A stretch of DNA of 64,000 bases, taken from NCBI RefSeq assembly GCF_030345695.1, contig NZ_JAUASV010000017.1, positions 1-64,000 of the forward strand, in the 5' to 3' direction. Position numbers and translations under genes: made by a program. Source of the DNA: Galbitalea sp. SE-J8. Its GTDB lineage: Bacteria; Actinomycetota; Actinomycetes; Actinomycetales; Microbacteriaceae. The notes under the pieces were generated by a model. The model did not search any database. It had not been told where the DNA came from and saw nothing but the letters and a program-made list of their open reading frames with translations. Position 1 is the first letter of the stretch. Each line of letters opens with the position of its first letter. Of the stretch, positions 1-64,000 are shown one piece after another.

Positions 1-1275
1 GACCCGGCCGCCGCGGTCAGGGCCGCCGCCGCGGCGCTCGCGCGTCCCGCGGAGCCGGCCGCGGCATCCGCTAGCCCGGGCGCCGGGCCGGCCGCGGCAT
101 CCGCCCGTCCCGTCGCCGGGTCGGTGAACGCGCCCGCGGGGCCCGTCGACGCGCCGTCGCGGCCGCACGACGACGCCGAGCCGGCGGCGCTCACCTCCGC
201 GAGCAGCACGACGACGCCCGAGCCGACGCCGGAGCCCACCGTGCGGCCCGTCGGCGAGCTCACGCTGCAGCACGTGCGCGACGCCTGGCCCGAGGTGCTC
301 GAGGCGCTCGAGGAGGAGGACCGCCGGGCCTGGGTCGTCGCGGTCACCGCGCGCGTCATCGACCTGCGCGACGGCGACATCCTCACGCTCGGCTTCCCGA
401 GCGAGAACGACGTGGCGCAGTTCAAGCGCTCCGCCTCGGACGGCGACGGCGTGAGCGTGAGCGAGGCGCTCCGCGAGGCGATCGTCACCGTGCTCGGGGT
501 GCGGGTGCGCTACGTCGCGCGCGCCGAGAGCCCGCGGGCGGATGCCGAGGGCCCGCGGAACGACCCGGCCCCGCGTCCGAGCGCCGGTGGCGGCGCCGAG
601 TCGCGTCCGGGCGCCGACCCGCGACCGGCGGGTTCCGCGCGCCCCGAGGATTCCGTGCGCCCGGCGACGACTGTGCACCCGGCGAGCGCTGCGCACCCGG
701 CGAGCGCCGCGCGGCCGGCGAGCGCCGCGCGGCCGCCGGCGGGAGCCGCATCCGCTCGTCCGGCCCCGTCCGGGCCGGTGCCGGGCGCCGGGCCCGTCAC
801 GACCTGGGCGGTCGCCGCGATCCCGACCGCGGCCGACGAGCCGCCGATCGACGACGCTCCGCCGCCGCCCGAGGACCCGGGTGAGCCGGGCTGGGCGGTT
901 CCGATGAGCGACCTCGGCTGGGCGGACGGGGCCCCGCCGCGCGAGGAGATCGACGCGACCGCGATCCCCGGCATCGTGCGCGGATCGCAGGTCGCGGCGG
1001 CGCCCCGGCCGGCCCGAGACGCCGCGGCCGCCGCGGCACCGGATGCCGCGGACGAGGACGGCGCGGACGACGCGGAGCCCGACCCGGCCGCCGCGCCGTC
1101 GGCGCCGGCTCCCACGGCCGGCTCCGGTCCGGCCGCCCCGGCCCGCCGCGCCCCGACCACCGCGGCGCCGGGGAGCGGGCCGCGCTACGGTGAGGCGGTC
1201 GTGCGCGAGATCCTGCAGGCGCAGTTCATCGAGGAGCAGAAGTACACGCCGCGGGTCGTCCCGAGGCCCGAATGA
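1..1275 (+). CDS. dnaX: DNA polymerase III subunit gamma/tau, C-terminal part
   Basis: The frame is open from the first base of the window, so this is the 3' part of a longer gene. Most of it is a low-complexity linker rich in Ala, Pro, Arg and Asp, with degenerate repeats such as HPASAA. A folded segment starts about 80 residues in (around GELTLQHVRDAWPEVLEAL) and resembles the C-terminal region of actinobacterial tau, which binds the polymerase core and helicase. The last residues, REILQAQFIEEQ, form a likely amphipathic tail. The call rests on this domain and on recR following 14 bp downstream, the usual dnaX-recR order. The AAA+ clamp-loader domain lies outside the window. The Ala/Pro/Arg linker generates long false ORFs in other frames. 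Confidence 0.82.
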   Translation, partial: DPAAAVRAAAAALARPAEPAAASASPGAGPAAASARPVAGSVNAPAGPVDAPSRPHDDAEPAALTSASSTTTPEPTPEPTVRPVGELTLQHVRDAWPEVLEALEEEDRRAWVVAVTARVIDLRDGDILTLGFPSENDVAQFKRSASDGDGVSVSEALREAIVTVLGVRVRYVARAESPRADAEGPRNDPAPRPSAGGGAESRPGADPRPAGSARPEDSVRPATTVHPASAAHPASAARPASAARPPAGAASARPAPSGPVPGAGPVTTWAVAAIPTAADEPPIDDAPPPPEDPGEPGWAVPMSDLGWADGAPPREEIDATAIPGIVRGSQVAAAPRPARDAAAAAAPDAADEDGADDAEPDPAAAPSAPAPTAGSGPAAPARRAPTTAAPGSGPRYGEAVVREILQAQFIEEQKYTPRVVPRPE

Positions 1276-1289
1276 GCGGGGTGAGCTGA

Positions 1290-1892
1290 GTGGCCTACGA
1301 GGGCATCGTGCAGGACCTCATCGACGAGTTCGGACGCCTGCCCGGCATCGGGCCGAAGTCGGCGCAGCGCATCGCGTTCCACATCCTGCAGACCGAGAGC
1401 TTCGACGTCCAGCGGCTCTCCGAGCTGCTCAGCGGCCTGCGGGAGAAGGTGCGGTTCTGCGAGATCTGCGGAAACGTCAGCGAGCAGGCTCAGTGCTCGA
1501 TCTGCCGCGACCCGCGCCGCAATCCGGCGCTCGTCTGCGTGGTCGAGGAGGCGAAGGATGTCGCGGCGATCGAGCGCACCCGCGAGTTCCGGGGGCTGTA
1601 CCACGTGCTCGGCGGCGCCATCTCGCCGATCGACGGCATCGGGCCGGACGACCTCCGCATCCGTCAGCTGCTGACGCGCCTCGCGGACGGCACGGTCACC
1701 GAGGTGATCATCGCCACGGACCCGAACCTCGAGGGCGAGGCGACCGCGACGTACCTCAGCCGGCTGCTCGTTCAGCCCGGCCTGCGGGTGACGCGCCTGG
1801 CCTCGGGGCTTCCGGTCGGCGGCGACCTCGAGTACGCCGACGAGGTCACCCTGGGCCGAGCCTTCGAGGGCCGCCGCGTCGTCGACGCCTAG
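1290..1892 (+). CDS. recR: Recombination mediator protein RecR
   Basis: RecR works with RecF and RecO to load RecA on gapped, SSB-coated DNA. The 200-residue length is normal for the family. The N-terminus carries a helix-hairpin-helix ([11 protein letters not shown], residues 17-27). A four-cysteine zinc site follows (Cys57, Cys60, Cys69, Cys72), then a Toprim domain containing VVEEAKD, and a C-terminal [15 protein letters not shown] segment. A GTG start is chosen because the family begins with MYEG-like residues and a GGGGTGAG ribosome-binding stretch lies just upstream. The gene probably shares a transcript with dnaX. Confidence 0.97.
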
Positions 1893-1989
1893 CTGCTCCC
1901 CGACCCGCGCCGCCCGGCCCCGCGCCGCCCCAGGAGTCGTCCCCGATCTCATCGAACGTCGCGAGCGCACCCGGCCGCGCTCCGCCCGG

Positions 1990-1995
1990 TAGCAT
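1990..1995 (+). promoter_or_regulatory. Candidate -10 box for lysC
   Basis: TAGCAT fits the actinobacterial TANNNT -10 consensus. It lies 45 bp before the lysC start and would give a leader of roughly 40 nt containing the GGAG ribosome-binding site. No convincing -35 box is visible. Confidence 0.45.
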
Positions 1996-2040
1996 TTCGG
2001 GGGCGCGTCGCGCCGCATCCGCAGTCCCCAGGAGCCACCC

Positions 2041-3306
2041 GTGAGCCTCATCGTGCAGAAGTTCGGCGGGTCGTCCGTCGCCGACGCCGAGAGCATCAAG
2101 CGCGTCGCGAAGCGCATCGTCGAGACCAAGAAGGCCGGCAATGACGTCGTCGTCGCGGTGAGCGCGATGGGCGACACGACCGACGAGCTCATCGACCTGG
2201 CGCACGAGGTCACTCCGATCCCCGACGCGCGCGAGATGGACATGCTGCTGACGACGGGCGAGCGCATCTCGATGGCGCTGCTCGCGATGGCGATCAAGAC
2301 CCTCGGCTATGAGGCGCGCAGCTACACCGGCAGCCAGGCCGGCATGATCACGGATGCGCAGCACGGCGCGGCGCGGATCGTCGACGTGACCCCGGTGCGG
2401 GTGCGCGAGGCCCTCGACGAGGGCGCGATCGCGATCGTCGCTGGCTTCCAGGGCTTCAACCGCGACTCGATGGACATCACGACGCTCGGCCGCGGCGGAT
2501 CGGACACCACCGCCGTCGCCCTCGCCGCGGCACTCGACGCGGAGGTCTGCGAGATCTACACGGATGTCGACGGCGTCTACACCGCCGACCCGCGCGTCGT
2601 GCCGCTCGCCCACAAGATCGACCGCATCTCGAGCGAGGAGATGCTCGAACTCGCGGCGGCCGGCGCGAAGGTGCTGTACATCCGCGCCGTCGAGTTCGCG
2701 CGCCGTCATGGCGTCACCCTGCACGTGCGCTCGTCGTTCAACAACAACGAGGGCACCCTCGTCTACAACCCTGCGGAGGGGGAGTCAGTGGAAGAGCCGA
2801 TCATCACGGGCGTCGCCGGCGACCTGACCGAGGCGAAGATCACGGTCGTGGGCGTTCCCGACATCCCGGGCAAGGCCGCCGAGATCTTCACGATCGTCGC
2901 GAAGGCCGGCGCCAACATCGACATGATCGTGCAGAACGTGTCGGCCGCAGCGACGGGCCTCACCGACATCTCCTTCACGCTGCCGAAGGCCGAGGGCCAG
3001 CGCGTGCTCACCGCGCTGAACGCCGAGAAGGATGCCGCCGGCTTCGCCAACCTGCTCTACGACGACCAGATCGGCAAGCTCGCCGTCGTCGGCGCGGGCA
3101 TGCGCACGAACGCCGGCGTCTCGGCGAAGCTGTTCACGGCGCTCTCCGACGCGGGCATCAACATCGAGATGATCTCGACGAGCGAGATCCGCATCTCGGT
3201 CGTCACGCGCGCGGACACCCTCGCCGACGCGACCCGCGTCGTGCACACGGCGTTCGGCCTCGACGCCGCCGAGGCCGCGCAGGTGCACGGCGGCACCGGC
3301 CGCTGA
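2041..3306 (+). CDS. lysC: Aspartate kinase (alpha subunit)
   Basis: Aspartate kinase phosphorylates aspartate in the first step of lysine, threonine, methionine and diaminopimelate synthesis. The 421 residues match the actinobacterial enzyme. KFGGSSVAD (residues 7-15) starts the amino-acid kinase domain, and TTGERIS and RGGSDTTA are substrate and nucleotide motifs. Two ACT domains fill the C-terminal third and normally give feedback control by lysine and threonine. GTG is the start, with an AGGAG ribosome-binding site 7 nt upstream. asd follows, as in corynebacteria and mycobacteria. A second, internal start is annotated separately. Confidence 0.97.
2788..3306 (+). CDS. lysC: Aspartate kinase regulatory (beta) subunit from an internal start
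   Basis: In corynebacteria and Bacillus, lysC contains an in-frame second start that produces a small regulatory subunit of two ACT domains. Here a GTG codon sits at the equivalent place, before [17 protein letters not shown] purine-rich GCGGAGGGGGAG stretch, a very strong ribosome-binding site, lies a few bases upstream inside the coding sequence. The product would be 172 residues. The sequence shows the start and ribosome-binding site; that the subunit is really made is inferred from relatives. Confidence 0.7.
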
Positions 3307-3382
3307 CCCGCCGGCGCCGCGCGCGTCGTGAGACGTCGCGAAACGGATGATTCGGTCCGGGCGCGCACGACCGCGTCGCCTC

Positions 3383-4486
<1,104 letters not shown>

Positions 4487-4527
4487 TCCCGGTCGTCACG
4501 GCGGTCGCGATCAGGGCGGGGGAGCGG

Positions 4528-5277
4528 ATGCCGCACCCGCGTCCGTCGCGCCGGCTCGCGCGTGCGCTGTGGCCGGTCTCCGTGCTCGCCGCCCTCGCCC
4601 TCGCGGGCTGCGCCGCCGCGCCGACGACCGCGGCGCCGGAGACGAGCGCACCGCCCGCATCCGGTGCCCCGAGCGGCACGCCGACGCCCGCATCGACGGC
4701 GATCCCGCGCGGCAGCCGGGTCGCGTTCTACGGGGACTCGTACACCGTCGGGTTCGGAGCGACCGATCCGTCGCTGCGCTGGTCGACGCTGCTGTGCGCC
4801 GATCGCGGCTGGATCGAGCTGAACGACGCTCAGGGCGGCCTGGGCTTCCTGCTGAACCGGCCGAGCTTCGGGGCGGGCGATCGCGTCGACGCGATCATCG
4901 CCGAGAAGCCGGACGCGGTCGTCGTGATGCTCGGGCTCAACGACGTGCTCGGCGGATACGGGGACGACCCGCGAGTGGCCGAGCGCATCGCGTCCGACAT
5001 CGACCGGCTCGGCGCCTACCAGCGCGCGAGCGGCGCGCGGCTCGTCGTCGTCGAGCCGATGTGGTTCAAGGCCGAGCGCCCGCCGGGACTGCAGACCGTG
5101 ATCGACCTGGTGCGGGCCGCGACCGTGCGGGCGCACGGGCTGTTCGTCGCGGGGGCGAGTCACTGGCTCGACGACCATCCGGACTGGTTCTACTCGGACG
5201 GGCTGCATCCGAACGACGCGGGCTACGCGCAGATCGCGCTGCGTCTCGAGGGCGCGCTCGACGCGAACGGGACCTGA
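4528..5277 (+). CDS. SGNH/GDSL hydrolase, lipoprotein
   Basis: A 249-residue exported esterase-like protein. The N-terminus has a basic stretch, a hydrophobic core and a lipobox LAGC with Cys28 as the likely lipidation site, followed by a Thr/Pro/Ala linker. The SGNH fold starts at VAFYGDSYT with nucleophile Ser71. The oxyanion Asn is in MLGLND, and the catalytic Asp-His pair is in SDGLHPNDAG near the C-terminus. The substrate cannot be read from the sequence. It is followed 5 bp later by a cytoplasmic paralogue sharing motifs such as DPSLRWST and SDGLHPNDAGY, so the two arose by tandem duplication. Confidence 0.85.
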   Translation: MPHPRPSRRLARALWPVSVLAALALAGCAAAPTTAAPETSAPPASGAPSGTPTPASTAIPRGSRVAFYGDSYTVGFGATDPSLRWSTLLCADRGWIELNDAQGGLGFLLNRPSFGAGDRVDAIIAEKPDAVVVMLGLNDVLGGYGDDPRVAERIASDIDRLGAYQRASGARLVVVEPMWFKAERPPGLQTVIDLVRAATVRAHGLFVAGASHWLDDHPDWFYSDGLHPNDAGYAQIALRLEGALDANGT

Positions 5278-5282
5278 CCGGG

Positions 5283-5855
5283 ATGACGCCGGGCACCGCC
5301 ACCGTCGCCTTCTACGGCGACTCCTACACCGAGGGCATCGGGGCGAGCGATCCGTCGCTGCGCTGGTCGACGATCGTCTGCGCGGCCCGCGGCTGGCGGG
5401 AGCACAACGTGAGCGTCAACGGGCTCGGCTTCGTGCGCAATCGCGTCGAGTTCGGCGATCGCGACACCGTGCAGCAGACGATCGACGCCCGTCCCGACAT
5501 CGTCGTCGTGACGATGGGGCTCAACGACAACTTCGCCTACCCGCTGACGCCCGCCGCGATCCGCGAGCAGATCGGACGCGACCTCCGCCGCATCCGTTCC
5601 GCCCTGCCCGACGCGCGCCTCATCGTCGTCGAGCCGTTCTGGTACACGGATGAGCGCCCCGAGTCGGTGCCGGTGATCATCGGCTGGGTGCGGGCGGCGG
5701 CGGCCGCGGTCGGCGCCGACTGGGTGCCGGGCGCGAGCCGCTGGATCGAGGGCCGCCCGGAGTGGATGGCGAGTGACGGCCTGCATCCGAACGACGCGGG
5801 ATACGCCGAGCTGGCCCGCCGCATGGACGCCGCGCTCGCGGCGCTGGGCCTGTGA
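5283..5855 (+). CDS. SGNH/GDSL hydrolase, no signal sequence
   Basis: A 190-residue paralogue of the preceding lipoprotein without signal peptide or lipobox. It starts almost directly at the SGNH block I (VAFYGDSYTEG, Ser14), has TMGLND for block III and ends with SDGLHPNDAGY for block V. The pair therefore offers one surface-anchored and one probably cytosolic copy of the same esterase fold. ATG at 5283 is chosen because it follows the upstream stop by 5 bp, which suggests coupled translation. The substrate is unknown. Confidence 0.82.
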   Translation: MTPGTATVAFYGDSYTEGIGASDPSLRWSTIVCAARGWREHNVSVNGLGFVRNRVEFGDRDTVQQTIDARPDIVVVTMGLNDNFAYPLTPAAIREQIGRDLRRIRSALPDARLIVVEPFWYTDERPESVPVIIGWVRAAAAAVGADWVPGASRWIEGRPEWMASDGLHPNDAGYAELARRMDAALAALGL

Positions 5856-5901
5856 CGGATGCCGCGGCCCGTCCGCCTGGGAGCGCACGGTTCGACGGGG
5901 A

Positions 5902-5907
5902 TAAACT
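5902..5907 (+). promoter_or_regulatory. -10 box of a leaderless mqo promoter
   Basis: TAAACT ends 8 nt before the GTG of mqo. There is no Shine-Dalgarno sequence between them. The spacing puts the transcription start at or next to the start codon. Confidence 0.6.
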
Positions 5908-5915
5908 CGAGAATC

Positions 5916-7388
5916 GTGGCTGAACCCATCGACGTGGTCCTCATCGGCGGCGGCATCATGAGCGCGACGCTCGGCACGCTGATCCGGCAGGTGGAGCCGG
6001 ACTGGACCATCCGGGTGTTCGAACGGCTGAGCGAGCCCGCCCTCGAGAGCTCGAACCCGTGGAACAACGCGGGCACCGGCCACGCGGCGCTGTGCGAGCT
6101 CAACTACGCACCCGAGAGGGCCGACGGGTCGGTCGACATCTCCTCGGCGATCAAGGTCAACGAGCAGTTCCAGGTGTCGAGGCAGTTCTGGAGCTTCCTC
6201 GTCGGCGAGCAGCTGCTGCCCGAGCCCGAGTCGTTCATCAACTCGACGCCGCACATCTCGTTCGTCTGGGGCGCGAAGAACGTCGCCTACCTGCGCAAGC
6301 GGTTCGAGCTCATGCGGGACCACCCGCTGTTCGCGGGCATCGAGTACACCGAGGACGCCCGTGAGCTGCGCGAGTGGGCACCGGCGCTCATCCCGGGTCG
6401 CGCCAGGTCGCAGCCGATCGCGGCGACCCGCAGCCTCGCCGGCACCGACGTCGACTTCGGCGCGCTGACCCGCGCGCTGCTCGACGGGCTCGTGGCGGGG
6501 GGTGCCGAGCTCGACACCGACACGAGGGTGACGGGCCTGCACCGGGAGAAGGACGGCCTGTGGCGGGTCGACTACAAGCGCCTCATCGGCATGACGCCGC
6601 ACACGGTGCGGGCGCGGTTCGTGTTCGTCGGCGCGGGCGGATACGCGCTGGGCCTGCTGCAGAAGGCGCGCATCCCCGAGGCGAGGGGCTTCGGCGGGTT
6701 CCCGGTGAGCGGCGAGTTCCTGCGCACCGACGACCCCGAGGTCGTGAGGCGGCACAGCGCGAAGGTCTACGGCAAGGCGGCGGTCGGCGCGCCGCCGATG
6801 TCGGTGCCGCACCTGGACACCCGCATCGTCGACGGCCGCGCGAGCCTCATGTTCGGTCCGTACGCGGGCTTCAGCCCGAAGTTCCTGAAGACCGGCAGCT
6901 ACGCGGACCTGTTCGCGTCGATCCGGCCGGGCAATCTCATCCCGATGATCGCGGCCGGCCTGTCCAACCTGCCGCTCGTCGGCTACCTGGTCGGCCAGCT
7001 CGCCGCCTCCAAGCGGGCGAAGTTCGAGGCGCTGCGCGAGTTCTTCCCGGGTGCCGACCCGAAGGACTGGTACCGCATCGTCGCCGGCCAGCGCGTGCAG
7101 GTGATCAAGAAGGATGCCGCGAAGGGCGGCGTGCTGCAGTTCGGCACCGAGGTGGTCGCCTCCGCCGACGGCAGCATCGCGGGACTGCTCGGCGCCTCCC
7201 CGGGCGCCTCGACGGCCCCGCCGATCATGCTCGCGCTGCTCGCGCGCTGCTTCCCCGACCGCTTCCCGGGCTGGCGGGAGACGATCGAGCGGATCGTGCC
7301 GACCTACGGCAGGCAGCTCGCCGCCGACCCGGAGCTGGCGGCGGCGACGATGGCGCGCACGGCCGAGGCGCTGCACCTCACGGCCTGA
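5916..7388 (+). CDS. mqo: Malate:quinone oxidoreductase
   Basis: A peripheral membrane FAD enzyme that oxidises malate to oxaloacetate and passes electrons to menaquinone. It is the usual malate oxidation route in actinobacteria. The 490-residue protein begins with the FAD-binding VVLIGGGIMSATLG. Other family blocks are SSNPWNNAGTGHAALCELNY, HISFVWG, GTDVDFGALTR and the C-terminal PTYGRQL. The frame opens earlier, but GTG at 5916 gives the family N-terminus and sits behind a -10 box at leaderless spacing. Confidence 0.97.
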   Translation: MAEPIDVVLIGGGIMSATLGTLIRQVEPDWTIRVFERLSEPALESSNPWNNAGTGHAALCELNYAPERADGSVDISSAIKVNEQFQVSRQFWSFLVGEQLLPEPESFINSTPHISFVWGAKNVAYLRKRFELMRDHPLFAGIEYTEDARELREWAPALIPGRARSQPIAATRSLAGTDVDFGALTRALLDGLVAGGAELDTDTRVTGLHREKDGLWRVDYKRLIGMTPHTVRARFVFVGAGGYALGLLQKARIPEARGFGGFPVSGEFLRTDDPEVVRRHSAKVYGKAAVGAPPMSVPHLDTRIVDGRASLMFGPYAGFSPKFLKTGSYADLFASIRPGNLIPMIAAGLSNLPLVGYLVGQLAASKRAKFEALREFFPGADPKDWYRIVAGQRVQVIKKDAAKGGVLQFGTEVVASADGSIAGLLGASPGASTAPPIMLALLARCFPDRFPGWRETIERIVPTYGRQLAADPELAAATMARTAEALHLTA

Positions 7389-7397
7389 CGCGCGAGC

Positions 7398-7429
7398 GCG
7401 GGGTACGCGTGACGCGAAAGCGGGGTACG
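7398..7429 (+). repeat. Direct repeat GCGGGGTACG x2, possible operator
   Basis: The 10-bp sequence GCGGGGTACG occurs at 7398-7407 and again at 7420-7429, 22 bp apart (two helical turns). It lies between mqo and the signalling cassette. A possible promoter (GATACT, 7449-7454) follows, so the repeats could be a binding site for the response regulator encoded downstream. That role is inferred from position only. Confidence 0.35.
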
Positions 7430-7483
7430 GCCGGCCGGCCGCCGTTGCGATACTGACGGGACATCGCCGACGGGAGGTGCACC

Positions 7484-8659
7484 GTGCCGCTGGGACTGCC
7501 GCGCCACCTCGCCGCGCGGAGCGTGCTCGGCGCCTATGCGCACGGCAGTCACGTGGCCGCGCTCGCGAGCATCCTGCTCTCGGCCGCCGTCGTGCTGAGC
7601 GTGCAGAGCGGCCAGCAGCACCTCTCGACCGCCCCCGCGGTGCTCGCCCTCGCACCGCCCGTCGCGCTGCTCGCGCTCGTGGAACGCCGGCCGGGGCTGC
7701 TGCCGGCCGTCGCCTACCTGGCGGTCGGCGGCGCGTGCGTGTACGCGTTCGCGATCGCGGCGACCGCGGAGTTCACCCTCGCGGCGACGACCTCGACGAT
7801 CAGCGTCACGCTCGCGAAGCTCGCCCTCGTGCTCGTCGGGGCGGGGCGGGGCGCACCGAGCGTCATCGCCTGGGCCGTCGCGGGGTACGTCGTCGCGGAG
7901 CTCTCCGCGGCCGCCGCCGCGTGGCAGGCGGGCGGTGCCTGGGAGCCCGACGCCACGACGACGGGCGTGCTCGTCGTCATCGCGGCCGGCGCTCTCGTGC
8001 TGCGGGCGCTGCCGCGCGCGACCGTCGTCGCGCAGCCGGCCTTCGTGCGCGCCGCGCGGGCCGAGCGCCTCGCCCGGGCGCGGCGACGCCTCGAGGTGCG
8101 TGCGACCGCGCTCGTGCACGACACCGTGCTCGGGCACCTCGCGGCGATCTCGGCCGCGCCGGGCGAGCGGTTGAGCCCCGCGCTGGTCGGCACGATCCGC
8201 GACGACATCGCGCTCATCGTGGGCGGCGACTGGCTCGCGGAGGAGGCGCCGTCGACGCCGCCGGACACCGCCGTGCTCGACGGGATCGTCGCGGAGGCCC
8301 GCGCCCTCGGGCTCGAGCTGAGCGTCAGCGGCGACCGGGCACTGATCGCCGAGGTGCCCGCCCCCGCGGCCCTCGCCCTCGCCCTCGCCACGCGGCAGTG
8401 CCTCGCGAACGTCGTGCGGCACGCCGGGGTGGACGCCGCCGAGCTCGTCGTCTACGGGTCGCCCGGCGAGGTGACGATCATGGTCGTCGACGACGGCCGG
8501 GGCTTCGCGGTCGAGGCGACGCCGCCCGACCGTCTCGGACTGCGCCACTCGGTCGTCGAGCGGATCGAAGCGGTCGGCGGGCGCGCCCAGGTGTTCAGCA
8601 CGCCGGGCCGCGGCACCTCGGTGCTCCTGACCGTGCCGAGACCCGGGGCGATCGCGTGA
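7484..8659 (+). CDS. Sensor histidine kinase, NarL-partner type
   Basis: A 391-residue membrane kinase. About six hydrophobic segments lie between residues 20 and 180. They are followed by a short dimerisation helix with the likely phospho-accepting His212 in LVHDTVLGHL, and a HATPase_c domain (N-box in QCLANVVRHAG, G1 box VVDDGRGF, G2 box TPGRGTSVLL). This is the layout of kinases that signal to LuxR/NarL-type regulators, and one is encoded two genes downstream. A GGGAGGTG ribosome-binding site precedes the GTG start. The signal is unknown. Confidence 0.85.
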   Translation: MPLGLPRHLAARSVLGAYAHGSHVAALASILLSAAVVLSVQSGQQHLSTAPAVLALAPPVALLALVERRPGLLPAVAYLAVGGACVYAFAIAATAEFTLAATTSTISVTLAKLALVLVGAGRGAPSVIAWAVAGYVVAELSAAAAAWQAGGAWEPDATTTGVLVVIAAGALVLRALPRATVVAQPAFVRAARAERLARARRRLEVRATALVHDTVLGHLAAISAAPGERLSPALVGTIRDDIALIVGGDWLAEEAPSTPPDTAVLDGIVAEARALGLELSVSGDRALIAEVPAPAALALALATRQCLANVVRHAGVDAAELVVYGSPGEVTIMVVDDGRGFAVEATPPDRLGLRHSVVERIEAVGGRAQVFSTPGRGTSVLLTVPRPGAIA

Positions 8660-9810
8660 ACGGCGCGCGGGAGCGCTCGCTGCAGCAGCTCGATCCGGTG
8701 CACGCGCTCGCCGCTCGCCCGCTCGCCGTCCTGGCGGCGGCCACTGCCGCCGGGTACGCGATCGCGATGACGGTGCTGCACGCGAGCGAGATCGGCTCGA
8801 TCGCCCTGGCGGTCGTCGCGCTCGTGCTCGTGGCGGCATCCGTCGCGGTGCTCGTCGTGGGCACGCGACCGGAGCGCGCGCCGCTCCGCTCGGGAACGGC
8901 GAGCCTCGCCCTCGCCCTCGTGGCGCTCGCCGCGATCGCCTGGGCGGGCGCCACGGCCGGCACCAACCGGTTCGCCCGCGACGACTGGGCCGGCGGCACG
9001 ATCGCGCTCGTGCTCGTCGCCCTCGTTCCGTATCGCCCGGCGCGCGAGCTCGCCGTCGACGGCGCACTGTCCGCGATCCTGCTCGGGTTCCTCGGGGTGG
9101 TGGCGGCGCCGTGGTTCGCGGGCGCGCACCCGGCGACCCTGTTCGTCGTCGTCGAGATGATGCCCGTCGTCGTGGCGACCGCCGCCGCGGTGCCGTTCGT
9201 CGCGCGCCTCGTGCGCGAGATCGAGCGCTGGCGGCGAGCGGCCCGGCGTGCCGTCTTCACCGACGAGGACGAGACCTGGATCGCGCGCGCCGTGCAGCAG
9301 CGCACCGTCACCCGGCTCAACGCGCGGGTCATCCCGTTCCTCGAGCGGATGGCCGGATCCGGGTATGTGACGGATGCCGACGCCGAGGAGGCCCGGACGC
9401 TCGCGGCCGCGGTGCGCTCGAGCGTCGTGGCCGACCTGGATCGCGCGTGGCTCGCATCCGTCGTGTCGGACGTGGCCGCCGAGCTCGGCATCGCGACGGT
9501 GCCCGCGGACGCCGTCGCCGACCCGGTGCACGCGGGCGAGCGCCTGACGGTCGACCAGCGCTCGGCGCTGCGGGCGGCGCTCACCGCCCTGCTGCAGCAT
9601 CCGGCGTGCGACCCGGCCTCGCTCCGCGTGCGGTCGAGCGTCGCCGACGAGCGCCATGTGGTCGCCGTCGTCGTACGATTCGATAGCGCCGAAGCCGAGC
9701 TGCGCCGGGCGCTGGCGCCGTCCGCGGCCATGCTGCGCATCCTCCTCCCCCACCTGTCGGTCGCGTTCGCGCGACCGCGTCTGACCGTGAGGTTCTCGAA
9801 TGACCGCTGA
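8656..9810 (+). CDS. Integral membrane protein of the signalling cassette
   Basis: A 384-residue protein I cannot assign to a named family. About six hydrophobic segments fill residues 20-190. After a basic stretch (REIERWRRAARRAV) comes a soluble domain with helices containing QQRTVTRLNARVIPFLERM. The layout copies the kinase upstream (membrane half plus helical half), but the recognisable ATP-binding G boxes and the HD phospho-acceptor are missing. Its GTG start overlaps the kinase stop and its 3' end overlaps the regulator by 11 bp, so the three are surely co-expressed. It may be a degenerate kinase-like partner or sensor subunit. Confidence 0.7.
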   Translation: MNGARERSLQQLDPVHALAARPLAVLAAATAAGYAIAMTVLHASEIGSIALAVVALVLVAASVAVLVVGTRPERAPLRSGTASLALALVALAAIAWAGATAGTNRFARDDWAGGTIALVLVALVPYRPARELAVDGALSAILLGFLGVVAAPWFAGAHPATLFVVVEMMPVVVATAAAVPFVARLVREIERWRRAARRAVFTDEDETWIARAVQQRTVTRLNARVIPFLERMAGSGYVTDADAEEARTLAAAVRSSVVADLDRAWLASVVSDVAAELGIATVPADAVADPVHAGERLTVDQRSALRAALTALLQHPACDPASLRVRSSVADERHVVAVVVRFDSAEAELRRALAPSAAMLRILLPHLSVAFARPRLTVRFSNDR

Positions 9811-10459
9811 ACGAGAGCGCCCGCCGGTGCGCCTGGCCATCCTCGACGATCACGAGGTGCTGCTCGACAGCCTCGCCACGTGGATCGCCGCGAACGCGAG
9901 CGACTTCGACGTCGTGCTCGTCGCGACCACGTGGCGGGAGCTCGTGCACTCCGAGCAGTTCCCGACCGACCTCGTCATCCTCGACTTCCAGCTCCGGGAG
10001 CCGGTGTCGATCGAGGCGCGCGTGCGCACGTGTCGCGCCGCCGGGGCGAAGGTGATCGTGCTGTCGAGCCTCGACGGCCAGGAGTCGCGTGACCGTGCCC
10101 TCGTGGCCGGCGCCGCGGCGTTCGCCTCGAAGACGCAGCCGCTGCGCGAGGTCATGGACGTGGCCCGCGGCGTGATGGGCCTGCCGGTCGGCGGCTCGCC
10201 CGAGCGGTACATGCGCGCTCCGGTCGCGGGAGCGCTCGGCGGCTCGCGCCCGAGGCTCAGCGCCGGCGAGCAGGAGGCATTGCGCCTCTACGTCTCCGGC
10301 TTCTCGACGTCCGAGGTCGCGGCGCGCATGGACGTGCAGTACGAGACCGCGAAGACGTATCTTCGACGGGTGCGCGAGAAGTACGCGCGGGCCGGACGGC
10401 CCGCGAGCAAGAAGACCGAGCTCATCCGCCGTGCGGCGGAGGACGGCTACCTGCGCTGA
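9800..10459 (+). CDS. LuxR/NarL-family response regulator
   Basis: A 219-residue two-domain regulator. The receiver domain has the acidic pair in LDDHE, the phospho-accepting Asp62 in VILDFQ, a conserved Ser/Thr region (VIVLSSLDG) and a conserved Lys in FASKTQP. The C-terminal half is a LuxR-type helix-turn-helix (LSAGEQEALRLYVSGFSTSEVAARM, then YETAKTYLRRVREKYA). It closes the signalling cassette and its stop overlaps the tdk start. Target genes cannot be read directly; the duplicated GCGGGGTACG ahead of the kinase is a candidate site. Confidence 0.88.
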   Translation: MTAERERPPVRLAILDDHEVLLDSLATWIAANASDFDVVLVATTWRELVHSEQFPTDLVILDFQLREPVSIEARVRTCRAAGAKVIVLSSLDGQESRDRALVAGAAAFASKTQPLREVMDVARGVMGLPVGGSPERYMRAPVAGALGGSRPRLSAGEQEALRLYVSGFSTSEVAARMDVQYETAKTYLRRVREKYARAGRPASKKTELIRRAAEDGYLR

Positions 10460-11124
10460 TGGCGAAGCTCTACTTCCGCTACGGCGCCATGAACTCGGGC
10501 AAGAGCACGGCGCTGCTGCAGGCGGCCTACAACTACGAGGAGCGCGGCCAGCAGGTGCTGCTCGCGAAGCCCGACATCGACACGAAGGGCGAGGCGTCGA
10601 TCGTCTCGCGTCTCGGCGTGACCCGCCGGGTCGACTTCACCATCGGAGCGGATGCCGACCTGCTCGAGCTGTTCGCCCGCAACCGCGCCCGCACCGTCGA
10701 GCTCACGGGCCGGGATGTCGCGTGCCTGCTCGTCGACGAGGCGCAGTTCCTCAGCGAGGTGCAGGTCGACGACCTGCTGCGCATCGCGATCCTGGAGGAC
10801 GTGCCGGTGCTGGCCTACGGCATCCGCACCGACTTCCAGACGGTCGCGTTCCCCGGCAGTCGCCGGCTGCTCGAGGTGGCGCACTCGCTCGAGGAGCTCA
10901 AGACGATCTGCCGCTGCGGACGCAAGGCCGTGTTCAACGCGCGACGCATCGGCGATGACTACATCTTCGACGGCGATCAGGTGGCGATCGACGGCGTCGA
11001 CGTCACCTATGAGTCGCTGTGCGGCACGTGCTACCTCGAGGAGAGCGGCGGCGTGCTCAACAGCGGGCGTCGCATCCGGGGCGGGTTCAGCTACCAGTCC
11101 GGCCCGGATGCCGATTTCACCTGA
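10459..11124 (+). CDS. tdk: Thymidine kinase
   Basis: Phosphorylates thymidine to dTMP in pyrimidine salvage. The 221-residue type II enzyme has the P-loop GAMNSGKST (residues 9-17), the catalytic DEAQF block, and two zinc-binding cysteine pairs (CRCG and CGTC) framing the lasso region. The ATG shares its A with the stop of the response regulator, so translation is coupled to the signalling cassette although no functional link is obvious. Confidence 0.96.
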   Translation: MAKLYFRYGAMNSGKSTALLQAAYNYEERGQQVLLAKPDIDTKGEASIVSRLGVTRRVDFTIGADADLLELFARNRARTVELTGRDVACLLVDEAQFLSEVQVDDLLRIAILEDVPVLAYGIRTDFQTVAFPGSRRLLEVAHSLEELKTICRCGRKAVFNARRIGDDYIFDGDQVAIDGVDVTYESLCGTCYLEESGGVLNSGRRIRGGFSYQSGPDADFT

Positions 11125-11144
11125 TTGCCAGAAAATACGGTAGG

Positions 11145-11186
11145 TGTAACACTTGCCGAACCACTCACGAGATGTCACACTTCCCG
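11145..11186 (+). promoter_or_regulatory. Paired direct repeats TGTNACACTTNCCG, possible operator
   Basis: TGTAACACTTGCCG (11145-11158) and TGTCACACTTCCCG (11173-11186) differ at two of 14 positions and are 28 bp apart. Each contains the short palindrome TGT-N-ACA. They lie in the only gap before two small genes and are followed by a hairpin (CACCCCC/GGGGGTG, 11195-11213) that ends just before a GGGAGGG ribosome-binding site. This looks like a regulated leader, but the regulator is unknown. Confidence 0.45.
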
Positions 11187-11231
11187 TAGCAGAACACCCC
11201 CGCTCGGGGGGTGCCGGGAGGGACGGGTCGC

Positions 11232-11492
11232 GTGGACGCACTCCTCGGACACGATCGATCGGCTGAGCTTCACGCCTCGGCGTGGGCGAGCCCCGACCGC
11301 GGGCTCTGGGTCGCGACCGCCGACGGGTGCTACCACGGGATGGTCGAGCGCGTCGGCGCGGTGTACCGAGCGATCGACGATCGCGGGGTCGTGGCCGGCG
11401 AGTTCGACACGCTCGGCGAGGCGCAGCGCGCGCTCCACGCCGCCCAGTCCATCGATCTCGGTGAGCGCTATGCGAAGGGGGCGGCAGCATGA
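11232..11492 (+). CDS. Small hypothetical protein
   Basis: An 86-residue soluble protein of unknown function, starting DALLGHDRSAEL after the initiator. GTG at 11232 is preferred to GTG at 11211 because GGGAGGG lies at good spacing before it. The central part (GLWVATADGCYHGMVERVG) looks like a small beta sheet and the C-terminus like a helix (DTLGEAQRALHAA). It overlaps the next gene by 4 bp, so the two are probably translated together behind the paired repeats. Confidence 0.6.
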   Translation: MDALLGHDRSAELHASAWASPDRGLWVATADGCYHGMVERVGAVYRAIDDRGVVAGEFDTLGEAQRALHAAQSIDLGERYAKGAAA

Positions 11493-11686
11493 CCAGCACG
11501 CCGGCACATCGGCTGTACGAGTGGCACGGAGCCGAGAAGGCCCGCGCCGCCGCCCGCGAGCAGTGGAATCCGGTGCGGATCGAACTCGACCGCACCAGCG
11601 CGCCTGTCTGCACCGGATGCTTCGGTCCGGTATCAAAGGTGGTCGGTGGCTGGTGGTGTGATTCCTGCGAGACAGCCGTCGCATGA
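11489..11686 (+). CDS. Small zinc-ribbon-like protein
   Basis: A 65-residue protein with two CxxC pairs, CTGC and CDSC, separated by 13 residues near the C-terminus. This is the pattern of a minimal zinc ribbon. The N-terminal half is charged and helical (YEWHGAEKARAAAREQW). Its ATG overlaps the stop of the upstream small gene (ATGA). Such ribbons commonly bind nucleic acid or protein, but nothing shows which here. Confidence 0.6.
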   Translation: MTSTPAHRLYEWHGAEKARAAAREQWNPVRIELDRTSAPVCTGCFGPVSKVVGGWWCDSCETAVA

Positions 11687-11752
11687 TCCGCTGACCGGCA
11701 TCGACCGGGCGGCGGATGATCCCGGGCGGCCCGAACACGCGGAGGAGGACAG

Positions 11753-12196
11753 GTGGCCATCGTGCGCACGTCCACGGAGATGAGCACGCTCGCGCGGTCC
11801 ATCATCGACGTCGCGGATGCGGTCGCCGCTCTCCGCGGACGGGTCGGCTCCTCCTACAACGTCTCCGACAACGAGCTGCGCGCCGCGGTGCGCGTGGCGA
11901 CCGGACTGGCGTACACGCCCAAGGCGCTCGCCGCCCTGCTGGAGCTCTCCACCGCCGCGGTGACGGTCATCGTCGAGCACCTCGTCGACCGCGGGATCGC
12001 GACCAGGCGCCCCAACCCGCACGACCGCCGGAGCACGATCATCGAGCTCACCGACCTGGGACACGAGATGGTCGAGACAGAGCTGAGGGCGCTCGACGCG
12101 ACGCTCGACGCGATGGCCGACATCGATCCGCAGGCCGCCGCGCAGGCCGCGGCCCTGCTCGCCGCGATCTCCGCCCGCCTCCGCGCCGGCGACTGA
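11753..12196 (+). CDS. MarR-family transcriptional regulator
   Basis: A 147-residue winged-helix regulator. The DNA-binding core is YTPKALAALLELSTAAVTVIVEHLVDRGIATRRPNPHDRRSTIIELTDLG, with the MarR wing signature NPHDRRS. GTG follows a GGAGGAGGACAG ribosome-binding site. Helices at both ends would form the dimer interface. It is monocistronic and followed by a strong terminator. Its target is not evident; the two small genes upstream could be one. Confidence 0.87.
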   Translation: MAIVRTSTEMSTLARSIIDVADAVAALRGRVGSSYNVSDNELRAAVRVATGLAYTPKALAALLELSTAAVTVIVEHLVDRGIATRRPNPHDRRSTIIELTDLGHEMVETELRALDATLDAMADIDPQAAAQAAALLAAISARLRAGD

Positions 12197-12262
12197 GCGC
12201 TCGCGCAGTGCTGAAGAGGGCCGCGGCAACCGTGCTGCCCCACACCGGCGGCGAGGACGACG

Positions 12263-12300
12263 AAGGCCCGGTCAGATTATCGGTCTGACCGGGCCTTTTT
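12263..12300 (+). terminator. Rho-independent terminator after the MarR gene
   Basis: A 14-bp stem (AAGGCCCGGTCAGA pairing with TCTGACCGGGCCTT) with a 7-nt loop is followed by a run of T on the plus strand. It ends the MarR transcript. Read on the other strand it also lies just after the tRNA-Pro gene and may stop that transcript too. Confidence 0.88.
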
Positions 12301-12303
12301 CTG

Positions 12304-12377
<74 letters not shown>

Positions 12378-12402
12378 CGGCCGCGCCGGAACGCGGACCT
12401 CG

Positions 12403-13368
12403 TCAAGGATAGCCGATATCCACGCTCGTGAGTTCCACGAGCACCGCCTCCGGCGGCGTCGCGAATCGCACCGGCGCGTAGATCGAGTTGCCGATGCCCG
12501 CGGACACCTCGAGGTAGGCCGTCCGACCCGCGTGATGCCACAGCGAGAGGCCGCTCGCCTGGCCGCGCGGGATGTCGCAGTTCGTGACGAGCGCCGGCCG
12601 GAACGGGATGCGCACCTGGCCGCCGTGCGTGTGCCCGGCGAACACGACATCCGCCCCCTGCGTGACGAACGCGTCGAGCACGCGCCGGTAGGGCGCGTGC
12701 GTGACGCCGATGGTCAGCGCCACGGGAACCCCGTCGTCGAGGTCGGCGACGTGCTCGCGCATGTCGTCGACGACCCGGGGGAGCACGTCGAGCCGGTCCC
12801 AGCCGCGGTGGGCGTCGCTCGTGCCGAAGAGCTCGACCCGGCTGCCCGCGATGCTCGTCGTCGCCGCCTGGTTGTTGAGGCTCGTCCAGCCGAGGATCGA
12901 CTCGAAATAGTCGTGCAGTCGCGCGGTGTCGAGGTCGGGATCGGGCTTCGGCTTCACGGACGGGCCGCCGAAGTAGCTGAACGGGCTCTTCGCGACCGGG
13001 CCGAAATGGTCGTTCGATCCGTCGACGTAGACCCCGGCCATCCCCGCGAACGGGGCGAGCGCGTGCTCGAGCGCCGTGTTGGCCTCCGCATGACCGAGGT
13101 TGTCACCCGTGTTCACGACGAGGTCGGGCTCGAGCTCGGCGAGCGAGCGGATCCAGTCGATCTTGTGGCGCTGCCACGGCGCGAGGTGGATGTCGCTGAG
13201 GTGCAGCACGCGCATGCTCGCGGCGCCGGGCGGCAGCACCGCGAGTCGCTCGTGCCGCACGCCGAACAGGTTGCGCTCGATGACGGTGCCCCAGAGCGCG
13301 GCGACGCCCGCCAGTCCGCCGACGACCCCGAGACCCGCGCCGAGGGCGCGACGCGTTGCGGCACCCAT
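12403..13368 (-). CDS. Metallophosphoesterase, membrane-anchored
   Basis: A 321-residue calcineurin-like phosphoesterase. One N-terminal hydrophobic helix (residues 10-28) anchors it. The di-metal motifs follow in order: DIH in HLSDIHLAP, GDN in VNTGDN, GSND in place of the usual GNHD, a His in THAP, and GHTHGGQ near residue 250. Its ATG overlaps the stop of the class A PBP upstream (TGATG), a pairing common in actinobacteria, so a role at the envelope is plausible. Relatives are related to YkuE/YaeI-type phosphoesterases; the substrate is unknown. Confidence 0.88.
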   Translation of the reverse strand: MGAATRRALGAGLGVVGGLAGVAALWGTVIERNLFGVRHERLAVLPPGAASMRVLHLSDIHLAPWQRHKIDWIRSLAELEPDLVVNTGDNLGHAEANTALEHALAPFAGMAGVYVDGSNDHFGPVAKSPFSYFGGPSVKPKPDPDLDTARLHDYFESILGWTSLNNQAATTSIAGSRVELFGTSDAHRGWDRLDVLPRVVDDMREHVADLDDGVPVALTIGVTHAPYRRVLDAFVTQGADVVFAGHTHGGQVRIPFRPALVTNCDIPRGQASGLSLWHHAGRTAYLEVSAGIGNSIYAPVRFATPPEAVLVELTSVDIGYP

Positions 13369-16010
13369 CAGCAGGCCGCGTGCGCGACGGTGATGGTCAC
13401 CGTCTTGCCCTTGGTGAGCACCGTGCCGGCGGCCGTGCTCACATCGACCACCCGGCCCTCGGTGGGCAGGTTCGGGTCGTTGGGCTGGCCGGTGGCCGGA
13501 TCGATCACCTGCGTCGGGGTCGCCCGGCAGACCGAGACCGGCACGAGCCCGGCCGCAGTGATCGCGGCGTCCGCGGCGCCCTCATCCGTCGGCGTGCTGA
13601 GCAGGTCGGGCACGGTCGACTTCGAGCCGTCGCTGATGAAGACGCGGATCTTCTGCCCCTTCGACAGCGACGAGCCCTCCGGCGGCAGCTGCTTGCCGAT
13701 GGTGCCGGCCGGCTCCGCGGAGGCGACCGTGTCGTCCTCCTCGGAGTAGACCATGCCGAGCGACTCGATGGCGGCCTTGGCATCCTCCGGGCTCATGCCG
13801 ACGTAGTCACCGACCTTGACATTGATGCCCTTGAGCAGACGCTCGGGAGCCTCGGGGAACGCGTCGCCGCCGTACATCTTGTCGGCGACCGTGAGGTAGG
13901 CCTTCATCATGGGGTGCCGCTGCTGGCCGCCGCAGCCGAGCCTGCAGTAGCTGCGGATCGGGAAATTGCCCGAGATGTTGCCGTACCAGATGGTCGTCAT
14001 GAGCTTCGTCGAGCCCATGGTGAGCCAGGTCTGCTTCGACGAGTTCGTGGTACCGGTCTTCGCGATGAGCGGCGTGCCGTCGTGCGGATTGCCCGCGTAG
14101 CGAGACGCGCCGGTCTGCATGGCGGACGCCGCTGCCGCCGCGACCTCGGGATCGACCGCCGCGACCGTGCAGTCCTGCGCCTGCCCGGGCAGCTCCTGGC
14201 CGGCGCGCTCGAACTTGTCGACGGCGATCGGCTCGCAGAACGTGCCGTTCGCGGCGATCGTCGCGTAGGCAGCGGCGAGGGTCATCGGGGCCACCTCGTC
14301 GACGCCGAGGATCGAGGCCGGAATGGTCGACAGCGCCTGCAGGTCGGTCGCCTCGTCCATGTCGGTGTAGGCGCGGTCCTTGGGCAGCAGGGCGGCCCGG
14401 TGCATGCCGAGGGCGAGGGCGATCCGACGCGTCTCGCACAGGTCGAGCTGCAGCGCCATCTGCACGAAGCCGCCGTTGATCGACTGGGCCATCGCATCAC
14501 GCACCGAGTAGTAGCCGGACTCGTTACTGTCGTTCCTCGGCGAGTAGCTGCCCGCGGTGTACGGGCCGTTGCACGAGTCGGTGAAGTCGGCCTGCGGTGT
14601 GCTCACGCGAGTCACGTCGACGATCTCATTGAGGCCGTGGCCCTGCTCGAGCCAGTTGAGCAGGGTGAAGAGCTTGTACCCGGAGCCGGGCTGGAACCCG
14701 CTCGAACCGCCGTAGGCGAAGTCGGTGTTGAAGTTGATCGCGCTCGTTCCCGGGCCGCCGCCGCCGTCGGCCTTGTCGCGATTGTCGAACTTCTTGTTCT
14801 GCGCCATCGCGAGGATGCGACCGGTGCCCGGCTCGATCGACACGAGGCTCGCGCCCAGCTTGAACTGGGTCTCCTTGATGGGTGCCCACTGCCGCAGGAT
14901 GCCCTGCGCGGTCTTGTTCAGGCGCAGGTCGAGCGTCGTGTAGACCGTGTAGCCGCCGATCTTCCAGTTCGCCTGGCGCTCCTCGACCGAGTCGCCGAGC
15001 GACGTGAAGTCCTTGACGCTGCGGGTGATGTAGTCGCAGAACTGGCGCGCGTACTGGTTGGCGACGATGCATCCGTTGGTCGCCGGGGCTAGGTGCACGC
15101 TGTCGTCGTCGACGGGCGTCGCGAGCGCCTCGTCGCGCTCGGCCGTCGTGATCCAGCCCTGATCGGCCATCACGCGGATGATGTGGTCGCGGCGCGCCTG
15201 ATTCGCCTCGTAGTGGGCGGGGTTGTCGAGGCTGCGCTCGCCCGGCGACTGCACGATGCCGACGAGGCTCGCGGCCTGTGCGACCGTGAGCTTGTCCGTG
15301 GTCGTCGAGTAGTAGCGTTCGGCCGCGCTCTCGATGCCGTAGACGTTGCCGCCGAAGCCCGCGATGTTGAGGTAGGCGAGCAGGATCTCGTCCTTCGAGA
15401 GTGACTTCTCGAGCCCGATCGCGCTCTTCATCTCCTTGAGCTTGCGATCGATCGACGGGTCCTGGCAGTCCTCCCGGATGGCCTTGTTCTTCTCAGCCTC
15501 CTGGCTCGCCTCCGGGTACTCCGTGACCTTGTCGGTGATGCAGAGGTTCTTGACGAGCTGCTGCGTGAGCGTCGACGCGCCCTGCAGGTCGCCGCCTCCG
15601 ACGTTCGCCACGAGGGCGCGAAGGATGCCCTGCGGGTCGACCGCGCCGTGCTGGTAGAAGCGCACGTCCTCGGCGGCGAGGGTGGCGTGCTTGATGAGGT
15701 CGGTGACCTCGCTCTCGGGGATCGCAATACGGTTCTGGAAGTAGACGGTCGCGATCTGCGTGTACTTCGGCGTGCCGTCGTCCTTCGTGCCCGAGATCGC
15801 CATGATCCGGTTCTGCTGCGGCGGGGTCGTCGCCTGGGCGACGTACGACGGCAGGTTCTCGAAGATGTCGGTCGCGTTGCTGGCGGCGACGGATGCGACG
15901 GCGAGCCCCGGCACGAGGGCGACGGAGGCGAGCAGACCGGCGATGGCGCTGAGCCCGACGACCCCGAGGAGTGCGGACGCGGCAGAGGGGCGTCTGGTTC
16001 CGGCAGCCAT
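13368..16010 (-). CDS. Class A penicillin-binding protein with PASTA domains
   Basis: A bifunctional peptidoglycan synthase of 880 residues. A membrane helix (residues 12-40) is followed by the GT51 glycosyltransferase with the catalytic Glu in AAEDVRFYQHG (about residue 114), GASTLTQQLVKN and EILLAYLNIAGFG. The transpeptidase has SxxK as GSGYK (about residue 443), SxN as SIN (about 509) and KTG as AKTGTT (about 650). Two PASTA-like repeats make up the C-terminus (VGDYVGMSPEDAKAAIESLG and VPDLLSTPTDEGAADAAITAAG). It overlaps the phosphoesterase gene downstream. A close paralogue lies 1.1 kb upstream. Confidence 0.95.
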   Translation of the reverse strand: MAAGTRRPSAASALLGVVGLSAIAGLLASVALVPGLAVASVAASNATDIFENLPSYVAQATTPPQQNRIMAISGTKDDGTPKYTQIATVYFQNRIAIPESEVTDLIKHATLAAEDVRFYQHGAVDPQGILRALVANVGGGDLQGASTLTQQLVKNLCITDKVTEYPEASQEAEKNKAIREDCQDPSIDRKLKEMKSAIGLEKSLSKDEILLAYLNIAGFGGNVYGIESAAERYYSTTTDKLTVAQAASLVGIVQSPGERSLDNPAHYEANQARRDHIIRVMADQGWITTAERDEALATPVDDDSVHLAPATNGCIVANQYARQFCDYITRSVKDFTSLGDSVEERQANWKIGGYTVYTTLDLRLNKTAQGILRQWAPIKETQFKLGASLVSIEPGTGRILAMAQNKKFDNRDKADGGGGPGTSAINFNTDFAYGGSSGFQPGSGYKLFTLLNWLEQGHGLNEIVDVTRVSTPQADFTDSCNGPYTAGSYSPRNDSNESGYYSVRDAMAQSINGGFVQMALQLDLCETRRIALALGMHRAALLPKDRAYTDMDEATDLQALSTIPASILGVDEVAPMTLAAAYATIAANGTFCEPIAVDKFERAGQELPGQAQDCTVAAVDPEVAAAAASAMQTGASRYAGNPHDGTPLIAKTGTTNSSKQTWLTMGSTKLMTTIWYGNISGNFPIRSYCRLGCGGQQRHPMMKAYLTVADKMYGGDAFPEAPERLLKGINVKVGDYVGMSPEDAKAAIESLGMVYSEEDDTVASAEPAGTIGKQLPPEGSSLSKGQKIRVFISDGSKSTVPDLLSTPTDEGAADAAITAAGLVPVSVCRATPTQVIDPATGQPNDPNLPTEGRVVDVSTAAGTVLTKGKTVTITVAHAAC

Positions 16011-16017
16011 AGGCTAG

Positions 16018-16023
16018 AGGGTA
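16018..16023 (-). promoter_or_regulatory. -10 box of a leaderless PBP promoter
   Basis: On the minus strand TACCCT is separated from the PBP start ATG by 7 nt (CTAGCCT). There is no ribosome-binding site in between. Confidence 0.55.
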
Positions 16024-16077
16024 CCCGAGCACCCCCGGCGACACTCTGAGCGCGAGCCCGACACGAGAACGGCCCAC

Positions 16078-16251
16078 ATGACCACCTGGGAATACGTCAC
16101 CACGCCCCTGCTGATCCACAACACGACGGCCATCCTGAACACCTGGGGCGCGCAGGGCTGGGAGCTCGTGCAGATCGTCACCGGTCCCGAGGGCGGCCTC
16201 GTGGCCTATCTGAAGCGTCCGGTCGCGTCGAGTGCGGAGGGGGCTCAGTGA
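16078..16251 (+). CDS. Small DUF4177-type protein
   Basis: A 57-residue open frame beginning MTTWEYVTTP and containing NTWGAQGWELVQIV, the pattern of the DUF4177 family (a short protein with a conserved GWEL). It is common in actinobacteria directly before a RidA-like gene, and here its stop overlaps the GTG of the RidA gene (GTGA). The function is unknown. Confidence 0.8.
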   Translation: MTTWEYVTTPLLIHNTTAILNTWGAQGWELVQIVTGPEGGLVAYLKRPVASSAEGAQ

Positions 16252-16706
16252 GCGTCGCCGAGCGGCTGGCCGAGCTCGGCCTCGAGCTGCCGGCAGTCTC
16301 CGCGCCCGCCGGGGCGTACCTGCCAGCGGTCGTCACCGGCTCGCTCGTCTACACCGCCGGTCAGCTGCCGTTCGCCTCGGGCGTGCTGCCCGCGACCGGC
16401 AAGGTCGGCGCCGAGGTCGCAGCGGATGACGCGAAGGCCTACGCCCGCACGGCGGCCCTCAACGCGCTCGCGGCCGTCGCGGATGCGATCGGCTCGCTCG
16501 ACCGGGTCACGCGCGTCGTCAAGGTCGTCGGCTTCGTCGCATCCGACCCGTCGTTCACCGGCCAGCCGGGCGTCATCAACGGAGCCTCCGAGCTGCTCGG
16601 CGAGGTCTTCGGCGAAGCGGGCAAGCACGCGCGCAGCGCGGTGGGCGTCGCAGTGCTGCCGCTGGACTCGCCCGTCGAGGTGGAGCTGATCGTCGAATTC
16701 GCGTAG
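16248..16706 (+). CDS. RidA-family (YjgF/YER057c) protein
   Basis: A 152-residue member of the RidA superfamily, in which the founding members deaminate reactive enamine/imine intermediates. Visible blocks are GSLVYTAGQLPF, ALNALAAVADAIGSLDRVTRVVKVVGFVASDPSF and the C-terminal DSPVEVELIVEFA. The subgroup is the longer, actinobacterial type. The Arg that binds the carboxylate of the substrate is not clear, so enzymatic activity is uncertain. It is translationally coupled to the DUF4177 gene. Confidence 0.85.
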   Translation: MSVAERLAELGLELPAVSAPAGAYLPAVVTGSLVYTAGQLPFASGVLPATGKVGAEVAADDAKAYARTAALNALAAVADAIGSLDRVTRVVKVVGFVASDPSFTGQPGVINGASELLGEVFGEAGKHARSAVGVAVLPLDSPVEVELIVEFA

Positions 16707-16722
16707 CCCGTCCCCGCCCTCC

Positions 16723-16807
16723 GGTGGTTGAGGAGCGCACGAGCGCTGCGCTGCCCTCCGTTGGTTGAGGAGCGCACAAGCGTAGCGAGTTCGCGTCTCG
16801 AAACCAC
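16723..16807. repeat. Two copies of a GGTTGAGGAGCGCACGAGCG repeat
   Basis: A partial copy at 16723-16751 and a fuller one at 16760-16807 begin with GGTTGAGGAGCGCAC. The fuller copy ends in GCGTCTCGAAACCACC, so its ends form an imperfect inverted repeat (GGTTGAGGAGCGC against GGTTTCGAGACGC). This resembles a palindromic intergenic repeat that I know from Microbacteriaceae genomes. A third copy lies at 17021. Confidence 0.75.
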
Positions 16808-16846
16808 CAGCCGCACGGTCGAACGCGGCCACGGTCGAGCGCCGAC

Positions 16847-16948
16847 ATCACGGAAATGCAGGAGCGTGGCGCGGCGCGCGTGAAGCCCGCCCCGGTATCA
16901 CGCGAGCGTCTCTGCGGTGACGCTCGGGTGCTCCTGCATTTCCGTGAT
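16847..16948. repeat. 102-bp paired inverted repeat (ATCACGGAAATGCAGGAGC arms)
   Basis: The 19-nt arms at 16847-16865 and 16930-16948 are perfect reverse complements with a 64-nt spacer. The architecture (arm ending in GGAG, unrelated spacer, exact inverted arm beginning CTCC) matches the two other families in this window, with different arm sequences. It lies in a 404-bp gap between the RidA gene and the second PBP. Confidence 0.85.
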
Positions 16949-17020
16949 CGAGGGGAGGGTTTCCGCGGTGGAGCCGGGCTGGGCGGAGCGCCCGGAGGAG
17001 GAGCGCCGGCGTCACACGCC

Positions 17021-17101
17021 GGTGGTTGAGGAGCGCACGAGCGTAGCGAGTTCGTGTCTCGAGACGCCGGCTCGCTGTGCTCGCGGGCTCCTCGACCAGC
17101 G
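17021..17101. repeat. Third GGTTGAGGAGCGCACGAGCG copy, with inverted partner
   Basis: The copy starts GGTGGTTGAGGAGCGCACGAGCG. About 50 bp later comes the near-complement (CTCGCTGTGCTCGCGGGCTCCTCGACC), so the whole unit folds into a long imperfect hairpin. It ends about 10 bp from the stop codon of the second PBP and may also act at the 3' end of that transcript. Confidence 0.7.
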
Positions 17102-17110
17102 GGTTGGTCG

Positions 17111-19759
17111 CTAACAGGTGGGCTGGGCGACGCCGATGCGCACGAGGCCGTCCTTCGCCTTCACGGTTCCGGGGTCGGGCGCCTGGTCGACGACCGTACC
17201 CGTGGGCTCGCCGACGGTGACCGGCGTGGTCGTGCCGTCGATGAGGCCGTCACCATCGGCATCCTGCGCTGTGGTGTCGCCCGAGGCGACGCAGTAGACC
17301 CCCACGGTGAGCCCCGCGGAGGAGATCTCGGACTGGGCGTCGGCCTGGGTCATGCCGGTGTAGTCCTCGACCTCGATGCCCGCTCCATCGCTGATCGTGA
17401 GCGTGATGAGCGCGTGCGGCGAGCCGGTGCCCTTCGGGGCCTGATCGATCACGGTGCCCTTGGGCTCGGTGCCGGTCTTCGTCATCACCGAGCTCGGGTC
17501 GTACGTGAAGCCATCGGCCACGATCTTGGCTGCGGCCTTCGCCTCGGTCATGCCGATGTAGCTCGGCACCGGCACCTTGACGCCGGTGTTGTAGATCGGC
17601 TCCGGCTGCTGGAACTCGCCACCCGGGTAGAGCTGGTCCATCTTCGCGAGGATGGCGCGCTCGATGAGGTGCCGCTGGTTGCCGCCGTACGTGCCCCCGC
17701 CGGAATACGTGCGGATCGGGAAATCGCCCTGGATGTTGCCGTACCAGACGGTCGTCGCGGCGCGCGTCGAGGCGCCGGTGACCCAGGTCTGCCTCGAGTC
17801 GTTCGTCGTGCCCGTCTTGCCGATCAGCTGCGTGCCGTCGCGCGGGTTCGACGGATAGGCCGCCATGGCGCCCTTGAGCGCCGACTGCGCGGCCACCGCG
17901 ACCGGCTCCGGGATGCCACGGGAGCAGTCAGCGGTCTGGCCGCCGAGGTCGGCGCCCGTGCGGTCGACGACCTTGTCGAGCACGATCGGCGCGCAGTACA
18001 CGCCGTCGTTCGCGATCGCCGCGTACGCGGCGGCCACCGTCAGCGGGGCGATCTCGTTGACGCCGAGCACCGAGGACGGGTTGTTCCACAGCTCGTCGCC
18101 GTCGGCGCGGTGCACGCCGAGAGACGTGGCGATCTTCGACGTGTCGCACAGGTCGAGCTGGAGGGCCATCGAGATGAACGCGCCGTTCGTCGAGCGGGCG
18201 GTCGCGGACCGCACGGAGATGTTGCCGCCGCCGGAGCCCGGGTCGTTGCGGAACTGGTACGTGCCGGTGAACGGCGTCTCGCTGTCCGGGTTCGACACGA
18301 GCTTCTTCGGGTACGGGCAGGTGTCGACGAAGAGGTGCTGGTCGACCGTGCGCGGGTTTCCGTTCACGTACTCGTCGAGCCCGTGGTCGTGCTCGAGCCA
18401 GTTGAGCAGGGTGAAGACCTTGTAGGTCGAGCCGACCTGGAATCCGCTCGATCCGCCGTATTCCCGGTCGGTGTTGAAGTTGACGGCACTCGTCGTGTCG
18501 TCGCCGGTGCCCGTGTCGTCGAAGGTCTTGTTCTGGGCCATCGTGAGCACGCGCCCGGTGCCGGTCTCGACCGTGACGGCGGAGGCGCCGAGGTCGAGCC
18601 GGGTCTCGTTCGCCGGCGCGTACTGCTGCACCGCGTTCTGCGCGACCTTCTGCAGCGGGATGTTCAGGCTCGTGTAGAGCGTGTAGCCGCCGACCCGCCA
18701 GTTGTACTCGCGCTCGTCGGCGTCCTTGCCGAGCATCGCGAAGTTCTTCACGTTCTTGACGACGTAGTCGCAGAACTGCTTCGCGTACTTGTTCGCGGCG
18801 ACGCATCCGTTGCGGGGCGTGGTGATCTTCAGCGAGTCGTTCTTGCTGCCGATCACGATCGCCTTCGCCTTGTCGTGCTCGGCCCGGTCGATGTAGCCGT
18901 ACGCGAGCTCGTTGTCGAGGATCACGTCGCGGCGCTTCGTGTTCGCCGCGTAGTTGGCCTTCTCGTCGAGGCGCAGCTTGTCCGGCGTCTGCACGGTCGC
19001 GATGAGGCTCGCGGCCTCGGCGGTGCTGAGGTCCTTGGCGTCCTTGTCGTAGTAGCGCTGCGCCGCCGCCTGGATGCCGTACACCGTGCCGCCGTAGTTC
19101 GCGATGTTGAGGTACGCGAGCAGGATCTCGTTCTTCGTGTACTTCTTCTCGAGCTCGACGGCCGACTTCATCTCGGTGAGCTTGCGATCGACCGACTGCG
19201 CCTGGCACGCGGTCACCGCGGCGCGGTACTTCGCGAACTCCTCCTTGTCCTGCCCGGAGTTCGGGTACTTCTTGAACGCGTCGGCGATGCAGATGTTCTT
19301 CACGAGCTGCTGCGTGAGCGTCGATCCGCCCTGCGTGTCGCCGGATGCGGTGGACAGCACCGCACGCACGAGACCCTGCGGGTCGATCGCGCCGTGCTGG
19401 TAGAAGCGATGGTCCTCGGCGGCGAGCACGGCGTCCTTCAGCGCCGGGGTCACGTCGTTCCAGGAGATCTCCTGGCGGTTCTGGCTGTAGACCCACGCGA
19501 TGGTGACCTCGCGGTCGCCGTCGTACGCCACGATCCGGTTCTGCTGCGGCTGGGCGCCGATCTCGTAGTCGTCGGAATCGTCGGAGAAGATCGGCAGCGA
19601 CGCGGATGCCACCCCCGTCGAGACGACGAGTGCCGGCACCGCGATGATCGCGACCGCGATCGCCACGAGGGCGGGCACGCCGACGCGCCGGCGGACCGAA
19701 CGCGTGCGCGCCGCCGCGGTCGATCGTCCGGGGCGTGAGGACCGGTCGCTACGAGGCAC
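17111..19759 (-). CDS. Second class A penicillin-binding protein with PASTA domains
   Basis: A paralogue of the PBP at 13368-16010, 882 residues from the chosen start. The cytoplasmic N-terminus is Arg/Ser rich, followed by one membrane helix. GT51 motifs are AAEDHRFYQHG, QGGSTLTQQLVKN and EILLAYLNIANYG. The transpeptidase has GSTYK (about residue 440), STN in ARSTNGAF and GKTGTT. Two PASTA-like repeats follow (PSYIGMTEAKAAAKIVADG, VEDYTGMTQADAQSEISSAG). The frame opens 54 bp earlier, but GTG at 19759 follows a -10 hexamer at leaderless spacing. Confidence 0.93.
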   Translation of the reverse strand: MPRSDRSSRPGRSTAAARTRSVRRRVGVPALVAIAVAIIAVPALVVSTGVASASLPIFSDDSDDYEIGAQPQQNRIVAYDGDREVTIAWVYSQNRQEISWNDVTPALKDAVLAAEDHRFYQHGAIDPQGLVRAVLSTASGDTQGGSTLTQQLVKNICIADAFKKYPNSGQDKEEFAKYRAAVTACQAQSVDRKLTEMKSAVELEKKYTKNEILLAYLNIANYGGTVYGIQAAAQRYYDKDAKDLSTAEAASLIATVQTPDKLRLDEKANYAANTKRRDVILDNELAYGYIDRAEHDKAKAIVIGSKNDSLKITTPRNGCVAANKYAKQFCDYVVKNVKNFAMLGKDADEREYNWRVGGYTLYTSLNIPLQKVAQNAVQQYAPANETRLDLGASAVTVETGTGRVLTMAQNKTFDDTGTGDDTTSAVNFNTDREYGGSSGFQVGSTYKVFTLLNWLEHDHGLDEYVNGNPRTVDQHLFVDTCPYPKKLVSNPDSETPFTGTYQFRNDPGSGGGNISVRSATARSTNGAFISMALQLDLCDTSKIATSLGVHRADGDELWNNPSSVLGVNEIAPLTVAAAYAAIANDGVYCAPIVLDKVVDRTGADLGGQTADCSRGIPEPVAVAAQSALKGAMAAYPSNPRDGTQLIGKTGTTNDSRQTWVTGASTRAATTVWYGNIQGDFPIRTYSGGGTYGGNQRHLIERAILAKMDQLYPGGEFQQPEPIYNTGVKVPVPSYIGMTEAKAAAKIVADGFTYDPSSVMTKTGTEPKGTVIDQAPKGTGSPHALITLTISDGAGIEVEDYTGMTQADAQSEISSAGLTVGVYCVASGDTTAQDADGDGLIDGTTTPVTVGEPTGTVVDQAPDPGTVKAKDGLVRIGVAQPTC

Positions 19760-19766
19760 GACGGGA

Positions 19767-19772
19767 ATCGTA
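19767..19772 (-). promoter_or_regulatory. -10 box of a leaderless promoter for the second PBP
   Basis: On the minus strand TACGAT is followed by 7 nt (TCCCGTC) and then GTG, the preferred start of the second PBP. Confidence 0.5.
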
Positions 19773-19884
19773 CGCGACGAGTCGCGTCCGGATCCGGGAG
19801 TCCACTCGACCACGGCCGGGACACAGCCGATCGTTATCCGCGCGGTGTCCGACGAGGGCTGTCGCTGGTCATGCTCGTCGTGAC

Positions 19885-19963
19885 GCTGCGGGACTTCGAC
19901 AGTTCGCCGACGAAGCGGATCTGCCGCGCTCGGGCGATCGCCCCGATCTCGCTCGCGACGTGC
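19885..19963 (-). pseudogene. Duplicated remnant of the acs 3' coding region
   Basis: Over 79 bp this matches 20181-20259 inside acs with about eight mismatches and no gaps. Read on the minus strand it still gives HVASEIGAIARARQIRFVGEL, against HVASEIGAIARPRQIYFVSEL in the intact gene. The two lie exactly 296 bp apart in the same orientation. It has no start, and the upstream and downstream parts of acs are missing, so it is a dead fragment left by a tandem duplication that included the acs 3' end. Confidence 0.8.
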
Positions 19964-20018
19964 ATGCGTGGAGGAGACGCCGTGGCAGCGAGAGCAGCCC
20001 GTCCATTCCGACGGCGCG

Positions 20019-22034
20019 TCACGTCTTTCGCGTCGGAACCGTGGTCGTGATCGAGGTCGTCGCGGGCGAGCCGCTCAGGTCTTCGATGAGCTTCATGACC
20101 GCAGGATCGGCGAGGGTCGTGGTGTCGCCGATGGGACGGCCCTCGGCCACGTCCCGGAGCAGGCGCCGCATGATCTTGCCGCTGCGCGTCTTCGGCAGTT
20201 CGCTGACGAAGTAGATCTGCCGCGGCCGGGCGATCGCCCCGATCTCGCTCGCGACGTGCTGCTTGAGCACCGTCTCGAACTCGGCGTCGCTGTGCTCGGC
20301 GCGGTGCCGCTCCTTCACGATGGCGTAGGCGACCACCGCCTGGCCGCTCATCTCGTCGCTCGCGCCGACGACCGCGGCCTCGGCGACGATCGGGTGCGAG
20401 ACGAGCGCCGACTCGATCTCCTGCGTCGAGAGCCGGTGACCCGCGACGTTCATGACGTCGTCGACCCGGCCGAGCAGGGTGATGTCGCCGTCGGCGTCGA
20501 CGTGCGCGCCGTCGCCGGCGAAGTAGATCCAGCGCCCGGCATCCGGGTCGCTGAACTTCGACCAGTAGGTCTCGACGAAGCGCGCGTGGTCGCCCCAGAT
20601 GCCGCGCAGCATCGACGGCCACGGCTCGGTCACGGCGAGCAGGCCGCCCCGCGGCGGCGCGACGCGACCGCCGTTCTCGTCCAGGATGTCGACCCGGATG
20701 CCGGGCAGCGCGGTCTGCGCGCTGCCCGGCTTGAGGGTCGTGATGCCGGGCAGCGCGGCGATCATGATCGCGCCCGTCTCCGTCTGCCACCAGGTGTCCT
20801 CGACGGGCGCGGTCCCGGCGCCGATGATGTCGCGGTACCAGATCCACGCCTCGGGGTTGATCGGCTCGCCCACGCTGCCGAGCAGGCGGATGCTCGACAG
20901 GTCGAAGCCCTGCGGGATCTGCCGGCCGAGCTTCATGGCCGAGCGGATGGCCGTGGGCGCCGAGTAGAAGATCGACACGCCGTACTTCTCGACGATCTCC
21001 CACCACCGGCCCGGGTGCGGCGTGTCGGGCGTGCCCTCGTAGAGCACCTGGGTCGCGCCGTTCGCGAGCGGACCGTACACGACGTAGGAGTGGCCGGTGA
21101 TCCAGCCGACGTCGGCGGTGCACCAGAACACATCCGTCTCCGGGTGCAGGTCGAACACGTTCTTGTGCGTGTAGGCGACCTGGGTGAGGTAGCCGCCCGA
21201 GGTGTGCAGGATGCCCTTCGGCTTGCCCGTGGTGCCCGACGTGTACAGGATGAACAGCGGGTTCTCCGCCTCGAAGCCCTGCGCCTCGTGCTCGGGGTCC
21301 GCGGCGTCGAGCGCGTCGTGCCACCAGTGGTCGCGGCCGTGAACCCACTCGACCTCGTTCTCGCCGCGGCGCACCACGAGCACGTCGGTGACGGATGTCG
21401 CGCCCGCCAGTGCTGCGTCGACGGCGGGCTTGAGCGGGAAGACCCGGCCCTTGCGCCATCCGCCGTCGGCCGTGATGACGACCTTCGCCTGCGCGTCGTC
21501 GACCCGGGACCGGATGCTCTCGGCGCTGAAGCCGCCGAACACGACCGAGTGCACGGCGCCCAGCCGCGCCACCGCGAGCATCGCGACGACGGCCTCCGGC
21601 ACGAGCGGGAGGTAGATGGCGACGCGATCGCCCTGCCCGACGCCGAGGGCCGCGAGCGCGTTCGCCGCGCGCTTCACCTCGGCGGTGAGCTCGGCGTACG
21701 TGATCGTCCGGGTGTCGCCGGGCTCGCCCTCCCAGTGGAACGCGACCCGGTCGCCGTTGCCCGCGTCGACGTGACGATCGAGGCAGTTGTAGGCGACGTT
21801 GAGCCGGCCGTCGCCGAACCAGCGGGCGACGGGGGCGTTCGTCCAGTCGAGCACCTCGGTGAACGGCACGTGCCAGCTCACCAGCTCGCGTGCCTGGCGC
21901 TCCCAGAACGCGAGGCGGTCGTCGGCCGCCTCGCGGTAGAGCTCCGGCGTGGCGACGGCGTCCGCGACGAACGCGGGATCGGGCGCGAAGCGGCGGTTCT
22001 CGGTGAGCAGGCTGTCGATCGAATCGGTGGACAT
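20019..22034 (-). CDS. acs: Acetyl-CoA synthetase
   Basis: Activates acetate to acetyl-CoA through acetyl-AMP. The 671-residue length fits AcsA. Motifs include the phosphate-binding YTSGTTGKPKG, WWQTETG, the ANL-superfamily hinge GRVDDVMNVAGHR and the C-terminal KTRSGKIMRR, whose SGK lysine is the regulatory acetylation site in the family. The frame extends upstream, but ATG at 22034 (STDSIDSLLTENR) is served by a GAGG ribosome-binding site and a -10 box 65 bp upstream. About 19 extra residues follow the normal end of the family (DLSGSPATTSITTTVPTRKT), next to the duplicated remnant. Confidence 0.96.
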   Translation of the reverse strand: MSTDSIDSLLTENRRFAPDPAFVADAVATPELYREAADDRLAFWERQARELVSWHVPFTEVLDWTNAPVARWFGDGRLNVAYNCLDRHVDAGNGDRVAFHWEGEPGDTRTITYAELTAEVKRAANALAALGVGQGDRVAIYLPLVPEAVVAMLAVARLGAVHSVVFGGFSAESIRSRVDDAQAKVVITADGGWRKGRVFPLKPAVDAALAGATSVTDVLVVRRGENEVEWVHGRDHWWHDALDAADPEHEAQGFEAENPLFILYTSGTTGKPKGILHTSGGYLTQVAYTHKNVFDLHPETDVFWCTADVGWITGHSYVVYGPLANGATQVLYEGTPDTPHPGRWWEIVEKYGVSIFYSAPTAIRSAMKLGRQIPQGFDLSSIRLLGSVGEPINPEAWIWYRDIIGAGTAPVEDTWWQTETGAIMIAALPGITTLKPGSAQTALPGIRVDILDENGGRVAPPRGGLLAVTEPWPSMLRGIWGDHARFVETYWSKFSDPDAGRWIYFAGDGAHVDADGDITLLGRVDDVMNVAGHRLSTQEIESALVSHPIVAEAAVVGASDEMSGQAVVAYAIVKERHRAEHSDAEFETVLKQHVASEIGAIARPRQIYFVSELPKTRSGKIMRRLLRDVAEGRPIGDTTTLADPAVMKLIEDLSGSPATTSITTTVPTRKT

Positions 22035-22098
22035 CGTCATCCTCGTGGCGTTCGAGCGCGGGAGCCGGGCGACCGCGGTGTCGGTGCCGGCGATGCCG

Positions 22099-22104
22099 AT
22101 CCTA
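22099..22104 (-). promoter_or_regulatory. Candidate -10 box for acs
   Basis: TAGGAT on the minus strand would start transcription near 22092, about 58 nt before the acs ATG. The -35 region is not recognisable. Confidence 0.45.
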
Positions 22105-22211
22105 GGACGCTCGGGCGGGTGTGACGCGCACCGGGCGCGGGGGAGCGCGCCGTCCCCCCGTGCTCCGTGTGCGCCCCGTGTGCGGACCCTCAGAACCGGC
22201 TGTGCTCTTCG

Positions 22212-22239
22212 TTGCGTCGCGCGAGCATCGAGGTACACT
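22212..22239 (+). promoter_or_regulatory. Promoter of the 6C small RNA
   Basis: TTGCGT (22212-22217) and TACACT (22234-22239) are separated by 16 bp and form one of the best -35/-10 pairs in the window. Transcription would start near 22246, just ahead of the two C-loop hairpins. Confidence 0.7.
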
Positions 22240-22245
22240 GAAGGC

Positions 22246-22344
22246 CGTCGAATTCCCATATTTGACGGGCAGCGCGCATCGATTCCCCCCAATCTGCGCT
22301 GCCGTGGCGGCGCCTGTTCCCCCCAACGGGCGCCGCCCCTCTTT
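22246..22344 (+). ncRNA. 6C small RNA
   Basis: Two hairpins in a row each expose six C residues in the loop. Hairpin 1 pairs GGCAGCGC (22268-22275) with GCGCTGCC (22296-22303), and its loop holds TTCCCCCCAA. Hairpin 2 pairs GGCGGCGCC (22306-22314) with GGCGCCGCC (22329-22337), again with TTCCCCCCAA, and is followed by CCTCTTT as a terminator. This is the definition of the actinobacterial 6C RNA (known as B11 in Mycobacterium), which pairs through its C-loops with G-rich ribosome-binding regions of target mRNAs. The ends are estimates from the promoter and the last stem. Confidence 0.88.
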
Positions 22345-22443
22345 AACCGCTTCTTCAATCGCGTCGTCGGCCTTCCGCTCCTCCCCACGGGGTGCCGGTC
22401 GCCGGCTTCGGCCACGGGCGGCGAGCGCCCCCGCGGGGCTGCC

Positions 22444-22449
22444 TATCGT
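22444..22449 (+). promoter_or_regulatory. -10 box of a leaderless tadA promoter
   Basis: TATCGT is followed by 6 nt (GCCGGG) and the tadA ATG. Whether GCCGGG acts as a weak ribosome-binding site cannot be excluded. Confidence 0.5.
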
Positions 22450-22455
22450 GCCGGG

Positions 22456-23562
22456 ATGCTCGACACCGCATCCGCCGATCGCCCCCGGTTCGTCGCCCGC
22501 CCCCCGGGCGCTTCGCCGGGTGCTGCCCCGGGCGGTCCGGCGGGTGCTTCGCGCGCGGACGCGGCCCGCTCGATCTGGGCGCCCGACGCTCCCGTGGCCG
22601 GCACGGATGCCGCGGCCCCGCCCGCCGTGCGGCGCGCGGGTGACGCGTTCGGCCCGCTCGCGCCGGTCATCGCCGACCCCGCCGTCACGGACGTGTTCGT
22701 CAACGGCGCGCAGGTCTGGGTCGACCGCGGGGCGGGACTCGTGCGCGCGGACGATGCCGAGCTCGCGCTCGAGCAGTCCGACGCGCGAGAGCTCGCCGTT
22801 CGCCTGCTCGCCCTCGGCGGCCGACACATCGACGAGGCCTCGCCGGCCGTCGACGCGCGACTGGCCGACGGCATCCGGGTGCACGCCGTGCTGCCGCCCG
22901 TGTCGACCTCGGGCCCGCTGCTCTCGGTGCGTCTGCCGCGCCTGGAGCGGCTCACCCTCGCCGACCTCGACGCCCAGGGCTTCTTCGCCGCCGTCGGGAT
23001 CGACCGCGTGCGCCGGCTCGTCGACCGCCGCGCGAACGTGCTCATCTCCGGCGCCGGCGGAACGGGCAAGACGACGATGCTCGCCGCGATGCTCGCTCGC
23101 GCGGCGCCCACCGAGCGCATCGTCGTGCTCGAAGACGTCGGGGAGCTGCGCATCGACCACCCGCACGTCGTGTCCCTCGAAGCGCGGCAGGCGAACCTCG
23201 AGGGGGCGGGTGAGATCGGTCTCGCGCGCCTCGTGCGGGAGGCGCTGCGGATGCGGCCCGACCGGCTCGTGCTCGGCGAGTGCCGCGGTGCGGAGGTGCG
23301 GGAGCTGCTCGCCGCGCTCAACACGGGACACGACGGAGGCGCGGGCACGATCCACGCCAACTCGCTCGCCGACGTGCCCGCGCGGCTCGAGGCGCTCGGC
23401 GCGATAGCGGGGCTCGGCGACGTCGCGGTGGCGCGCCAGGCCGTGAGCGCGATCGACGCCGTGCTGCACCTCGAACGCGTCGGCGGCCGACGATCGCTCG
23501 TCGCGGCCGGCCGCCTCGAGCTCGACGGCCGCGGCCGCCTCGCGATCGGCGAGCTCACGTGA
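22456..23562 (+). CDS. tadA: Tad pilus assembly ATPase (TadA/CpaF type)
   Basis: A 368-residue secretion ATPase that powers Flp-type pilus assembly. After a variable Ala/Pro N-terminus come the VFVNGAQVWVDRG block, the Walker A GAGGTGKTTM (about residue 200), the Asp box VVLEDVGELRI, the Walker B region RPDRLVLGECRGAE and the His-box GHDGGAGTIHANS. It heads a compact operon with a TadB-like membrane protein, a small pilin-like protein and two TadE-like proteins, the locus known in mycobacteria as Rv3659c-Rv3654c. Confidence 0.92.
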   Translation: MLDTASADRPRFVARPPGASPGAAPGGPAGASRADAARSIWAPDAPVAGTDAAAPPAVRRAGDAFGPLAPVIADPAVTDVFVNGAQVWVDRGAGLVRADDAELALEQSDARELAVRLLALGGRHIDEASPAVDARLADGIRVHAVLPPVSTSGPLLSVRLPRLERLTLADLDAQGFFAAVGIDRVRRLVDRRANVLISGAGGTGKTTMLAAMLARAAPTERIVVLEDVGELRIDHPHVVSLEARQANLEGAGEIGLARLVREALRMRPDRLVLGECRGAEVRELLAALNTGHDGGAGTIHANSLADVPARLEALGAIAGLGDVAVARQAVSAIDAVLHLERVGGRRSLVAAGRLELDGRGRLAIGELT

Positions 23563-24521
23563 GCCGGTCGCCGCGCCGGGGGAGCCCGTCGCTCGTCGAC
23601 CGCCTCCGCCGCCGCGGCCGGTCCGCGGAGCCGGTCACGGCCCTCGACGATCTGGCCCGCACGGTGCACCGGCTCAGCGTGCTGCTCGCAGCGGGGGTGC
23701 CGCCCGCCGCGGCGTGGCGCCACCTCGACGGGCCGGCCGCGGCATCCGTCGCTCCGGTGGCCGCGCGCGGCGGCGACGTGAGCGCGGCGCTCACCGGGCT
23801 GCCCGGAGCGGACGCCGCGTCCGTCAGCGCGCTGCGCGGCCTCGCCGCGGCCTGGTCGGTCGCGCTCGACAGCGGGGCGCCGCTCGCGGGCGCGCTGCGG
23901 CAGTTCGCTGCGGCGCTGCGGGGCCTCGCGCAGACCGAGCGGCAGGTGCGGACGGCGCTCGCCGGCCCGATCGCGACGGCGCGCATCGTGCTCGTGCTGC
24001 CCGCGATCGGCGTGCTGTTCGGGGTGGTGCTCGGCTTCGACACGCTCGGCGTCCTCGTCGGCTCGCCGCTCGGGTGGGCCTGCCTCGCGATCGGACTCGG
24101 CCTGCTCGTGGCGGCGTGGGCGTGGATGCGCGCGCTCGTGCGGCGGGCGCGTCCGGCCGACGCGACGCCCGGACTGCGCTGCGAGCTCGTCGCGATCGCC
24201 GTCTCGGGCGGCGGGGCGCTCAGCGCCGCGGTCGCGCGCGTCGACGCAGCGCTCGAGCGCGTGGGCATCGCCGACGACGCATCGGTCGTCGGCGACGTGC
24301 TCGCCCTGTCCGAGCGCGCGGGCGTTCCCGCGGCGGAGCTGCTGCGCGCCGAGGCCGAGGAGGCGCGGCGCTCGGCGGGCGCCGAGGCGGAGCGCCGCGC
24401 GGCCGCCCTCGGCGTGACGCTCATGCTGCCGCTCGGGCTCTGCGTGCTGCCCGCGTTCATCGCGCTCGGGGTGGTGCCGCTGCTCGCGGCCGTCATCTCG
24501 TCCACAGTCGGGAGTTTCTGA
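23559..24521 (+). CDS. Tad pilus inner-membrane platform protein (TadB/TadC-like)
   Basis: A 320-residue type II secretion F-domain protein. The N-terminal T2SSF helices (DDLARTVHRLSVLLAAGVPPAAAWRHL) precede two central hydrophobic segments around residues 145-190. A second helical region (CELVAIAVSGGGALSAAVARVDAAL) and a last hydrophobic segment at the C-terminus follow. The GTG overlaps the tadA stop. Mycobacterial loci have separate tadB and tadC genes; only one such gene is present here. Confidence 0.82.
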   Translation: MSRSPRRGSPSLVDRLRRRGRSAEPVTALDDLARTVHRLSVLLAAGVPPAAAWRHLDGPAAASVAPVAARGGDVSAALTGLPGADAASVSALRGLAAAWSVALDSGAPLAGALRQFAAALRGLAQTERQVRTALAGPIATARIVLVLPAIGVLFGVVLGFDTLGVLVGSPLGWACLAIGLGLLVAAWAWMRALVRRARPADATPGLRCELVAIAVSGGGALSAAVARVDAALERVGIADDASVVGDVLALSERAGVPAAELLRAEAEEARRSAGAEAERRAAALGVTLMLPLGLCVLPAFIALGVVPLLAAVISSTVGSF

Positions 24522-24615
24522 CCGGTTTCCACATCGCGTCCCGCGGCGTCGGTGCGGGCGCGCATCCTGGTCCCGCTCGCGCCGACGACCATCACGAGGG
24601 AATGAGGACACACCG

Positions 24616-24804
24616 ATGAGAGACCTGCGGATGCGACTGCGCGAGCTGCGCGATCGCGAGGAGGGCGCGGCCACGGCCGAGTACGCGATCACGATCATGG
24701 CGGCGGTCGGCTTCGCCGGGCTGCTCGTCGTGATCATGAAGAGCGACCAGGTGCGCGGCCTGCTCACCGATCTCGTGCAGAACGCGCTCTCGTACGGCGG
24801 CTGA
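24616..24804 (+). CDS. Small Flp/DUF4244-type pilin-like protein
   Basis: A 62-residue protein with a charged N-terminus (MRLRELRDREEGAATAEYAI) followed by one hydrophobic helix. The EEGAATAEYAIT stretch is the actinobacterial pilin pattern: the cleavage and assembly region with a conserved Glu five residues after the processing site. It is the likely major pilin subunit of the Tad system encoded around it. GAGGACACACCG precedes the ATG. Confidence 0.82.
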   Translation: MRDLRMRLRELRDREEGAATAEYAITIMAAVGFAGLLVVIMKSDQVRGLLTDLVQNALSYGG

Positions 24805-24807
24805 GTC

Positions 24808-25167
24808 GTGCGGACGATCGGCCGGGAGGGGCGGCGAGCGGATGCCGGCGGCGTGACCGCCGAGTTCGCCGCCGCGCTCCCGGCCGTCGTGCTGCTGCTC
24901 GTCGGCTGCCTCGCCGGGCTGCAGCTCGTCGGCGACACCGTGCGCCTGCAGGACGCCGCGGGGATCGCCGCGCGCGGCGCGGCGCGCGGGGAGGACGGCG
25001 CGTCGGCGTCGGCCCGTGCGGCCGCCGCGGTGCCCGGGGCGCGGATCGCGATCGGGCACGACGGCGACCTGGTGTGCGCGACGGCGTCCGCGCGTTCCGC
25101 GGCGGCGGGCGCGCTGCTGCGCGTGCGGCTCGCGGCGCGCAGCTGCGCCCTCGACGGCGGGCGATGA
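24808..25167 (+). CDS. TadE-like minor pseudopilin
   Basis: A 119-residue protein with the TadE signature at its start: GGVTAEFAAALPAVVLLLVGCLAGLQL, a pilin-like helix with the conserved Glu. The rest is a small Ala/Arg-rich periplasmic domain with two cysteines (CATASA and RSCALD) that could form a disulfide. It starts with GTG 3 bp after the pilin gene and overlaps the next gene. Confidence 0.8.
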   Translation: MRTIGREGRRADAGGVTAEFAAALPAVVLLLVGCLAGLQLVGDTVRLQDAAGIAARGAARGEDGASASARAAAAVPGARIAIGHDGDLVCATASARSAAAGALLRVRLAARSCALDGGR

Positions 25168-25577
25168 CCGCGGCCGGGCCGAGGCGACCGCCTGGTGACC
25201 GACCGCCCGGAGGCCGGCCGCCCGACCGCGGACCGCGTTCGAGCGCCGAGCGCGGCGCCGGCTCGCTTCTCGCGGTCGGGGTGGTCGCGGCATCCGTCGC
25301 CCTGCTGGCGCTCGCGGTACCTCTATATACGGTGCTCGCCGGGCGCAGCCGGATCGCGGCCACGGCGGACGCCTCGGCGCTCGCCGCAGCGGATGCCGCA
25401 TCCGGCGCGATCGCCGGCGAGCCGTGCACCGCGGCGAAGAGCGTGGCGCGCGGCAACGGTGCGCGGCTCGACGCGTGCGTGGTCGACGGACTCGTCGTGA
25501 CGGTGCGCGCGACCGCGTCGATCGGGGGCCTCGCGGTCGCCGTCGCGGCGACCGCGGGACCGCCCGGCACCCGGTAA
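25164..25577 (+). CDS. TadE-like protein of the Rv3654c type
   Basis: A 137-residue protein. After a Pro/Arg/Gly cytosolic stretch comes ERGAGSLLAVGVVAASVALLALAVPLYTVLAGRSRIAATADASALAAADA, matching the Rv3654c-like proteins that close actinobacterial Tad operons. Two cysteines follow in the periplasmic part. The ATG overlaps the TadE gene (ATGA). Its exact role in the pilus is not known. Confidence 0.78.
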   Translation: MTAAGPRRPPGDRPPGGRPPDRGPRSSAERGAGSLLAVGVVAASVALLALAVPLYTVLAGRSRIAATADASALAAADAASGAIAGEPCTAAKSVARGNGARLDACVVDGLVVTVRATASIGGLAVAVAATAGPPGTR

Positions 25578-25627
25578 GGCGATCCTCGCTCGGAGCTGCC
25601 GGTGAGCACGGGCGGGCGGCACGTGTG

Positions 25628-25633
25628 TATCTT
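25628..25633 (+). promoter_or_regulatory. Candidate -10 box for topA
   Basis: TATCTT lies 70 bp before the topA start, inside the 125-bp gap after the pilus operon. The leader would contain the GAGAGGAAG ribosome-binding site. Confidence 0.45.
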
Positions 25634-25702
25634 GTCCCCCTGGGGGCGCGCCATCGCGCCGAATCGAGGCCCGCACGCCGGGCCCGGGGAGAGGAAGCAC
25701 CC

Positions 25703-28432
25703 GTGCCGGGCACCAAGAAGCTGGTCATCGTCGAGTCGCCTGCCAAGGCGAAGACGATCGGTCAGTACCTCGGCTCGGACTACGAGGTGCTCGCCTCGGT
25801 CGGCCACATCCGCGACCTCATCGAGCCGAAGAACCTGCCGCCGGAGCTCAAGAAGGGCTCGCTCGGCAAGTTCAGCGTCGACGTCGAGAACGACTTCGAG
25901 CCGTACTACGTCGTGAGCGACGCGAAGAAGAAGACCGTCTCCGACCTGAAGCGCGCGCTCAAGGGCGCCGACGAGCTCTACCTCGCAACGGATGAGGACC
26001 GCGAGGGCGAGGCCATCGCGTGGCACCTGCTGCAGGAGCTGAAGCCCAAGGTGCCCGTCAAGCGCATGGTGTTCCACGAGATCACCCGCGACGCGATCAA
26101 CGCCGCGAAGGACAACCCGCGCGAGCTCGACAAGGCTCTCGTCGACGCCCAGGAGACCCGCCGCATCCTCGACCGGCTGTACGGCTACGAGGTCAGCCCG
26201 GTGCTGTGGCGCAAGGTCGGCCCGGGACTGTCCGCGGGACGCGTGCAGTCCGCGGCGACCCGGCTCGTCGTGGACCGTGAGCGGGAGCGTCTCGCGTTCG
26301 TCACCGCCTCCTACTGGGACATCACCGCGCAGCTGGCGCCGAGCGCCGACGGCCAGCGCTTCGAGGCGCGGCTCACGCGCGTCGACGGCAAGCGCGTGGC
26401 ATCCGGTCGCGACTTCGACGACACCGGCGCCATCACGGGCGACGTGGTCGCGCTCGACGAGGCGGCGGCCACCGCGCTCGCCGAGGCGCTGCAGCGGCCC
26501 GACGTCGACGTGGTCGTGAGCGGCCTCGAGTCGAAGCCATACACGCGGCGTCCCGCGGCGCCGTTCTCCACCTCGACGCTGCAGCAGGAGGCCGCGCGCA
26601 AGCTGCGGTTCAGCGCCCGCCAGACGATGAGCGTCGCGCAGGGGCTGTACGAGAACGGCTACATCACCTACATGCGCACCGACTCGCTCAACCTGTCGTC
26701 GCAGGCGGTGCAGGCCGCACGTTCGCAGGCTGCCGCGCTCTACGGCGCGCAGACGGTGCCCGACAAGCCCCGCGTGTACGCGAGCAAGTCGAAGAACGCG
26801 CAGGAGGCGCACGAGGCCATCCGCCCCTCGGGCGACGTGTTCCGCACGCCGAGCGAGCTGCAGGGCGTGCTGCGCGGCAACGACTGGAAGCTCTACGACC
26901 TGATCTGGAAGCGCACCGTCGCGAGCCAGATGGCCGACGCGAAGGGGTCGACCGCGACCGTCACGATCGCCGCAGGCCCGACGGATGCCGGCGCGCGCGC
27001 CGAGTTCGCGGCATCCGGAACCGTGATCACGTTCCGCGGCTTCCTGAACGCGTACGAGGAGGGCCGCGACGAGGAGCGCGAGGCGAACGCCGACGCGGCC
27101 GAGGCGAAGCTGCCGCCGCTCACCGAGGGGCAGCCGCTCGTCGTAGCCGACCTCGACGCGAAGGGCCACGAGACGAGCCCGCCGCCGCGCTACACCGAGG
27201 CGAGCCTCGTCAAGACGCTCGAGGAGCTCGGCATCGGGCGCCCGTCGACGTACGCCGCGATCATCTCGACGATCATCGACCGCGGCTACGTCACGCCGCG
27301 CGGCCAGTCGCTCGTGCCGAACTGGATCGCGTTCAGCGTCGTCCGGCTGCTCGAGGAGTACTTCGCCGAGCTCGTGCAGTACGACTTCACCGCCGGCATG
27401 GAGGACGACCTCGACCGCATCGCGGGCGGCGAGGCGAACCGGGTGGAGTGGCTCACGGGCTTCTACTTCGGCAACACGAAGCACCGCGGCCTGCGCGACG
27501 TCATCGAGAACCTCGGCGAGATCGACGCGCGGGAGATCAACTCCGTGCGGATCGCCGACGGGATCACGCTGCGCATCGGCAAGTACGGCCCGTATCTCGA
27601 GGCGCCCGCCGCCGAGGGCCGGGACGCCCAGGGCGCGTCGCCGCGCCGGGTGAACATCCCGGCGGAGCTGGCCCCCGACGAGCTGACCGCCGAGACGGCC
27701 CGCGCGCTCATCGAGGCGCCCGTCATCGGCGACCGCATCATCGGCGTGAACCCGGAGAACGGTCGCGAGATCGCGGCGCGCGACGGCCGGTACGGCCCGT
27801 ACGTCACCGAGGTCATCCCGGAGGAGCCGGAGGCCGCGCCCGTCGAGAGACTCGACAAGAAGACCGGCGAGGTGAAGCTCGTCAAGCCGAAGAAGAAGGC
27901 GCCCGCCGAGAAGCCGCGCACCGCATCCCTGTTCAAGGACATGGACCTCGCGACCATCGACCTCGACACGGCGCTCAAGCTGCTCAGCCTGCCGCGCGTC
28001 GTCGGCGTCGATCCCGAGTCGGGCGAGGAGATCACCGCCCAGAACGGACGCTTCGGCGCGTACATGAAGCGCGGCACCGACTCGCGCTCGCTGCCGAGCG
28101 AGGACGCGATCTTCACGATCGACCTCGCGGGCGCCCTCGAGATCTACGCCCAGCCGAAGTACGGCAACCGCGCCGCGTCGAGCGCGCTCAAGGAGTTCGA
28201 GCAGCCCGATCCGGCGAGCGGCAAGGCGATCAGGATCAAGGACGGCCGGTTCGGCGCCTACATCACCGACGGCACGACGAACGTGACGATCCCGCGCGGC
28301 GAGACGATCGAGGAGATCGACCACGACCGTGCGGTGCAGCTGCTCGCCGACAAGCGCGCGAAGGGCCCGGCGCCCAAGCGCACGACCGCCCGCAAGACGA
28401 CGACCGCGCGCAAGCCGGCCGCGAAGAAGTAG
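25703..28432 (+). CDS. topA: DNA topoisomerase I
   Basis: A 909-residue type IA topoisomerase that relaxes negative supercoils. The Toprim domain opens with VIVESPAKAKTI and includes DEDREGEAIAWH. The catalytic tyrosine lies in YITYMRTDSL (about residue 322). The C-terminal half lacks zinc fingers and instead has four to five Topo_C repeats (KYGPYLE, RYGPYVTE, RFGAYMK, RFGAYITDG), typical of actinobacteria, then a Lys/Arg tail (ARKTTTARKPAAKK) for DNA binding. GTG start with a strong ribosome-binding site. tmk follows 2 bp after the stop. Confidence 0.97.
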   Translation: MPGTKKLVIVESPAKAKTIGQYLGSDYEVLASVGHIRDLIEPKNLPPELKKGSLGKFSVDVENDFEPYYVVSDAKKKTVSDLKRALKGADELYLATDEDREGEAIAWHLLQELKPKVPVKRMVFHEITRDAINAAKDNPRELDKALVDAQETRRILDRLYGYEVSPVLWRKVGPGLSAGRVQSAATRLVVDRERERLAFVTASYWDITAQLAPSADGQRFEARLTRVDGKRVASGRDFDDTGAITGDVVALDEAAATALAEALQRPDVDVVVSGLESKPYTRRPAAPFSTSTLQQEAARKLRFSARQTMSVAQGLYENGYITYMRTDSLNLSSQAVQAARSQAAALYGAQTVPDKPRVYASKSKNAQEAHEAIRPSGDVFRTPSELQGVLRGNDWKLYDLIWKRTVASQMADAKGSTATVTIAAGPTDAGARAEFAASGTVITFRGFLNAYEEGRDEEREANADAAEAKLPPLTEGQPLVVADLDAKGHETSPPPRYTEASLVKTLEELGIGRPSTYAAIISTIIDRGYVTPRGQSLVPNWIAFSVVRLLEEYFAELVQYDFTAGMEDDLDRIAGGEANRVEWLTGFYFGNTKHRGLRDVIENLGEIDAREINSVRIADGITLRIGKYGPYLEAPAAEGRDAQGASPRRVNIPAELAPDELTAETARALIEAPVIGDRIIGVNPENGREIAARDGRYGPYVTEVIPEEPEAAPVERLDKKTGEVKLVKPKKKAPAEKPRTASLFKDMDLATIDLDTALKLLSLPRVVGVDPESGEEITAQNGRFGAYMKRGTDSRSLPSEDAIFTIDLAGALEIYAQPKYGNRAASSALKEFEQPDPASGKAIRIKDGRFGAYITDGTTNVTIPRGETIEEIDHDRAVQLLADKRAKGPAPKRTTARKTTTARKPAAKK

Positions 28433-28434
28433 CG

Positions 28435-29058
28435 GTGGCGGGACTCTTCGTCACGCTCGAGGGTGGCGACGGCGCGGGCAAGACCACGCAGAGCGCGCGC
28501 CTGAGCGCGTGGCTGACGGATGCCGGTCGCACCGTGGTCGAGACGCGCGAGCCCGGGGGCACCGACCTCGGCGTCGAGCTGCGGAACATCGTGCTGCACC
28601 GCCGCGGCGACATCTCGCCGCGGGCCGAGGCGCTGCTCTACGCCGCGGACCGCGCCCACCACATCGCCGAGAAGGTGCGCCCGGCCCTCGCGCGTGGCGA
28701 GGTCGTCATCCAGGACCGCTACCTCGACTCGTCCGTCGCCTACCAGGGAGCCGGTCGCGTGCTCGACCCGGGCGAGGTGCGCGGCATCTCGCTGTGGGCG
28801 GCCGAGGGACTGCTGCCCGACGTCAGCATCCTGCTCGACCTGCCGCCCGAGGTCGGGCGCGAGCGACTCGGCGAGCGCACGCAGTACGACCGGCTCGAGG
28901 CGGCCGGCGACGACTTCCACGCTCGCGTGCGGCAGGCGTTCCTCGACATCGCCGAGCGCGAGCCCGACCGCTTCCTGGTCGTCGACGCGACGCTGCCGGC
29001 CGACGAGATCGCTCGGCTCATCCGCGCGCGCGTCGAGAGCGTCCTCGGCACTGCCTAG
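28435..29058 (+). CDS. tmk: Thymidylate kinase
   Basis: Phosphorylates dTMP to dTDP. The 207-residue protein has the P-loop GGDGAGKTTQ, the substrate-binding TREPGGTDLG, the DRYLDSSVAYQG block and the lid region. It begins 2 bp after topA, so translation is probably coupled. The order topA-tmk-holB is conserved in actinobacteria. Confidence 0.96.
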   Translation: MAGLFVTLEGGDGAGKTTQSARLSAWLTDAGRTVVETREPGGTDLGVELRNIVLHRRGDISPRAEALLYAADRAHHIAEKVRPALARGEVVIQDRYLDSSVAYQGAGRVLDPGEVRGISLWAAEGLLPDVSILLDLPPEVGRERLGERTQYDRLEAAGDDFHARVRQAFLDIAEREPDRFLVVDATLPADEIARLIRARVESVLGTA

Positions 29059-29061
29059 ACT
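29056..29061 (+). promoter_or_regulatory. -10 box of a leaderless holB promoter
   Basis: TAGACT overlaps the end of tmk and is followed by 7 nt (CGCCGAC) and the holB ATG, so holB may have its own leaderless transcript in addition to read-through from topA-tmk. Confidence 0.5.
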
Positions 29062-29068
29062 CGCCGAC

Positions 29069-30250
29069 ATGCCCTCGCCCGAGTCCGTCTCCGCCGCCGC
29101 CTCGGGTGGCCTGTGGGACGAGCTCACCGGACAGGATGACGCGATCGCTGCGGTGAAGGCCGCGGCATCCGGCGACCCGTCGGCGATGACGCACTCCTGG
29201 CTCATCACCGGCCCGCCGGGGTCCGGGCGGTCGAACCTCGCGTTCGCGTTCGCGACGGCGCTGCTCGCCGGCGGCAGCGCGGCCTCGCTCGAGGCGACGC
29301 GGGCGCAGGTCGACGCGCGCACGCATCCGGACCTCGCGGTGCTCACGACGGAACGCGTCGTCATCACGATCGACGAGGTGCGTCGGCTCGTGCAGTCCTC
29401 GCAGTTCTCGCCCGCGGTCAGCCGGTACCGCGTGATGATCATCGAGGACGCCGACCGCATGGCCGAGCGCACGTCGAACGTGCTGCTCAAGGCGCTCGAG
29501 GAGCCGCCGCCGCGCACGGTGTGGATCCTGTGCGCGCCGAGCGACGCCGACCTGCTGCCCACGATCCGCTCGCGGGTGCGCACCGTGCGGCTGCGGGTTC
29601 CGGATGTCGACCAGGTCGCGGCGCTCATCGCGCGGCGCGACGGCGTGCCGCTCGAGACCGCGACGATCGCCGCGCGCGAGGCGCAGTCGCACATCGGCAT
29701 GGCGCACCGCCTCGCGACGAACGACGAGGCCCGCGCCCGCCGCGCCGAGACGCTCGAGGTGGCGCTCGGCATCCGCACCACCGCCCAGGCGGTCGCGGCG
29801 GCCGCCCGGCTGCTGGAGATCGCGGGCGACGACGCGAAGGCGATCACGCAGGAGCGCGAGGCCCAGGAGCGCGAGAGCGCACTGCGCTCGCTCGGCGTCG
29901 AGCCCGGCGGCACGGTGCCCGCCGCGCTGCGCGGCCAGCTGAAGGTCCTCGAGGAGGACCAGAAGCGCCGCGCGACGCGCAGCCTGCGCGACGGGATCGA
30001 CCGCATCCTCGTCGACCTGCTCTCGCTGTACCGCGACGTGCTCCTGCTGCAGCTCGGCGTCGGCGACTCGGGGCTCGTCAACGCCACGATCCGGCCGCGA
30101 CTCGACGAGGCCGCCCTACTCGCGACACCGCAGCGCACGCTCGAGACCCTCGACGCGATCGGCACCGCGCGCGAGCGCATCGAGGGCAACGTCGCGCCCG
30201 CCCTCGCGCTCGAGGCGATGCTCATGCGCGCGCGGCGGGGACGCGCGTGA
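29069..30250 (+). CDS. holB: DNA polymerase III subunit delta'
   Basis: A clamp-loader stator subunit of 393 residues. The Walker-A-like loop reads GPPGSGRSN, with Arg for the usual Lys, as expected of a subunit that does not hydrolyse ATP. MIIEDADRMAERTSNVLLKALEEPPPRTVWIL covers the Walker B-like and sensor 1 regions. The stretch between the P-loop and THPDLAVL contains no cysteine, so the four-Cys zinc module usually found there is absent. The C-terminal third is the helical collar. It probably acts with the dnaX product encoded at the start of the window. Confidence 0.9.
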   Translation: MPSPESVSAAASGGLWDELTGQDDAIAAVKAAASGDPSAMTHSWLITGPPGSGRSNLAFAFATALLAGGSAASLEATRAQVDARTHPDLAVLTTERVVITIDEVRRLVQSSQFSPAVSRYRVMIIEDADRMAERTSNVLLKALEEPPPRTVWILCAPSDADLLPTIRSRVRTVRLRVPDVDQVAALIARRDGVPLETATIAAREAQSHIGMAHRLATNDEARARRAETLEVALGIRTTAQAVAAAARLLEIAGDDAKAITQEREAQERESALRSLGVEPGGTVPAALRGQLKVLEEDQKRRATRSLRDGIDRILVDLLSLYRDVLLLQLGVGDSGLVNATIRPRLDEAALLATPQRTLETLDAIGTARERIEGNVAPALALEAMLMRARRGRA

Positions 30251-30282
30251 GCGGCACGGGCGTGCGGCGGGGACGCGCGTGA
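30232..30282 (+). repeat. 19-bp direct repeat spanning the holB stop
   Basis: GCGGCGGGGACGCGCGTGA occurs at 30232-30250, where it encodes the last holB codons and stop, and again at 30264-30282. The period is 32 bp. The second copy supplies the GTG start of the next gene, so a tandem duplication of the gene end created the present junction. Confidence 0.8.
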
Positions 30283-31895
30283 CGCGAGACGGCCGCGAAC
30301 CGCGCGCGAGCGCGGAGCGGGCGGGCGCGGTCCAGGGACGGATGCCGTGGCGCGCCCGCGCGCGCGTCGCGATCGCAGCGGCGGCATCCGTCGCGCTCGT
30401 CGCGAGTCTCGGCGCGTGCGGCCTGCTGCCGCTGCCGCGCCCGGACGCGACCTCGACGCCGGACACGAGCGGTGTGGCCGCCGAGCTGCTGCCGTACTAC
30501 GGCCAGACGCTCGTCTGGCACGCGTGCGAGAACGACCTGCAGTGCACCACGGCGCAGGCGCCGCTCGACTGGGCCGATCCGGCGGGCGAGCGGATCGAGC
30601 TCGCCCTCATCCGCTCGCCGGCGACGGGCACGAAGCAGGGCTCGCTGTTCGTGAACCCCGGCGGGCCCGGCGCGTCCGGGTACGACTTCCTCGCCTCGGG
30701 CGTCGGGTCGGCCGTCGACGCCGAGCTCTCGCAGCGCTTCGACGTCGTGAGCTGGGACCCGCGCGGCGTCGGCCGCTCGACGCCCATCTCGTGCGGCACC
30801 CCCGCCCAGCTCGACGACTTCTACTTCGGGATCGTGCCGGGCGAGGTCGGCAGCGACGCCTGGTTCTCGAGCGTGTTCGACGGCGCCCGCGCGTTCGCGC
30901 GGCGCTGCGCCGCGAGCCAGGGCGACCTCATCGCCCACGTCGACACCGTGAGCACGGCGCGCGACCTCGACCTGCTGCGCGCGCTCGTCGGCGAGGCGAA
31001 GCTCGACTACCTCGGCTACTCGTACGGCACCTTCATCGGCTCGGTCTACGCCGAGACGTTCCCCGAGCGCACCGGCCGGCTCGTGCTCGACGGCGCGGTC
31101 GATCCGTCCGAGTCGTTCGCCGACGGCGCCGCGCGGCAGGCGGCCGGGTTCGACAGCGCACTGCGCGCCTACGTGACCGACTGCCTCGCGCGAGAGCGCT
31201 GCCCGCTCTCCGGCACCGTGGCCACTGCTCTCGGCGACGTGCACGAGCTGCTCGAGCGCCTCGACGCGAGCCCGCTGCGCGCGGCGGACGGCCGCGAGCT
31301 CGGCGGGGCGACGGCGCTCACGGCGATCATCACCCCGCTCTACTCGCGCGCGGCGTGGCCGAACCTCGATCAGCTGTTCGCCTCGCTCGAGCGGGGCGAC
31401 CCGTCGGTCGCCTTCGCGCTGGCGGACTCGTACTACGAGCGCCAGTCGGCCGACCGCTACGGCGGCAACCTCATCGAGATGTTCTTCGCCACGAGCTGCC
31501 TCGACGGCGGCGAGCCCGCGGATGCCGCCCAGCTCACCGCGCAGGCCGCGACCATCGAGGCGGCCGCCCCCGTGCTCGGCCGCTGGCTCGGGCCGCTCTC
31601 CGGCGAGCCGTACAACGGCAACGCGTGCGCGGTGTGGCCCTACCCGGCCGTGCTCCAGCCGCACCCGATCACCGCATCCGGAAGCTCGGACATCCTCGTG
31701 GTCGGCACGACGAACGATCCGGCGACGCCGTACGCGTCGGCGGTCGCGCTCGCGGGCCAGCTCGAGCACGGGCACCTCGTGAGCTACACCGGGGAGGGGC
31801 ACACCGCGTACAACGGATCGAGCGCGTGCGTCGACCGGGTGGTCGACGCGTACGTCGTGCACGGCACCGTGCCCGCGACCGACCCGCGGTGCTGA
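30279..31895 (+). CDS. Secreted alpha/beta-hydrolase lipoprotein (tripeptidyl aminopeptidase type)
   Basis: A 538-residue exported serine hydrolase from GTG at 30279; a later start at ATG 30342 is also possible and still keeps the signal. The lipobox is SLGAC. The family blocks are SLFVNPGGPGASG, the oxyanion region, the nucleophile elbow GYSYGT, the acid in GTTNDPATPY and the catalytic His in GEGHTAY. This is the SlpD/SlpE or Tap-like class, which removes peptides from protein N-termini outside the cell. A paralogue follows 49 bp later with the same layout. Confidence 0.87.
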   Translation: MTRDGREPRASAERAGAVQGRMPWRARARVAIAAAASVALVASLGACGLLPLPRPDATSTPDTSGVAAELLPYYGQTLVWHACENDLQCTTAQAPLDWADPAGERIELALIRSPATGTKQGSLFVNPGGPGASGYDFLASGVGSAVDAELSQRFDVVSWDPRGVGRSTPISCGTPAQLDDFYFGIVPGEVGSDAWFSSVFDGARAFARRCAASQGDLIAHVDTVSTARDLDLLRALVGEAKLDYLGYSYGTFIGSVYAETFPERTGRLVLDGAVDPSESFADGAARQAAGFDSALRAYVTDCLARERCPLSGTVATALGDVHELLERLDASPLRAADGRELGGATALTAIITPLYSRAAWPNLDQLFASLERGDPSVAFALADSYYERQSADRYGGNLIEMFFATSCLDGGEPADAAQLTAQAATIEAAAPVLGRWLGPLSGEPYNGNACAVWPYPAVLQPHPITASGSSDILVVGTTNDPATPYASAVALAGQLEHGHLVSYTGEGHTAYNGSSACVDRVVDAYVVHGTVPATDPRC

Positions 31896-31944
31896 CCGGA
31901 GGCGCGCGCCTGACATAGTGGAATCCCGCTCGTGAAAGGCCCCC

Positions 31945-33477
31945 GTGCTCCATTCCGTCCGCCGCGCCGCCGTGGCCGCCGCGCTCGTCGTCGTCCTGCC
32001 GCTCAGCGTCGCGTCCCTCGGGGCATGCACGCTCATCCCCTCGCCTGGGGCGCCCCTGTACGACGACCCGGGCCTCTCCGCGTTCTACGAGCAGGCGCCG
32101 CACTGGTCGGCGTGCGCCGACGCGCCCACCCTGGACTGCGCGACGCTCACCGCACCGCTCGACTGGTCGAAGCCCGACGGCGACACCATCCACCTCGCGG
32201 TCATCCGCGCCCGCGCGACCGGCCGGAGGATCGGCACGGTGTTCGTGAACCCGGGCGGACCCGGGGCGTCGGGCGTTCAGTGGCTGGAGAACGGGGCGTC
32301 GGCGGCCGTGAACCCGGCGGTCGCCGAGAGCTTCGACGTCGTGAGCTGGGATCCGCGCGGGGCCGGCGCGTCATCCGCGGTGAACTGCGGCAGCGACGCC
32401 GAGCTCGACCACTTCTTCTACGACGTGCACCCCGAGGAGCCGGAGCTCGGCACCGACGCCTGGTTCGCCTGGCAGGAGCAGCAGGACGGCGCCTTCGCGC
32501 AGGCCTGTCTCGACGGCACCGGCGACCTGCTCGGCCACATCTCGACGACCGACTCCGCGCGCGACCTCGACCTGCTGCGCGGCGTCATGCGCGACGAACA
32601 CCTGACCTACGTGGGCTACTCGGCCGGCACGCTGCTCGGCGCGATCTATGCGCAGCTGTTCCCGCAGCGCACCGGGCGCCTGGTGCTCGACGGTGCGATC
32701 GACCCGAGCGTGGGCATCGTCCAGTCCGTCGCGAACCAGACGAAGGGCTTCGAGCAGGCACTGCGGTCCTACCTGACCTGGTGCCTCGGGCAGGACGCCT
32801 GCCCGTTCACCGGCACGGTCGACGACGCCGTCGCCGACATCCAGAAGCTCTACGACGCGCTCGACGCGCATCCGCTGACGGCCGACGACGGACGCGAGCT
32901 CGGCGCCGACACCATGCGCACCGCCGTCGACGCGATGCTCTACGCGGAGGAGAACTGGCCGTACCTGTCCGACGGATTCCGGGCGGCGTTCGAGGGCGAC
33001 GCGAACTACCCGTTCCGGCTCGCCGACTACTACAACGACCGCGACGACTCCGGGCACTACACGTCGAACCTCATGGTCGCGTTCCCCGCGATCATGTGCC
33101 TCGACTACCCGTCGACCGCGACGCCGGATGGGGTGCGCGCCGACATCGCGGCCGACACCAACTCCTACCTGTTCGCCGACGACGAGCCGGGCTACGCGGC
33201 GATGGGCTGCAACGGCTGGCCCTTCGCCGCGACCCGCACCCCGGCGCCGATCACGGCGCCGGGGTCGAGCGACATCCTCGTCATCGGCACCACGGGCGAC
33301 CCCGCGACGCCGTACCAGGAGGCGGTCGACCTGGCCGGCGAGCTCGCGCACGGGCACCTCGTGACCTACACGGGCGAGGGGCACACGGCGTACAACGGCG
33401 GCAGCACGTGCGTCGACGGGGTCGTCGACGCATATCTGCTGCACGGGACCGTGCCGGCATCCGACCCGCAGTGCTGA
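31945..33477 (+). CDS. Second secreted alpha/beta-hydrolase lipoprotein
   Basis: A 510-residue paralogue of the preceding gene. The signal peptide ends in a lipobox SLGAC. The blocks TVFVNPGGPGASG, the elbow GYSAGT (Ala where the first copy has Tyr), GTTGDPATPY and GEGHTAYNGG are conserved in the same order. GAAAGG lies a few bases before the GTG. The substitution in the nucleophile elbow and the different central lid suggest different substrates. The gene ends 11 bp from the convergent NIDO-domain gene. Confidence 0.87.
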   Translation: MLHSVRRAAVAAALVVVLPLSVASLGACTLIPSPGAPLYDDPGLSAFYEQAPHWSACADAPTLDCATLTAPLDWSKPDGDTIHLAVIRARATGRRIGTVFVNPGGPGASGVQWLENGASAAVNPAVAESFDVVSWDPRGAGASSAVNCGSDAELDHFFYDVHPEEPELGTDAWFAWQEQQDGAFAQACLDGTGDLLGHISTTDSARDLDLLRGVMRDEHLTYVGYSAGTLLGAIYAQLFPQRTGRLVLDGAIDPSVGIVQSVANQTKGFEQALRSYLTWCLGQDACPFTGTVDDAVADIQKLYDALDAHPLTADDGRELGADTMRTAVDAMLYAEENWPYLSDGFRAAFEGDANYPFRLADYYNDRDDSGHYTSNLMVAFPAIMCLDYPSTATPDGVRADIAADTNSYLFADDEPGYAAMGCNGWPFAATRTPAPITAPGSSDILVIGTTGDPATPYQEAVDLAGELAHGHLVTYTGEGHTAYNGGSTCVDGVVDAYLLHGTVPASDPQC

Positions 33478-33488
33478 GCGGCGCGCGG

Positions 33489-36350
33489 CTAGCGCACGAT
33501 CGTCACCCGTGACGTGACGGTCGTGCGGGCATAGCCTGTAAGCTTCGCCGTCACCGCCACGACAAGCTTTCGACCTTTGAGGGACCGTGGGATCGTGTAC
33601 GTCGCCTTCGTCGCGTGTGCGAGCGCGACCCCGTTCGCGAACCATCGGTAGGTGAAGTGCACGCCCTTCACCGGCAGCCAGGAGCCGACCGTGACCTTGA
33701 CCTTGGCGCGCGCCCTGACAGCGCCCGAGATCCGGGGCTTCGGATGTTTCGTGAACGACTTGGCGACGCGGGCGGTCGGTTTCGAGGTCAGTGTGACGGA
33801 CGCGTAGCCGGCGAGCGATGCGGTGACCGTCACGCTGATCTTCTTGCCGAGGTCTCGCTTCCGGATGGCATAGCTCGCTGCCGAGCCCCGCTTCTTCCCG
33901 CCGACCTTCCAGACGTAGGCCAGTCGCGTGCCCTTCGGCCACGCCGCCTTCGCGACCTTGAGCCGCTGGCCCACTCCCACCGTGCCGGTGATTCCGGGCG
34001 CGGATACCTGACCGAACGACTTGAGCACTGGAGCGGAGAGCGGCGGGACCGGCACGACACCCGCCTGCACGGTGTAGCTCGTTGCCGCGAACCCGGGTCG
34101 CGCGGCAGTGATCGTGGCCGAGATCGAATGTGTCGCGTCGGCGCCGACGAGAGCGTAGGCGTTGGCCGTGGCGCCCGGGATCGGGACCCCATCTCGAGCC
34201 CATTCACGACCGGTCACGGCAAGTCCGCTCGGCCACATGCCGTCACTCACGGCCAATGGCTGGCCGACTGCGAGCGTGCCGCTGACCTCCGGGGCGACGA
34301 CGGGCGCCGGAGCTGCGCCGCCCTGCACGACGAGTTGGAGGTCGGTCACCGGATGGCCCTCGTAGACCTGCCACGGTCCTGCGTGCAGGGTGTCGTACCC
34401 CGACTTCGACACAGTGATTCGATACCAGCCCGGGCTGACGTCCCAGTGGAACCCTCCTTCGGCCGTTGTCGTGTCCGGGTTGGCGCGATTTCCGGGTGAC
34501 ATGATCGGCGACCCATTGGGGACGATCGTGTAGACGTCTCCTTCGTTGTCCGCCCTCGAGAGGGTGACTGTCGCGCCGGCGAGCGGCGAGCCCCAACGGT
34601 CGAAGGCGCCCCCGCTCGGGTCGATGTAGATGTCGAAGATGACCGGTGCCGGGGGAGTCACGTTCGACCCCGCCGCTGCGTCGAACACGATCACGACCGT
34701 CGCCGGTCCGTGGCATGGGTAGAGCTCAGCCAGGTCGACGCTGTAGATGCCGGCCGGAGCCTCGGCGAGCGTGCCGGTCCTTGGCGTCGGGCAGTTGGCG
34801 AATGTGACCGAGTAGGTGGCGGTGAGTCCAGCCGGTCCCACCGTCTGCAGATGCAGTGTCTCAGCCCAGTTCACAGTGGGGATGCCGCTGGACGAACTTG
34901 ACGAACCGGGTGACGTGCGCCCCGTGATCGAGGTGCCCGGCGGCGGCGGGATCGGCGCGTCGAGCACTATCGCCGACACGGCGGTCGACTGTCCCGCGAC
35001 GACCACGGCCGATGTCGATGCTCCGAAGAGCGTGCTGTCGGGCGGAGATACGACGAGACGATAGCTCGTGCCGGGCGCGTCCGTCGCCGCCACCGCCGAG
35101 AAGAGGTAGCGGCCGTTGACATCCGTGGTCGTGTAGTAGCAGCTGGAGGCCGAGTCCTCCCGGCACACGTTGACGACAGCACCGGCCACCGGGTGGTTAT
35201 CCGCCGTATGGACGACGCCTGTGATCGCTCCGATCGACGCCCGGGCCGAGGCGTTCTCGATCGAGTACACGTATCGGCCGGGTGTCCCGGAGTTCCGGCT
35301 GTTGCTCGCGAGCGCGTGCTCCCCGCCATCGAGGAAGGAGCGAGGACTCAGCGATCCGGCGAGCTGGAAGTACGTGCCCGGGTCGCCCGTCCCCACGGTG
35401 TATCCGACGGCTGCCGCCGAGCCGCCGTAGCCTCCGACGCCGCCGCTCGCATCGCCGGTCTCCCACTCGATCGAGTCGTAGTTGTAGGTGGCGTCGAAGT
35501 CCCCGCTCGTGCGTCCCGGCGCACCACTCCTGCTGGTGATGATGAGCTGGAACGAGTTCAGCTTGTCGTCGTGGGAGCCGTAGTAGCCGACCTCGACCCA
35601 GTTGACGCAGAACGCGGTCGAATCGGGTGAACGGCCATAGGTGACCTGCCACGAGCCGGCACCCCGCGTATCGACGTCCGAGAACAGGGGAGCGAGACGG
35701 GGCAGCTGATCGGGGGAGGTCAGGTTGTACGGGGTGTACGTGAAGTCGCTCGCGCCAAACGTGACATTGCCGTTGTTGTTCACGTACAGGGAACTGAACT
35801 GGCGCCCGTAGAAGTCGATCGCGAACCCGAGCGGCACTGCCCCGGTGGAGTCGTCGTCATTCGCCTGAAGCGTATTCGCCTGGCAGTACGACAGGTCCTG
35901 TACCGCCCCGGTCCCGAAGCCCTGGTAGGGGATGCCGGCGGCGAGGGTCACCGTCGGAACGATCGTGGGAGAGGTGCGCGGCGACACGGAGGTCGCCGGA
36001 TCGATCGACGTGGGCTCGTCGGTGCTGCCGCCCAGCCACACCACGCTGTAGCCGGATCGCCCGAATCGAAGCGCGTAGGTCGCCGCGGAATCCGCTCCGG
36101 TGAACGTGTAGTTGCCGCTTCCGTTCGTGAGCGCGGAAGCGCTGGCCGTGCGCGAGAACGCGCCCGTGGAGGCGTTCCAGGGATACAGCCCGACGCGCAC
36201 GTCGCCCAGGGGTCCGCCGAGTGCGGCCTGCACGGTGCCCGTGATGGTGGCGTCCCCCGCGGCATGCGCCGCGGGAAGCGACATGCCGAAGAGGGACAGC
36301 GCGACGAGAGCGAGCACGGCTGCTGCCCGGCGCAGAGGGTGGGACTTCAT
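33489..36350 (-). CDS. Large secreted NIDO-domain surface protein
   Basis: A 953-residue exported protein. The signal peptide ends around AHAA (residue 31). A carboxypeptidase-regulatory-like beta domain follows, then a nidogen-like (NIDO) domain at about residues 170-330 (YVNNNGNVTFG, PLFSDVDTRG, FCVNWVEVGYY, FDATYNYDSIEWETG). Two more regulatory-like folds come next (ITGVVHTADNHPVAGAVV and a Ser-rich linker). The C-terminus has three repeats of about 85 residues with patterns like TGTVGVGQRL and YRWFANG. Such proteins act in adhesion or matrix contact. Codon use is visibly less GC-biased than in neighbouring genes, which suggests acquisition or relaxed selection. Confidence 0.8.
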   Translation of the reverse strand: MKSHPLRRAAAVLALVALSLFGMSLPAAHAAGDATITGTVQAALGGPLGDVRVGLYPWNASTGAFSRTASASALTNGSGNYTFTGADSAATYALRFGRSGYSVVWLGGSTDEPTSIDPATSVSPRTSPTIVPTVTLAAGIPYQGFGTGAVQDLSYCQANTLQANDDDSTGAVPLGFAIDFYGRQFSSLYVNNNGNVTFGASDFTYTPYNLTSPDQLPRLAPLFSDVDTRGAGSWQVTYGRSPDSTAFCVNWVEVGYYGSHDDKLNSFQLIITSRSGAPGRTSGDFDATYNYDSIEWETGDASGGVGGYGGSAAAVGYTVGTGDPGTYFQLAGSLSPRSFLDGGEHALASNSRNSGTPGRYVYSIENASARASIGAITGVVHTADNHPVAGAVVNVCREDSASSCYYTTTDVNGRYLFSAVAATDAPGTSYRLVVSPPDSTLFGASTSAVVVAGQSTAVSAIVLDAPIPPPPGTSITGRTSPGSSSSSSGIPTVNWAETLHLQTVGPAGLTATYSVTFANCPTPRTGTLAEAPAGIYSVDLAELYPCHGPATVVIVFDAAAGSNVTPPAPVIFDIYIDPSGGAFDRWGSPLAGATVTLSRADNEGDVYTIVPNGSPIMSPGNRANPDTTTAEGGFHWDVSPGWYRITVSKSGYDTLHAGPWQVYEGHPVTDLQLVVQGGAAPAPVVAPEVSGTLAVGQPLAVSDGMWPSGLAVTGREWARDGVPIPGATANAYALVGADATHSISATITAARPGFAATSYTVQAGVVPVPPLSAPVLKSFGQVSAPGITGTVGVGQRLKVAKAAWPKGTRLAYVWKVGGKKRGSAASYAIRKRDLGKKISVTVTASLAGYASVTLTSKPTARVAKSFTKHPKPRISGAVRARAKVKVTVGSWLPVKGVHFTYRWFANGVALAHATKATYTIPRSLKGRKLVVAVTAKLTGYARTTVTSRVTIVR

Positions 36351-36545
36351 CCTTGGTGCCTCTTCCTCTAGCGGATGCCCGCGCGAGTCGGGCGTCAGGG
36401 TGGCGAGCGGTGAGTTTCATGTGAGTATCCCGCGAGTTTCGCGTTCAAGCTCACCCCAGTTGTGGGCACGTAGCGGCCGCGGCCGGATGGGGCCGTCCGA
36501 CCCGGGCATCCGTCGCCGCCGTCGCATCGGACGTTCCTCATGGGG

Positions 36546-36551
36546 TAACAT
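36546..36551 (+). promoter_or_regulatory. Candidate -10 box for tRNA-Thr
   Basis: TAACAT lies 30 bp before the mature 5' end of the tRNA. Confidence 0.4.
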
Positions 36552-36581
36552 CGTCACTCGTGTCCGACCCCGGTCGCGCAC

Positions 36582-36657
36582 GCCGCCTTAGCTCAGTCGG
36601 CAGAGCATCTCACTCGTAATGAGAAGGTCGTCAGTTCGATTCTGACAGGCGGCTCCA
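36582..36657 (+). tRNA. tRNA-Thr (anticodon CGT)
   Basis: A standard cloverleaf: acceptor GCCGCCT/AGGCGGC, D-arm GCTCAGTCGGCAGAGC, anticodon stem TCTCA/TGAGA with loop CTCGTAA, and T-arm GTCAG/CTGAC. The anticodon CGT reads ACG. The 3' CCA is encoded, unlike in the tRNA-Pro of this window. Confidence 0.96.
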
Positions 36658-36676
36658 GCACAGGTCCCGGCGCCGT

Positions 36677-36722
36677 CGGCGCAGGACCAACGGCGCAGGA
36701 CCAACGGCGCAGGACCAACGGC
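36677..36722 (+). repeat. 14-bp tandem repeat CGGCGCAGGACCAA x3
   Basis: Three perfect copies (36677-36690, 36691-36704, 36705-36718) plus four bases of a fourth lie between tRNA-Thr and cueP. No promoter or terminator is obvious inside. Confidence 0.85.
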
Positions 36723-36759
36723 ACTGTCCGGTCGCGTCGCCGCGGAGCACGCTTCTCGC

Positions 36760-37359
36760 ATGATCCGTGCCACGCTCGCGGTGCCGCTCGCCGCGCTCAT
36801 CCTGCTCGCCCTCGGCGGTTGCTCCGCCGCCCCTGCTCCGACGCCCTCGGCGTCGCATTCCGCGCTCGGTGCTCAGGCCGACGCCGTCCTCGCGGAGTTC
36901 GGCATCGCGCCTCCGGCGAGCGCGAAGCAGCTGATCACCCGGCTCGAGGCGCTACCGGTGGCCGACCGTCCCGAGGGGCTCACCGCATCCGTCGGGGTCG
37001 ACGCGCTCACGCTCGGCGACGGCTCGATGCGGACCGCCGTGCCGCTGCCGGCGGGCGAGTTCCATCTCTCGGTCGCGCCGTACCTCACGCGGTCGCACGA
37101 CTGCTTCTACCACTCGCTCACGACCTGCACGGGGGAGCTCGGCGACACCCGCCTGCACGTGAGGATCGCCGACGCTGCACGCGGGACGGTGCTCGTCGAC
37201 CACGACGTCACGACCTTCGCGAACGGGTACGTCGAACAGTGGCTGCCGGCCGGCCGTGAGCTCACGCTGACCGTCGACGACGGCAGGCACTCCGCCGTCG
37301 CCCGGGTCGGCACCGGCGCGGACGATCCGACCTGCGTCACGACGCTGCGGTTGCACTGA
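36760..37359 (+). CDS. cueP: CueP-family copper-binding lipoprotein
   Basis: CueP is an extracytoplasmic copper-binding protein that helps Salmonella survive copper stress. The 199-residue protein here has a signal with lipobox LGGC, then blocks that match the family closely: RLEALPVADRPEGLTASV, FHLSVAPYLTRSHDCFYHSLTTCTGELG (with the conserved Cys pair), HDVTTFANGYVEQWLP and DDPTCVTTLRL (a third conserved Cys). It is not next to a copper ATPase or regulator here and seems monocistronic. Confidence 0.9.
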   Translation: MIRATLAVPLAALILLALGGCSAAPAPTPSASHSALGAQADAVLAEFGIAPPASAKQLITRLEALPVADRPEGLTASVGVDALTLGDGSMRTAVPLPAGEFHLSVAPYLTRSHDCFYHSLTTCTGELGDTRLHVRIADAARGTVLVDHDVTTFANGYVEQWLPAGRELTLTVDDGRHSAVARVGTGADDPTCVTTLRLH

Positions 37360-37402
37360 CGCTGCGATTGCACATGACGCTGCGGTTGGGCTGACCCTGC
37401 GG
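37341..37402 (+). repeat. Tandem ~17-bp repeats running out of the cueP 3' end
   Basis: GACGCTGCGGTTGCACT (last codons of cueP) is repeated with small changes at 37358, 37376 and, partly, 37393. The periods are 17, 18 and 17 bp. The first copy encodes the protein end; the following ones lie after the stop. Confidence 0.78.
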
Positions 37403-37439
37403 CCGCGGCTGGGGTGCGTCGCGGCATCCGTCCACTGGC

Positions 37440-37445
37440 TAGGCT
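37440..37445 (+). promoter_or_regulatory. Candidate -10 box for the oxidoreductase gene
   Basis: TAGGCT lies 46 bp before the ATG at 37491. The leader would include AGGGGAG, a good ribosome-binding site. Confidence 0.45.
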
Positions 37446-37490
37446 GGATCGGCCGCGGCATCCGTTGCCCGGGCGTTCGAAGGGGAGCAC

Positions 37491-38480
37491 ATGGCGGACG
37501 AGAAGAAGCTGCGCTGGGGCATCCTCGGCACGGGCGGGATCGCGCGCATGTTGACGAGCGATCTGCTCGTCAACGGGTTCACGGTGGCTGCCGCCGGGAG
37601 CCGTTCGCTGGAGAAGGCCCGGGCGTTCGCCGACGAGTTCGGCATCCCGCGCGCGCACGGCAGCTACGAGGAGCTCGTCGCCGACCCCGAGGTCGACATC
37701 GTCTACGTGGCGACGCCGCACGCGTTCCACCACCAGGATGCGCTGCTCGCGCTGCGCGCCGGCAAGCACGCGCTCGTCGAGAAGGCGTTCACGCTCAACG
37801 CGGTGCAGGCGCAGGAGCTCGCCGACGTGGCCGCCGACAACGGACTCGTCGTGCTCGAGGCGATGTGGACGCGATTCTTGCCGCACAGCGTGCGCCTGCG
37901 CGAGATCCTCGGCGCGGGCACGATCGGGGACGTGCGCACCGTCATCGCCGACCACACCCAGTCGCTCCCGCAGGATCCTGCGCACCGGATCCAGAACCTG
38001 GAGCTCGGCGGCGGCGCCCTGCTCGACCTCGGCATCTACCCGGTGTCGTTCGCGTGGGACGTGCTCGGCGCGCCGGCATCCGTCACCGCGATCGCGACGA
38101 AGACGCCGACCGGCGCCGACCGGCAGACCTCGATCCTGTTCGGCTACGACTCACTCGCGACGGCGGTGCTCACCACCTCGCTCGACGCTGCGGGCCCGAA
38201 CCGGGCGGCGATCGTCGGCACGAAGGGCTGGATCGAGATCGACCGCGTGTTCTACGAGCCGACCTCGTTCACCGTCTACGCCACCGACGGCACCGTGCTC
38301 GAGCGCTGCACGAGCGAGGTGACCGGGCGCGGCATGCACTTCCAGGCCGCCGAGCTCGAGCGGCTCGTGCGGGCCGGGCTCACGGCGGGGGACGTCCTGC
38401 CGCCCGCCGAGTCGGTCGCCATCCTCGCGACGCTCGATGAGATCCGTCGGCAGATCGGGCTCGCGTACCCGGGCGAGTGA
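37491..38480 (+). CDS. Gfo/Idh/MocA-family oxidoreductase
   Basis: A 329-residue NAD(P)-dependent dehydrogenase. The Rossmann motif is GILGTGGIARML (residues 10-21). The family block EKAFTLNAVQAQELADVA carries the conserved Glu-Lys pair that places the lysine at the cofactor. GGGALLDLGIYPVSFAWDVLG belongs to the C-terminal sheet domain. Substrates in this family are usually sugars, inositols or trans-dihydrodiols; neither sequence nor context decides. It appears monocistronic. Confidence 0.88.
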   Translation: MADEKKLRWGILGTGGIARMLTSDLLVNGFTVAAAGSRSLEKARAFADEFGIPRAHGSYEELVADPEVDIVYVATPHAFHHQDALLALRAGKHALVEKAFTLNAVQAQELADVAADNGLVVLEAMWTRFLPHSVRLREILGAGTIGDVRTVIADHTQSLPQDPAHRIQNLELGGGALLDLGIYPVSFAWDVLGAPASVTAIATKTPTGADRQTSILFGYDSLATAVLTTSLDAAGPNRAAIVGTKGWIEIDRVFYEPTSFTVYATDGTVLERCTSEVTGRGMHFQAAELERLVRAGLTAGDVLPPAESVAILATLDEIRRQIGLAYPGE

Positions 38481-38597
38481 CGCGTGCGTGCCGCGCGCGG
38501 CGCGCGTGGCGAGCGCGAGGCGTGCGGCGCGCGGATCGTCCGGCGGGGCGCCCGTCGCGCACGGATGCCGTCGAGTCCGCCCGAATCACGGCGCCCA

Positions 38598-38603
38598 TAT
38601 AGT
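38598..38603 (+). promoter_or_regulatory. -10 box of a leaderless promoter for the DacB-like pseudoenzyme
   Basis: TATAGT is the closest match to the consensus TATAAT in this stretch and is followed by 6 nt (GGTCGG) and GTG. Confidence 0.6.
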
Positions 38604-38609
38604 GGTCGG

Positions 38610-40016
38610 GTGAGTTCGCCCGAGACCGCTCCGCGATCGGCGCGCGCACGCATCATCGCGGTCGTCGCCGGAGTCGTCGTCGCGATCGTCGCCCTCGGCG
38701 GCGGGGCATTCGCCGTCGGGTTCTCGAGCGCGACCCCGGCCGCGACCGCACCGGGAGACGGACGGACGACGGATGCCGCCCCGGCCGCCCGCGCGCGCCC
38801 CGCGACCCTGCCCGGGGACATCGCGTTCCCGACCTGCAGCGTGAGCGCGCAGGCGAAGGACGAGGCACTCGCCGACTTCGCCGGTATCGCGATCGACACG
38901 TCGACCGGCGACGCTCCGCTCTCCCGCGACGGCCGCGTCGGAGCCGCCCCCGGCGGCACCCAGCTGCTCGCGACCGCGGCGACCGCGCTCTCCGTGCTCG
39001 GACCCGACTACACGCTCGAGACGCGCGTGCTCGCCGGAGCGGATGCGACATCCGTGGTGCTCGTCGGCGGCGGCGACCCGACGCTGTCGCGCGTGGCCGC
39101 CGGGGCCAGCGTCTACCCGAACGCGCCGACGCTCGCCGACCTCGCGGCGCAGGTCAGGACGGCGCTCGGCGACGGGGTCGCCGGCATCACGACGATCGTG
39201 CTCGACTCGAGCTACTGGAGCTCGGACGACGCGTGGGACGACTCGTGGCCGACGAGCCTGCGCTCGGACGGCTACCTCTCCGAGGTGACCGCGCTGCAGA
39301 CCGACGGCGATCGCAAGAACCCGGCCAATCCGAAGAGTGTGCGCAGCGACGACCCGGTGATGGCAGCGGGGCTGCGCTTCGCGAAGGCGCTCGGCGTGCC
39401 GGCCGCGACGCTGCAGCTCGGCACGGCACCGCCGGGGGCGGCCGAGCTCGGCTCCGTGCGGTCGCAGCCCGTGTCGAGCCTCGTCAAGACGATGCTCCAG
39501 CTCGGCGATGCGACCCTCGCCGAGTCGCTCGCGCGGGCGAGCTCGAAGGTCAGCGGCGGCGACGGCTCGCGCGCGTCCATCCAGGCGATCTACACCGGCG
39601 CGCTGACCCAGGCCGGTATCGACGCCACCGGTCAGACGTTCTACGACGGCTCCGGAACGAGCGCGAAGAACGCGGTGACGCCCGCGTTCTTCGCGCACCT
39701 GCTCGCGGCCGCCCGCTCGGGCACCGGCGACCTCGACGTGCTGTACAACTCGCTCAGCGTGCCGGGCGAACCGGGCACCCTCGAGAAGCGCTTCGCGAGC
39801 GACGCGACCTCGGCCGCCGGCGCCCACCTGCGCGGGATCGCGACCGCGATCCCCGGCGAGCGGACGCTCGCGGGCCTGCTCGACGCGGGCGATGGCACGT
39901 CGTTGGCGTTCGCGTTCACGGCGACCGGCAAGGGCGTCGGCAAGACGTCCGATGCCGGGTTCGAGAGGCTCATCGCGGCGATCGCCCAGTGCGGCGCCAA
40001 CCTCACGAACAAGTAG
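38610..40016 (+). CDS. DacB/PBP4-family protein without catalytic residues
   Basis: A 468-residue S13-type D-alanyl-D-alanine carboxypeptidase homologue with one N-terminal membrane helix (residues 10-32). The overall fold is kept (LVGGGDPTLSR, GYLSEVTALQTDGDR, YDGSGTSAKNAVTP), but all three active-site motifs are lost. Where SxxK should be, the sequence is APGGTQLLATAATAL. SDN is replaced by GDA in MLQLGDATLAESLAR. KTG is replaced by IAT in LRGIATAIPGERTLAG. The reading frame is intact and the promoter good, so this looks like a maintained pseudoenzyme, perhaps a peptidoglycan-binding regulator, rather than a decaying gene. An active relative lies 2.6 kb downstream. Confidence 0.85.
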   Translation: MSSPETAPRSARARIIAVVAGVVVAIVALGGGAFAVGFSSATPAATAPGDGRTTDAAPAARARPATLPGDIAFPTCSVSAQAKDEALADFAGIAIDTSTGDAPLSRDGRVGAAPGGTQLLATAATALSVLGPDYTLETRVLAGADATSVVLVGGGDPTLSRVAAGASVYPNAPTLADLAAQVRTALGDGVAGITTIVLDSSYWSSDDAWDDSWPTSLRSDGYLSEVTALQTDGDRKNPANPKSVRSDDPVMAAGLRFAKALGVPAATLQLGTAPPGAAELGSVRSQPVSSLVKTMLQLGDATLAESLARASSKVSGGDGSRASIQAIYTGALTQAGIDATGQTFYDGSGTSAKNAVTPAFFAHLLAAARSGTGDLDVLYNSLSVPGEPGTLEKRFASDATSAAGAHLRGIATAIPGERTLAGLLDAGDGTSLAFAFTATGKGVGKTSDAGFERLIAAIAQCGANLTNK

Positions 40017-40027
40017 CGCCGGGGTGT

Positions 40028-40215
40028 CGGCGCCGGTGACGGCGGCGCCGGTGGCGGCGGTGCCGGTGCTGGTGCTCGCGCCGGTGGCGGCGGTGCTGGT
40101 GCTGGTGCTCGCGCCGGTGGCGGCGGTGCTGGTGACGGCGGTGCTGGTGCTGGTGACGGCGGTGCTGGTGCTGGTGCTGGTGCTGGTGCTGGTGCTGGTG
40201 CTGGTGGCGCTGCTG
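40028..40215 (+). repeat. GGTGCT / GGCGGCGGT low-complexity tandem tract
   Basis: After the preceding stop codon the sequence is built from GGTGCT, GGTGAC and GGCGGC units, ending in about eight consecutive GGTGCT copies near 40160-40208. One frame reads as a run of Val-Leu, but there is no start or ribosome-binding site of its own. It is a simple-sequence tract likely to vary in length between strains. Confidence 0.85.
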
Positions 40216-40238
40216 GCATCCGCCCCGGGACCCGCTTC

Positions 40239-40244
40239 TACACT
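40239..40244 (+). promoter_or_regulatory. -10 box before the nicotinamidase gene
   Basis: TACACT is followed by GGGGGC and the ATG. GGGGGC could also act as a short ribosome-binding site if transcription started further upstream. Confidence 0.5.
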
Positions 40245-40250
40245 GGGGGC

Positions 40251-40826
40251 ATGGCCCGGGCGCTGTTCATCATCGACGTGCAGAACGACTTCACCGAGGG
40301 CGGCGCGCTCGGCGTGGAGGGCGGCGACGCGGTCGCGGTCGGCGTCTCGCGACTGCTCGCATCGCATCCGGAGCGCTACGACCACGTGTTCGCCTCGCGC
40401 GACTGGCACGACGGCGACAACGACAACGGCGGGCATTTCGCGCACGGCACCCCGGACTTCGTCGACTCGTGGCCCGTGCACTGCGTCTCGGGCACTCCCG
40501 GCGCCGAGTACGACCCGGGCCTGGACACCTCGGACATCGACGTGCACGTGCGCAAGGGCATGGGCGAGCCCGCCTACTCGATCTTCGACGGCATCACCGA
40601 CCAGGGCGGCACGGTGACCGAGGCGCTCGACGCGCTCGAGATCAGCGACGTCGACGTCGTCGGCATCGCGACGGACTACTGCGTGCGGGCCTCGGCGCTC
40701 GACGCCCTGGCCGCCGGACGCCGGGTGCGCGTGCTCACCGACCTCGTCGCCGGAGTCGCCCCCGAGTCGAGCGCGGCGGCGCTCGACGAGCTGCGGGCGG
40801 CCGGGGCCGAGATCGTCCCGTCGTGA
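40251..40826 (+). CDS. pncA: Nicotinamidase (isochorismatase family)
   Basis: Hydrolyses nicotinamide to nicotinate in the NAD salvage pathway. The 191-residue protein has the catalytic triad in order: Asp in IIDVQNDF, Lys in VRKGMG and the nucleophile Cys in ATDYCVRAS. The metal-site region is DWHDGDN with H and D residues, then a cis-peptide-type VVGIATDYC. It is flanked by the simple-sequence tract and by the first 85-bp paired repeat. Confidence 0.92.
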   Translation: MARALFIIDVQNDFTEGGALGVEGGDAVAVGVSRLLASHPERYDHVFASRDWHDGDNDNGGHFAHGTPDFVDSWPVHCVSGTPGAEYDPGLDTSDIDVHVRKGMGEPAYSIFDGITDQGGTVTEALDALEISDVDVVGIATDYCVRASALDALAAGRRVRVLTDLVAGVAPESSAAALDELRAAGAEIVPS

Positions 40827-40892
40827 CCGGTGCGCCCGGGGTGGGCGTGGGCGGTGCGGGTGCGCCCGGCTCCCGACGATCGCTCTCGGCGA

Positions 40893-40977
40893 CCCGAAAA
40901 CGAAGGAGATCCGCGCCGGACGCGCCTTCATTGGCGGAGTTCGGGCCGCATCCGTATCGAACTCCTTCGTTTTCGGG
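40893..40977. repeat. 85-bp paired inverted repeat, family A copy 1
   Basis: The arms CCCGAAAACGAAGGAG (40893-40908) and CTCCTTCGTTTTCGGG (40962-40977) are perfect complements with a 53-nt spacer. The unit lies between two genes in the same orientation. A solo right arm follows at 41063. Apart from the bases next to the arms, its spacer is not conserved with the other copies. Confidence 0.93.
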
Positions 40978-41062
40978 ACGCGCGGCGTCCGGTTCGAGAC
41001 GCGCGGCGCCCGGTTCCCCGCGCGCATCGTCTTCGCGGCGCTGGTCGTCTTCGCGGCGAACG

Positions 41063-41077
41063 CCTTCGTTTTCGGGG
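41063..41077. repeat. Solo family A arm
   Basis: CCTTCGTTTTCGGGG matches the right arm of family A but has no left partner within 100 bp other than the complete copy before it. It ends 9 bp before the methyltransferase start and may provide its promoter-proximal sequence. Confidence 0.8.
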
Positions 41078-41085
41078 TGCGCGCT

Positions 41086-41886
41086 GTGAGCCCGGTCATC
41101 GCGGTCGACTCGCTCGACGACCCGCGGCTCGTCGACTTCGCGCATCGCACGGATGTCGCCCTCAAGAAAGCGGACGGGCGCGGCGGTCCCGGCATCTACA
41201 TCGCCGAGTCGGCGCTCGTACTCGGTCGGGCTCTCGCCGCCGGGCACCGGTGCCGCGCGGTGCTCGCCCTCGGCAGCGCGGTCGACGACGCCGTCGCACT
41301 CGTCGGCGACGAGGTGCCGGTGTACTCCGGCCCCGGCGAGATGCTCGCGTCGCTCACCGGCTACGTGCTGCACCGCGGGCTCATCGCGTCGATGGAGCGG
41401 CCCGCACTGCCCGCGCCGTCGTCGCTGCTCGAGGGCGCGCGCCGGGTGGTCGTGCTCGAGGACGTCGCCGATCCGACCAACGTCGGAGCGATCGTGCGGT
41501 CGGTCGCGGCGATCGGCGCCGACGCCCTGCTCATCGCGCCGCGCTGCTCCGACCCGCTGTACCGGCGCGCGATCCGGGTCTCGATGGGCACCGTGCTCCA
41601 GGTGCCGTGGACGCGCGTGGGCGATTGGCCGTCCACGCGGGAGCTGCTGCACGACGCGGGGTTCCACATCGCGGCTCTCGCGCTGTCCGACGACGCGGTC
41701 GAGCTCCGTGCGTTCGCGGCGTCCGCCCCCGAGCGCGTCGCACTCGTGCTCGGCGCGGAGGGCTACGGCCTGACCGAGGAGGCGATCGCGGCCGCCGACA
41801 CGGTCGTCATGATCCCGATGGCGCACGGCATCGACTCGCTCAACGTCGCGGCGGCGTCGGCCGTCGCGATGTACGCGCTCGCGTAG
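41086..41886 (+). CDS. SpoU-family RNA 2'-O-methyltransferase
   Basis: A 266-residue SPOUT methyltransferase that transfers a methyl group from S-adenosylmethionine to a ribose in rRNA or tRNA. The C-terminal knotted domain has the three SpoU motifs: DPTNVGAIVRS, LVLGAEGYGL and MIPMAHGIDSLNVAAASAVAMY. The N-terminal part is a substrate-binding domain. GTG at 41086 gives the start SPVIAVDSL; GTG at 41077 in the same frame is possible but falls inside the repeat arm. Which RNA is modified cannot be told. Confidence 0.9.
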   Translation: MSPVIAVDSLDDPRLVDFAHRTDVALKKADGRGGPGIYIAESALVLGRALAAGHRCRAVLALGSAVDDAVALVGDEVPVYSGPGEMLASLTGYVLHRGLIASMERPALPAPSSLLEGARRVVVLEDVADPTNVGAIVRSVAAIGADALLIAPRCSDPLYRRAIRVSMGTVLQVPWTRVGDWPSTRELLHDAGFHIAALALSDDAVELRAFAASAPERVALVLGAEGYGLTEEAIAAADTVVMIPMAHGIDSLNVAAASAVAMYALA

Positions 41887-41960
41887 CGCGGCGCGGGCGT
41901 GGGGTGGCGTGGCGCGGCGGGTGGGGTGGCGCGGGTGGCGCGGGTGGCGCGGCGCGGGTG

Positions 41961-42021
41961 GCGCGATGCGCGCGGATGCGGCGTAGCGCGGCGCGCGGGC
42001 GCGATGCGCGCGGATGCGGCG
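41961..42021. repeat. Low-complexity GC tract with a 38-bp duplication
   Basis: GCGCGATGCGCGCGGATGCGGCG occurs at 41961-41983 and 41999-42021. The whole interval 41887-42023 is made of GCG, GTG and GGC words and separates the convergent ends of the methyltransferase and the small minus-strand gene. The GCGTAGCGCGGCGCG that includes the methyltransferase stop also recurs at about 41981. Confidence 0.72.
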
Positions 42022-42023
42022 GC

Positions 42024-42413
42024 TCAGATCGCGCGGACGCGGTTGTTGCGCGGGTCGTGCGTGAGCTCGACGAGTCCGAGGCGCTCGAGCAGCGGCGGCA
42101 GGTACATGCCGAACCGGCCGCGATAGCCGTTACGCTGTCCGTACCAGCCGCCGACCGGGTTCCCCGGGTCGCGGCCGAACGCCTCGACGGTGCCGGGAGC
42201 GGCATCCTTCTTCTCGTCGGCCGCGCCGAGGTCGACCCAGTCCGCCCGCTCGACGAGCCAGGCGTGCAGGTCATCGACGGCGCGGGCCAGGTAGGTGAGC
42301 TTCGTGGATCCGACCCGGCACACCAGCAGCTCGCCGTCGCGGTGCATCGTGTACGCGCTCGACCCGGGAGCGGTGGTCAGCTGCCAGGGGTCATCGGGGG
42401 TGCCGTCGGTCAT
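42024..42413 (-). CDS. Conserved hypothetical protein
   Basis: A 129-residue soluble protein that I do not recognise with confidence. It contains a beta-rich first half (YTMHRDGELLVCRVGSTKLTYL), a helix with DDLHAWLVERADWVDLG, a glycine-rich loop (GNPVGGWYGQRNGYRGRFGMYLPPLLERLGLVEL) and ends in DPRNNRVRAI. The last part looks like a winged-helix or protein-interaction element. ATG at 42413 is preferred to GTG at 42419 because of a leaderless -10 box (TACCGT, 42425-42420). It is transcribed divergently from dacB. Confidence 0.62.
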   Translation of the reverse strand: MTDGTPDDPWQLTTAPGSSAYTMHRDGELLVCRVGSTKLTYLARAVDDLHAWLVERADWVDLGAADEKKDAAPGTVEAFGRDPGNPVGGWYGQRNGYRGRFGMYLPPLLERLGLVELTHDPRNNRVRAI

Positions 42414-42471
42414 GCCCACACGGTACCGCGGCGCCGGCCCGCGCCCGGATCACGCGCCCGACGCGGCGGTG

Positions 42472-42572
42472 TCCGAAAACGAAGGAGCCTGCGCGCGATC
42501 GGGGCCGAGTCGGCCGCCGTTCGCCGCATCCGAGCCGCTTCTCCTTCGTTTTCGGGCGCCTTCGTTTTCGGG
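42472..42572. repeat. 85-bp paired inverted repeat, family A copy 2, plus extra arm
   Basis: The left arm 42472-42487 (one mismatch at its first base) and the right arm 42541-42556 enclose 53 nt. A second, 14-nt right arm (CCTTCGTTTTCGGG, 42559-42572) follows in tandem. The unit lies between divergent genes, upstream of dacB and of the small minus-strand gene, so it cannot be a terminator for either. Confidence 0.92.
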
Positions 42573-42606
42573 CGCCGCTCCCGCTCGGACCCGCTCGCGC
42601 TCGAAC

Positions 42607-42612
42607 TAGGGT
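42607..42612 (+). promoter_or_regulatory. -10 box of a leaderless dacB promoter
   Basis: TAGGGT is followed by GAACGG (6 nt) and ATG. It lies 34 bp after the extra family A arm. Confidence 0.55.
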
Positions 42613-42618
42613 GAACGG

Positions 42619-43875
42619 ATGCCGCGCCGCCCCCGCCTTCTCGCCGCGGTGCTCGCGGCACTGCTCGGGCTCGGTGCGGTCGTCGGGGGCGGGAGCGCTC
42701 CGGCCGTCGCGGCCTGCTCGATCGACGGGCTCGCGAAGGACGTGCGGCTCGCGAGCTTCAGCGGGTACGTCGTCGACGCCGACTCCGGGACGAAGCTGTT
42801 CAGCCAGCGGGGCGCGACGCCGCGGAGCACCGGCAGCATCCTGAAACTGCTCACCGGAACGGCCGCGATCGACGTGCTCGGCGCGAAGCACCGCATCGCG
42901 ACGACCGTCGTGCGCGGCACGAAGCCCGGAACGGTCGTCCTCGTCGGGGGCGGCGATCCCACGCTCAGCCGGGTCGCGAACGGGTACTACCCGGGGGCCG
43001 CGCGGCTGTCGTCGCTCGCGAGGCAGGTGCGGCAGGCGATGCGCGGCCAGCGCATCCGGAAGGTCGTCGTCGACGCGACCCTGTGGGGCGACGCCGACGC
43101 GTGGGACCGAACCTGGAAGCCCAGCGAGCGGCGCATCGGCTACCTCGGCGAGACGAGCGCGCTGCAGGTCGACGGCGACCGGAACGATCCGCGTGCGAGC
43201 GTGAGCCCGCGCGGCACGCATCCGGACACCCGGGCCGGCCGCTGGTTCGCCCGGGCGCTCGGGGTGCCGAACGCGACCGTCGTGCGGGGCACGGCTCCCG
43301 CCGGAGCGCGGCGACTCGGCGTCGTGCGGTCGGCGCCCGTCGGCGCCCTCGTGCGCTTCATGCTGCGCGCGAGCGACGGGACGATCGCCGAGTCCCTCGC
43401 GCGACTGACCTCGCTCGCCGCGGGCGGGGACGGCTCGCGGCGCTCGCTCGACCACGTCGTGACCGCGTCGCTCGCGCGGTACGGACTGCCGACGGATGAC
43501 GTGCGCGTCTACGACGGGTCGGGGCTCAGCACGAGGAACGCGGTCTCGCCGCGTTTCGTGACGCGGTTGCTGCGGGAGCTCCGCGCCGGCCCGCCTCGCC
43601 TGCGCGCCGTGTATCGCGGGCTCTCGATCGCCGGGCGCACGGGCGGCCTCGCCTCCCGGTTCACCGGCTCGTCCGCGATCGCCCGCGGGCGCGTGCTCGC
43701 GAAGACCGGATGGCTCGACACGGAGTACTCCCTCGCGGGGATCGTGCACGCCCGCGACGGCTCGACGCAGGCGTTCGCGTTCTACGCGATCGGCCCGCGG
43801 GTGCGTCCCGCCGCGAAGCGGGCGCTGGACGCGCTCGTCGCGGGGGTCTATCGCTGCGGTGCGGCGCTGTCCTGA
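42619..43875 (+). CDS. dacB: D-alanyl-D-alanine carboxypeptidase/endopeptidase (PBP4 type)
   Basis: A 418-residue exported S13 peptidase that trims or cleaves peptidoglycan stem peptides. A signal peptide (residues 1-31) precedes the fold. The catalytic SxxK is SILK in STGSILKLLTG, the second motif is SDG in RASDGTIAESLAR (Gly where Asn is usual) and the third is KTG in LAKTGWLDTEYSLAG. The same order of surrounding blocks is found in the inactive homologue at 38610, so the two form an active/inactive pair. Confidence 0.9.
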   Translation: MPRRPRLLAAVLAALLGLGAVVGGGSAPAVAACSIDGLAKDVRLASFSGYVVDADSGTKLFSQRGATPRSTGSILKLLTGTAAIDVLGAKHRIATTVVRGTKPGTVVLVGGGDPTLSRVANGYYPGAARLSSLARQVRQAMRGQRIRKVVVDATLWGDADAWDRTWKPSERRIGYLGETSALQVDGDRNDPRASVSPRGTHPDTRAGRWFARALGVPNATVVRGTAPAGARRLGVVRSAPVGALVRFMLRASDGTIAESLARLTSLAAGGDGSRRSLDHVVTASLARYGLPTDDVRVYDGSGLSTRNAVSPRFVTRLLRELRAGPPRLRAVYRGLSIAGRTGGLASRFTGSSAIARGRVLAKTGWLDTEYSLAGIVHARDGSTQAFAFYAIGPRVRPAAKRALDALVAGVYRCGAALS

Positions 43876-43882
43876 CGCGGTT

Positions 43883-43967
43883 CCCGAAAACGAAGGAGTT
43901 CGGGGCGTCCGGTGCGCGGATCCGGCCGTTTCGGCGCCGATCCGCTCGGATCTCCTTCGTTTTCGGG
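43883..43967. repeat. 85-bp paired inverted repeat, family A copy 3
   Basis: Arms at 43883-43898 and 43952-43967, spacer 53 nt. It starts 8 bp after the dacB stop, between convergent genes. The bases next to the arms (TTCGG on the left, CGGAT on the right) are those of copy 1 in reverse orientation. The spacer contains an internal hairpin GCGGATC/GATCCGC. Confidence 0.93.
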
Positions 43968-43980
43968 CGCCCCGGGTCGG

Positions 43981-44043
43981 GACGCCGGCGGTCAGGCGAC
44001 GGATGCGGCCGGACGTCGGCGGTCAGGCGACGGATGCGACCGG
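43981..44043. repeat. 31-bp tandem duplication of the rhodanese gene end
   Basis: The first copy is 43981-44011 and the second 44012-44042, with two differences. The second copy contains the last codons and stop (TCA on the plus strand) of the rhodanese gene; the first lies beyond the stop. Confidence 0.82.
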
Positions 44044-44451
44044 TGCCGTGAGCGGGTCGGGCGGCCGGCGGGTGCGGCCGGCATCCGTCACGACCGCGAG
44101 CCCCTCGCGCGCCCAGTACTCGAAACCGCCGATGAGCTCGCGCACGCTGCGATAGCCGAGGGTCGCGAGCGTGAGGGCCGCGCGGGTGCTGCCGTTGCAT
44201 CCGGGACCCCAGCAGTAGACGACGATCTCGGCGTCGAGGTCGGGGACGACCTCCGCCGCGCGCGACGCCAGCTCGGCGTTCGGCACGTGGATCGCGCCCG
44301 GGATGCGGCCCTGACGCCAGGCGTCGTGGGCCCGCACGTCGATCACGAGGGGCGCGACCCCGGTGGCGCGAGCCGCGGCGAGGTCGGACGGGTCGGTCTC
44401 GTAGGCGAGCTTGGCGGCGAAGAAGTCGGCCGCGCTGAGGGTCGTGTGCAT
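44023..44451 (-). CDS. Rhodanese-like domain protein
   Basis: A 142-residue single rhodanese domain. VAPLVIDVRAHDAWRQGRIPGAIHVPN is the first half of the fold, and VVYCWGPGCNGSTRAALTLATLGYRSVRELIGGFEYW carries the active loop with Cys in CWGPGC and a typical C-terminus. Such proteins transfer or bind sulfane sulfur. The start is uncertain: ATG 44451 has GGAGG only one base upstream. The gene diverges from Lrp, and the promoters share less than 100 bp. Confidence 0.82.
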   Translation of the reverse strand: MHTTLSAADFFAAKLAYETDPSDLAAARATGVAPLVIDVRAHDAWRQGRIPGAIHVPNAELASRAAEVVPDLDAEIVVYCWGPGCNGSTRAALTLATLGYRSVRELIGGFEYWAREGLAVVTDAGRTRRPPDPLTAPVASVA

Positions 44452-44531
44452 GCCTCCATCGAAGCGGGCGCGCGCCACGGGCAGAAGGGGCATTGCCCGG
44501 CATCGTGCGGGTTGCGCCGCCGAACGCGCGG

Positions 44532-44537
44532 TAACCT
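44532..44537 (+). promoter_or_regulatory. -10 box of a leaderless Lrp-family promoter
   Basis: TAACCT is followed by GACGCTC (7 nt) and ATG. Confidence 0.6.
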
Positions 44538-44544
44538 GACGCTC

Positions 44545-45003
44545 ATGCCGTCGAATCCGCGCCTCGATCTCGATGCCACCGATCACGCGATCATCGCGCA
44601 GCTCCAGACGGACGGACGGATGAGCGTCGCCCAGCTCGCCCGGGAGGTCTCGCTGTCGGCGAGCGCGACCGCCGAGCGCGTGCGACGGCTGACGGATGCG
44701 GGCGTCATCACGGGCTACTCGATCACCGTCGATCCCGAGGCGCTCGGCTACGCGGTCACCGCGTTCGTGCGGCTCGCGTACCCCTCGGGCAACTACAAGC
44801 CGTTCCACGACCTGGTCACGACGACGCCCGAGATCGTCGAGGCCCACCACGTCACGGGCGTGGACTGCTTCATCATCAAGGTGCACGCGCGCTCGATGCG
44901 CGACCTCGAGCGCATCACCGGTCGGCTCGCGACTCTCGGCGGCATCACGACGAGCGTCGTGTACTCGAGTCCGGTCCCGTCGCGGCACCTCGCGCCGGCC
45001 TGA
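44545..45003 (+). CDS. Lrp/AsnC-family transcriptional regulator
   Basis: A 152-residue feast/famine regulator. The N-terminal helix-turn-helix is LDATDHAIIAQLQTDGRMSVAQLAREVSLSASATAERVRRLTDAGVITGY. The C-terminal RAM domain (AFVRLAYPSGNYKPF, VVEAHHVTGVDCFIIKVHA) normally binds an amino acid. It diverges from the rhodanese gene, a likely target. The last codons of the gene (HLAPA and stop) form the first copy of a four-fold 34-bp repeat. Confidence 0.92.
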   Translation: MPSNPRLDLDATDHAIIAQLQTDGRMSVAQLAREVSLSASATAERVRRLTDAGVITGYSITVDPEALGYAVTAFVRLAYPSGNYKPFHDLVTTTPEIVEAHHVTGVDCFIIKVHARSMRDLERITGRLATLGGITTSVVYSSPVPSRHLAPA

Positions 45004-45118
45004 CCGCGGGTCAGTCCGGCACCTCGCGCCGGCCTGACCGCGGGTCAGTCCGGCACCTCGCGCCGGCCTGACCCCGGGTCAGTCCGGCAGTTCGCGCCGG
45101 CCCGACCCCGGGTCAGTC
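44983..45118. repeat. 34-bp tandem repeat x4 between convergent genes
   Basis: The unit CGGCACCTCGCGCCGGCC followed by TGACCGCGGGTCAGTC is repeated four times with exact 34-bp period (TGACC blocks at 45001, 45035, 45069 and a variant at 45103). The first unit encodes the end and stop of the Lrp gene, and the last includes the stop of the RidA gene on the other strand. Each unit has a near palindrome TGACCSCGGGTCA with a stop codon on both strands. Confidence 0.92.
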
Positions 45119-45502
45119 CGGCAGCGCCGCGATCGCCTCGATCTCGACGAGGGCGCCCGGGTTCGACGGCGCGACGCCGAGGACCGTGACGCACGTGCGC
45201 GCGGTCCACACGGCGCGGCTCGCGGCATACGCCTCGGTCGGATCGACGCCCGGGTCGAGGTAGATCGTGAGCTTGACGACGTGCTCGGGGGCGGCATCGG
45301 CGGCGGCGAGCACGGCGAGCACGTTCCGCAGGGCGCGCTCGGTCTGGGCGCCGAGTCCGCCCTCGACCAGGGCGCCGGTCTCGTCGACGCCGTTCTGGCC
45401 GCCGACGTAGAGCGTGCGGCCGGCCGGCGCGATCATGCCCTGCGGGAACGCGGGGCTCGTGAACAGCTCGGGCGGATCGATCGGGGTGGGCAGGGCGGTC
45501 AT
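45113..45502 (-). CDS. RidA-family protein
   Basis: A 129-residue RidA-like protein with the usual length for enamine/imine deaminases. Blocks seen are LYVGGQNGVDETGALVEGGLGAQTERALRNVLAVLAAADA, VVKLTIYLDPGVDPTEAYAASRAVW and GVAPSNPGALVEIEAIAALPD. The active-site Arg normally found between these two segments is not obvious. ATG at 45502 is preferred; ATG at 45511 is also in frame. It converges with the Lrp gene on the shared 34-bp repeats. Confidence 0.86.
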   Translation of the reverse strand: MTALPTPIDPPELFTSPAFPQGMIAPAGRTLYVGGQNGVDETGALVEGGLGAQTERALRNVLAVLAAADAAPEHVVKLTIYLDPGVDPTEAYAASRAVWTARTCVTVLGVAPSNPGALVEIEAIAALPD

Positions 45503-45851
45503 GGGCGGCATCCGTTCGCTCGGCGCCACCCGCCGGGGCGGCGGACGGCTGATGCCGCCGAGTCTGCTCCCCGCCCCCGACGATCGCGCGCCGCGCGCCG
45601 CACGCCGCACGCCGCACGCCGCGTCCCGCCGAGCGCGACCGGCCGAACGCGACCGGCCGAACTTGGTCGGCCGGCCGCGACCCCGCGACCCCGACGCGAC
45701 CCCGGCGCGGTTCCCCGAAAACGAAGGAGAACGGCATCCGTTCGGCCCGAAAACGCCCCCGACGGACGCCCGCTGCCCCGAACTCCTTCGTTTTCGGGAG
45801 AGCGGGAGGGCGGGAGGGCGCGAGCGCGGGAGGGCGGGAGGGCGCGCAGGG
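45503..45851. other. Gene-free interval with simple repeats and a family A element
   Basis: No credible gene is present. It holds short tandem words (GCCGCAC x3 near 45596-45620, then a duplicated GCGACCGGCCGAAC), the family A copy 4, and a GGGAGGGCG tract after it. It contains whatever promoter serves the minus-strand RidA gene; no -10 box stands out. Confidence 0.6.
45714..45798. repeat. 85-bp paired inverted repeat, family A copy 4
   Basis: Arms at 45714-45729 and 45783-45798, spacer 53 nt. The spacer itself contains CCCGAAAACG, the first ten bases of the arm, as a truncated third copy. The unit lies between two minus-strand genes. Confidence 0.93.
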
Positions 45852-47849
45852 TCAGACCAGGAGCTGGTGCTTCGCGAGCTCCGCGTAGAGCGGGGTAGAG
45901 CGCACGAGCTCCGAGTGCGTGCCGACACCGACCACGCGGCCGGCCTCGAGCACGACGATGCGGTCGGAGTCGACGACGGTCGAGAGGCGGTGCGCGATCA
46001 CGAGCAGCGTGCGATCGCTCGCGACCGCGTCGATCGCCTCGCGCATGAGCTGCTCGTTGACCCCGTCGAGCGACGACGTCGACTCGTCGAGCAGCAGGAT
46101 CGGGGGAGCCGCGAGCAGCGTCCGCGCGATCGCGAGCCGCTGGCGCTCGCCGCCGGAGAGCATGATGCCGTCCTCGCCGACCTGCGCGTCCAGGCCGAGC
46201 CCCGACCGCGACACGACGCCCGTGAGGTTCACCGCGGCGAGCACCGCGAGGCACTGCTCGTCCGTGGCCTGGGGCGCTGAGAGCAGCAGGTTGTCGCGGA
46301 TCGTGCCGGCGAGCACGGGCGCGTCCTGCTCGACGTAGCCGATCTGCGCCCGCAGTTCGTCCCGGGGGATCGAACGGATGTCGATCCCGCCGAGCCGCAC
46401 CGCGCCCGCGGTCGGATCGTAGAAGCGCTCGATGAGCGCGAGGATCGTCGACTTGCCCGCACCGGACGGGCCGACGAGTGCGACACGCTGCCCGCGCGGC
46501 ACCGTGAACGAGACGCCGTGCAGCACGCCGTCGTCCCGCTGTCCGGCCGGAACGACCTCGGGAGGCCCCTCGCTCCCGGCCTCCGCGCCGAGCTCGCGCA
46601 GCATCGCGGCCCGCTCGCTGCGGGAGAGCTCGGCGCCCGCGGCATCCGCACCGGCGGGCACGGGATAGGCGAAAGCGACGTCGTCGAACGCGATCGCCGC
46701 ATCCGTCGGCCCCGTTGCGGGCGTCTCGATCGTCGGCTGCGCGGCCGCGTCGCCCTCCGTCTCGCTCGGCAGCTCGATGATCTCCTGGATGCGGCCGACC
46801 GCGCCGAGCGCCTGGTTGACCGAGTTGAGGGCGCCGATCGCCTGGCCGAGCGGCATGATCATCATGAACAGGAACAGGATGAACGCCACGAGGCTCGCGA
46901 TCGTGATCGCGCCGCTCGCGACGCGGTAGCCGCCGACGCCGAGCACGACGAGGAACGACACCTGCATCGCGATGAACGACAGCGGCACGATGACGGCCGA
47001 GGCGCTCGCGACCTTGACGCCCGCGCGGAAGGCGCGCTCGGCATCCGCGTCGATGCTCGCGACCTCGCGGTCGGTCGCGTTCGCGGCGCGCACGGTGCGG
47101 ATGGCGCCGAGCGCGCGTTCCACGGATGACGCGAGGTCGCCGACGCGCGCCTGCTGTTCGGCGCTCGCCCGGCGCACGCGCCCGGAGAGCACGAGCACGA
47201 CCGCGACGGTGATCGCGATCACGAGCACGGTGAGCCCGAGCAGCACCGGGTCGAGGATGAGCATCGCGACGAGCGCCCCGACGAACAGCACGACCGAGCC
47301 GAGCGCATCCGTGAGCCCCTGGGTCATGACCGCGTAGAGCAGCGTCGTGTCGCTGCCGACGCGCGAGACCAGGTCGCCCGTGCGGCGCGTGTCGTACTCG
47401 ACGATCGGCAGGTGCAGCATCCGTGTCACGAGCCGCCGCCGGGCGGAGTAGACGACGCTCGTGCCCGCGCGCTGGAGCACGTAGTGCTGCACGCCGCTGA
47501 TCACGCCGCCGACGGCGACGAGCGCGACGAGCGCCCAGACCAGCCCGCCGAGACCGGCGCCGGACTGCACGTCGGCGATGACCCTCGACACGAGCACGGG
47601 CTGCAGCAGCGACATGCCCGCCGAGACAAGGCTCAGCACGAGCGCGACGACGAGCGCCGTCCGGTGCTCGAGGAGGAACGGCAGCAGCTGGCGGAAGCTC
47701 GCGCGCGGACCCTCCTGCGGCGTACGGCGGCCGAATGGCGACCGACGGCCGGCGGGTGGCGTGCGGCGCCCGGGTGGCGTGCGGCGGTCGGCGGATGCGG
47801 CACTCGCCCGGCGTGGGGAGGTGCGGGAGGATGACGCGGCGGAGCTCAT
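45852..47849 (-). CDS. ABC transporter, fused permease and ATPase (exporter type)
   Basis: A 665-residue half-transporter. An N-terminal Arg/Pro tail with repeats such as RRTPPGR precedes six membrane helices (about residues 55-340). The nucleotide-binding domain has Walker A GPSGAGKST, Q-loop region GYVEQDAPV, signature LSGGERQR, Walker B ILLLDESTSSLD and His-switch IAHRLST. It would work as a homodimer. An unusual charged insertion (about residues 405-455) lies at the start of the ATPase domain. Substrates of this multidrug-like class are not predictable. ATG at 47849 is chosen over an in-frame start 30 bp upstream. Confidence 0.9.
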   Translation of the reverse strand: MSSAASSSRTSPRRASAASADRRTPPGRRTPPAGRRSPFGRRTPQEGPRASFRQLLPFLLEHRTALVVALVLSLVSAGMSLLQPVLVSRVIADVQSGAGLGGLVWALVALVAVGGVISGVQHYVLQRAGTSVVYSARRRLVTRMLHLPIVEYDTRRTGDLVSRVGSDTTLLYAVMTQGLTDALGSVVLFVGALVAMLILDPVLLGLTVLVIAITVAVVLVLSGRVRRASAEQQARVGDLASSVERALGAIRTVRAANATDREVASIDADAERAFRAGVKVASASAVIVPLSFIAMQVSFLVVLGVGGYRVASGAITIASLVAFILFLFMMIMPLGQAIGALNSVNQALGAVGRIQEIIELPSETEGDAAAQPTIETPATGPTDAAIAFDDVAFAYPVPAGADAAGAELSRSERAAMLRELGAEAGSEGPPEVVPAGQRDDGVLHGVSFTVPRGQRVALVGPSGAGKSTILALIERFYDPTAGAVRLGGIDIRSIPRDELRAQIGYVEQDAPVLAGTIRDNLLLSAPQATDEQCLAVLAAVNLTGVVSRSGLGLDAQVGEDGIMLSGGERQRLAIARTLLAAPPILLLDESTSSLDGVNEQLMREAIDAVASDRTLLVIAHRLSTVVDSDRIVVLEAGRVVGVGTHSELVRSTPLYAELAKHQLLV

Positions 47850-47986
47850 AGCGGTATCCAGTCTGCTGGGGCGGGGCACGGCATCCGTACTCCGCGAGGA
47901 GTCATCACGCGGTCGGCTCGCGCCGGCTCGGGGCGATCGCCGGGGCGCGGCGTCAGGCGCTCGCGGCGCTCGCGGCGCGCGCGGCG

Positions 47987-48199
47987 TCAGGCCTTGCCGT
48001 AGCGCTTGTGCACGGCCTGGCGGGTGACGCCGAGCGCGGTCGCGATGATCGGCCAGCTCATGCCGAGGTTGCGGGCCTTCCGCACGAGCGCCGCCTCGTG
48101 CCGGTCGAGCTCCGCGCGCATCCGGGCCACCGCGTGCAGGGCGGCGAGCGGGTTCTCGTCGCCGGCCTCCGCGGTCAGGGTTCGCATCGCATCCGTCAT
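47987..48199 (-). CDS. Small helix-turn-helix protein
   Basis: A 70-residue protein. The N-terminal helix (NPLAALHAVARMRAELDRHEAALVRKARNLG) leads into a helix-turn-helix, MSWPIIATALGVTRQAVHKRYGK, of the resolvase/sigma-like type with the common TRQAVHKR recognition helix. Such proteins are frequent in actinobacteria and their role is unknown. ATG at 48199 is placed by an excellent leaderless promoter; the upstream extension would lie inside promoter and operator sequences. The upstream sites suggest that it represses itself. Confidence 0.78.
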   Translation of the reverse strand: MTDAMRTLTAEAGDENPLAALHAVARMRAELDRHEAALVRKARNLGMSWPIIATALGVTRQAVHKRYGKA

Positions 48200-48201
48200 G
48201 T

Positions 48202-48247
48202 GTTCAACCGTAGTTGACGGATGCCGCAGTGTCAACCCGCATTGACA
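48202..48247 (-). promoter_or_regulatory. Leaderless promoter with two overlapping operators
   Basis: On the minus strand TTGACA (48235-48230) and TACGGT (48212-48207) are separated by 17 bp, and the ATG follows 7 nt after the -10 box. Two inverted repeats cover the promoter: TGTCAACCCGCATTGACA (48230-48247, on the -35 box) and GTTCAACCGTAGTTGAC (48202-48218, on the -10 box and start). Both are built from the half-site GTCAA/TTGAC. This looks like an autoregulated switch. Confidence 0.72.
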
Positions 48248-48295
48248 GGCCGTCATCGAGCGTCACACGAGTCGCCGCCCGGCGCCGGACTTTCC

Positions 48296-48301
48296 TATTC
48301 T
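48296..48301 (+). promoter_or_regulatory. Candidate -10 box for the ABC importer operon
   Basis: TATTCT lies 85 bp before the start of the binding-protein gene, giving a leader of about 78 nt with GGAGAAAG as ribosome-binding site. It faces away from the small HTH gene, whose operators are 50-95 bp upstream of it. Confidence 0.45.
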
Positions 48302-48385
48302 CGCTGCAAGCCCGCGGCGCCTCGCTCGGCGGGCGCCCGGCATCGCAGCCCCGGCTGTCGCACAGTCGGAGAAAGAGTCCCCGCC

Positions 48386-49552
48386 ATGATCCGTCCCGCC
48401 CGCATCGCGCCGATCGCCGCACTGGCGATCACCGTCACCGCCGCCCTCGCCGGCTGCAGCCTGGCCGGTGACGGCGGCACCCCGAGCGACGCCGCCTCCG
48501 ACGGCAGCACCGTCTACTTCGGCGTCTCGTCCGCGACCACGGGCGACTACGCGGAGTACGGCAAGCAGTTCAAGGAGGCCTTCGACCTCGCGGTCGAGGA
48601 GGTCAACGCGGACGGCGGCATCGACGGCCACCCGGTCGCCCTCAAGTACGAGGACTCCCAGTCCGACCCGAAGCAGTCGGTCACGGTCGCCCAGAAGTTC
48701 GTCGACGACCCGCAGGTCATCCTCGCGTTCGGCGACTACTCGTCGTCGGCGTCCATCCCCGCGAGCCCGATCTACACGGCCGGCAAGCTCGTGCAGTACG
48801 GCTACAACAACTCGAACCCCGACTTCACCGCGAAGGGCTCCGAGTACCAGTGGTCGACCGCGATCACGACCGACGCGAACTACACCTGGACCGCCGACTA
48901 CATCAAGGACCAGGGCGTCGACTCGGTCGGCGTCGCCTACCTCAACACCTCGGACTGGGGCATCCCGGCCTACAACGCGTTCAAGGCGGAGGCCGACAAG
49001 ATCGGGCTCACGATCACCGACGCGGAGGGCGTCGACGCGACCTCCGACGACTACCGCCCCTCGCTCACCAAGGCCGTCGCGGGTGACCCCGACGCGTTCG
49101 TCGAGATCGGCTACGGCCCGGACGCCTCGAAGATCGTCACGCAACTGCGCGCGATCGGCTACGACGGCACCTTCTACGGCGGCCAGGACGAGGAGTCGTT
49201 CAACACGAACCCGGATGCCGAGGGCTCGATCATCGGCAGCGAGTTCGTCGCCGACAGCACCGACCCGGCGGTGCAGGCCTTCGTCTCGGCGTTCACCAAG
49301 AAGTACCCGGACGAGACCGGCGTGACCCTGTTCGAGGCGGGCGCCTACGACGCGCTGCACGTCGCGGTCGAGGCCGCGAAGGTCGGCGGCATCACGCGGG
49401 CGGGCATCCTCGAGGGCTTCCAGAAGCTCAAGGACGTGCCGAGCCTCGTCTACGGCACGATCACGTTCGACCCGACGACCCGCCGGGTCGCCTCGCCGAA
49501 GCTCACGCCCACGATCCTCACCGACGGGAAGTGGGCCGAGTACCAGGGCTGA
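48386..49552 (+). CDS. Branched-chain-type ABC transporter substrate-binding lipoprotein
   Basis: A 388-residue periplasmic-binding-type lipoprotein (Peripla_BP_6 family). The signal ends in a lipobox LAGC. The mature part begins VYFGVSSATTGDYAEYGKQFKEAFDLAVEEVN, the usual LivK-like first strand and helix, and continues with YEDSQSDPKQSVTVAQKFV and a C-terminal GAYDALHVAVEAA. It heads an operon with a fused permease, two ATPases and three oxidoreductase-like genes. The operon mates suggest a sulfur- or nitrogen-containing small molecule rather than leucine, but this is inference. Confidence 0.9.
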   Translation: MIRPARIAPIAALAITVTAALAGCSLAGDGGTPSDAASDGSTVYFGVSSATTGDYAEYGKQFKEAFDLAVEEVNADGGIDGHPVALKYEDSQSDPKQSVTVAQKFVDDPQVILAFGDYSSSASIPASPIYTAGKLVQYGYNNSNPDFTAKGSEYQWSTAITTDANYTWTADYIKDQGVDSVGVAYLNTSDWGIPAYNAFKAEADKIGLTITDAEGVDATSDDYRPSLTKAVAGDPDAFVEIGYGPDASKIVTQLRAIGYDGTFYGGQDEESFNTNPDAEGSIIGSEFVADSTDPAVQAFVSAFTKKYPDETGVTLFEAGAYDALHVAVEAAKVGGITRAGILEGFQKLKDVPSLVYGTITFDPTTRRVASPKLTPTILTDGKWAEYQG

Positions 49553-49556
49553 TTCC

Positions 49557-51359
49557 GTGCTCGACACTCTGATCGCCGGCCTGCTCCGGGGGAACGTCTA
49601 CGCCCTCGGAGCGGTCGGCATCTCGCTCGTCTTCGGCGTCATGAACGTCGTCAACTTCGCGCAGTTCTCGTTCTTCGGGCTCGGCGCGATGCTCGCCTGG
49701 TTCTTCATCGTGCGGCTCGGCATGTCGTTCTGGCTCGCCCTGCCGCTCGTGCTCGTCGTGTGCGCCGCGCTCGGGCTCGTGATCAACCTCGCGGTCGTTC
49801 GCCCGCTCGCGCGGTTCCTGCCGCTCGCGGCGATGCTGTCGACGTACGCGGTCTCGCAGATCCTCGACAACGCGTCGCAGCTCGCCTTCGGCGCGCAGTT
49901 CCGGGTGTTCCCGGCCGTGCTGCCGACCACGAACCTCCGGATCGGCGCGATGCGCTTCGGCACGTCCGACCTCGTCATGCTCGGCATCACGGCCGCCGTG
50001 ATGATCGGCATGACCCTGTTCCTCAAGTACGGCAAGCTCGGCCGCGGCATCCGTGCGACGGCGCAGGATGCGGAGGCGGCCCTCCAGGTCGGCATCCCCG
50101 TGGCGCGCGTGCAGCACGTGTCGTTCGTGGTCGCCTCCGCGCTCGGCGGGCTCGCCGGCGTGTTCTTCTCCATCTACATCGGCGTCGTGAACCCCACGTC
50201 GGGCCTCAACATCGGCATGACCGCGTTCGTCGCGGCGACGCTCGGCGGGCTCGGCTCGCTCGTCGGCGCGGTCATCGGCGGCTTCCTGCTCGGCACGCTC
50301 GAGGCGTTCGGCATCTACCTTTTCGGCGACACCGCCCGGCAGATCATCGTGTTCGTGGTGCTCCTGCTCGTGCTCATCATCCGTCCCGGCGGCCTGCTCG
50401 GGCGTGTGCCGCTGCTCTCGACCGAGCCGCTCACCGGCACGTTCCTCGGCAAGGGGCGGCCGTTCCGCATCCCGCGCTGGGGGTGGATCGCGGGCGCCGT
50501 CGTGATCGCGGTGCTCGTGCCGATCTTCGGGAACCGCTACGTGCTCACGACCGGCACCCAGGTGCTCGTCTACGCGATCATCGCCGCGGGCTTCACCGTC
50601 ACCGCGGGACAGGCCGGCGTCGTGGCGCTCGGCCAGGCCGGCCCGATCGCGATCGGCGCCTACGCGTCGGCCGTGCTGACGCTCGTCGTGCACCTGCCGT
50701 TCTGGGTCGCCCTACCGCTGTCCGGGCTCGTCGCGGCGATCGTCGCCTCGGTGCTCGCCTCGCCGATCTGGGGGGTGCGCGGACACTACATCTCGATCGC
50801 GACGCTCGGGCTCGGGGTGGCGATCGTCGCGGTCATCCAGCTCGTCTACCCGAACGGGGTCTACGGCATCCCGGTGCCCTCGATCGGCGGCATCGCGCTC
50901 AACACGCCCCTCGCGTACTACCTCATCGACGTCGTCGTGCTCATCCTCACGCTCGTGGTGACCGGGCGCATCCGTCGCTCGCACCTCGGGCGGGTGATCT
51001 CCGCGGTCGGCTCGGACGAGGTCGCGGCGCTCGCCGCCGGCGTGCGGGTGCGCGACTACAAGGCGCTCGCGTTCGCGATCTCCGCGTTCTTCGCGGGGGT
51101 GGGCGGCTCGCTGCTCGCGCACCAGTACACCTATATCGACACGAGCATCTTCACGATGCTCATGTCGCTGCTCGTCGTCACGATCGTCATCCTCGGCGGG
51201 GTGAGCCTGCCGTACGGCGCGGTCGTCGGCTCGATCGTGCTCATCGGCGCCATGGAGCTGCTGCGCTTCACGCCCGAGCTGCGCATCATCGTCTACGGGC
51301 TCGTGCTCATCCTCGTGGTGCGGTTCCGTCCCGGAGGGGTGCTGGTGAGGAACGCATGA
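49557..51359 (+). CDS. Fused ABC permease (LivH-LivM)
   Basis: A 600-residue membrane protein in which two permeases are joined. Residues 1-285 match LivH (GISLVFGVMNVVNFAQ, GKLGRGIRATAQDAEAA, GGLGSLVGAVIGGF). A linker (TEPLTGTFLGKGRPFRIPRWG) leads to residues 310-600, which match LivM (AGQAGVVALGQAGPIAIGAY, GHYISIATLG, RVISAVGSDEVAALAAG, RFRPGGVLV). There are about 17 membrane helices in total. The GTG start follows the upstream stop by 4 bp. The two halves are normally separate genes. Confidence 0.9.
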   Translation: MLDTLIAGLLRGNVYALGAVGISLVFGVMNVVNFAQFSFFGLGAMLAWFFIVRLGMSFWLALPLVLVVCAALGLVINLAVVRPLARFLPLAAMLSTYAVSQILDNASQLAFGAQFRVFPAVLPTTNLRIGAMRFGTSDLVMLGITAAVMIGMTLFLKYGKLGRGIRATAQDAEAALQVGIPVARVQHVSFVVASALGGLAGVFFSIYIGVVNPTSGLNIGMTAFVAATLGGLGSLVGAVIGGFLLGTLEAFGIYLFGDTARQIIVFVVLLLVLIIRPGGLLGRVPLLSTEPLTGTFLGKGRPFRIPRWGWIAGAVVIAVLVPIFGNRYVLTTGTQVLVYAIIAAGFTVTAGQAGVVALGQAGPIAIGAYASAVLTLVVHLPFWVALPLSGLVAAIVASVLASPIWGVRGHYISIATLGLGVAIVAVIQLVYPNGVYGIPVPSIGGIALNTPLAYYLIDVVVLILTLVVTGRIRRSHLGRVISAVGSDEVAALAAGVRVRDYKALAFAISAFFAGVGGSLLAHQYTYIDTSIFTMLMSLLVVTIVILGGVSLPYGAVVGSIVLIGAMELLRFTPELRIIVYGLVLILVVRFRPGGVLVRNA

Positions 51360-52231
51360 CCGCGATCGCAACGGATGCCCCGCTCCTCGCGGTCGCGGGC
51401 CTCACCCGCCGATTCGCGGGCCTCACGGCCGTCGACGGCATCTCGTTCGCCGTCGCGCCGGGCGAGGTGGTGTCGATCATCGGCCCGAACGGCTCGGGCA
51501 AGACGACGACGCTCAACCTCGTCACGGGCACCATCCCGGCGCACGGCGGCACGATCGAGCTCGACGGCGTGCGCATCGACGGCGCCGACCCGGTGCGCAT
51601 CGCCGAGCACGGCATCGCCCGCACGTTCCAGAACGGGCGGGTGTTCGCGACGCTCTCCGTCGCGGACAACATCGAGGTCGGCATCCACTCCACGCTGCGG
51701 GCCACGCGCCCGTTCCGGCGGATCGGCTCGCGCTTCCTGGTGCGCTGGATCCCGCTGCTCGGCGAGCTCGTCGTCGCGATCGTCGGCACACCGGCGGCGC
51801 GCCGCGAGCGACGGGAGATCGACGCGACGATCGCCACCGAGATCGACCGCTTCGAGGCGCGCCTCGGGCCGCGACGCGACGAGCCCGCCTACTCGCTCAG
51901 CTACGCGAACCGGCGCCGCACCGAGATCGCACGGGCGCTCGCGCCGGCCCCGCGGCTGCTCGTGCTCGACGAGCCGACCGCCGGCATGAACCAGTCGGAG
52001 ACCGCCGAGGTGCTGCAGCAGCTGCTCGAGCTCAAGGCCGAGGGACAGTCGATCCTGCTCGTCGAGCACAAGCTCGACCTCGTCCTGACCGTGTCCGACC
52101 GGGTCATCGTGATGGACGGCGGGCGCATCATCGCCGAGGGCGACCCGCAGGCCGTGCGGCGCGACCCGGTCGTCATCGAGGCCTACCTGGGCCGCCGGCG
52201 CGGCCTCGGCGGCGAAGAGGAGGCGTCATGA
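51356..52231 (+). CDS. livG: ABC transporter ATP-binding protein (LivG type)
   Basis: A 291-residue ATPase. Walker A is GPNGSGKTT, and the LivG-type Q-loop region is GIARTFQNGRVFATLSV. The signature is weak (SLSYANRRRTEIARALA instead of LSGGQ, normal for LivG). Walker B is LLVLDEPTAGMN and the His-switch is LLVEHKLDLVLT. A roughly 25-residue basic insertion (RPFRRIGSRFLVRWIP) fits the family. It overlaps the permease gene by 4 bp (ATGA). Confidence 0.93.
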   Translation: MTAIATDAPLLAVAGLTRRFAGLTAVDGISFAVAPGEVVSIIGPNGSGKTTTLNLVTGTIPAHGGTIELDGVRIDGADPVRIAEHGIARTFQNGRVFATLSVADNIEVGIHSTLRATRPFRRIGSRFLVRWIPLLGELVVAIVGTPAARRERREIDATIATEIDRFEARLGPRRDEPAYSLSYANRRRTEIARALAPAPRLLVLDEPTAGMNQSETAEVLQQLLELKAEGQSILLVEHKLDLVLTVSDRVIVMDGGRIIAEGDPQAVRRDPVVIEAYLGRRRGLGGEEEAS

Positions 52232-52965
52232 CGGCCGCGGAGCCGCTGCTGCGGCTCGACTCCGTCGACGTCTACTACGGCCACTTCCACGCGCTGCGCG
52301 GGGTGTCCATCGACGTGGGCGCGGGCGAGATCGTCTCACTGCTCGGCGGCAACGCCTCGGGCAAGTCGACGACCATGAAGACGATCCTCGGGCTCAACCG
52401 GGTTCGCTCCGGCACGATCAGCCTCGCGGGGCACGACGTGACCACGCGGCCGACGGCGGCGCGCGTCCGGGCGGGCATCGCATCCGTTCCCGAGGCGCGC
52501 CGGGTGTTCCCGCAGATGACCGTCGACGAGAACCTCATCGCCGGCGCCTACACGCGCCACGACCGGGCCGGCATCGCCGAGGACCTCGAGCGGATGCGGG
52601 AGCACTTCCCGCGCCTCGCCGAGCGTCGTCGTCAGGAGGCCGGGACGCTCTCCGGCGGCGAGCAGCAGATGCTCGCGTTCGCGCGGGCGCTCATGAGCCG
52701 GCCGCGCCTGGTCTGCATGGACGAGCCGACGATGGGCCTGTCGCCGAAGCTCGTCGACCAGGTGCTCGACGAAATCGCCCGCATCAACCGCGAGCTCGGT
52801 GTCGCGGTGCTGCTCGTCGAGCAGCAGGCGGAGCTCGCCCTGTCGATCGCCAGCCGCGGCTACGTGCTCGCGACGGGCGAGATCACGGTCGCCGGCTCGG
52901 CGCGCGACCTGCTCGACGACCCGCGCATCCAGGAGGCCTATCTCGGAAGGAGCGGGACCCCGTGA
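52228..52965 (+). CDS. livF: ABC transporter ATP-binding protein (LivF type)
   Basis: A 245-residue ATPase and partner of LivG. Walker A is GGNASGKST, the Q-loop region is SVPEARRVFPQMTVDENL, the signature is LSGGEQQM, Walker B is LVCMDEPTMGLSP and the His-switch is LLVEQQAE. It overlaps livG by 4 bp and its own stop overlaps the start of the monooxygenase gene, so transporter and enzymes form one translation-coupled operon. Confidence 0.94.
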   Translation: MTAAEPLLRLDSVDVYYGHFHALRGVSIDVGAGEIVSLLGGNASGKSTTMKTILGLNRVRSGTISLAGHDVTTRPTAARVRAGIASVPEARRVFPQMTVDENLIAGAYTRHDRAGIAEDLERMREHFPRLAERRRQEAGTLSGGEQQMLAFARALMSRPRLVCMDEPTMGLSPKLVDQVLDEIARINRELGVAVLLVEQQAELALSIASRGYVLATGEITVAGSARDLLDDPRIQEAYLGRSGTP

Positions 52966-54002
52966 CCCGTCAACGACTCGGATTCTTCACCCGCGTGCTC
53001 GACGAGGTCGCGCCCGCCGAGCGCTACCGGCTCGCGATCGAGCAGATCGCCCACGCCGAGGCCGTCGGCTTCGACACCGCGTGGGTGGCGCAGCACCACT
53101 TCCACGGCGACGAGGGCGGCCTGCCGTCGCCGCTCGTGCTGCTCGCGACCGCGGCCGCCCGCACCAGCCGGATCGTGCTCGGCACGAGCATCGTCACGCT
53201 GCCGCTCGAGGCCCCGCTGCGGGTCGCGGAGGATGCCGCGGTGCTCTCCCTGCTCTCCGGCGGGCGGTTCGAGCTCGGCATCGGCAGCGGGGGCACGCCG
53301 AGCTCGTTCGGCCCGTTCGGGCACGACCCCGCCGACCGCCCGGTGATCTACGCCCGGCACGCCGCACAGCTGCGGGCCGCGCTGCGCGGCGACGTGCTCA
53401 CGAGCGACGGCGGCGGCCTGTACCCCGCGGCACCCGGCCTGCTCGACACGATCTGGGAGGCGACCTTCTCGGCGGCCGGTGCCGGGCGCATCGGCGCCGC
53501 GGCATCCGGTCTCATGCTGTCCAAGACGCAGCCGCACGACGCGGATGCCCCGGCCGGCCCCGGCGCGCTCTCCGCGACCCAGCGCCCGCTCGTCGACGCC
53601 CACCGAGCGGCCCTGCCCGCGGGCGTGCCGCCGCGCGTGTTCGGCTCGCGCAACCTCGTCGTCGTCGACGACGAGGCGACCGCGGAGCGGCTCGTGCAGC
53701 GCGGGATCGAGCGCTCGATCCCGGCCGCCCGCGCCCTCGGCGTCGACGTGCCGTCCGGGGCGACGACCGACGAGCTGCGGGCGCTGTTCGACCTCCACGT
53801 CGGCACGCCCGAACGGGTCGTCGAGGAGCTGAGCCACGACAGCGTGCTGCTCGGGGCGACCGACCTGGTGTTCCAATCGCATCCGGTCGACCCGCCGCAC
53901 GACGTGCTGCTGCGCTCGCTCGAGCTCATCGCGACGCGCGTCGCGCCCGCGCTCGGCTGGACGCCGGCCGCCCATGCTCCGAAGGAGGATTCCCGTGTCT
54001 GA
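52962..54002 (+). CDS. FMN-dependent luciferase-like monooxygenase
   Basis: A 346-residue LLM-class flavin enzyme of the group that occurs with CMD/Avi_7170 and Avi_7169-type proteins. The beginning LGFFTRVLDEVAPAERYRLAIEQIAHAEAVGFDTAWVAQHHFHGDEGG is the flavin-site barrel start. LATAAARTSRIVLGTSIVTLPLEAPLRVAEDAAVLSLLSGGRFELGIGSGG is the second conserved block. The enzyme probably oxidises a small molecule brought in by the importer upstream. The GTG overlaps livF (GTGA). Confidence 0.87.
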   Translation: MTRQRLGFFTRVLDEVAPAERYRLAIEQIAHAEAVGFDTAWVAQHHFHGDEGGLPSPLVLLATAAARTSRIVLGTSIVTLPLEAPLRVAEDAAVLSLLSGGRFELGIGSGGTPSSFGPFGHDPADRPVIYARHAAQLRAALRGDVLTSDGGGLYPAAPGLLDTIWEATFSAAGAGRIGAAASGLMLSKTQPHDADAPAGPGALSATQRPLVDAHRAALPAGVPPRVFGSRNLVVVDDEATAERLVQRGIERSIPAARALGVDVPSGATTDELRALFDLHVGTPERVVEELSHDSVLLGATDLVFQSHPVDPPHDVLLRSLELIATRVAPALGWTPAAHAPKEDSRV

Positions 54003-54591
54003 CCTCATCGACGACCTCGCCGGCATCGCGCCGGGCAGCCCGCTCGACGTGCTGCGCTCGCGGCGCCCCACCGCTCGCCGCGACGTGCAGGCCAGCTACG
54101 ACGCGCTCATCGCCGACCCGCGCGACCTCGGGCGGGCGAGCGCGGCGGAACGGATCGCCGTCGCCTACTGGGTCGCCGCGCTCAGCGGCGCCGCGCGCCT
54201 CGCCGAGCACTACCGCGGCCTGCTCGCCGGCCTGGACCCGGACGTCCTCGCGGCGATCGACGCGGCGCTGCCCGCCGCGACGACGACCGGTCCCGTCGGC
54301 AGCTACCCGCCCGGCCCGCTCAGCGTCGAGGACGAGGCGGCGCCGGAGTGGAGCGCGCCCGCCGGGATCGCCGCGGCGGGCGGCCCGCGCCTGGCCGCCG
54401 CCCTCGAGCACGCGCACCTCGTCACCTACCGGCCGCGCGACGCCTCGCCGGACGCCCTGCAGGCCCTGCTCGACGCGGGCTGGACGACCGACGGGATCGT
54501 GACGCTCTCGCAGCTCATCGCGTTCGTCCACTTCCAACTGAGGCTCGTCGCGGGCTTCACCGTGCTCGCGGCGCACGCGGAGGAGGACTGA
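53995..54591 (+). CDS. CMD-domain protein, Avi_7170-like
   Basis: A 198-residue protein of the carboxymuconolactone decarboxylase/AhpD superfamily with the pattern of the Avi_7170 group. Helices include VAYWVAALSGAARLAEHYRGLLAG and the C-terminal LSQLIAFVHFQLRLVAGFTVLAAH. It lacks the CxxC pair of AhpD. AAGGAGG precedes GTG at 53995; the monooxygenase stop overlaps it by 8 bp. In the family it accompanies the Avi_7169-type protein and the LLM enzyme; the reaction is not established. Confidence 0.82.
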   Translation: MSDLIDDLAGIAPGSPLDVLRSRRPTARRDVQASYDALIADPRDLGRASAAERIAVAYWVAALSGAARLAEHYRGLLAGLDPDVLAAIDAALPAATTTGPVGSYPPGPLSVEDEAAPEWSAPAGIAAAGGPRLAAALEHAHLVTYRPRDASPDALQALLDAGWTTDGIVTLSQLIAFVHFQLRLVAGFTVLAAHAEED

Positions 54592-54592
54592 C

Positions 54593-54803
54593 ATGACCGA
54601 CCAGATCGTGCGCCGCCCCGGGCTCGTCGGGGGCTTCACCGTGCTCGCGGTGTTCGCGGTGTTCGCGGTGTTCGCGGTGTTCGCGGCGCACGCGGAGGAG
54701 GACTGACATGAGCGACCAGATCGTGCGCCGCCCCGGGCTCGTCGGGGGCTTCACCGTGTTCGCGGTGTTCGCGGTGTTCGCGGTGTTTGCGGAGGAGAAC
54801 TGA
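54593..54803 (+). repeat. Tandem duplicated gene junction with two mini-ORFs
   Basis: Two extra copies of the junction between the CMD gene and the next gene lie here. Each has an ATG with the peroxidase-gene start (M-S/T-DQIVR, then RPGLV), continues into the CMD gene end (GGFTVLA or GGFTVFA), a run of VFA repeats from the 9-bp word GTGTTCGCG, and then AEED or AEEN and a stop. Mini-ORF 1 is 54593-54706 (37 aa) and mini-ORF 2 is 54708-54803 (31 aa). Both keep a GGAGGA ribosome-binding site before the following ATG. They are most likely by-products of duplication. Confidence 0.85.
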
Positions 54804-54804
54804 C

Positions 54805-55407
54805 ATGACCGACCAGATCGTGCGCTACCCGGGCGTCGTGCGCCCGAACGCGTTCACGGCCGAGCGGCTGGGCTGGCGCCCCTGGCTCGAGCCGAAGCCC
54901 GTCGATGACCTCACCGCCGAGGACCGTCACGCGCTCGAGGGGCGCGACGTCACCGATCCGTACTTTCGCGTGCTCGTGCGCGACCCGATCGTGCTCGGCG
55001 CCCGCACCCGGGCCGACATCGACATCTTCACAAACGACGAGGGCGGGCTCGACCGCGCCGAGCGCGAGCTCGCCGCCGCCGCCGCGAGTCGCACCAACGG
55101 GTGCCTGTTCTGCGCGTCGGTGCACGCCCGCTTCGCGATCGAGCAGTCCGGCCGGCGCGATGACGTGCAGCGCCTGCTCGACGAGGGCATCGACGCCGAG
55201 CAGGACGAGCGCTGGACCGCGATCATCGAGGCGTCGGCGGCGCTCACGGCGACGCCGTCGTTCTTCGGACCCGCCCACGTCGAGGCGCTGCGCGCCGCCG
55301 GGCTCGACGACCAGGCGATCGTCGACGTCATCCAGTCCGCGGGCTTCTTCAACTGGGCCAACCGCCTCATGCTCTCGATCGGGGAGCCGCTGCCGCCCCG
55401 CCGTTGA
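54805..55407 (+). CDS. AhpD-like peroxidase-related protein, Avi_7169-like
   Basis: A 200-residue alkylhydroperoxidase-like protein. The CxxC redox pair with downstream His is NGCLFCASVHARFAIEQSG, the AhpD active site. VIQSAGFFNWANRLMLSIGEPLP closes the domain and matches the peroxidase-related family ending. It starts DQIVRYPGVVRPNAFT after the initiator, as in the Avi_7169 group. It is the last gene of the importer/monooxygenase operon. Its ribosome-binding site comes from the duplicated junction just upstream. Confidence 0.87.
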   Translation: MTDQIVRYPGVVRPNAFTAERLGWRPWLEPKPVDDLTAEDRHALEGRDVTDPYFRVLVRDPIVLGARTRADIDIFTNDEGGLDRAERELAAAAASRTNGCLFCASVHARFAIEQSGRRDDVQRLLDEGIDAEQDERWTAIIEASAALTATPSFFGPAHVEALRAAGLDDQAIVDVIQSAGFFNWANRLMLSIGEPLPPRR

Positions 55408-55456
55408 GCCGGTCGCGCCGGCCCGGGTCGCGCTGGCGCGGTCTCGCTGTTCCGTC

Positions 55457-55472
55457 CCCGAAAACGAAGGAG
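55457..55472. repeat. Family A left arm without partner
   Basis: CCCGAAAACGAAGGAG is perfect, but the right arm expected 53 nt later is absent; a family B element starts at 55515 after GGTTCTC. In family A copy 5, GGTTCTC is immediately followed by CTTCGTTTTCGGG, so the family B element may have replaced or interrupted the right arm. Confidence 0.85.
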
Positions 55473-55514
55473 CGCGCGCTGTGGGCTCGGTGCGGGTTCT
55501 GTCGGTCGGTTCTC

Positions 55515-55612
55515 GTTCAGAACTCCTGTAGGTCGCGCACCGACCTGGCCGCGGCAGCTGTCGTTCCGCGGGCGGGCCGCGGCGTCGCGTCGATTCCACC
55601 GGAGTTCTGAAC
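55515..55612. repeat. 98-bp paired inverted repeat, family B copy 1
   Basis: Arms GTTCAGAACTCCTGT (55515-55529) and ACCGGAGTTCTGAAC (55598-55612), complementary except one position, with a 68-nt spacer. Same arm sequence as the copies at 61572 and 62512, which have 56-nt spacers. Confidence 0.88.
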
Positions 55613-55675
55613 GGCGCCGCGGCCGGCGCCGCGGGTGGCCCGCCGTTCGCGCTCCCGGGCGTGGTCGACGCTGCA

Positions 55676-55688
55676 GAAAACGAAGGAG
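55676..55688. repeat. Second orphan family A left arm
   Basis: GAAAACGAAGGAG matches 13 of the 16 arm bases. No right arm follows; family B copy 2 begins 24 bp later. Confidence 0.75.
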
Positions 55689-55712
55689 AACCGCGCGCTC
55701 ACCGTCTTCCGC

Positions 55713-55822
55713 GTTCAGAACTCCGGAGAAACGCGGGTCGGCGACTCGCGAGATCGGCACGAATCCGCGGAATCCACGGCGGCGGTCGGCCCCGTGACGT
55801 CAGCTTCTCCGGAGTTCTGCAC
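55713..55822. repeat. 110-bp paired inverted repeat, family B copy 2
   Basis: The left arm 55713-55730 starts GTTCAGAACTCCGGAGAA and the right arm 55805-55822 is its complement with one mismatch. The arms carry CCGGAG where other copies have CCTG. The right arm ends 36 bp before the stop codon of the MFS gene. Confidence 0.87.
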
Positions 55823-55857
55823 CGGGCGCCCGCGCTGAACGGGCGCCCCGGGTCGGG

Positions 55858-57252
55858 TCACTCGACGATCGTCGCGTAGTCCGAGTCGCGGGTCTCCTTC
55901 GACAGGCGCAGCGCGATGAGGGTGATCACCGCGGCGACCGAGGCGTAGAGGCCGACGAAGAACACGCTGCCGTGCGCCGCCTGCCAGAGCGCCACCGCGA
56001 TGAACGGCGCGACCGCGGCGCCGATGATGCTCGACACGTTGTAGCTGATGCCGGAACCCGTGTAGCGCACGTTGGTCGCGAACAGCTCGGGCAGCGTCGC
56101 GCCCATCGGGCCGAAGGTGAGCCCCATGAGCGTGAAGCCCAGGATGAGCCACGCCATCACGCCGACGATGCCGCCGCCGGCGAGGGGCACGAACAGCAGG
56201 CCGAACACGACGATGCCCGCGGTCACGACCGAGAGCATGGCGCGGCGTCCGAAGCGCTCGGCGAGCGGACCGGCGAGGAGCGTGAAGATGCCGAAGAACA
56301 CGACCCCGATGATGAGCATGACGAGGAACTCGGTGCGCGTGTAGCCGAGCCCGGGCACGAAGGCGGCCGCGTTGAAGGGCTTGCCGGCGGCATCCGCCGC
56401 GGCCTGCGCCGTCTCGACCGACGCGGCGGTCGTGCCGAACGTGAGGGTGAACGTCGTCATGAGGTAGAAGAGCACGTAGGTCGCGAGCATGATGAACGTG
56501 CCCAGGATGAGCTGCCGCCAGCTCGTGCGGAACACGCGACCCAGCGGCATCCGCGCGATGGCGCCCTGCTCCTTGACGGCGGTGAACGCGGGCGCCTCGA
56601 TGAGGCGGAAGCGCACGTACAGGCCGACGATCACGAGCAGCGCGCTCGCCAGGAACGGGATGCGCCAGCCCCACCCGGCGAACGCCTCCGCGCTCATCGT
56701 CAGGTTGAGCACGAGGAACAGGCCGTTCGCGATGATGAAGCCGATCGGCGCGCCGAGCTGCGGGAAGGTGCCGAAGATCGCGCGCTTGCCGGCCGGGGCG
56801 TTCTCGGTGGCGAGCAGGGCCGCCCCGCTCCACTCGCCGCCGAGGCCGATGCCCTGCGCGAAGCGGAACACGGTGAGCAGCGCCGGTGCGAGGAACGTCC
56901 AGCCCGGCGTCGCGGCACCCGGCAGGCATCCGATCAGGAACGTCGCGATGCCCATCGTGAGCAGCGCCGCGATGAGGGTCGTCTTGCGGCCGACGCGGTC
57001 TCCGAAGTGGCCGAACACGATCGAGCCGAGCGGGCGACCGACGAACGCGGCGCCGAACGACGCGAACGAGGCGAGGAGCGCGGTCGTCGCGTCCTGGTTC
57101 GGGAAGAACAGGCTCGGGAACACGAGCACGGCCGCCGTCGCGTAGACGTAGAAGTCGTAGAACTCGATCGACGTGCCGATGAGGCTCGCGATGAGCACGC
57201 GCGAGCGCGGGTTGACGGGGGAAGGGGGTGCGGATGCGACCGCAGCGGACAT
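55858..57252 (-). CDS. MFS transporter, metabolite:H+ symporter (MHS) type
   Basis: A 464-residue, 12-helix transporter. The N-terminal GTSIEFYDFYVYATAAVLVFPSLFFP is diagnostic for the MHS group (ProP, ShiA, KgtP relatives). GHFGDRVGRKTTLIAALL is the loop 2-3 motif, and FAQGIGLGGEWSGAALLATENAP is another family signature. Substrates are small organic acids or zwitterions. ATG at 57252 (SAAVASAPPSP) is chosen; the frame is open for 44 more codons of low-complexity sequence. Confidence 0.9.
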   Translation of the reverse strand: MSAAVASAPPSPVNPRSRVLIASLIGTSIEFYDFYVYATAAVLVFPSLFFPNQDATTALLASFASFGAAFVGRPLGSIVFGHFGDRVGRKTTLIAALLTMGIATFLIGCLPGAATPGWTFLAPALLTVFRFAQGIGLGGEWSGAALLATENAPAGKRAIFGTFPQLGAPIGFIIANGLFLVLNLTMSAEAFAGWGWRIPFLASALLVIVGLYVRFRLIEAPAFTAVKEQGAIARMPLGRVFRTSWRQLILGTFIMLATYVLFYLMTTFTLTFGTTAASVETAQAAADAAGKPFNAAAFVPGLGYTRTEFLVMLIIGVVFFGIFTLLAGPLAERFGRRAMLSVVTAGIVVFGLLFVPLAGGGIVGVMAWLILGFTLMGLTFGPMGATLPELFATNVRYTGSGISYNVSSIIGAAVAPFIAVALWQAAHGSVFFVGLYASVAAVITLIALRLSKETRDSDYATIVE

Positions 57253-57386
57253 GGGAGAACTCCGGAGGAGACGGGGAACGATGGGCGCGAGATCCGCGAA
57301 AGCCCGAGGTGGAGGGCCGGCGGATGCGCGGGGTGCCACCGCGCTGGGGCCGACGTGCCCCGGTTCGTGGCCGGGTGCACCCACCT

Positions 57387-57403
57387 ATGTTACGCAGATG
57401 TTA
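57387..57403 (-). promoter_or_regulatory. Direct repeats ATGTTA, candidate MFS promoter/operator
   Basis: ATGTTA occurs at 57387-57392 and 57398-57403, 11 bp apart (one helical turn). On the minus strand these read TAACAT and include a plausible -10 box. They are the only AT-rich spot in the 318-bp gap upstream of the transporter, whose remaining 85 bp are the family A copy 5. Confidence 0.4.
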
Positions 57404-57485
57404 ACCAATCCGCCGACCGCCGGATGCGCGGGGCCGGGCGAGTCCGCCCCGGGTCGCGCCCGGAGCGGGGCGGACTCGCGGCGTT

Positions 57486-57570
57486 CCCGAAAACGAAGGA
57501 GAACCCGGGTGGTCGCGCGAGAAACGGGGTGGATACCGCGCCCTCGGCACGGTTCTCCTTCGTTTTCGGG
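57486..57570. repeat. 85-bp paired inverted repeat, family A copy 5
   Basis: Arms at 57486-57501 and 57555-57570, spacer 53 nt. Here pairing extends four bases inward (AACC with GGTT), giving 20-bp arms. The right arm abuts the ribH stop codon, so this copy lies directly at the 3' end of the riboflavin operon. Confidence 0.94.
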
Positions 57571-58044
57571 TCAGCCGCGGATGCCGCGCAGCGACACAGC
57601 CGTCGCGACCGCGGCGTAGGCGGCCTCGGCCCCCTTGTCCTCCGTCGAGTCCGGGTAGCCGGCCCGGTCGAGACCCTGCTGCTCGTCGTCGAGGGTGAGC
57701 ACGCCGAAGCCGACGGGCTTGCCCGTGTCGAGGGCGACGCGCGTGAGGCCGTCGGTCGCGGCCGCGCTCACGTACTCGAAGTGGGGAGTGCCGCCGCGCA
57801 CGATGACGCCGAGCGCGACCACCGCATCCGCGCCCGCATCGAGGGCCGCCTTCGCGAGCACCGGCAGCTCGAAACTGCCCGGCGCCGGCACCACGTCGTA
57901 GTCCGCGCCGACCGCGTCGAGCGCGCGCTTCGCGCCCGCGAGCAGCCCCGTCGCGATGCTCTCGTGCCACTGCCCGGCGACGATCGTCACGCGGATGCCG
58001 CGCCCGTCGATGCCGTTCGCGTCCGGTGCGCCCTCGCCGCTCAT
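57571..58044 (-). CDS. ribH: 6,7-dimethyl-8-ribityllumazine synthase
   Basis: Condenses 5-amino-6-ribitylaminouracil with dihydroxybutanone phosphate to lumazine, the penultimate riboflavin step. The 157-residue protein has RVTIVAGQWHESI, VPAPGSFELPVLAKAAL and ALGVIVRGGTPHFEYVS, the three blocks around the active site, and ends near DSTEDKGAEAA. It overlaps ribBA by 4 bp and is the last gene of the operon. Confidence 0.96.
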   Translation of the reverse strand: MSGEGAPDANGIDGRGIRVTIVAGQWHESIATGLLAGAKRALDAVGADYDVVPAPGSFELPVLAKAALDAGADAVVALGVIVRGGTPHFEYVSAAATDGLTRVALDTGKPVGFGVLTLDDEQQGLDRAGYPDSTEDKGAEAAYAAVATAVSLRGIRG

Positions 58045-59405
58045 GAGTTCCGTCCTTCCGTGGCCGCAGACCCGGCCGTCGTCGTCCCCGCGGACCGCCC
58101 CGCAGCCCCGGCCGTCGTCGTCCGCGACCCGGCGCCGTTCGCGAGCACCTGCTCGTCGAGGGCGTCGTTGGCGGGCAGCAGGTGCCCCATCCGGTCGCGC
58201 TTCGTCTCGAGGTAGCCCTCGTTGAACCGCCCGACGCCGACGACGAGCGGCACCTGCTCGATGACCCGGATGCCGCGCTCGGTGAGCTGCTGCAGCTTCT
58301 CCGGGTTGTTGGTGATCACCCGCGCCTCGCTGATGCCGAGGTCCTCGAGGATCGCGACCGCCGCACCGTAGTCGCGCCCGTCGGCCGGGAAGCCGAGGGC
58401 GATGTTCGCCTCGAGCGTGTCGAGTCCCCGCTCCTGCAGGGCGTAGGCCTTGAGCTTGTTGACGAGCCCGATCCCGCGACCCTCATGGCCGCGCATGTAG
58501 ATGACGACGCCCTCGCCCGCGGCCTCGATCGCGTCGAGCGCGGCGTCGAGCTGCGGGCCGCACTCGCACTTGAACGAGCCGAAGATCTCACCCGTCGCGC
58601 ACTCGGAGTGCACGCGCAGGAGCGTGCCGTTCGCCGGGTGTCCCTTGACGACGGCGATGTGGTCGGCGCCGGTCTGGCGGTCGCGGTACGCCCGGAACCG
58701 GAACGTGCCGTGGTCGGTCGGGATGCTCGTCTCGACCTCGAAGTCGACGCGCGGACTCTCCGGCACGACGACAGCGCACGGCGTCGGCTCGTCCGGGTGC
58801 TCGGCGTCGAGGAAGCGGATGAGCTCCTCGATCGTGATGACCGGCACGCCGTCCCGCGCCCCGAGCTCGAGCAGCTGCGGCAGGCGCATCATCTCGCCGT
58901 CGTCGCCGACGATCTCGCCGATCGCGCCGACGGGGGAGAGCCCCGCGAGCTTCATGAGGTCGACGGCCGCCTCGGTGTGCCCGGCGCGCTCGCGCACGCC
59001 CCCCGGCACCGCGCGCAGCGGCAGGATGTGGCCGGGACGGTGCAGGTCGCCGGGCGTCGAGCCGAGGTCGGCGAGCACGCGCAGGGTGCGCGCGCGGTCG
59101 CTCGCGCTGATGCCCGTCGTCACCCGGTCCGCGCTGTCGACGCTGATCGTGTAGTTCGTGCCGCGGGGGTCCTCGTTGGCGGTGACCATGATCGGCAGTT
59201 CGAGGCGGTCGGCGATCTCATCCGTCATCGGGGCGCAGATGAAGCCCGATGTGAGCCGGACCATCCACGCGACGGTCTCGCGCGTCGCGAGCTCGGCGCT
59301 GATGATGACGTCGCCCTCGTTCTCGCGGCTCTCGTCGTCCGCGACGATGATCGGCTTGCCCGCGCGCAGCGCGGCGAGCGCCTCGGGGATCCCGGCGAGA
59401 CTCAT
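58041..59405 (-). CDS. ribBA: Bifunctional DHBP synthase / GTP cyclohydrolase II
   Basis: Makes 3,4-dihydroxy-2-butanone 4-phosphate (RibB, residues 1-205) and opens GTP to the first pyrimidine (RibA, residues 215-410). RibB signatures are VADDESRENEGD and the LHRPGHILPLRA loop; RibA has HSECATGEIFGSFKCECG, whose cysteines bind zinc, and MRGHEGRGIGL. The last 45 residues are an Ala/Gly/Thr tail (AGSRTTTAGAAGRSAGTTTAG) not found in most relatives. It overlaps both neighbours by 4 bp. Confidence 0.96.
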   Translation of the reverse strand: MSLAGIPEALAALRAGKPIIVADDESRENEGDVIISAELATRETVAWMVRLTSGFICAPMTDEIADRLELPIMVTANEDPRGTNYTISVDSADRVTTGISASDRARTLRVLADLGSTPGDLHRPGHILPLRAVPGGVRERAGHTEAAVDLMKLAGLSPVGAIGEIVGDDGEMMRLPQLLELGARDGVPVITIEELIRFLDAEHPDEPTPCAVVVPESPRVDFEVETSIPTDHGTFRFRAYRDRQTGADHIAVVKGHPANGTLLRVHSECATGEIFGSFKCECGPQLDAALDAIEAAGEGVVIYMRGHEGRGIGLVNKLKAYALQERGLDTLEANIALGFPADGRDYGAAVAILEDLGISEARVITNNPEKLQQLTERGIRVIEQVPLVVGVGRFNEGYLETKRDRMGHLLPANDALDEQVLANGAGSRTTTAGAAGRSAGTTTAGSAATEGRNS

Positions 59406-60112
59406 GACCCGCTCCCTTCGTGGTTGTCGCCCACAACTCCGACGAGCTCGGCCGACCCGGAGATGCCCGCGGAACCCCGGCCGGCCTCATCGGCACCGCC
59501 GGCGACCGCCGTCCGGAACTGCAGCATGCGCTCGACGTGGCGAGCGAGGATGTCGGTCTCGATGTTGACGGCGTCGCCGACCGCGAGCGCGCCGAGGGTC
59601 GTGGCGGTGAGCGTCTCGGGGATCAGGCTCACCTCGAACCAGCTGCCGGCGGCATCCGCCGGCCCGACCGCGGAGACCGTGAGACTCGTGCCGTCGATCG
59701 CGATCGAGCCCTTGTGCGCGACGAGCGGCCCGTGCTCCGGATCGAGCGAGAAGCGGATGACCCGCCACTTCTCACCGTTCTCGATGCTCAGCACGGCGGC
59801 CGTGCCGTCGATGTGGCCCTGCACGATGTGGCCGCCGAGGCGGTCGCCGACCTGCGCGGCGCGCTCCAGATTGACGCGCCCGCCCGCAGCGGGGAACGGC
59901 TTCGCGACGTCGCTCGTCTCGGCCATGACGTCCGCGGTGAACCAGTCCTCGCCCTGCTCGACGATCGTCAGGCATACACCGCTCACGCTGATCGAGTCGC
60001 CGTGCCGCGCCCCCTGCACGGCGAGCGGCGCGCGCACGGTGATGCGGGCCGCGTCGGCACTCGGCGCCCAGGCCGTGACCTCGCCGACCTCCTCGATGAT
60101 TCCGGTGAACAT
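59402..60112 (-). CDS. ribE: Riboflavin synthase, alpha chain
   Basis: Converts two lumazine molecules to riboflavin. The 236-residue protein shows the duplicated barrel: MFTGIIEEVGEVT starts the first half, DSISVSGVCLTIVE is its middle, GHIVQGHIDGTAAV begins the second half, and IAIDGTSLTVSAV is its middle. About 25 extra Gly/Ser residues follow the normal C-terminus. The ATG overlaps the ribD stop (TGATG). Confidence 0.95.
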   Translation of the reverse strand: MFTGIIEEVGEVTAWAPSADAARITVRAPLAVQGARHGDSISVSGVCLTIVEQGEDWFTADVMAETSDVAKPFPAAGGRVNLERAAQVGDRLGGHIVQGHIDGTAAVLSIENGEKWRVIRFSLDPEHGPLVAHKGSIAIDGTSLTVSAVGPADAAGSWFEVSLIPETLTATTLGALAVGDAVNIETDILARHVERMLQFRTAVAGGADEAGRGSAGISGSAELVGVVGDNHEGSGS

Positions 60113-61263
60113 CAGTGCTGCTCCTTCGGTGCCTCGCGACGCGGGGCGGGTTGTGCGGTGATGAGAACGTCCTCGCCGAGCGATTCGATGCCCGTGAAGA
60201 CGAAGCGGTGCTGGTTGGCGATCGTGGCGACGCCGGCATCCGTGATCGCGGCGCGCGGTCCGCCGATGATCGTCGGGGCGAGGTAGACGAGCAGGTCGTC
60301 GACGAGCCCTGCCGCGACGAACGCGCTCGCGAGGGTCGGGCCGCCCTCGACGTAGAGCGAACGGATGCCGCGCTCGAACAGGTCCGCGAGCGCGGCCCGC
60401 AGGTCCCGGGTGCGCAGCTCGACGAGCGGCTTCGGGTGGCGACGCAGCCGCGCGTCGGCGGGCACCGCGCGCTCGCCAATCACGACGGGGACCGGCTGCT
60501 TCGGGCTCAGCTCGCCCGCATCCGCCCGCGCGGTGAGGCTCGGGTCGTCGGCGAGCACGGTGCCCGTGCCCACCGCGATCGCGTCGTGCGCTGCGCGCTG
60601 CTCGTGCACGCGCTGGCGCGCGGCGGTGCCGGTGATCCACTGGCTCGTGCCGTCGGCGGCGGCCGCGCGGCCGTCGAGGCTCGACGCCCACTTGACCGTC
60701 ACGAACGGACGCTGCTCCCGCACGGTGATGAGCCACGCGCGCAGGAATGCGGCGGCCTCCTCCGCGTCGACGCCGCCCTCGACCGCGACGCCCGCGACGC
60801 GCAATGTGTCGGCGCCGCCGCCGGCCGCCGGGTTGGGGTCGTCGAGCGCGTAGACGACCCGGCTCACGCCCGCCGCGACGAGAGCGCGCGAGCACGGACC
60901 GGTGTGGCCCGTGTGGTTGCACGGCTCGAGGGTCACGTAGGCGGTGAGACCGGTGGCGTCCGGGGCGCCGTCGGGTTTCGTCGGCAGCTGCGAGAGGGCG
61001 TCGACCTCTGCGTGCGGGGTGCCGACCCCGCGGTGCCAGCCCTCCGCGACGACGCGACCGGCGGCATCCGCGAGCACGCAGCCGACCCGCGGGTTGATGC
61101 CGCGCGGACCGTTCGCGGCGAGGCTCAGCGCGCGGCGCATCAGCTCGAGGCGGGGGTCGCGCGGCTCGACGTCGAGGGCGTGCGGCGTCGGCGCGCTTGG
61201 GCGCGCGCGATCGGCACCGGCCGCCTCGTCGGGGCGGCGCTCGCGATCGGCGCTGGCGGTCAT
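60112..61263 (-). CDS. ribD: Bifunctional riboflavin biosynthesis protein RibD
   Basis: The deaminase (N-terminal) and reductase (C-terminal) that process the pyrimidine made by RibA. The 383-residue protein has the zinc site HAEVDAL and PCNHTGHTGPC, then the reductase blocks VKWASSLDGRAAAADG, VGTGTVLADDPSLTAR and YVEGGPTLASAFV. A Lys/Arg/Pro-rich stretch of about 40 residues precedes the deaminase. ATG at 61263 is preceded by CAGGAGA. It is the first gene of ribD-ribE-ribBA-ribH and lies 88 bp after the FMN riboswitch. Confidence 0.95.
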   Translation of the reverse strand: MTASADRERRPDEAAGADRARPSAPTPHALDVEPRDPRLELMRRALSLAANGPRGINPRVGCVLADAAGRVVAEGWHRGVGTPHAEVDALSQLPTKPDGAPDATGLTAYVTLEPCNHTGHTGPCSRALVAAGVSRVVYALDDPNPAAGGGADTLRVAGVAVEGGVDAEEAAAFLRAWLITVREQRPFVTVKWASSLDGRAAAADGTSQWITGTAARQRVHEQRAAHDAIAVGTGTVLADDPSLTARADAGELSPKQPVPVVIGERAVPADARLRRHPKPLVELRTRDLRAALADLFERGIRSLYVEGGPTLASAFVAAGLVDDLLVYLAPTIIGGPRAAITDAGVATIANQHRFVFTGIESLGEDVLITAQPAPRREAPKEQH

Positions 61264-61351
61264 CCGGGTCTCCTGGTCGGGACTCCGGGGATGACGGGTC
61301 GCGGATGCCTCGGGCATCCCGCCCAGCGCCAGCGCCCTCGCGGGCCCGACG

Positions 61352-61515
61352 CTCGTGCTGCCTCCCATCCGGACTTCGTGGCGCTGTTCTCACGAACTGC
61401 GTCACGTCACCGTCGGTGCCGGAGTTCCACCGGCTCAACCGGCGCTCGCCGTTTCGGGCGGGCGCGCGGGTCGCGGACTATCACCGCCGGTTCGGACTCT
61501 CACCGACCCCGGAGC
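61352..61515 (-). promoter_or_regulatory. FMN riboswitch (RFN element)
   Basis: Read on the minus strand it shows the RFN signature in order: GGGGTCGGTGAGAGTCCGAA, CCGGCGGTGATAGTCCGCGA, GAGCCGGTGGAACTCCGGC, ACCGACGGTGAC, and AGTCCGGATGGGAGGCAGCA near the end. FMN binding should switch off ribD-ribH. Between the aptamer and ribD lies GGATGCCCGAGGCATCC, a perfect hairpin (61303-61319) without a U-tract. The ribD ribosome-binding site is downstream of it, so control of translation is at least as likely as termination. Confidence 0.95.
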
Positions 61516-61530
61516 ACGTTTCTGTCGACG

Positions 61531-61536
61531 AGTGTA
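61531..61536 (-). promoter_or_regulatory. -10 box of the riboflavin operon
   Basis: TACACT on the minus strand lies 15 bp before the aptamer, so transcription would start about 61524. The -35 region is weak. Confidence 0.6.
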
Positions 61537-61571
61537 ACGCGGGGGCGCCGCGCGTATTCCCGGGCGCCCGC

Positions 61572-61657
61572 GTTCAGAACTCCTGTGCGGCTCGGCCGGA
61601 TCGGCCGATTCTGGGCTCGGGCGGGCGGCCGGGCTCTCCTCCACAGGAGTTCTGAAC
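61572..61657. repeat. 86-bp paired inverted repeat, family B copy 3
   Basis: Perfect 15-nt arms GTTCAGAACTCCTGT (61572-61586) and its complement (61643-61657) with a 56-nt spacer. It lies between the riboflavin promoter and the Vsr-like gene, 56 bp before that gene's ATG. Confidence 0.94.
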
Positions 61658-61713
61658 GAGCAGATTCGCCGGCGAGCGGTCGAGGCGCGTCCGCGAGCGC
61701 GATCCTCCCGGGC

Positions 61714-62526
61714 ATGAACGAGACCACGATCGCCACCCGCACCGAACTGCTCGCCGCCGGATGGACGGCGCGCAGCATCACCGAGGCCGTGCGTTCGGGC
61801 GCCATCGTCCGCCTGCGCAACGGCGTGTACGCCTCGGCCGGGTGCGACCCGAGCGTCGCACTCGCGGTGCGGGTGGGCGGCGTGCTCGGCTGCGCGAGCG
61901 CGCTCACCGCGCTCGGCGTCTGGACCCAGTCCCGCGGCCCGGTGCACGTGCAGCTCGACGGCCGGGCGTCGCGGATCCGCCGAGCTCCCCACGGCACGGT
62001 GCTGCACTGGCACACCGCACCGCTACCGGGCACGCGCGTGGCCGCCCACCCGATCGACGCGCTCGCCGACGCGTGCCACTGTCTCCCGTTCGAGTTCGCG
62101 GTCGCGAGCATCGACAGCGCGCTCAACCTCGGCCTCATCTCGCGCACGGACCTCGAGGTCTTGAGCGCCGCGCTCCCGCGCCGGCTCCGGCGCATCGTCG
62201 CTCGCGCGGACGGCCGGTGCATGTCGGGCACCGAGACGATCCTGCGGCTCGCCCTGGAGGACGCCGGAATCGCCTTCGTCCCGCAGGTGCGGATCCCGGG
62301 CGTCGGCACCGTCGACTTCGTCGTCGCCGGCCGGATCGTCATCGAGGTCGACAGCCACGCGTGGCACGACTCCGACGAGGCGACATCGCGGGACTACGAC
62401 CGCGACCTCGCGGCCGCTCGCGCGGGCTACATCGTGCTGCGGCTGCGCTACGAGCACGTCATGTTCCAGCTCGACGCCTCCATGGCCGCGGTGCGATCAC
62501 TCGTGGCTCTCGTTCAGAACTCCTGA
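61714..62526 (+). CDS. AbiEi-like N-domain plus Vsr-like/DUF559 nuclease-fold protein
   Basis: A 270-residue protein of a type that is common and multi-copy in actinobacteria. Residues 1-45 (TELLAAGWTARSITEAVRSGAIVRLRNGVY) are a winged helix like the AbiEi antitoxin N-terminus. The C-terminus has a PD-(D/E)xK/Vsr-like core: Glu in SGTETILRLAL, then VDFVVAGRIVIEVDSHAWHD and later YDRDLAAARAGYIVLRLRYEHV. Acidic residues are kept, so it could cut DNA. It is flanked on both sides by family B repeats, and its last codons (V-Q-N-S-stop) are made by the left arm of copy 4. Cellular role unknown. Confidence 0.8.
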   Translation: MNETTIATRTELLAAGWTARSITEAVRSGAIVRLRNGVYASAGCDPSVALAVRVGGVLGCASALTALGVWTQSRGPVHVQLDGRASRIRRAPHGTVLHWHTAPLPGTRVAAHPIDALADACHCLPFEFAVASIDSALNLGLISRTDLEVLSAALPRRLRRIVARADGRCMSGTETILRLALEDAGIAFVPQVRIPGVGTVDFVVAGRIVIEVDSHAWHDSDEATSRDYDRDLAAARAGYIVLRLRYEHVMFQLDASMAAVRSLVALVQNS

Positions 62527-62597
62527 CGAATCGGCCGCCTCGGGTCGCGAACCGGCCGAACCGCCCCGCCTGCGCCGATCGATCAGGAGTTCTGAAC
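62512..62597. repeat. 86-bp paired inverted repeat, family B copy 4
   Basis: Arms GTTCAGAACTCCTGA (62512-62526) and its exact complement (62583-62597), spacer 56 nt. The arms encode the last residues V-Q-N-S and the stop codon of the convergent genes on both sides, the Vsr-like gene on the plus strand and the HAD gene on the minus strand. Confidence 0.95.
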
Positions 62598-63316
62598 GCC
62601 GGCCAGCGGTGGCAGCTCGCCGAGGGAGTGGATGACGTGCGCCGCTGCCGCGGACGCCTCCGTGCGCTCGGCGATCGTCGCCGTGTGCAGACGGTCGATC
62701 CAGACGCCGACGAGCCCCGCGCGGCAGGCGCCGATGACATCTGTGCGCAGCCGGTCGCCGACGTACATCGCCTCGGCTGCAGCGACGCCCGCCGCCTCGC
62801 ACGCGGCCGTGAAGATTCGCGGGTCGGGCTTCGCAGCGCCGAACTCACCGGATGCGACAACGGGTGACATGCGGTCGGCGAGGCCGATCGCCTCGAGTTC
62901 AGAGTCTGAGACCCCAGCTCGCCGTTCGTGATGATCCCGGTCGCAATGCCCGCCGCGTCGAGCGCATCGAGGCACGGAGGCACGTCGCCGTGCAGCGTCC
63001 ACGACTCGACGTAGTCGGCCTAGTAGGCCTCCCACCAGAGCCGAGCGCCGGCGTCGTCGGCGACGAGCTCGCCGAGTCCGTGCGGGCCGAGAAACGCGCG
63101 TGCCCTGGCGAACCGCTGGCCCTCGGAGTCGAGCTCACCCGCGAGATAGCGGTGGTAGTGCTCTTCCTCGAGCGCGCGCCAGCGCTCCACCTCCGCGAGG
63201 GCGTCGACGCCGACGAGCTCGGGATGTCGCGTGATCGTTCGTGCGATGCCCCCGTCGACCGCTGCGCGATGAGCGAACAGGGTGTCATCGAGGTCGAACA
63301 GAACCGCGCGGATCAC
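62583..63316 (-). pseudogene. Broken HAD-family hydrolase
   Basis: GTG at 63316 starts IRAVLFDLDDTLFAHR after the initiator, the phosphatase motif I (DxDxT-type). The frame runs to an in-frame TAG at 63022-63020, directly after LWWEAY. The same frame then continues with ADYVESWTLHGDVPPCLDALDAAGIATGIITNGELG (motif II), after which about one base is out of phase near 62910-62925. The rest (LEAIGLADRMSPVVASGEFGAAKPDPRIF, motif III, then AEAMYVGDRLRTDVIGACRAG) is in another frame and ends in V-Q-N-S-stop from the repeat. With a nonsense codon and a frameshift it cannot make a normal enzyme. Its start overlaps the GNAT stop (GTGA). Confidence 0.83.
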
Positions 63317-63876
63317 GCCGGCCAGCCGAGCTTCGGCTCCCGCGATGCTCCCGCGCGCAGCTCGCCGTGCCAGCACTCGATCGCCTCGCCGGTGCGCGAC
63401 GGCACCCGCCCGGGACCGACGCCGGTGAACGCGAAGCCCGTCTTCCGGGCCACGGCCATCGACGCGACGTTGCCGACGACGCACTCCCAATGCACGGATG
63501 CCGCGCCGCCCGCGTCGAGCGCCCAGCCGCACACCGCCTCCACGGCGCGCGGCATGATGCCCTGGCCGCGGTGCGGGGCGCCGAGCCAGAAGCCGATGCC
63601 GCGGGCGCGGTTCGCGCCGACGCCGAGGCCGACGACTCCGAGCAGCGGCGCACCCGGCGCGTGCCGGATCGCCCAGGTCAGCTCGCTCTCGGATCGCCAC
63701 CACTCCGGCACGAGGCTCTCGACGAAGCCGACGGCATGCTCCCGTCGATAGGGCCAGGGCGTGGTCAGGTATCGCTCGAAGGTCGGGTCCTGGCAGTAGG
63801 CGGTGATGGTCTCGACATCAGTCTCGAGCGGGCGGTCGAGCGTCAGGCCATCCGCGACGAGCGCGAAGGGCTTCAT
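63313..63876 (-). CDS. GNAT-family N-acetyltransferase
   Basis: A 187-residue acetyltransferase of the RimJ/RimL type. LTLDRPLETDVETITAYCQDPTFERYLTTPWPY is the usual first strand and helix, and GIGFWLGAPHRGQGIMPRAVEAVCGWAL is the acetyl-CoA-binding motif (R/Q-x-x-G-x-G/A variant as HRGQGI). VHWECVVGNVASMAVARKTGFAF is the conserved NxxSxxxxxKxGF region. The substrate is unknown. It overlaps the trpS stop (TGATG), so it is translationally coupled to trpS. Confidence 0.87.
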   Translation of the reverse strand: MKPFALVADGLTLDRPLETDVETITAYCQDPTFERYLTTPWPYRREHAVGFVESLVPEWWRSESELTWAIRHAPGAPLLGVVGLGVGANRARGIGFWLGAPHRGQGIMPRAVEAVCGWALDAGGAASVHWECVVGNVASMAVARKTGFAFTGVGPGRVPSRTGEAIECWHGELRAGASREPKLGWPA

Positions 63877-64000
63877 CAGCGCCGCCGAAGGAACCCGACC
63901 CGATCGTAGACCTCGGCGAGCTTCGCGTCGGCGATGTCCGACGCCCGCGCCGCGGACGCTGCGAGGATGCGGTCGAGCTCGGCCGGGTCGTCGAGGAGTT
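63876..64000 (-). CDS. trpS: Tryptophanyl-tRNA synthetase, C-terminal end
   Basis: Only about 40 residues of the 3' end lie in the window: LLDDPAELDRILAASAARASDIADAKLAEVYDRVGFLRRR. The DRVGF ending and the preceding helix match the C-terminus of actinobacterial TrpS. The rest lies beyond the window edge on the same strand. It leads an overlapping set with the GNAT and HAD genes. Confidence 0.8.
   Translation of the reverse strand, partial: LLDDPAELDRILAASAARASDIADAKLAEVYDRVGFLRRR

Follow-up and report, generated by a model that had tools for sequence, protein, structure and literature searches.

Families of short dyad repeats and candidate partner nucleases of the AbiEi-fold/EDxHD type in a Microbacteriaceae-like actinobacterium

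The DNA analysed here (the window, 64,000 nucleotides in full) is part of a high-GC actinobacterial genome of 3.33 Mb in 51 contigs, labelled G000 in the following. A convergent gap of 450 bp at 55408-55857 of this window, bounded on one side by a carboxymuconolactone-decarboxylase-type gene and on the other by an MFS gene of the sugar-transporter type, contains a composite of two families of short dyads, A and B (Table 1). Two left arms of family A lie in this gap, and each is followed by a complete family B dyad at a distance of 42 and 24 bp, respectively, in agreement with the initial annotation, which had placed the B elements 24-45 bp downstream. Arm matches in the window exceeded expectation for family A (15 versus 0.43 expected) as well as for family B (10 versus 2.1 expected). 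A gene for a nuclease, flanked by two further B dyads, is found 6 kb from the composite.

Table 1 Dyads, orphan arms and nuclease genes in the window, with three paralogous nuclease genes elsewhere in G000 (last three rows).
Feature	Position	Strand	Remarks
Family C dyad, arms ATCACGGAAATGCAGGAGC	16847-16948	n/a	Within a larger dispersed repeat
Family A dyad, intact	40893-40977	n/a	
Family A dyad, intact	42472-42556	n/a	Followed by a second A right arm (1 mismatch) at 42557-42569
Family A dyad, intact	43883-43967	n/a	
Family A dyad, intact	45714-45798	n/a	
Orphan family A left arm CCCGAAAACGAAGGAG	55457-55472	+	13-base core exact; no right partner
Family B dyad, 98 bp, complete	55515-55612	n/a	
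Orphan family A left arm	55673-55688	+	Exact core GAAAACGAAGGAG at 55676-55688; no right partner
Family B dyad, 110 bp, complete	55713-55822	n/a	Right arm with 1 mismatch
Family A dyad, intact	57486-57570	n/a	Adjoins the stop of a ribH-like gene
Family B dyad, 86 bp	61572-61657	n/a	5' of the B nuclease gene
AbiEi-fold (wHTH) + EDxHD/Vsr-type nuclease fusion, 270 aa	61714-62526	+	Proposed cognate factor of family B
Family B dyad, 86 bp	62512-62597	n/a	Left arm overlaps the 3' end of the nuclease gene
A-linked nuclease paralog	C49:79866-80855		A dyads on both sides
C-linked nuclease paralog	C22:8787-9656		C dyads on both sides
D-linked nuclease paralog	C12:193834-194946		D dyads on both sides

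That both A arms lack a right partner, also part of the initial annotation, was confirmed: at the expected offset of +66 only 3 of 13 bases match, and no match above chance was observed within 427 bp of either arm. These two are the sole exact A arms in G000 without any partner. The spacers 3' of the orphan arms do not carry the A-type phasing described below (z of -1.7 and +1.7; intact A copies have at least 2.4), and the arms therefore look like dead, decayed half-sites. A comparable arrangement was seen in another genome at locus L301 (G317:C1:1182133), where one flank of a nuclease gene has a full dyad and the other just a lone left arm.

It had been proposed from the same interval that B elements target A elements or sit inside them, with GGTTCTC at 55508-55514 as the junction. 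The heptamer is indeed present, with its CTC 14 bp short of the position at which an A right arm should begin; the arm spacing is 52 bp here and 66-67 bp in A elements. Since the junction is out of register and no A right half occurs beyond either B dyad, nesting and targeting are unsupported. In the DNA read around the matched arms, A/B contact was found once, in the focal gap, which is the only place with an A arm less than 1 kb from a B element; this comparison covered all exact A and B arms of G000 and part of the sites with one or two mismatches. All remaining B elements read lay at least 1 kb from any A arm. No clear A element was found at the 11 loci carrying the best relatives of the MFS gene (best E 0.17), and there was no second genome of the source genus among the relatives searched.

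Two further origins of the composite were considered. Recombination between the CTCC/GGAG cores shared by the two families might have produced it, and against this stands the opposite orientation of these cores in A and B arms. Alternatively, one unit of an A half and a B dyad may have been duplicated in tandem. Four other B pairs are local duplicates with common flanks and both orphan arms are followed by the octamer CGCGCGCT, whereas the two focal B spacers are unlike each other (z 0) and the similarity of the units stems mainly from their arms; for the composite alone we regard duplication as a tenable explanation with somewhat less than even odds. The simpler account is that two B satellites of the B nuclease gene came to lie beside two decayed A half-sites, given that satellites of at least one family, A, gather around their nuclease gene (see below), and the A/B nesting is a minor local oddity.

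In all, 49 paired copies of family A were collected from G000. Measured from GAAAACG to CGTTTTC, 42 of these are exactly 79 bp long, six are 80 bp and one is 180 bp. The arms are near-invariant and the spacers unrelated (mean identity 0.39; of 48 copies, clear relatedness was seen in just two pairs). In a column-wise profile A/T is highest at positions 15, 25, 35, 45, 55 and 65, the A/T power of the spacers is maximal at 10.25 bp (z 26), and the dyad centre is GC-rich. Elements are mostly intergenic and follow no gene-orientation rule; they are often near gene 3' ends and some occupy divergent gaps. More than half of the A copies (26/49) lie within 75 kb of the A nuclease gene (p 3e-24). A-type arms at C49:81737-81916 and C49:97504-97582, one pair of them spaced 167 bp, are located within predicted coding genes, and elements were also seen in an orthologous phosphomannose-isomerase-like gene region of genome G280. 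At C1:14158-14304 an A dyad has its right arm duplicated in tandem, with two extra copies 34 bp from each other behind it; positions 42541-42569 of the window are similar.

Inverted arms that are able to pair, frequently near gene 3' ends, could represent RNA hairpins that act as bidirectional terminators or mRNA stabilisers. Pairing across the A spacer in G000 was not above the control (0.37 within elements versus 0.41 between elements), which makes the phasing a property of double-stranded DNA, probably bent or wrapped. A 10-bp phase is not explained by RNA, elements occur in divergent gaps too, and no relevant covariance-model match in Rfam was found, making an RNA role very improbable. No internal palindrome was found in the A arms, the longest stem being 2 bp.

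Family B shares this design. Its 12 elements with distinct spacers measure 86 bp (five copies), 87, 98 (three copies), 108 (two copies) and 110 bp. The initial annotation had noted a step of 12 bp in these lengths and allowed that it might be chance; the stepping holds, and chance does not account for it (Rayleigh R 0.94 at 11.5 bp, a value reached in none of 20,000 simulations). The family C match in the window led to families C and D and later to F and G. Families A, B, C, D and F are all dyads with two inverted arms of about 12-19 bp and a fixed or helically stepped length. Family C (arms CGGAAATGCAGGAGC) is again helically stepped, at 81, 92/93 and 104 bp, and family D (arms CGGAAATTCAGGAGT) measures 80-81 and 91/92 bp, located on C12:134-263 kb with one copy on C17. 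The 10.25-bp phase and the GC-rich dyad centre of family A recur in B, D and F (weakly in B and F), and phasing in C is weak. The longest stem within an arm is 3 bp in D, 4 bp in B and 2 bp in C and F. An initial treatment of A and B as two unrelated families was rejected because both follow the same phase and dyad logic. About 1.0 of the 3.3 Mb of G000 was read, mainly around matches, which makes the copy numbers of C, D, F and G minimum values.

Other repeats were encountered alongside these families. Family G is a 68-bp, nearly palindromic element, GTGTGAGGACGATC, with GTGAGGACG repeated inside (C12:136649, C34:32146 and C34:152835), and no linked gene was found for it. A further dispersed repeat, GGTCGAGGAGCG / GGTCTCGAGACGC, with a broadly variable spacing of about 100-130 bp, is often near family C repeats and was seen on C12, C34, C45 and C49 of G000, for example at L237 and L250.

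The main 92-bp subfamily of C sits inside a larger mosaic repeat and is found in both orientations, and some C and B copies have internal sequence in common, which is not the case for A copies. Dispersed homologous copies of this kind, together with tandem groups and lengths in helical steps like those of Paramecium IES (PMC3464196), would suit classical MITEs of an ordinary transposon, the arms being terminal inverted repeats. Such elements should leave target-site duplications, and none was detected: the flanks of A, B and D equal the cross-element control. Near-invariant arms around unrelated A spacers are also unexpected for neutral fossils, and a search at arm-linked genes found only the AbiEi/EDxHD gene and no transposase. 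We therefore consider a MITE origin improbable.

In the roughly 1.0 Mb of G000 read, four paralogous nuclease genes are each flanked on both sides by their own, different dyad family (Table 1). A fifth, more distant paralog at C48:53282 was expected to carry family F dyads, and no dyad was found there by exact-arm search, which leaves families F and G with no gene assigned to them. Linkage is repeated in other genera. A set of 27 strong homologs, including two from G000, contains 14 with the same exact arm on both sides of the gene and 23 with at least one exact-arm dyad; allowing two mismatches brings in most of the others. In the weaker homolog set the same exact arm was present on both sides in 7 of 20 cases, including L319, a weak one. 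Such same-arm flanking was rare in the controls, with 0/17 at other loci, 1/83 among the genes of an element-rich region of G280 and 6/378 among G000 genes, the nuclease genes included. Gene calls were made with a simple codon-usage script.

Arm similarity also correlates with protein similarity across 28 loci (Mantel r 0.57, p 0.0002), a test that ignores shared descent and includes some neighbouring arms that are co-inherited. All 14 element-bearing genomes tested have the nuclease gene, and it was missing in 6 of the 10 genomes where the model found no match. In G006 and G021 the nuclease gene matches are strong and the A model finds no match, the dyads of G021 carrying other arms. Several paralogs (G000 C48, G006, G059 C5 and others) had no nearby dyads by exact-arm search.

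The protein itself combines two domains. Pfam profiles identified AbiEi_4, DUF559 and REase_MTES_1575, the last of these below its cut-off, and no NCBIfam model covers the whole protein. Its AlphaFold2 model (pLDDT 94.8, pTM 0.90) retrieved the AbiEi antitoxin 6y8q first in Foldseek, followed by the I-Bth0305I catalytic domain (3r3p) and 3hrl. The protein thus has an AbiEi-fold repressor domain and an EDxHD-type catalytic fold in which E174, D201, E211 and D227 are invariant acidic residues in 30 homologs. The REase_MTES_1575 domain is of Vsr type and has been described as part of an unrelated fusion (PMC3710099). Pairs of AbiEi monomers bind cooperatively to inverted repeats and bend the DNA (PMC7319586), which fits a dyad with a bendable spacer.

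A covariance model of the A arms (R1) was used on other genomes. It matched at least 97 of 398 genomes of the family, in at least 40 genera, and in the wider order the matches listed were all from genomes of this family. Exact A elements also occur in metagenome-assembled genomes labelled Glaciihabitans sp. and Actinomycetales bacterium, placing G000 with the Microbacteriaceae. Each genome has its own version of the arm, and both arms change together. Applied without refitting to 47 elements from 17 other genomes, the A/T profile of G000 gave a Stouffer Z of 17.4, with 46 of 47 positive, and 28 dyads with other than A-type arms that flank nuclease genes in other genomes are phased too (z 5-6 at 9.5-10.25 bp). 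L155 (G059:C1:69481-69565) is almost fully palindromic, with 34-bp arms and a 15-bp loop, which the other G059 copies read are not.

Positions are conserved as well. Synteny links the dense A region of G000 (C49:60-124 kb) to a dense region of G280 (C1:1768-1886 kb), and between genera elements stand at the same ends of orthologous genes above expectation (Fisher p 3e-4). In the AdoHcyase/RDD gene gap, G280, G390 and G008 each have an element, with three different arms. Concerted arm change at old sites needs a co-evolving factor, or conversion, to explain it. A role at the replication terminus or in a macrodomain was rejected, the dense A region being the mtrA-accD-add-deoA region that contains the A nuclease gene, and elements being spread genome-wide in G317.

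These conserved positions with concerted arm change, the mostly intergenic location without a gene-orientation rule and a phasing typical of wrapped DNA would also be expected if a nucleoid-type protein wrapped the dyads for chromosome organisation or gene insulation, or if the dyads were regulatory sites, with the nuclease genes as mere neighbours. Left unexplained would be the pairing of one paralog with each dyad family, the matching arms on both sides of the gene and the correlation between arm and protein, and we judge this architecture-only explanation unlikely.

We favour the reading, with a probability of roughly 0.7, that A and B are two of several short dyad families and that each family is targeted by an AbiEi-fold/EDxHD nuclease of its own, whose satellite population it probably is. 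The computed dyad architecture, phasing, length classes, conserved positions, gene linkage and co-variation of arm and protein underlie it, and from these we infer binding, bending, catalysis, copying and mobility by the nuclease on the dyads. In the most probable scheme, a nuclease is specific for its own arms and assembles on the dyad a complex in which the DNA is looped or wrapped. Two nuclease monomers would bind the inverted arms through their winged helices, as AbiEi does on its operator, and the 45-80 bp between the arms would be bent or wrapped into a tight loop that brings the two nuclease domains together. Such looping or wrapping would account for A/T every ~10.25 bp and for the helically stepped lengths. 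Occasional nicking or cutting may then spread new dyads, often near the nuclease gene, or convert existing ones; within one genome the arms would be kept the same, changing along with the protein, and the spacers would be free to drift. In this proposal arm uniformity results from the action of the nuclease, whether through copying or through conversion. The conservation of A-site positions between genera (noted above) counts against the proposal and leaves current movement of A conjectural.

Of the known systems, REPIN/RAYT is the closest in organisation. REPINs are inverted pairs of conserved 16-mers with a spacing of 71 bp in group GI (Bertels and Rainey 2011, PMC3116915). Like the dyads, they combine inverted pairs at fixed spacing with a less conserved spacer, and a genome holds several groups of them, every group close to an enzyme gene of its own. 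Membership of that system was rejected, since the Y1 (HUH) transposase PF01797 was found in 0 of 30 genomes with a positive control in E. coli. Furthermore, REP arms are palindromic (a 7-bp stem in E. coli REP) whereas the dyad arms have stems of 2-4 bp, the spacers of G000 family A show the phasing of double-stranded DNA rather than hairpin pairing, and the enzyme is an AbiEi + EDxHD nuclease. E. coli REP/BIME elements are likewise intergenic, dispersed inverted modules in mosaic clusters, as family C is here, but A, C and F arms have no REP-type palindrome, the spacers are phased and a nuclease is linked.

With the AbiEi antitoxin-repressor of type IV toxin-antitoxin systems (6y8q) the nuclease protein has its N-terminal fold in common; here that fold is joined to a nuclease domain and would face many genomic sites instead of one operator, with arms 60-80 bp rather than a few bp apart. 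Its C-terminal domain resembles I-Bth0305I (3r3p) and Vsr-type endonucleases by sequence profile and fold. Unlike I-Bth0305I, the protein is not in an intron, has an AbiEi domain and is linked to dispersed dyads. Paramecium IES show a length periodicity of ~10.2 bp, explained by DNA looping between their ends (PMC3464196); they are eukaryotic, excised by a domesticated piggyBac-type transposase and have no conserved 16-bp arms. In the open-access literature we found no relevant paper containing the searched arm strings and none describing such a system.

This looks like a partnership of nuclease and repeat of a new kind. The wider proposition, that AbiEi-fold/EDxHD nucleases maintain and spread wrapped dyad families in Microbacteriaceae-like bacteria, with arms and enzyme co-evolving, and that this is an independent, REPIN/RAYT-like invention working through the bending of double-stranded DNA, we hold to be an even bet. 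If true, it would place a second, mechanistically unrelated enzyme class beside the best-known bacterial case of a repeat population with a dedicated nuclease. Most of the 28 paralogs have a different arm, and the proteins and their sites would form a natural paired series for reading DNA recognition by AbiEi-type domains. Selection for sequence-specific DNA wrapping without sequence conservation would become testable, and annotators would gain an explanation for part of the unexplained intergenic repeats in this Microbacteriaceae-like family.
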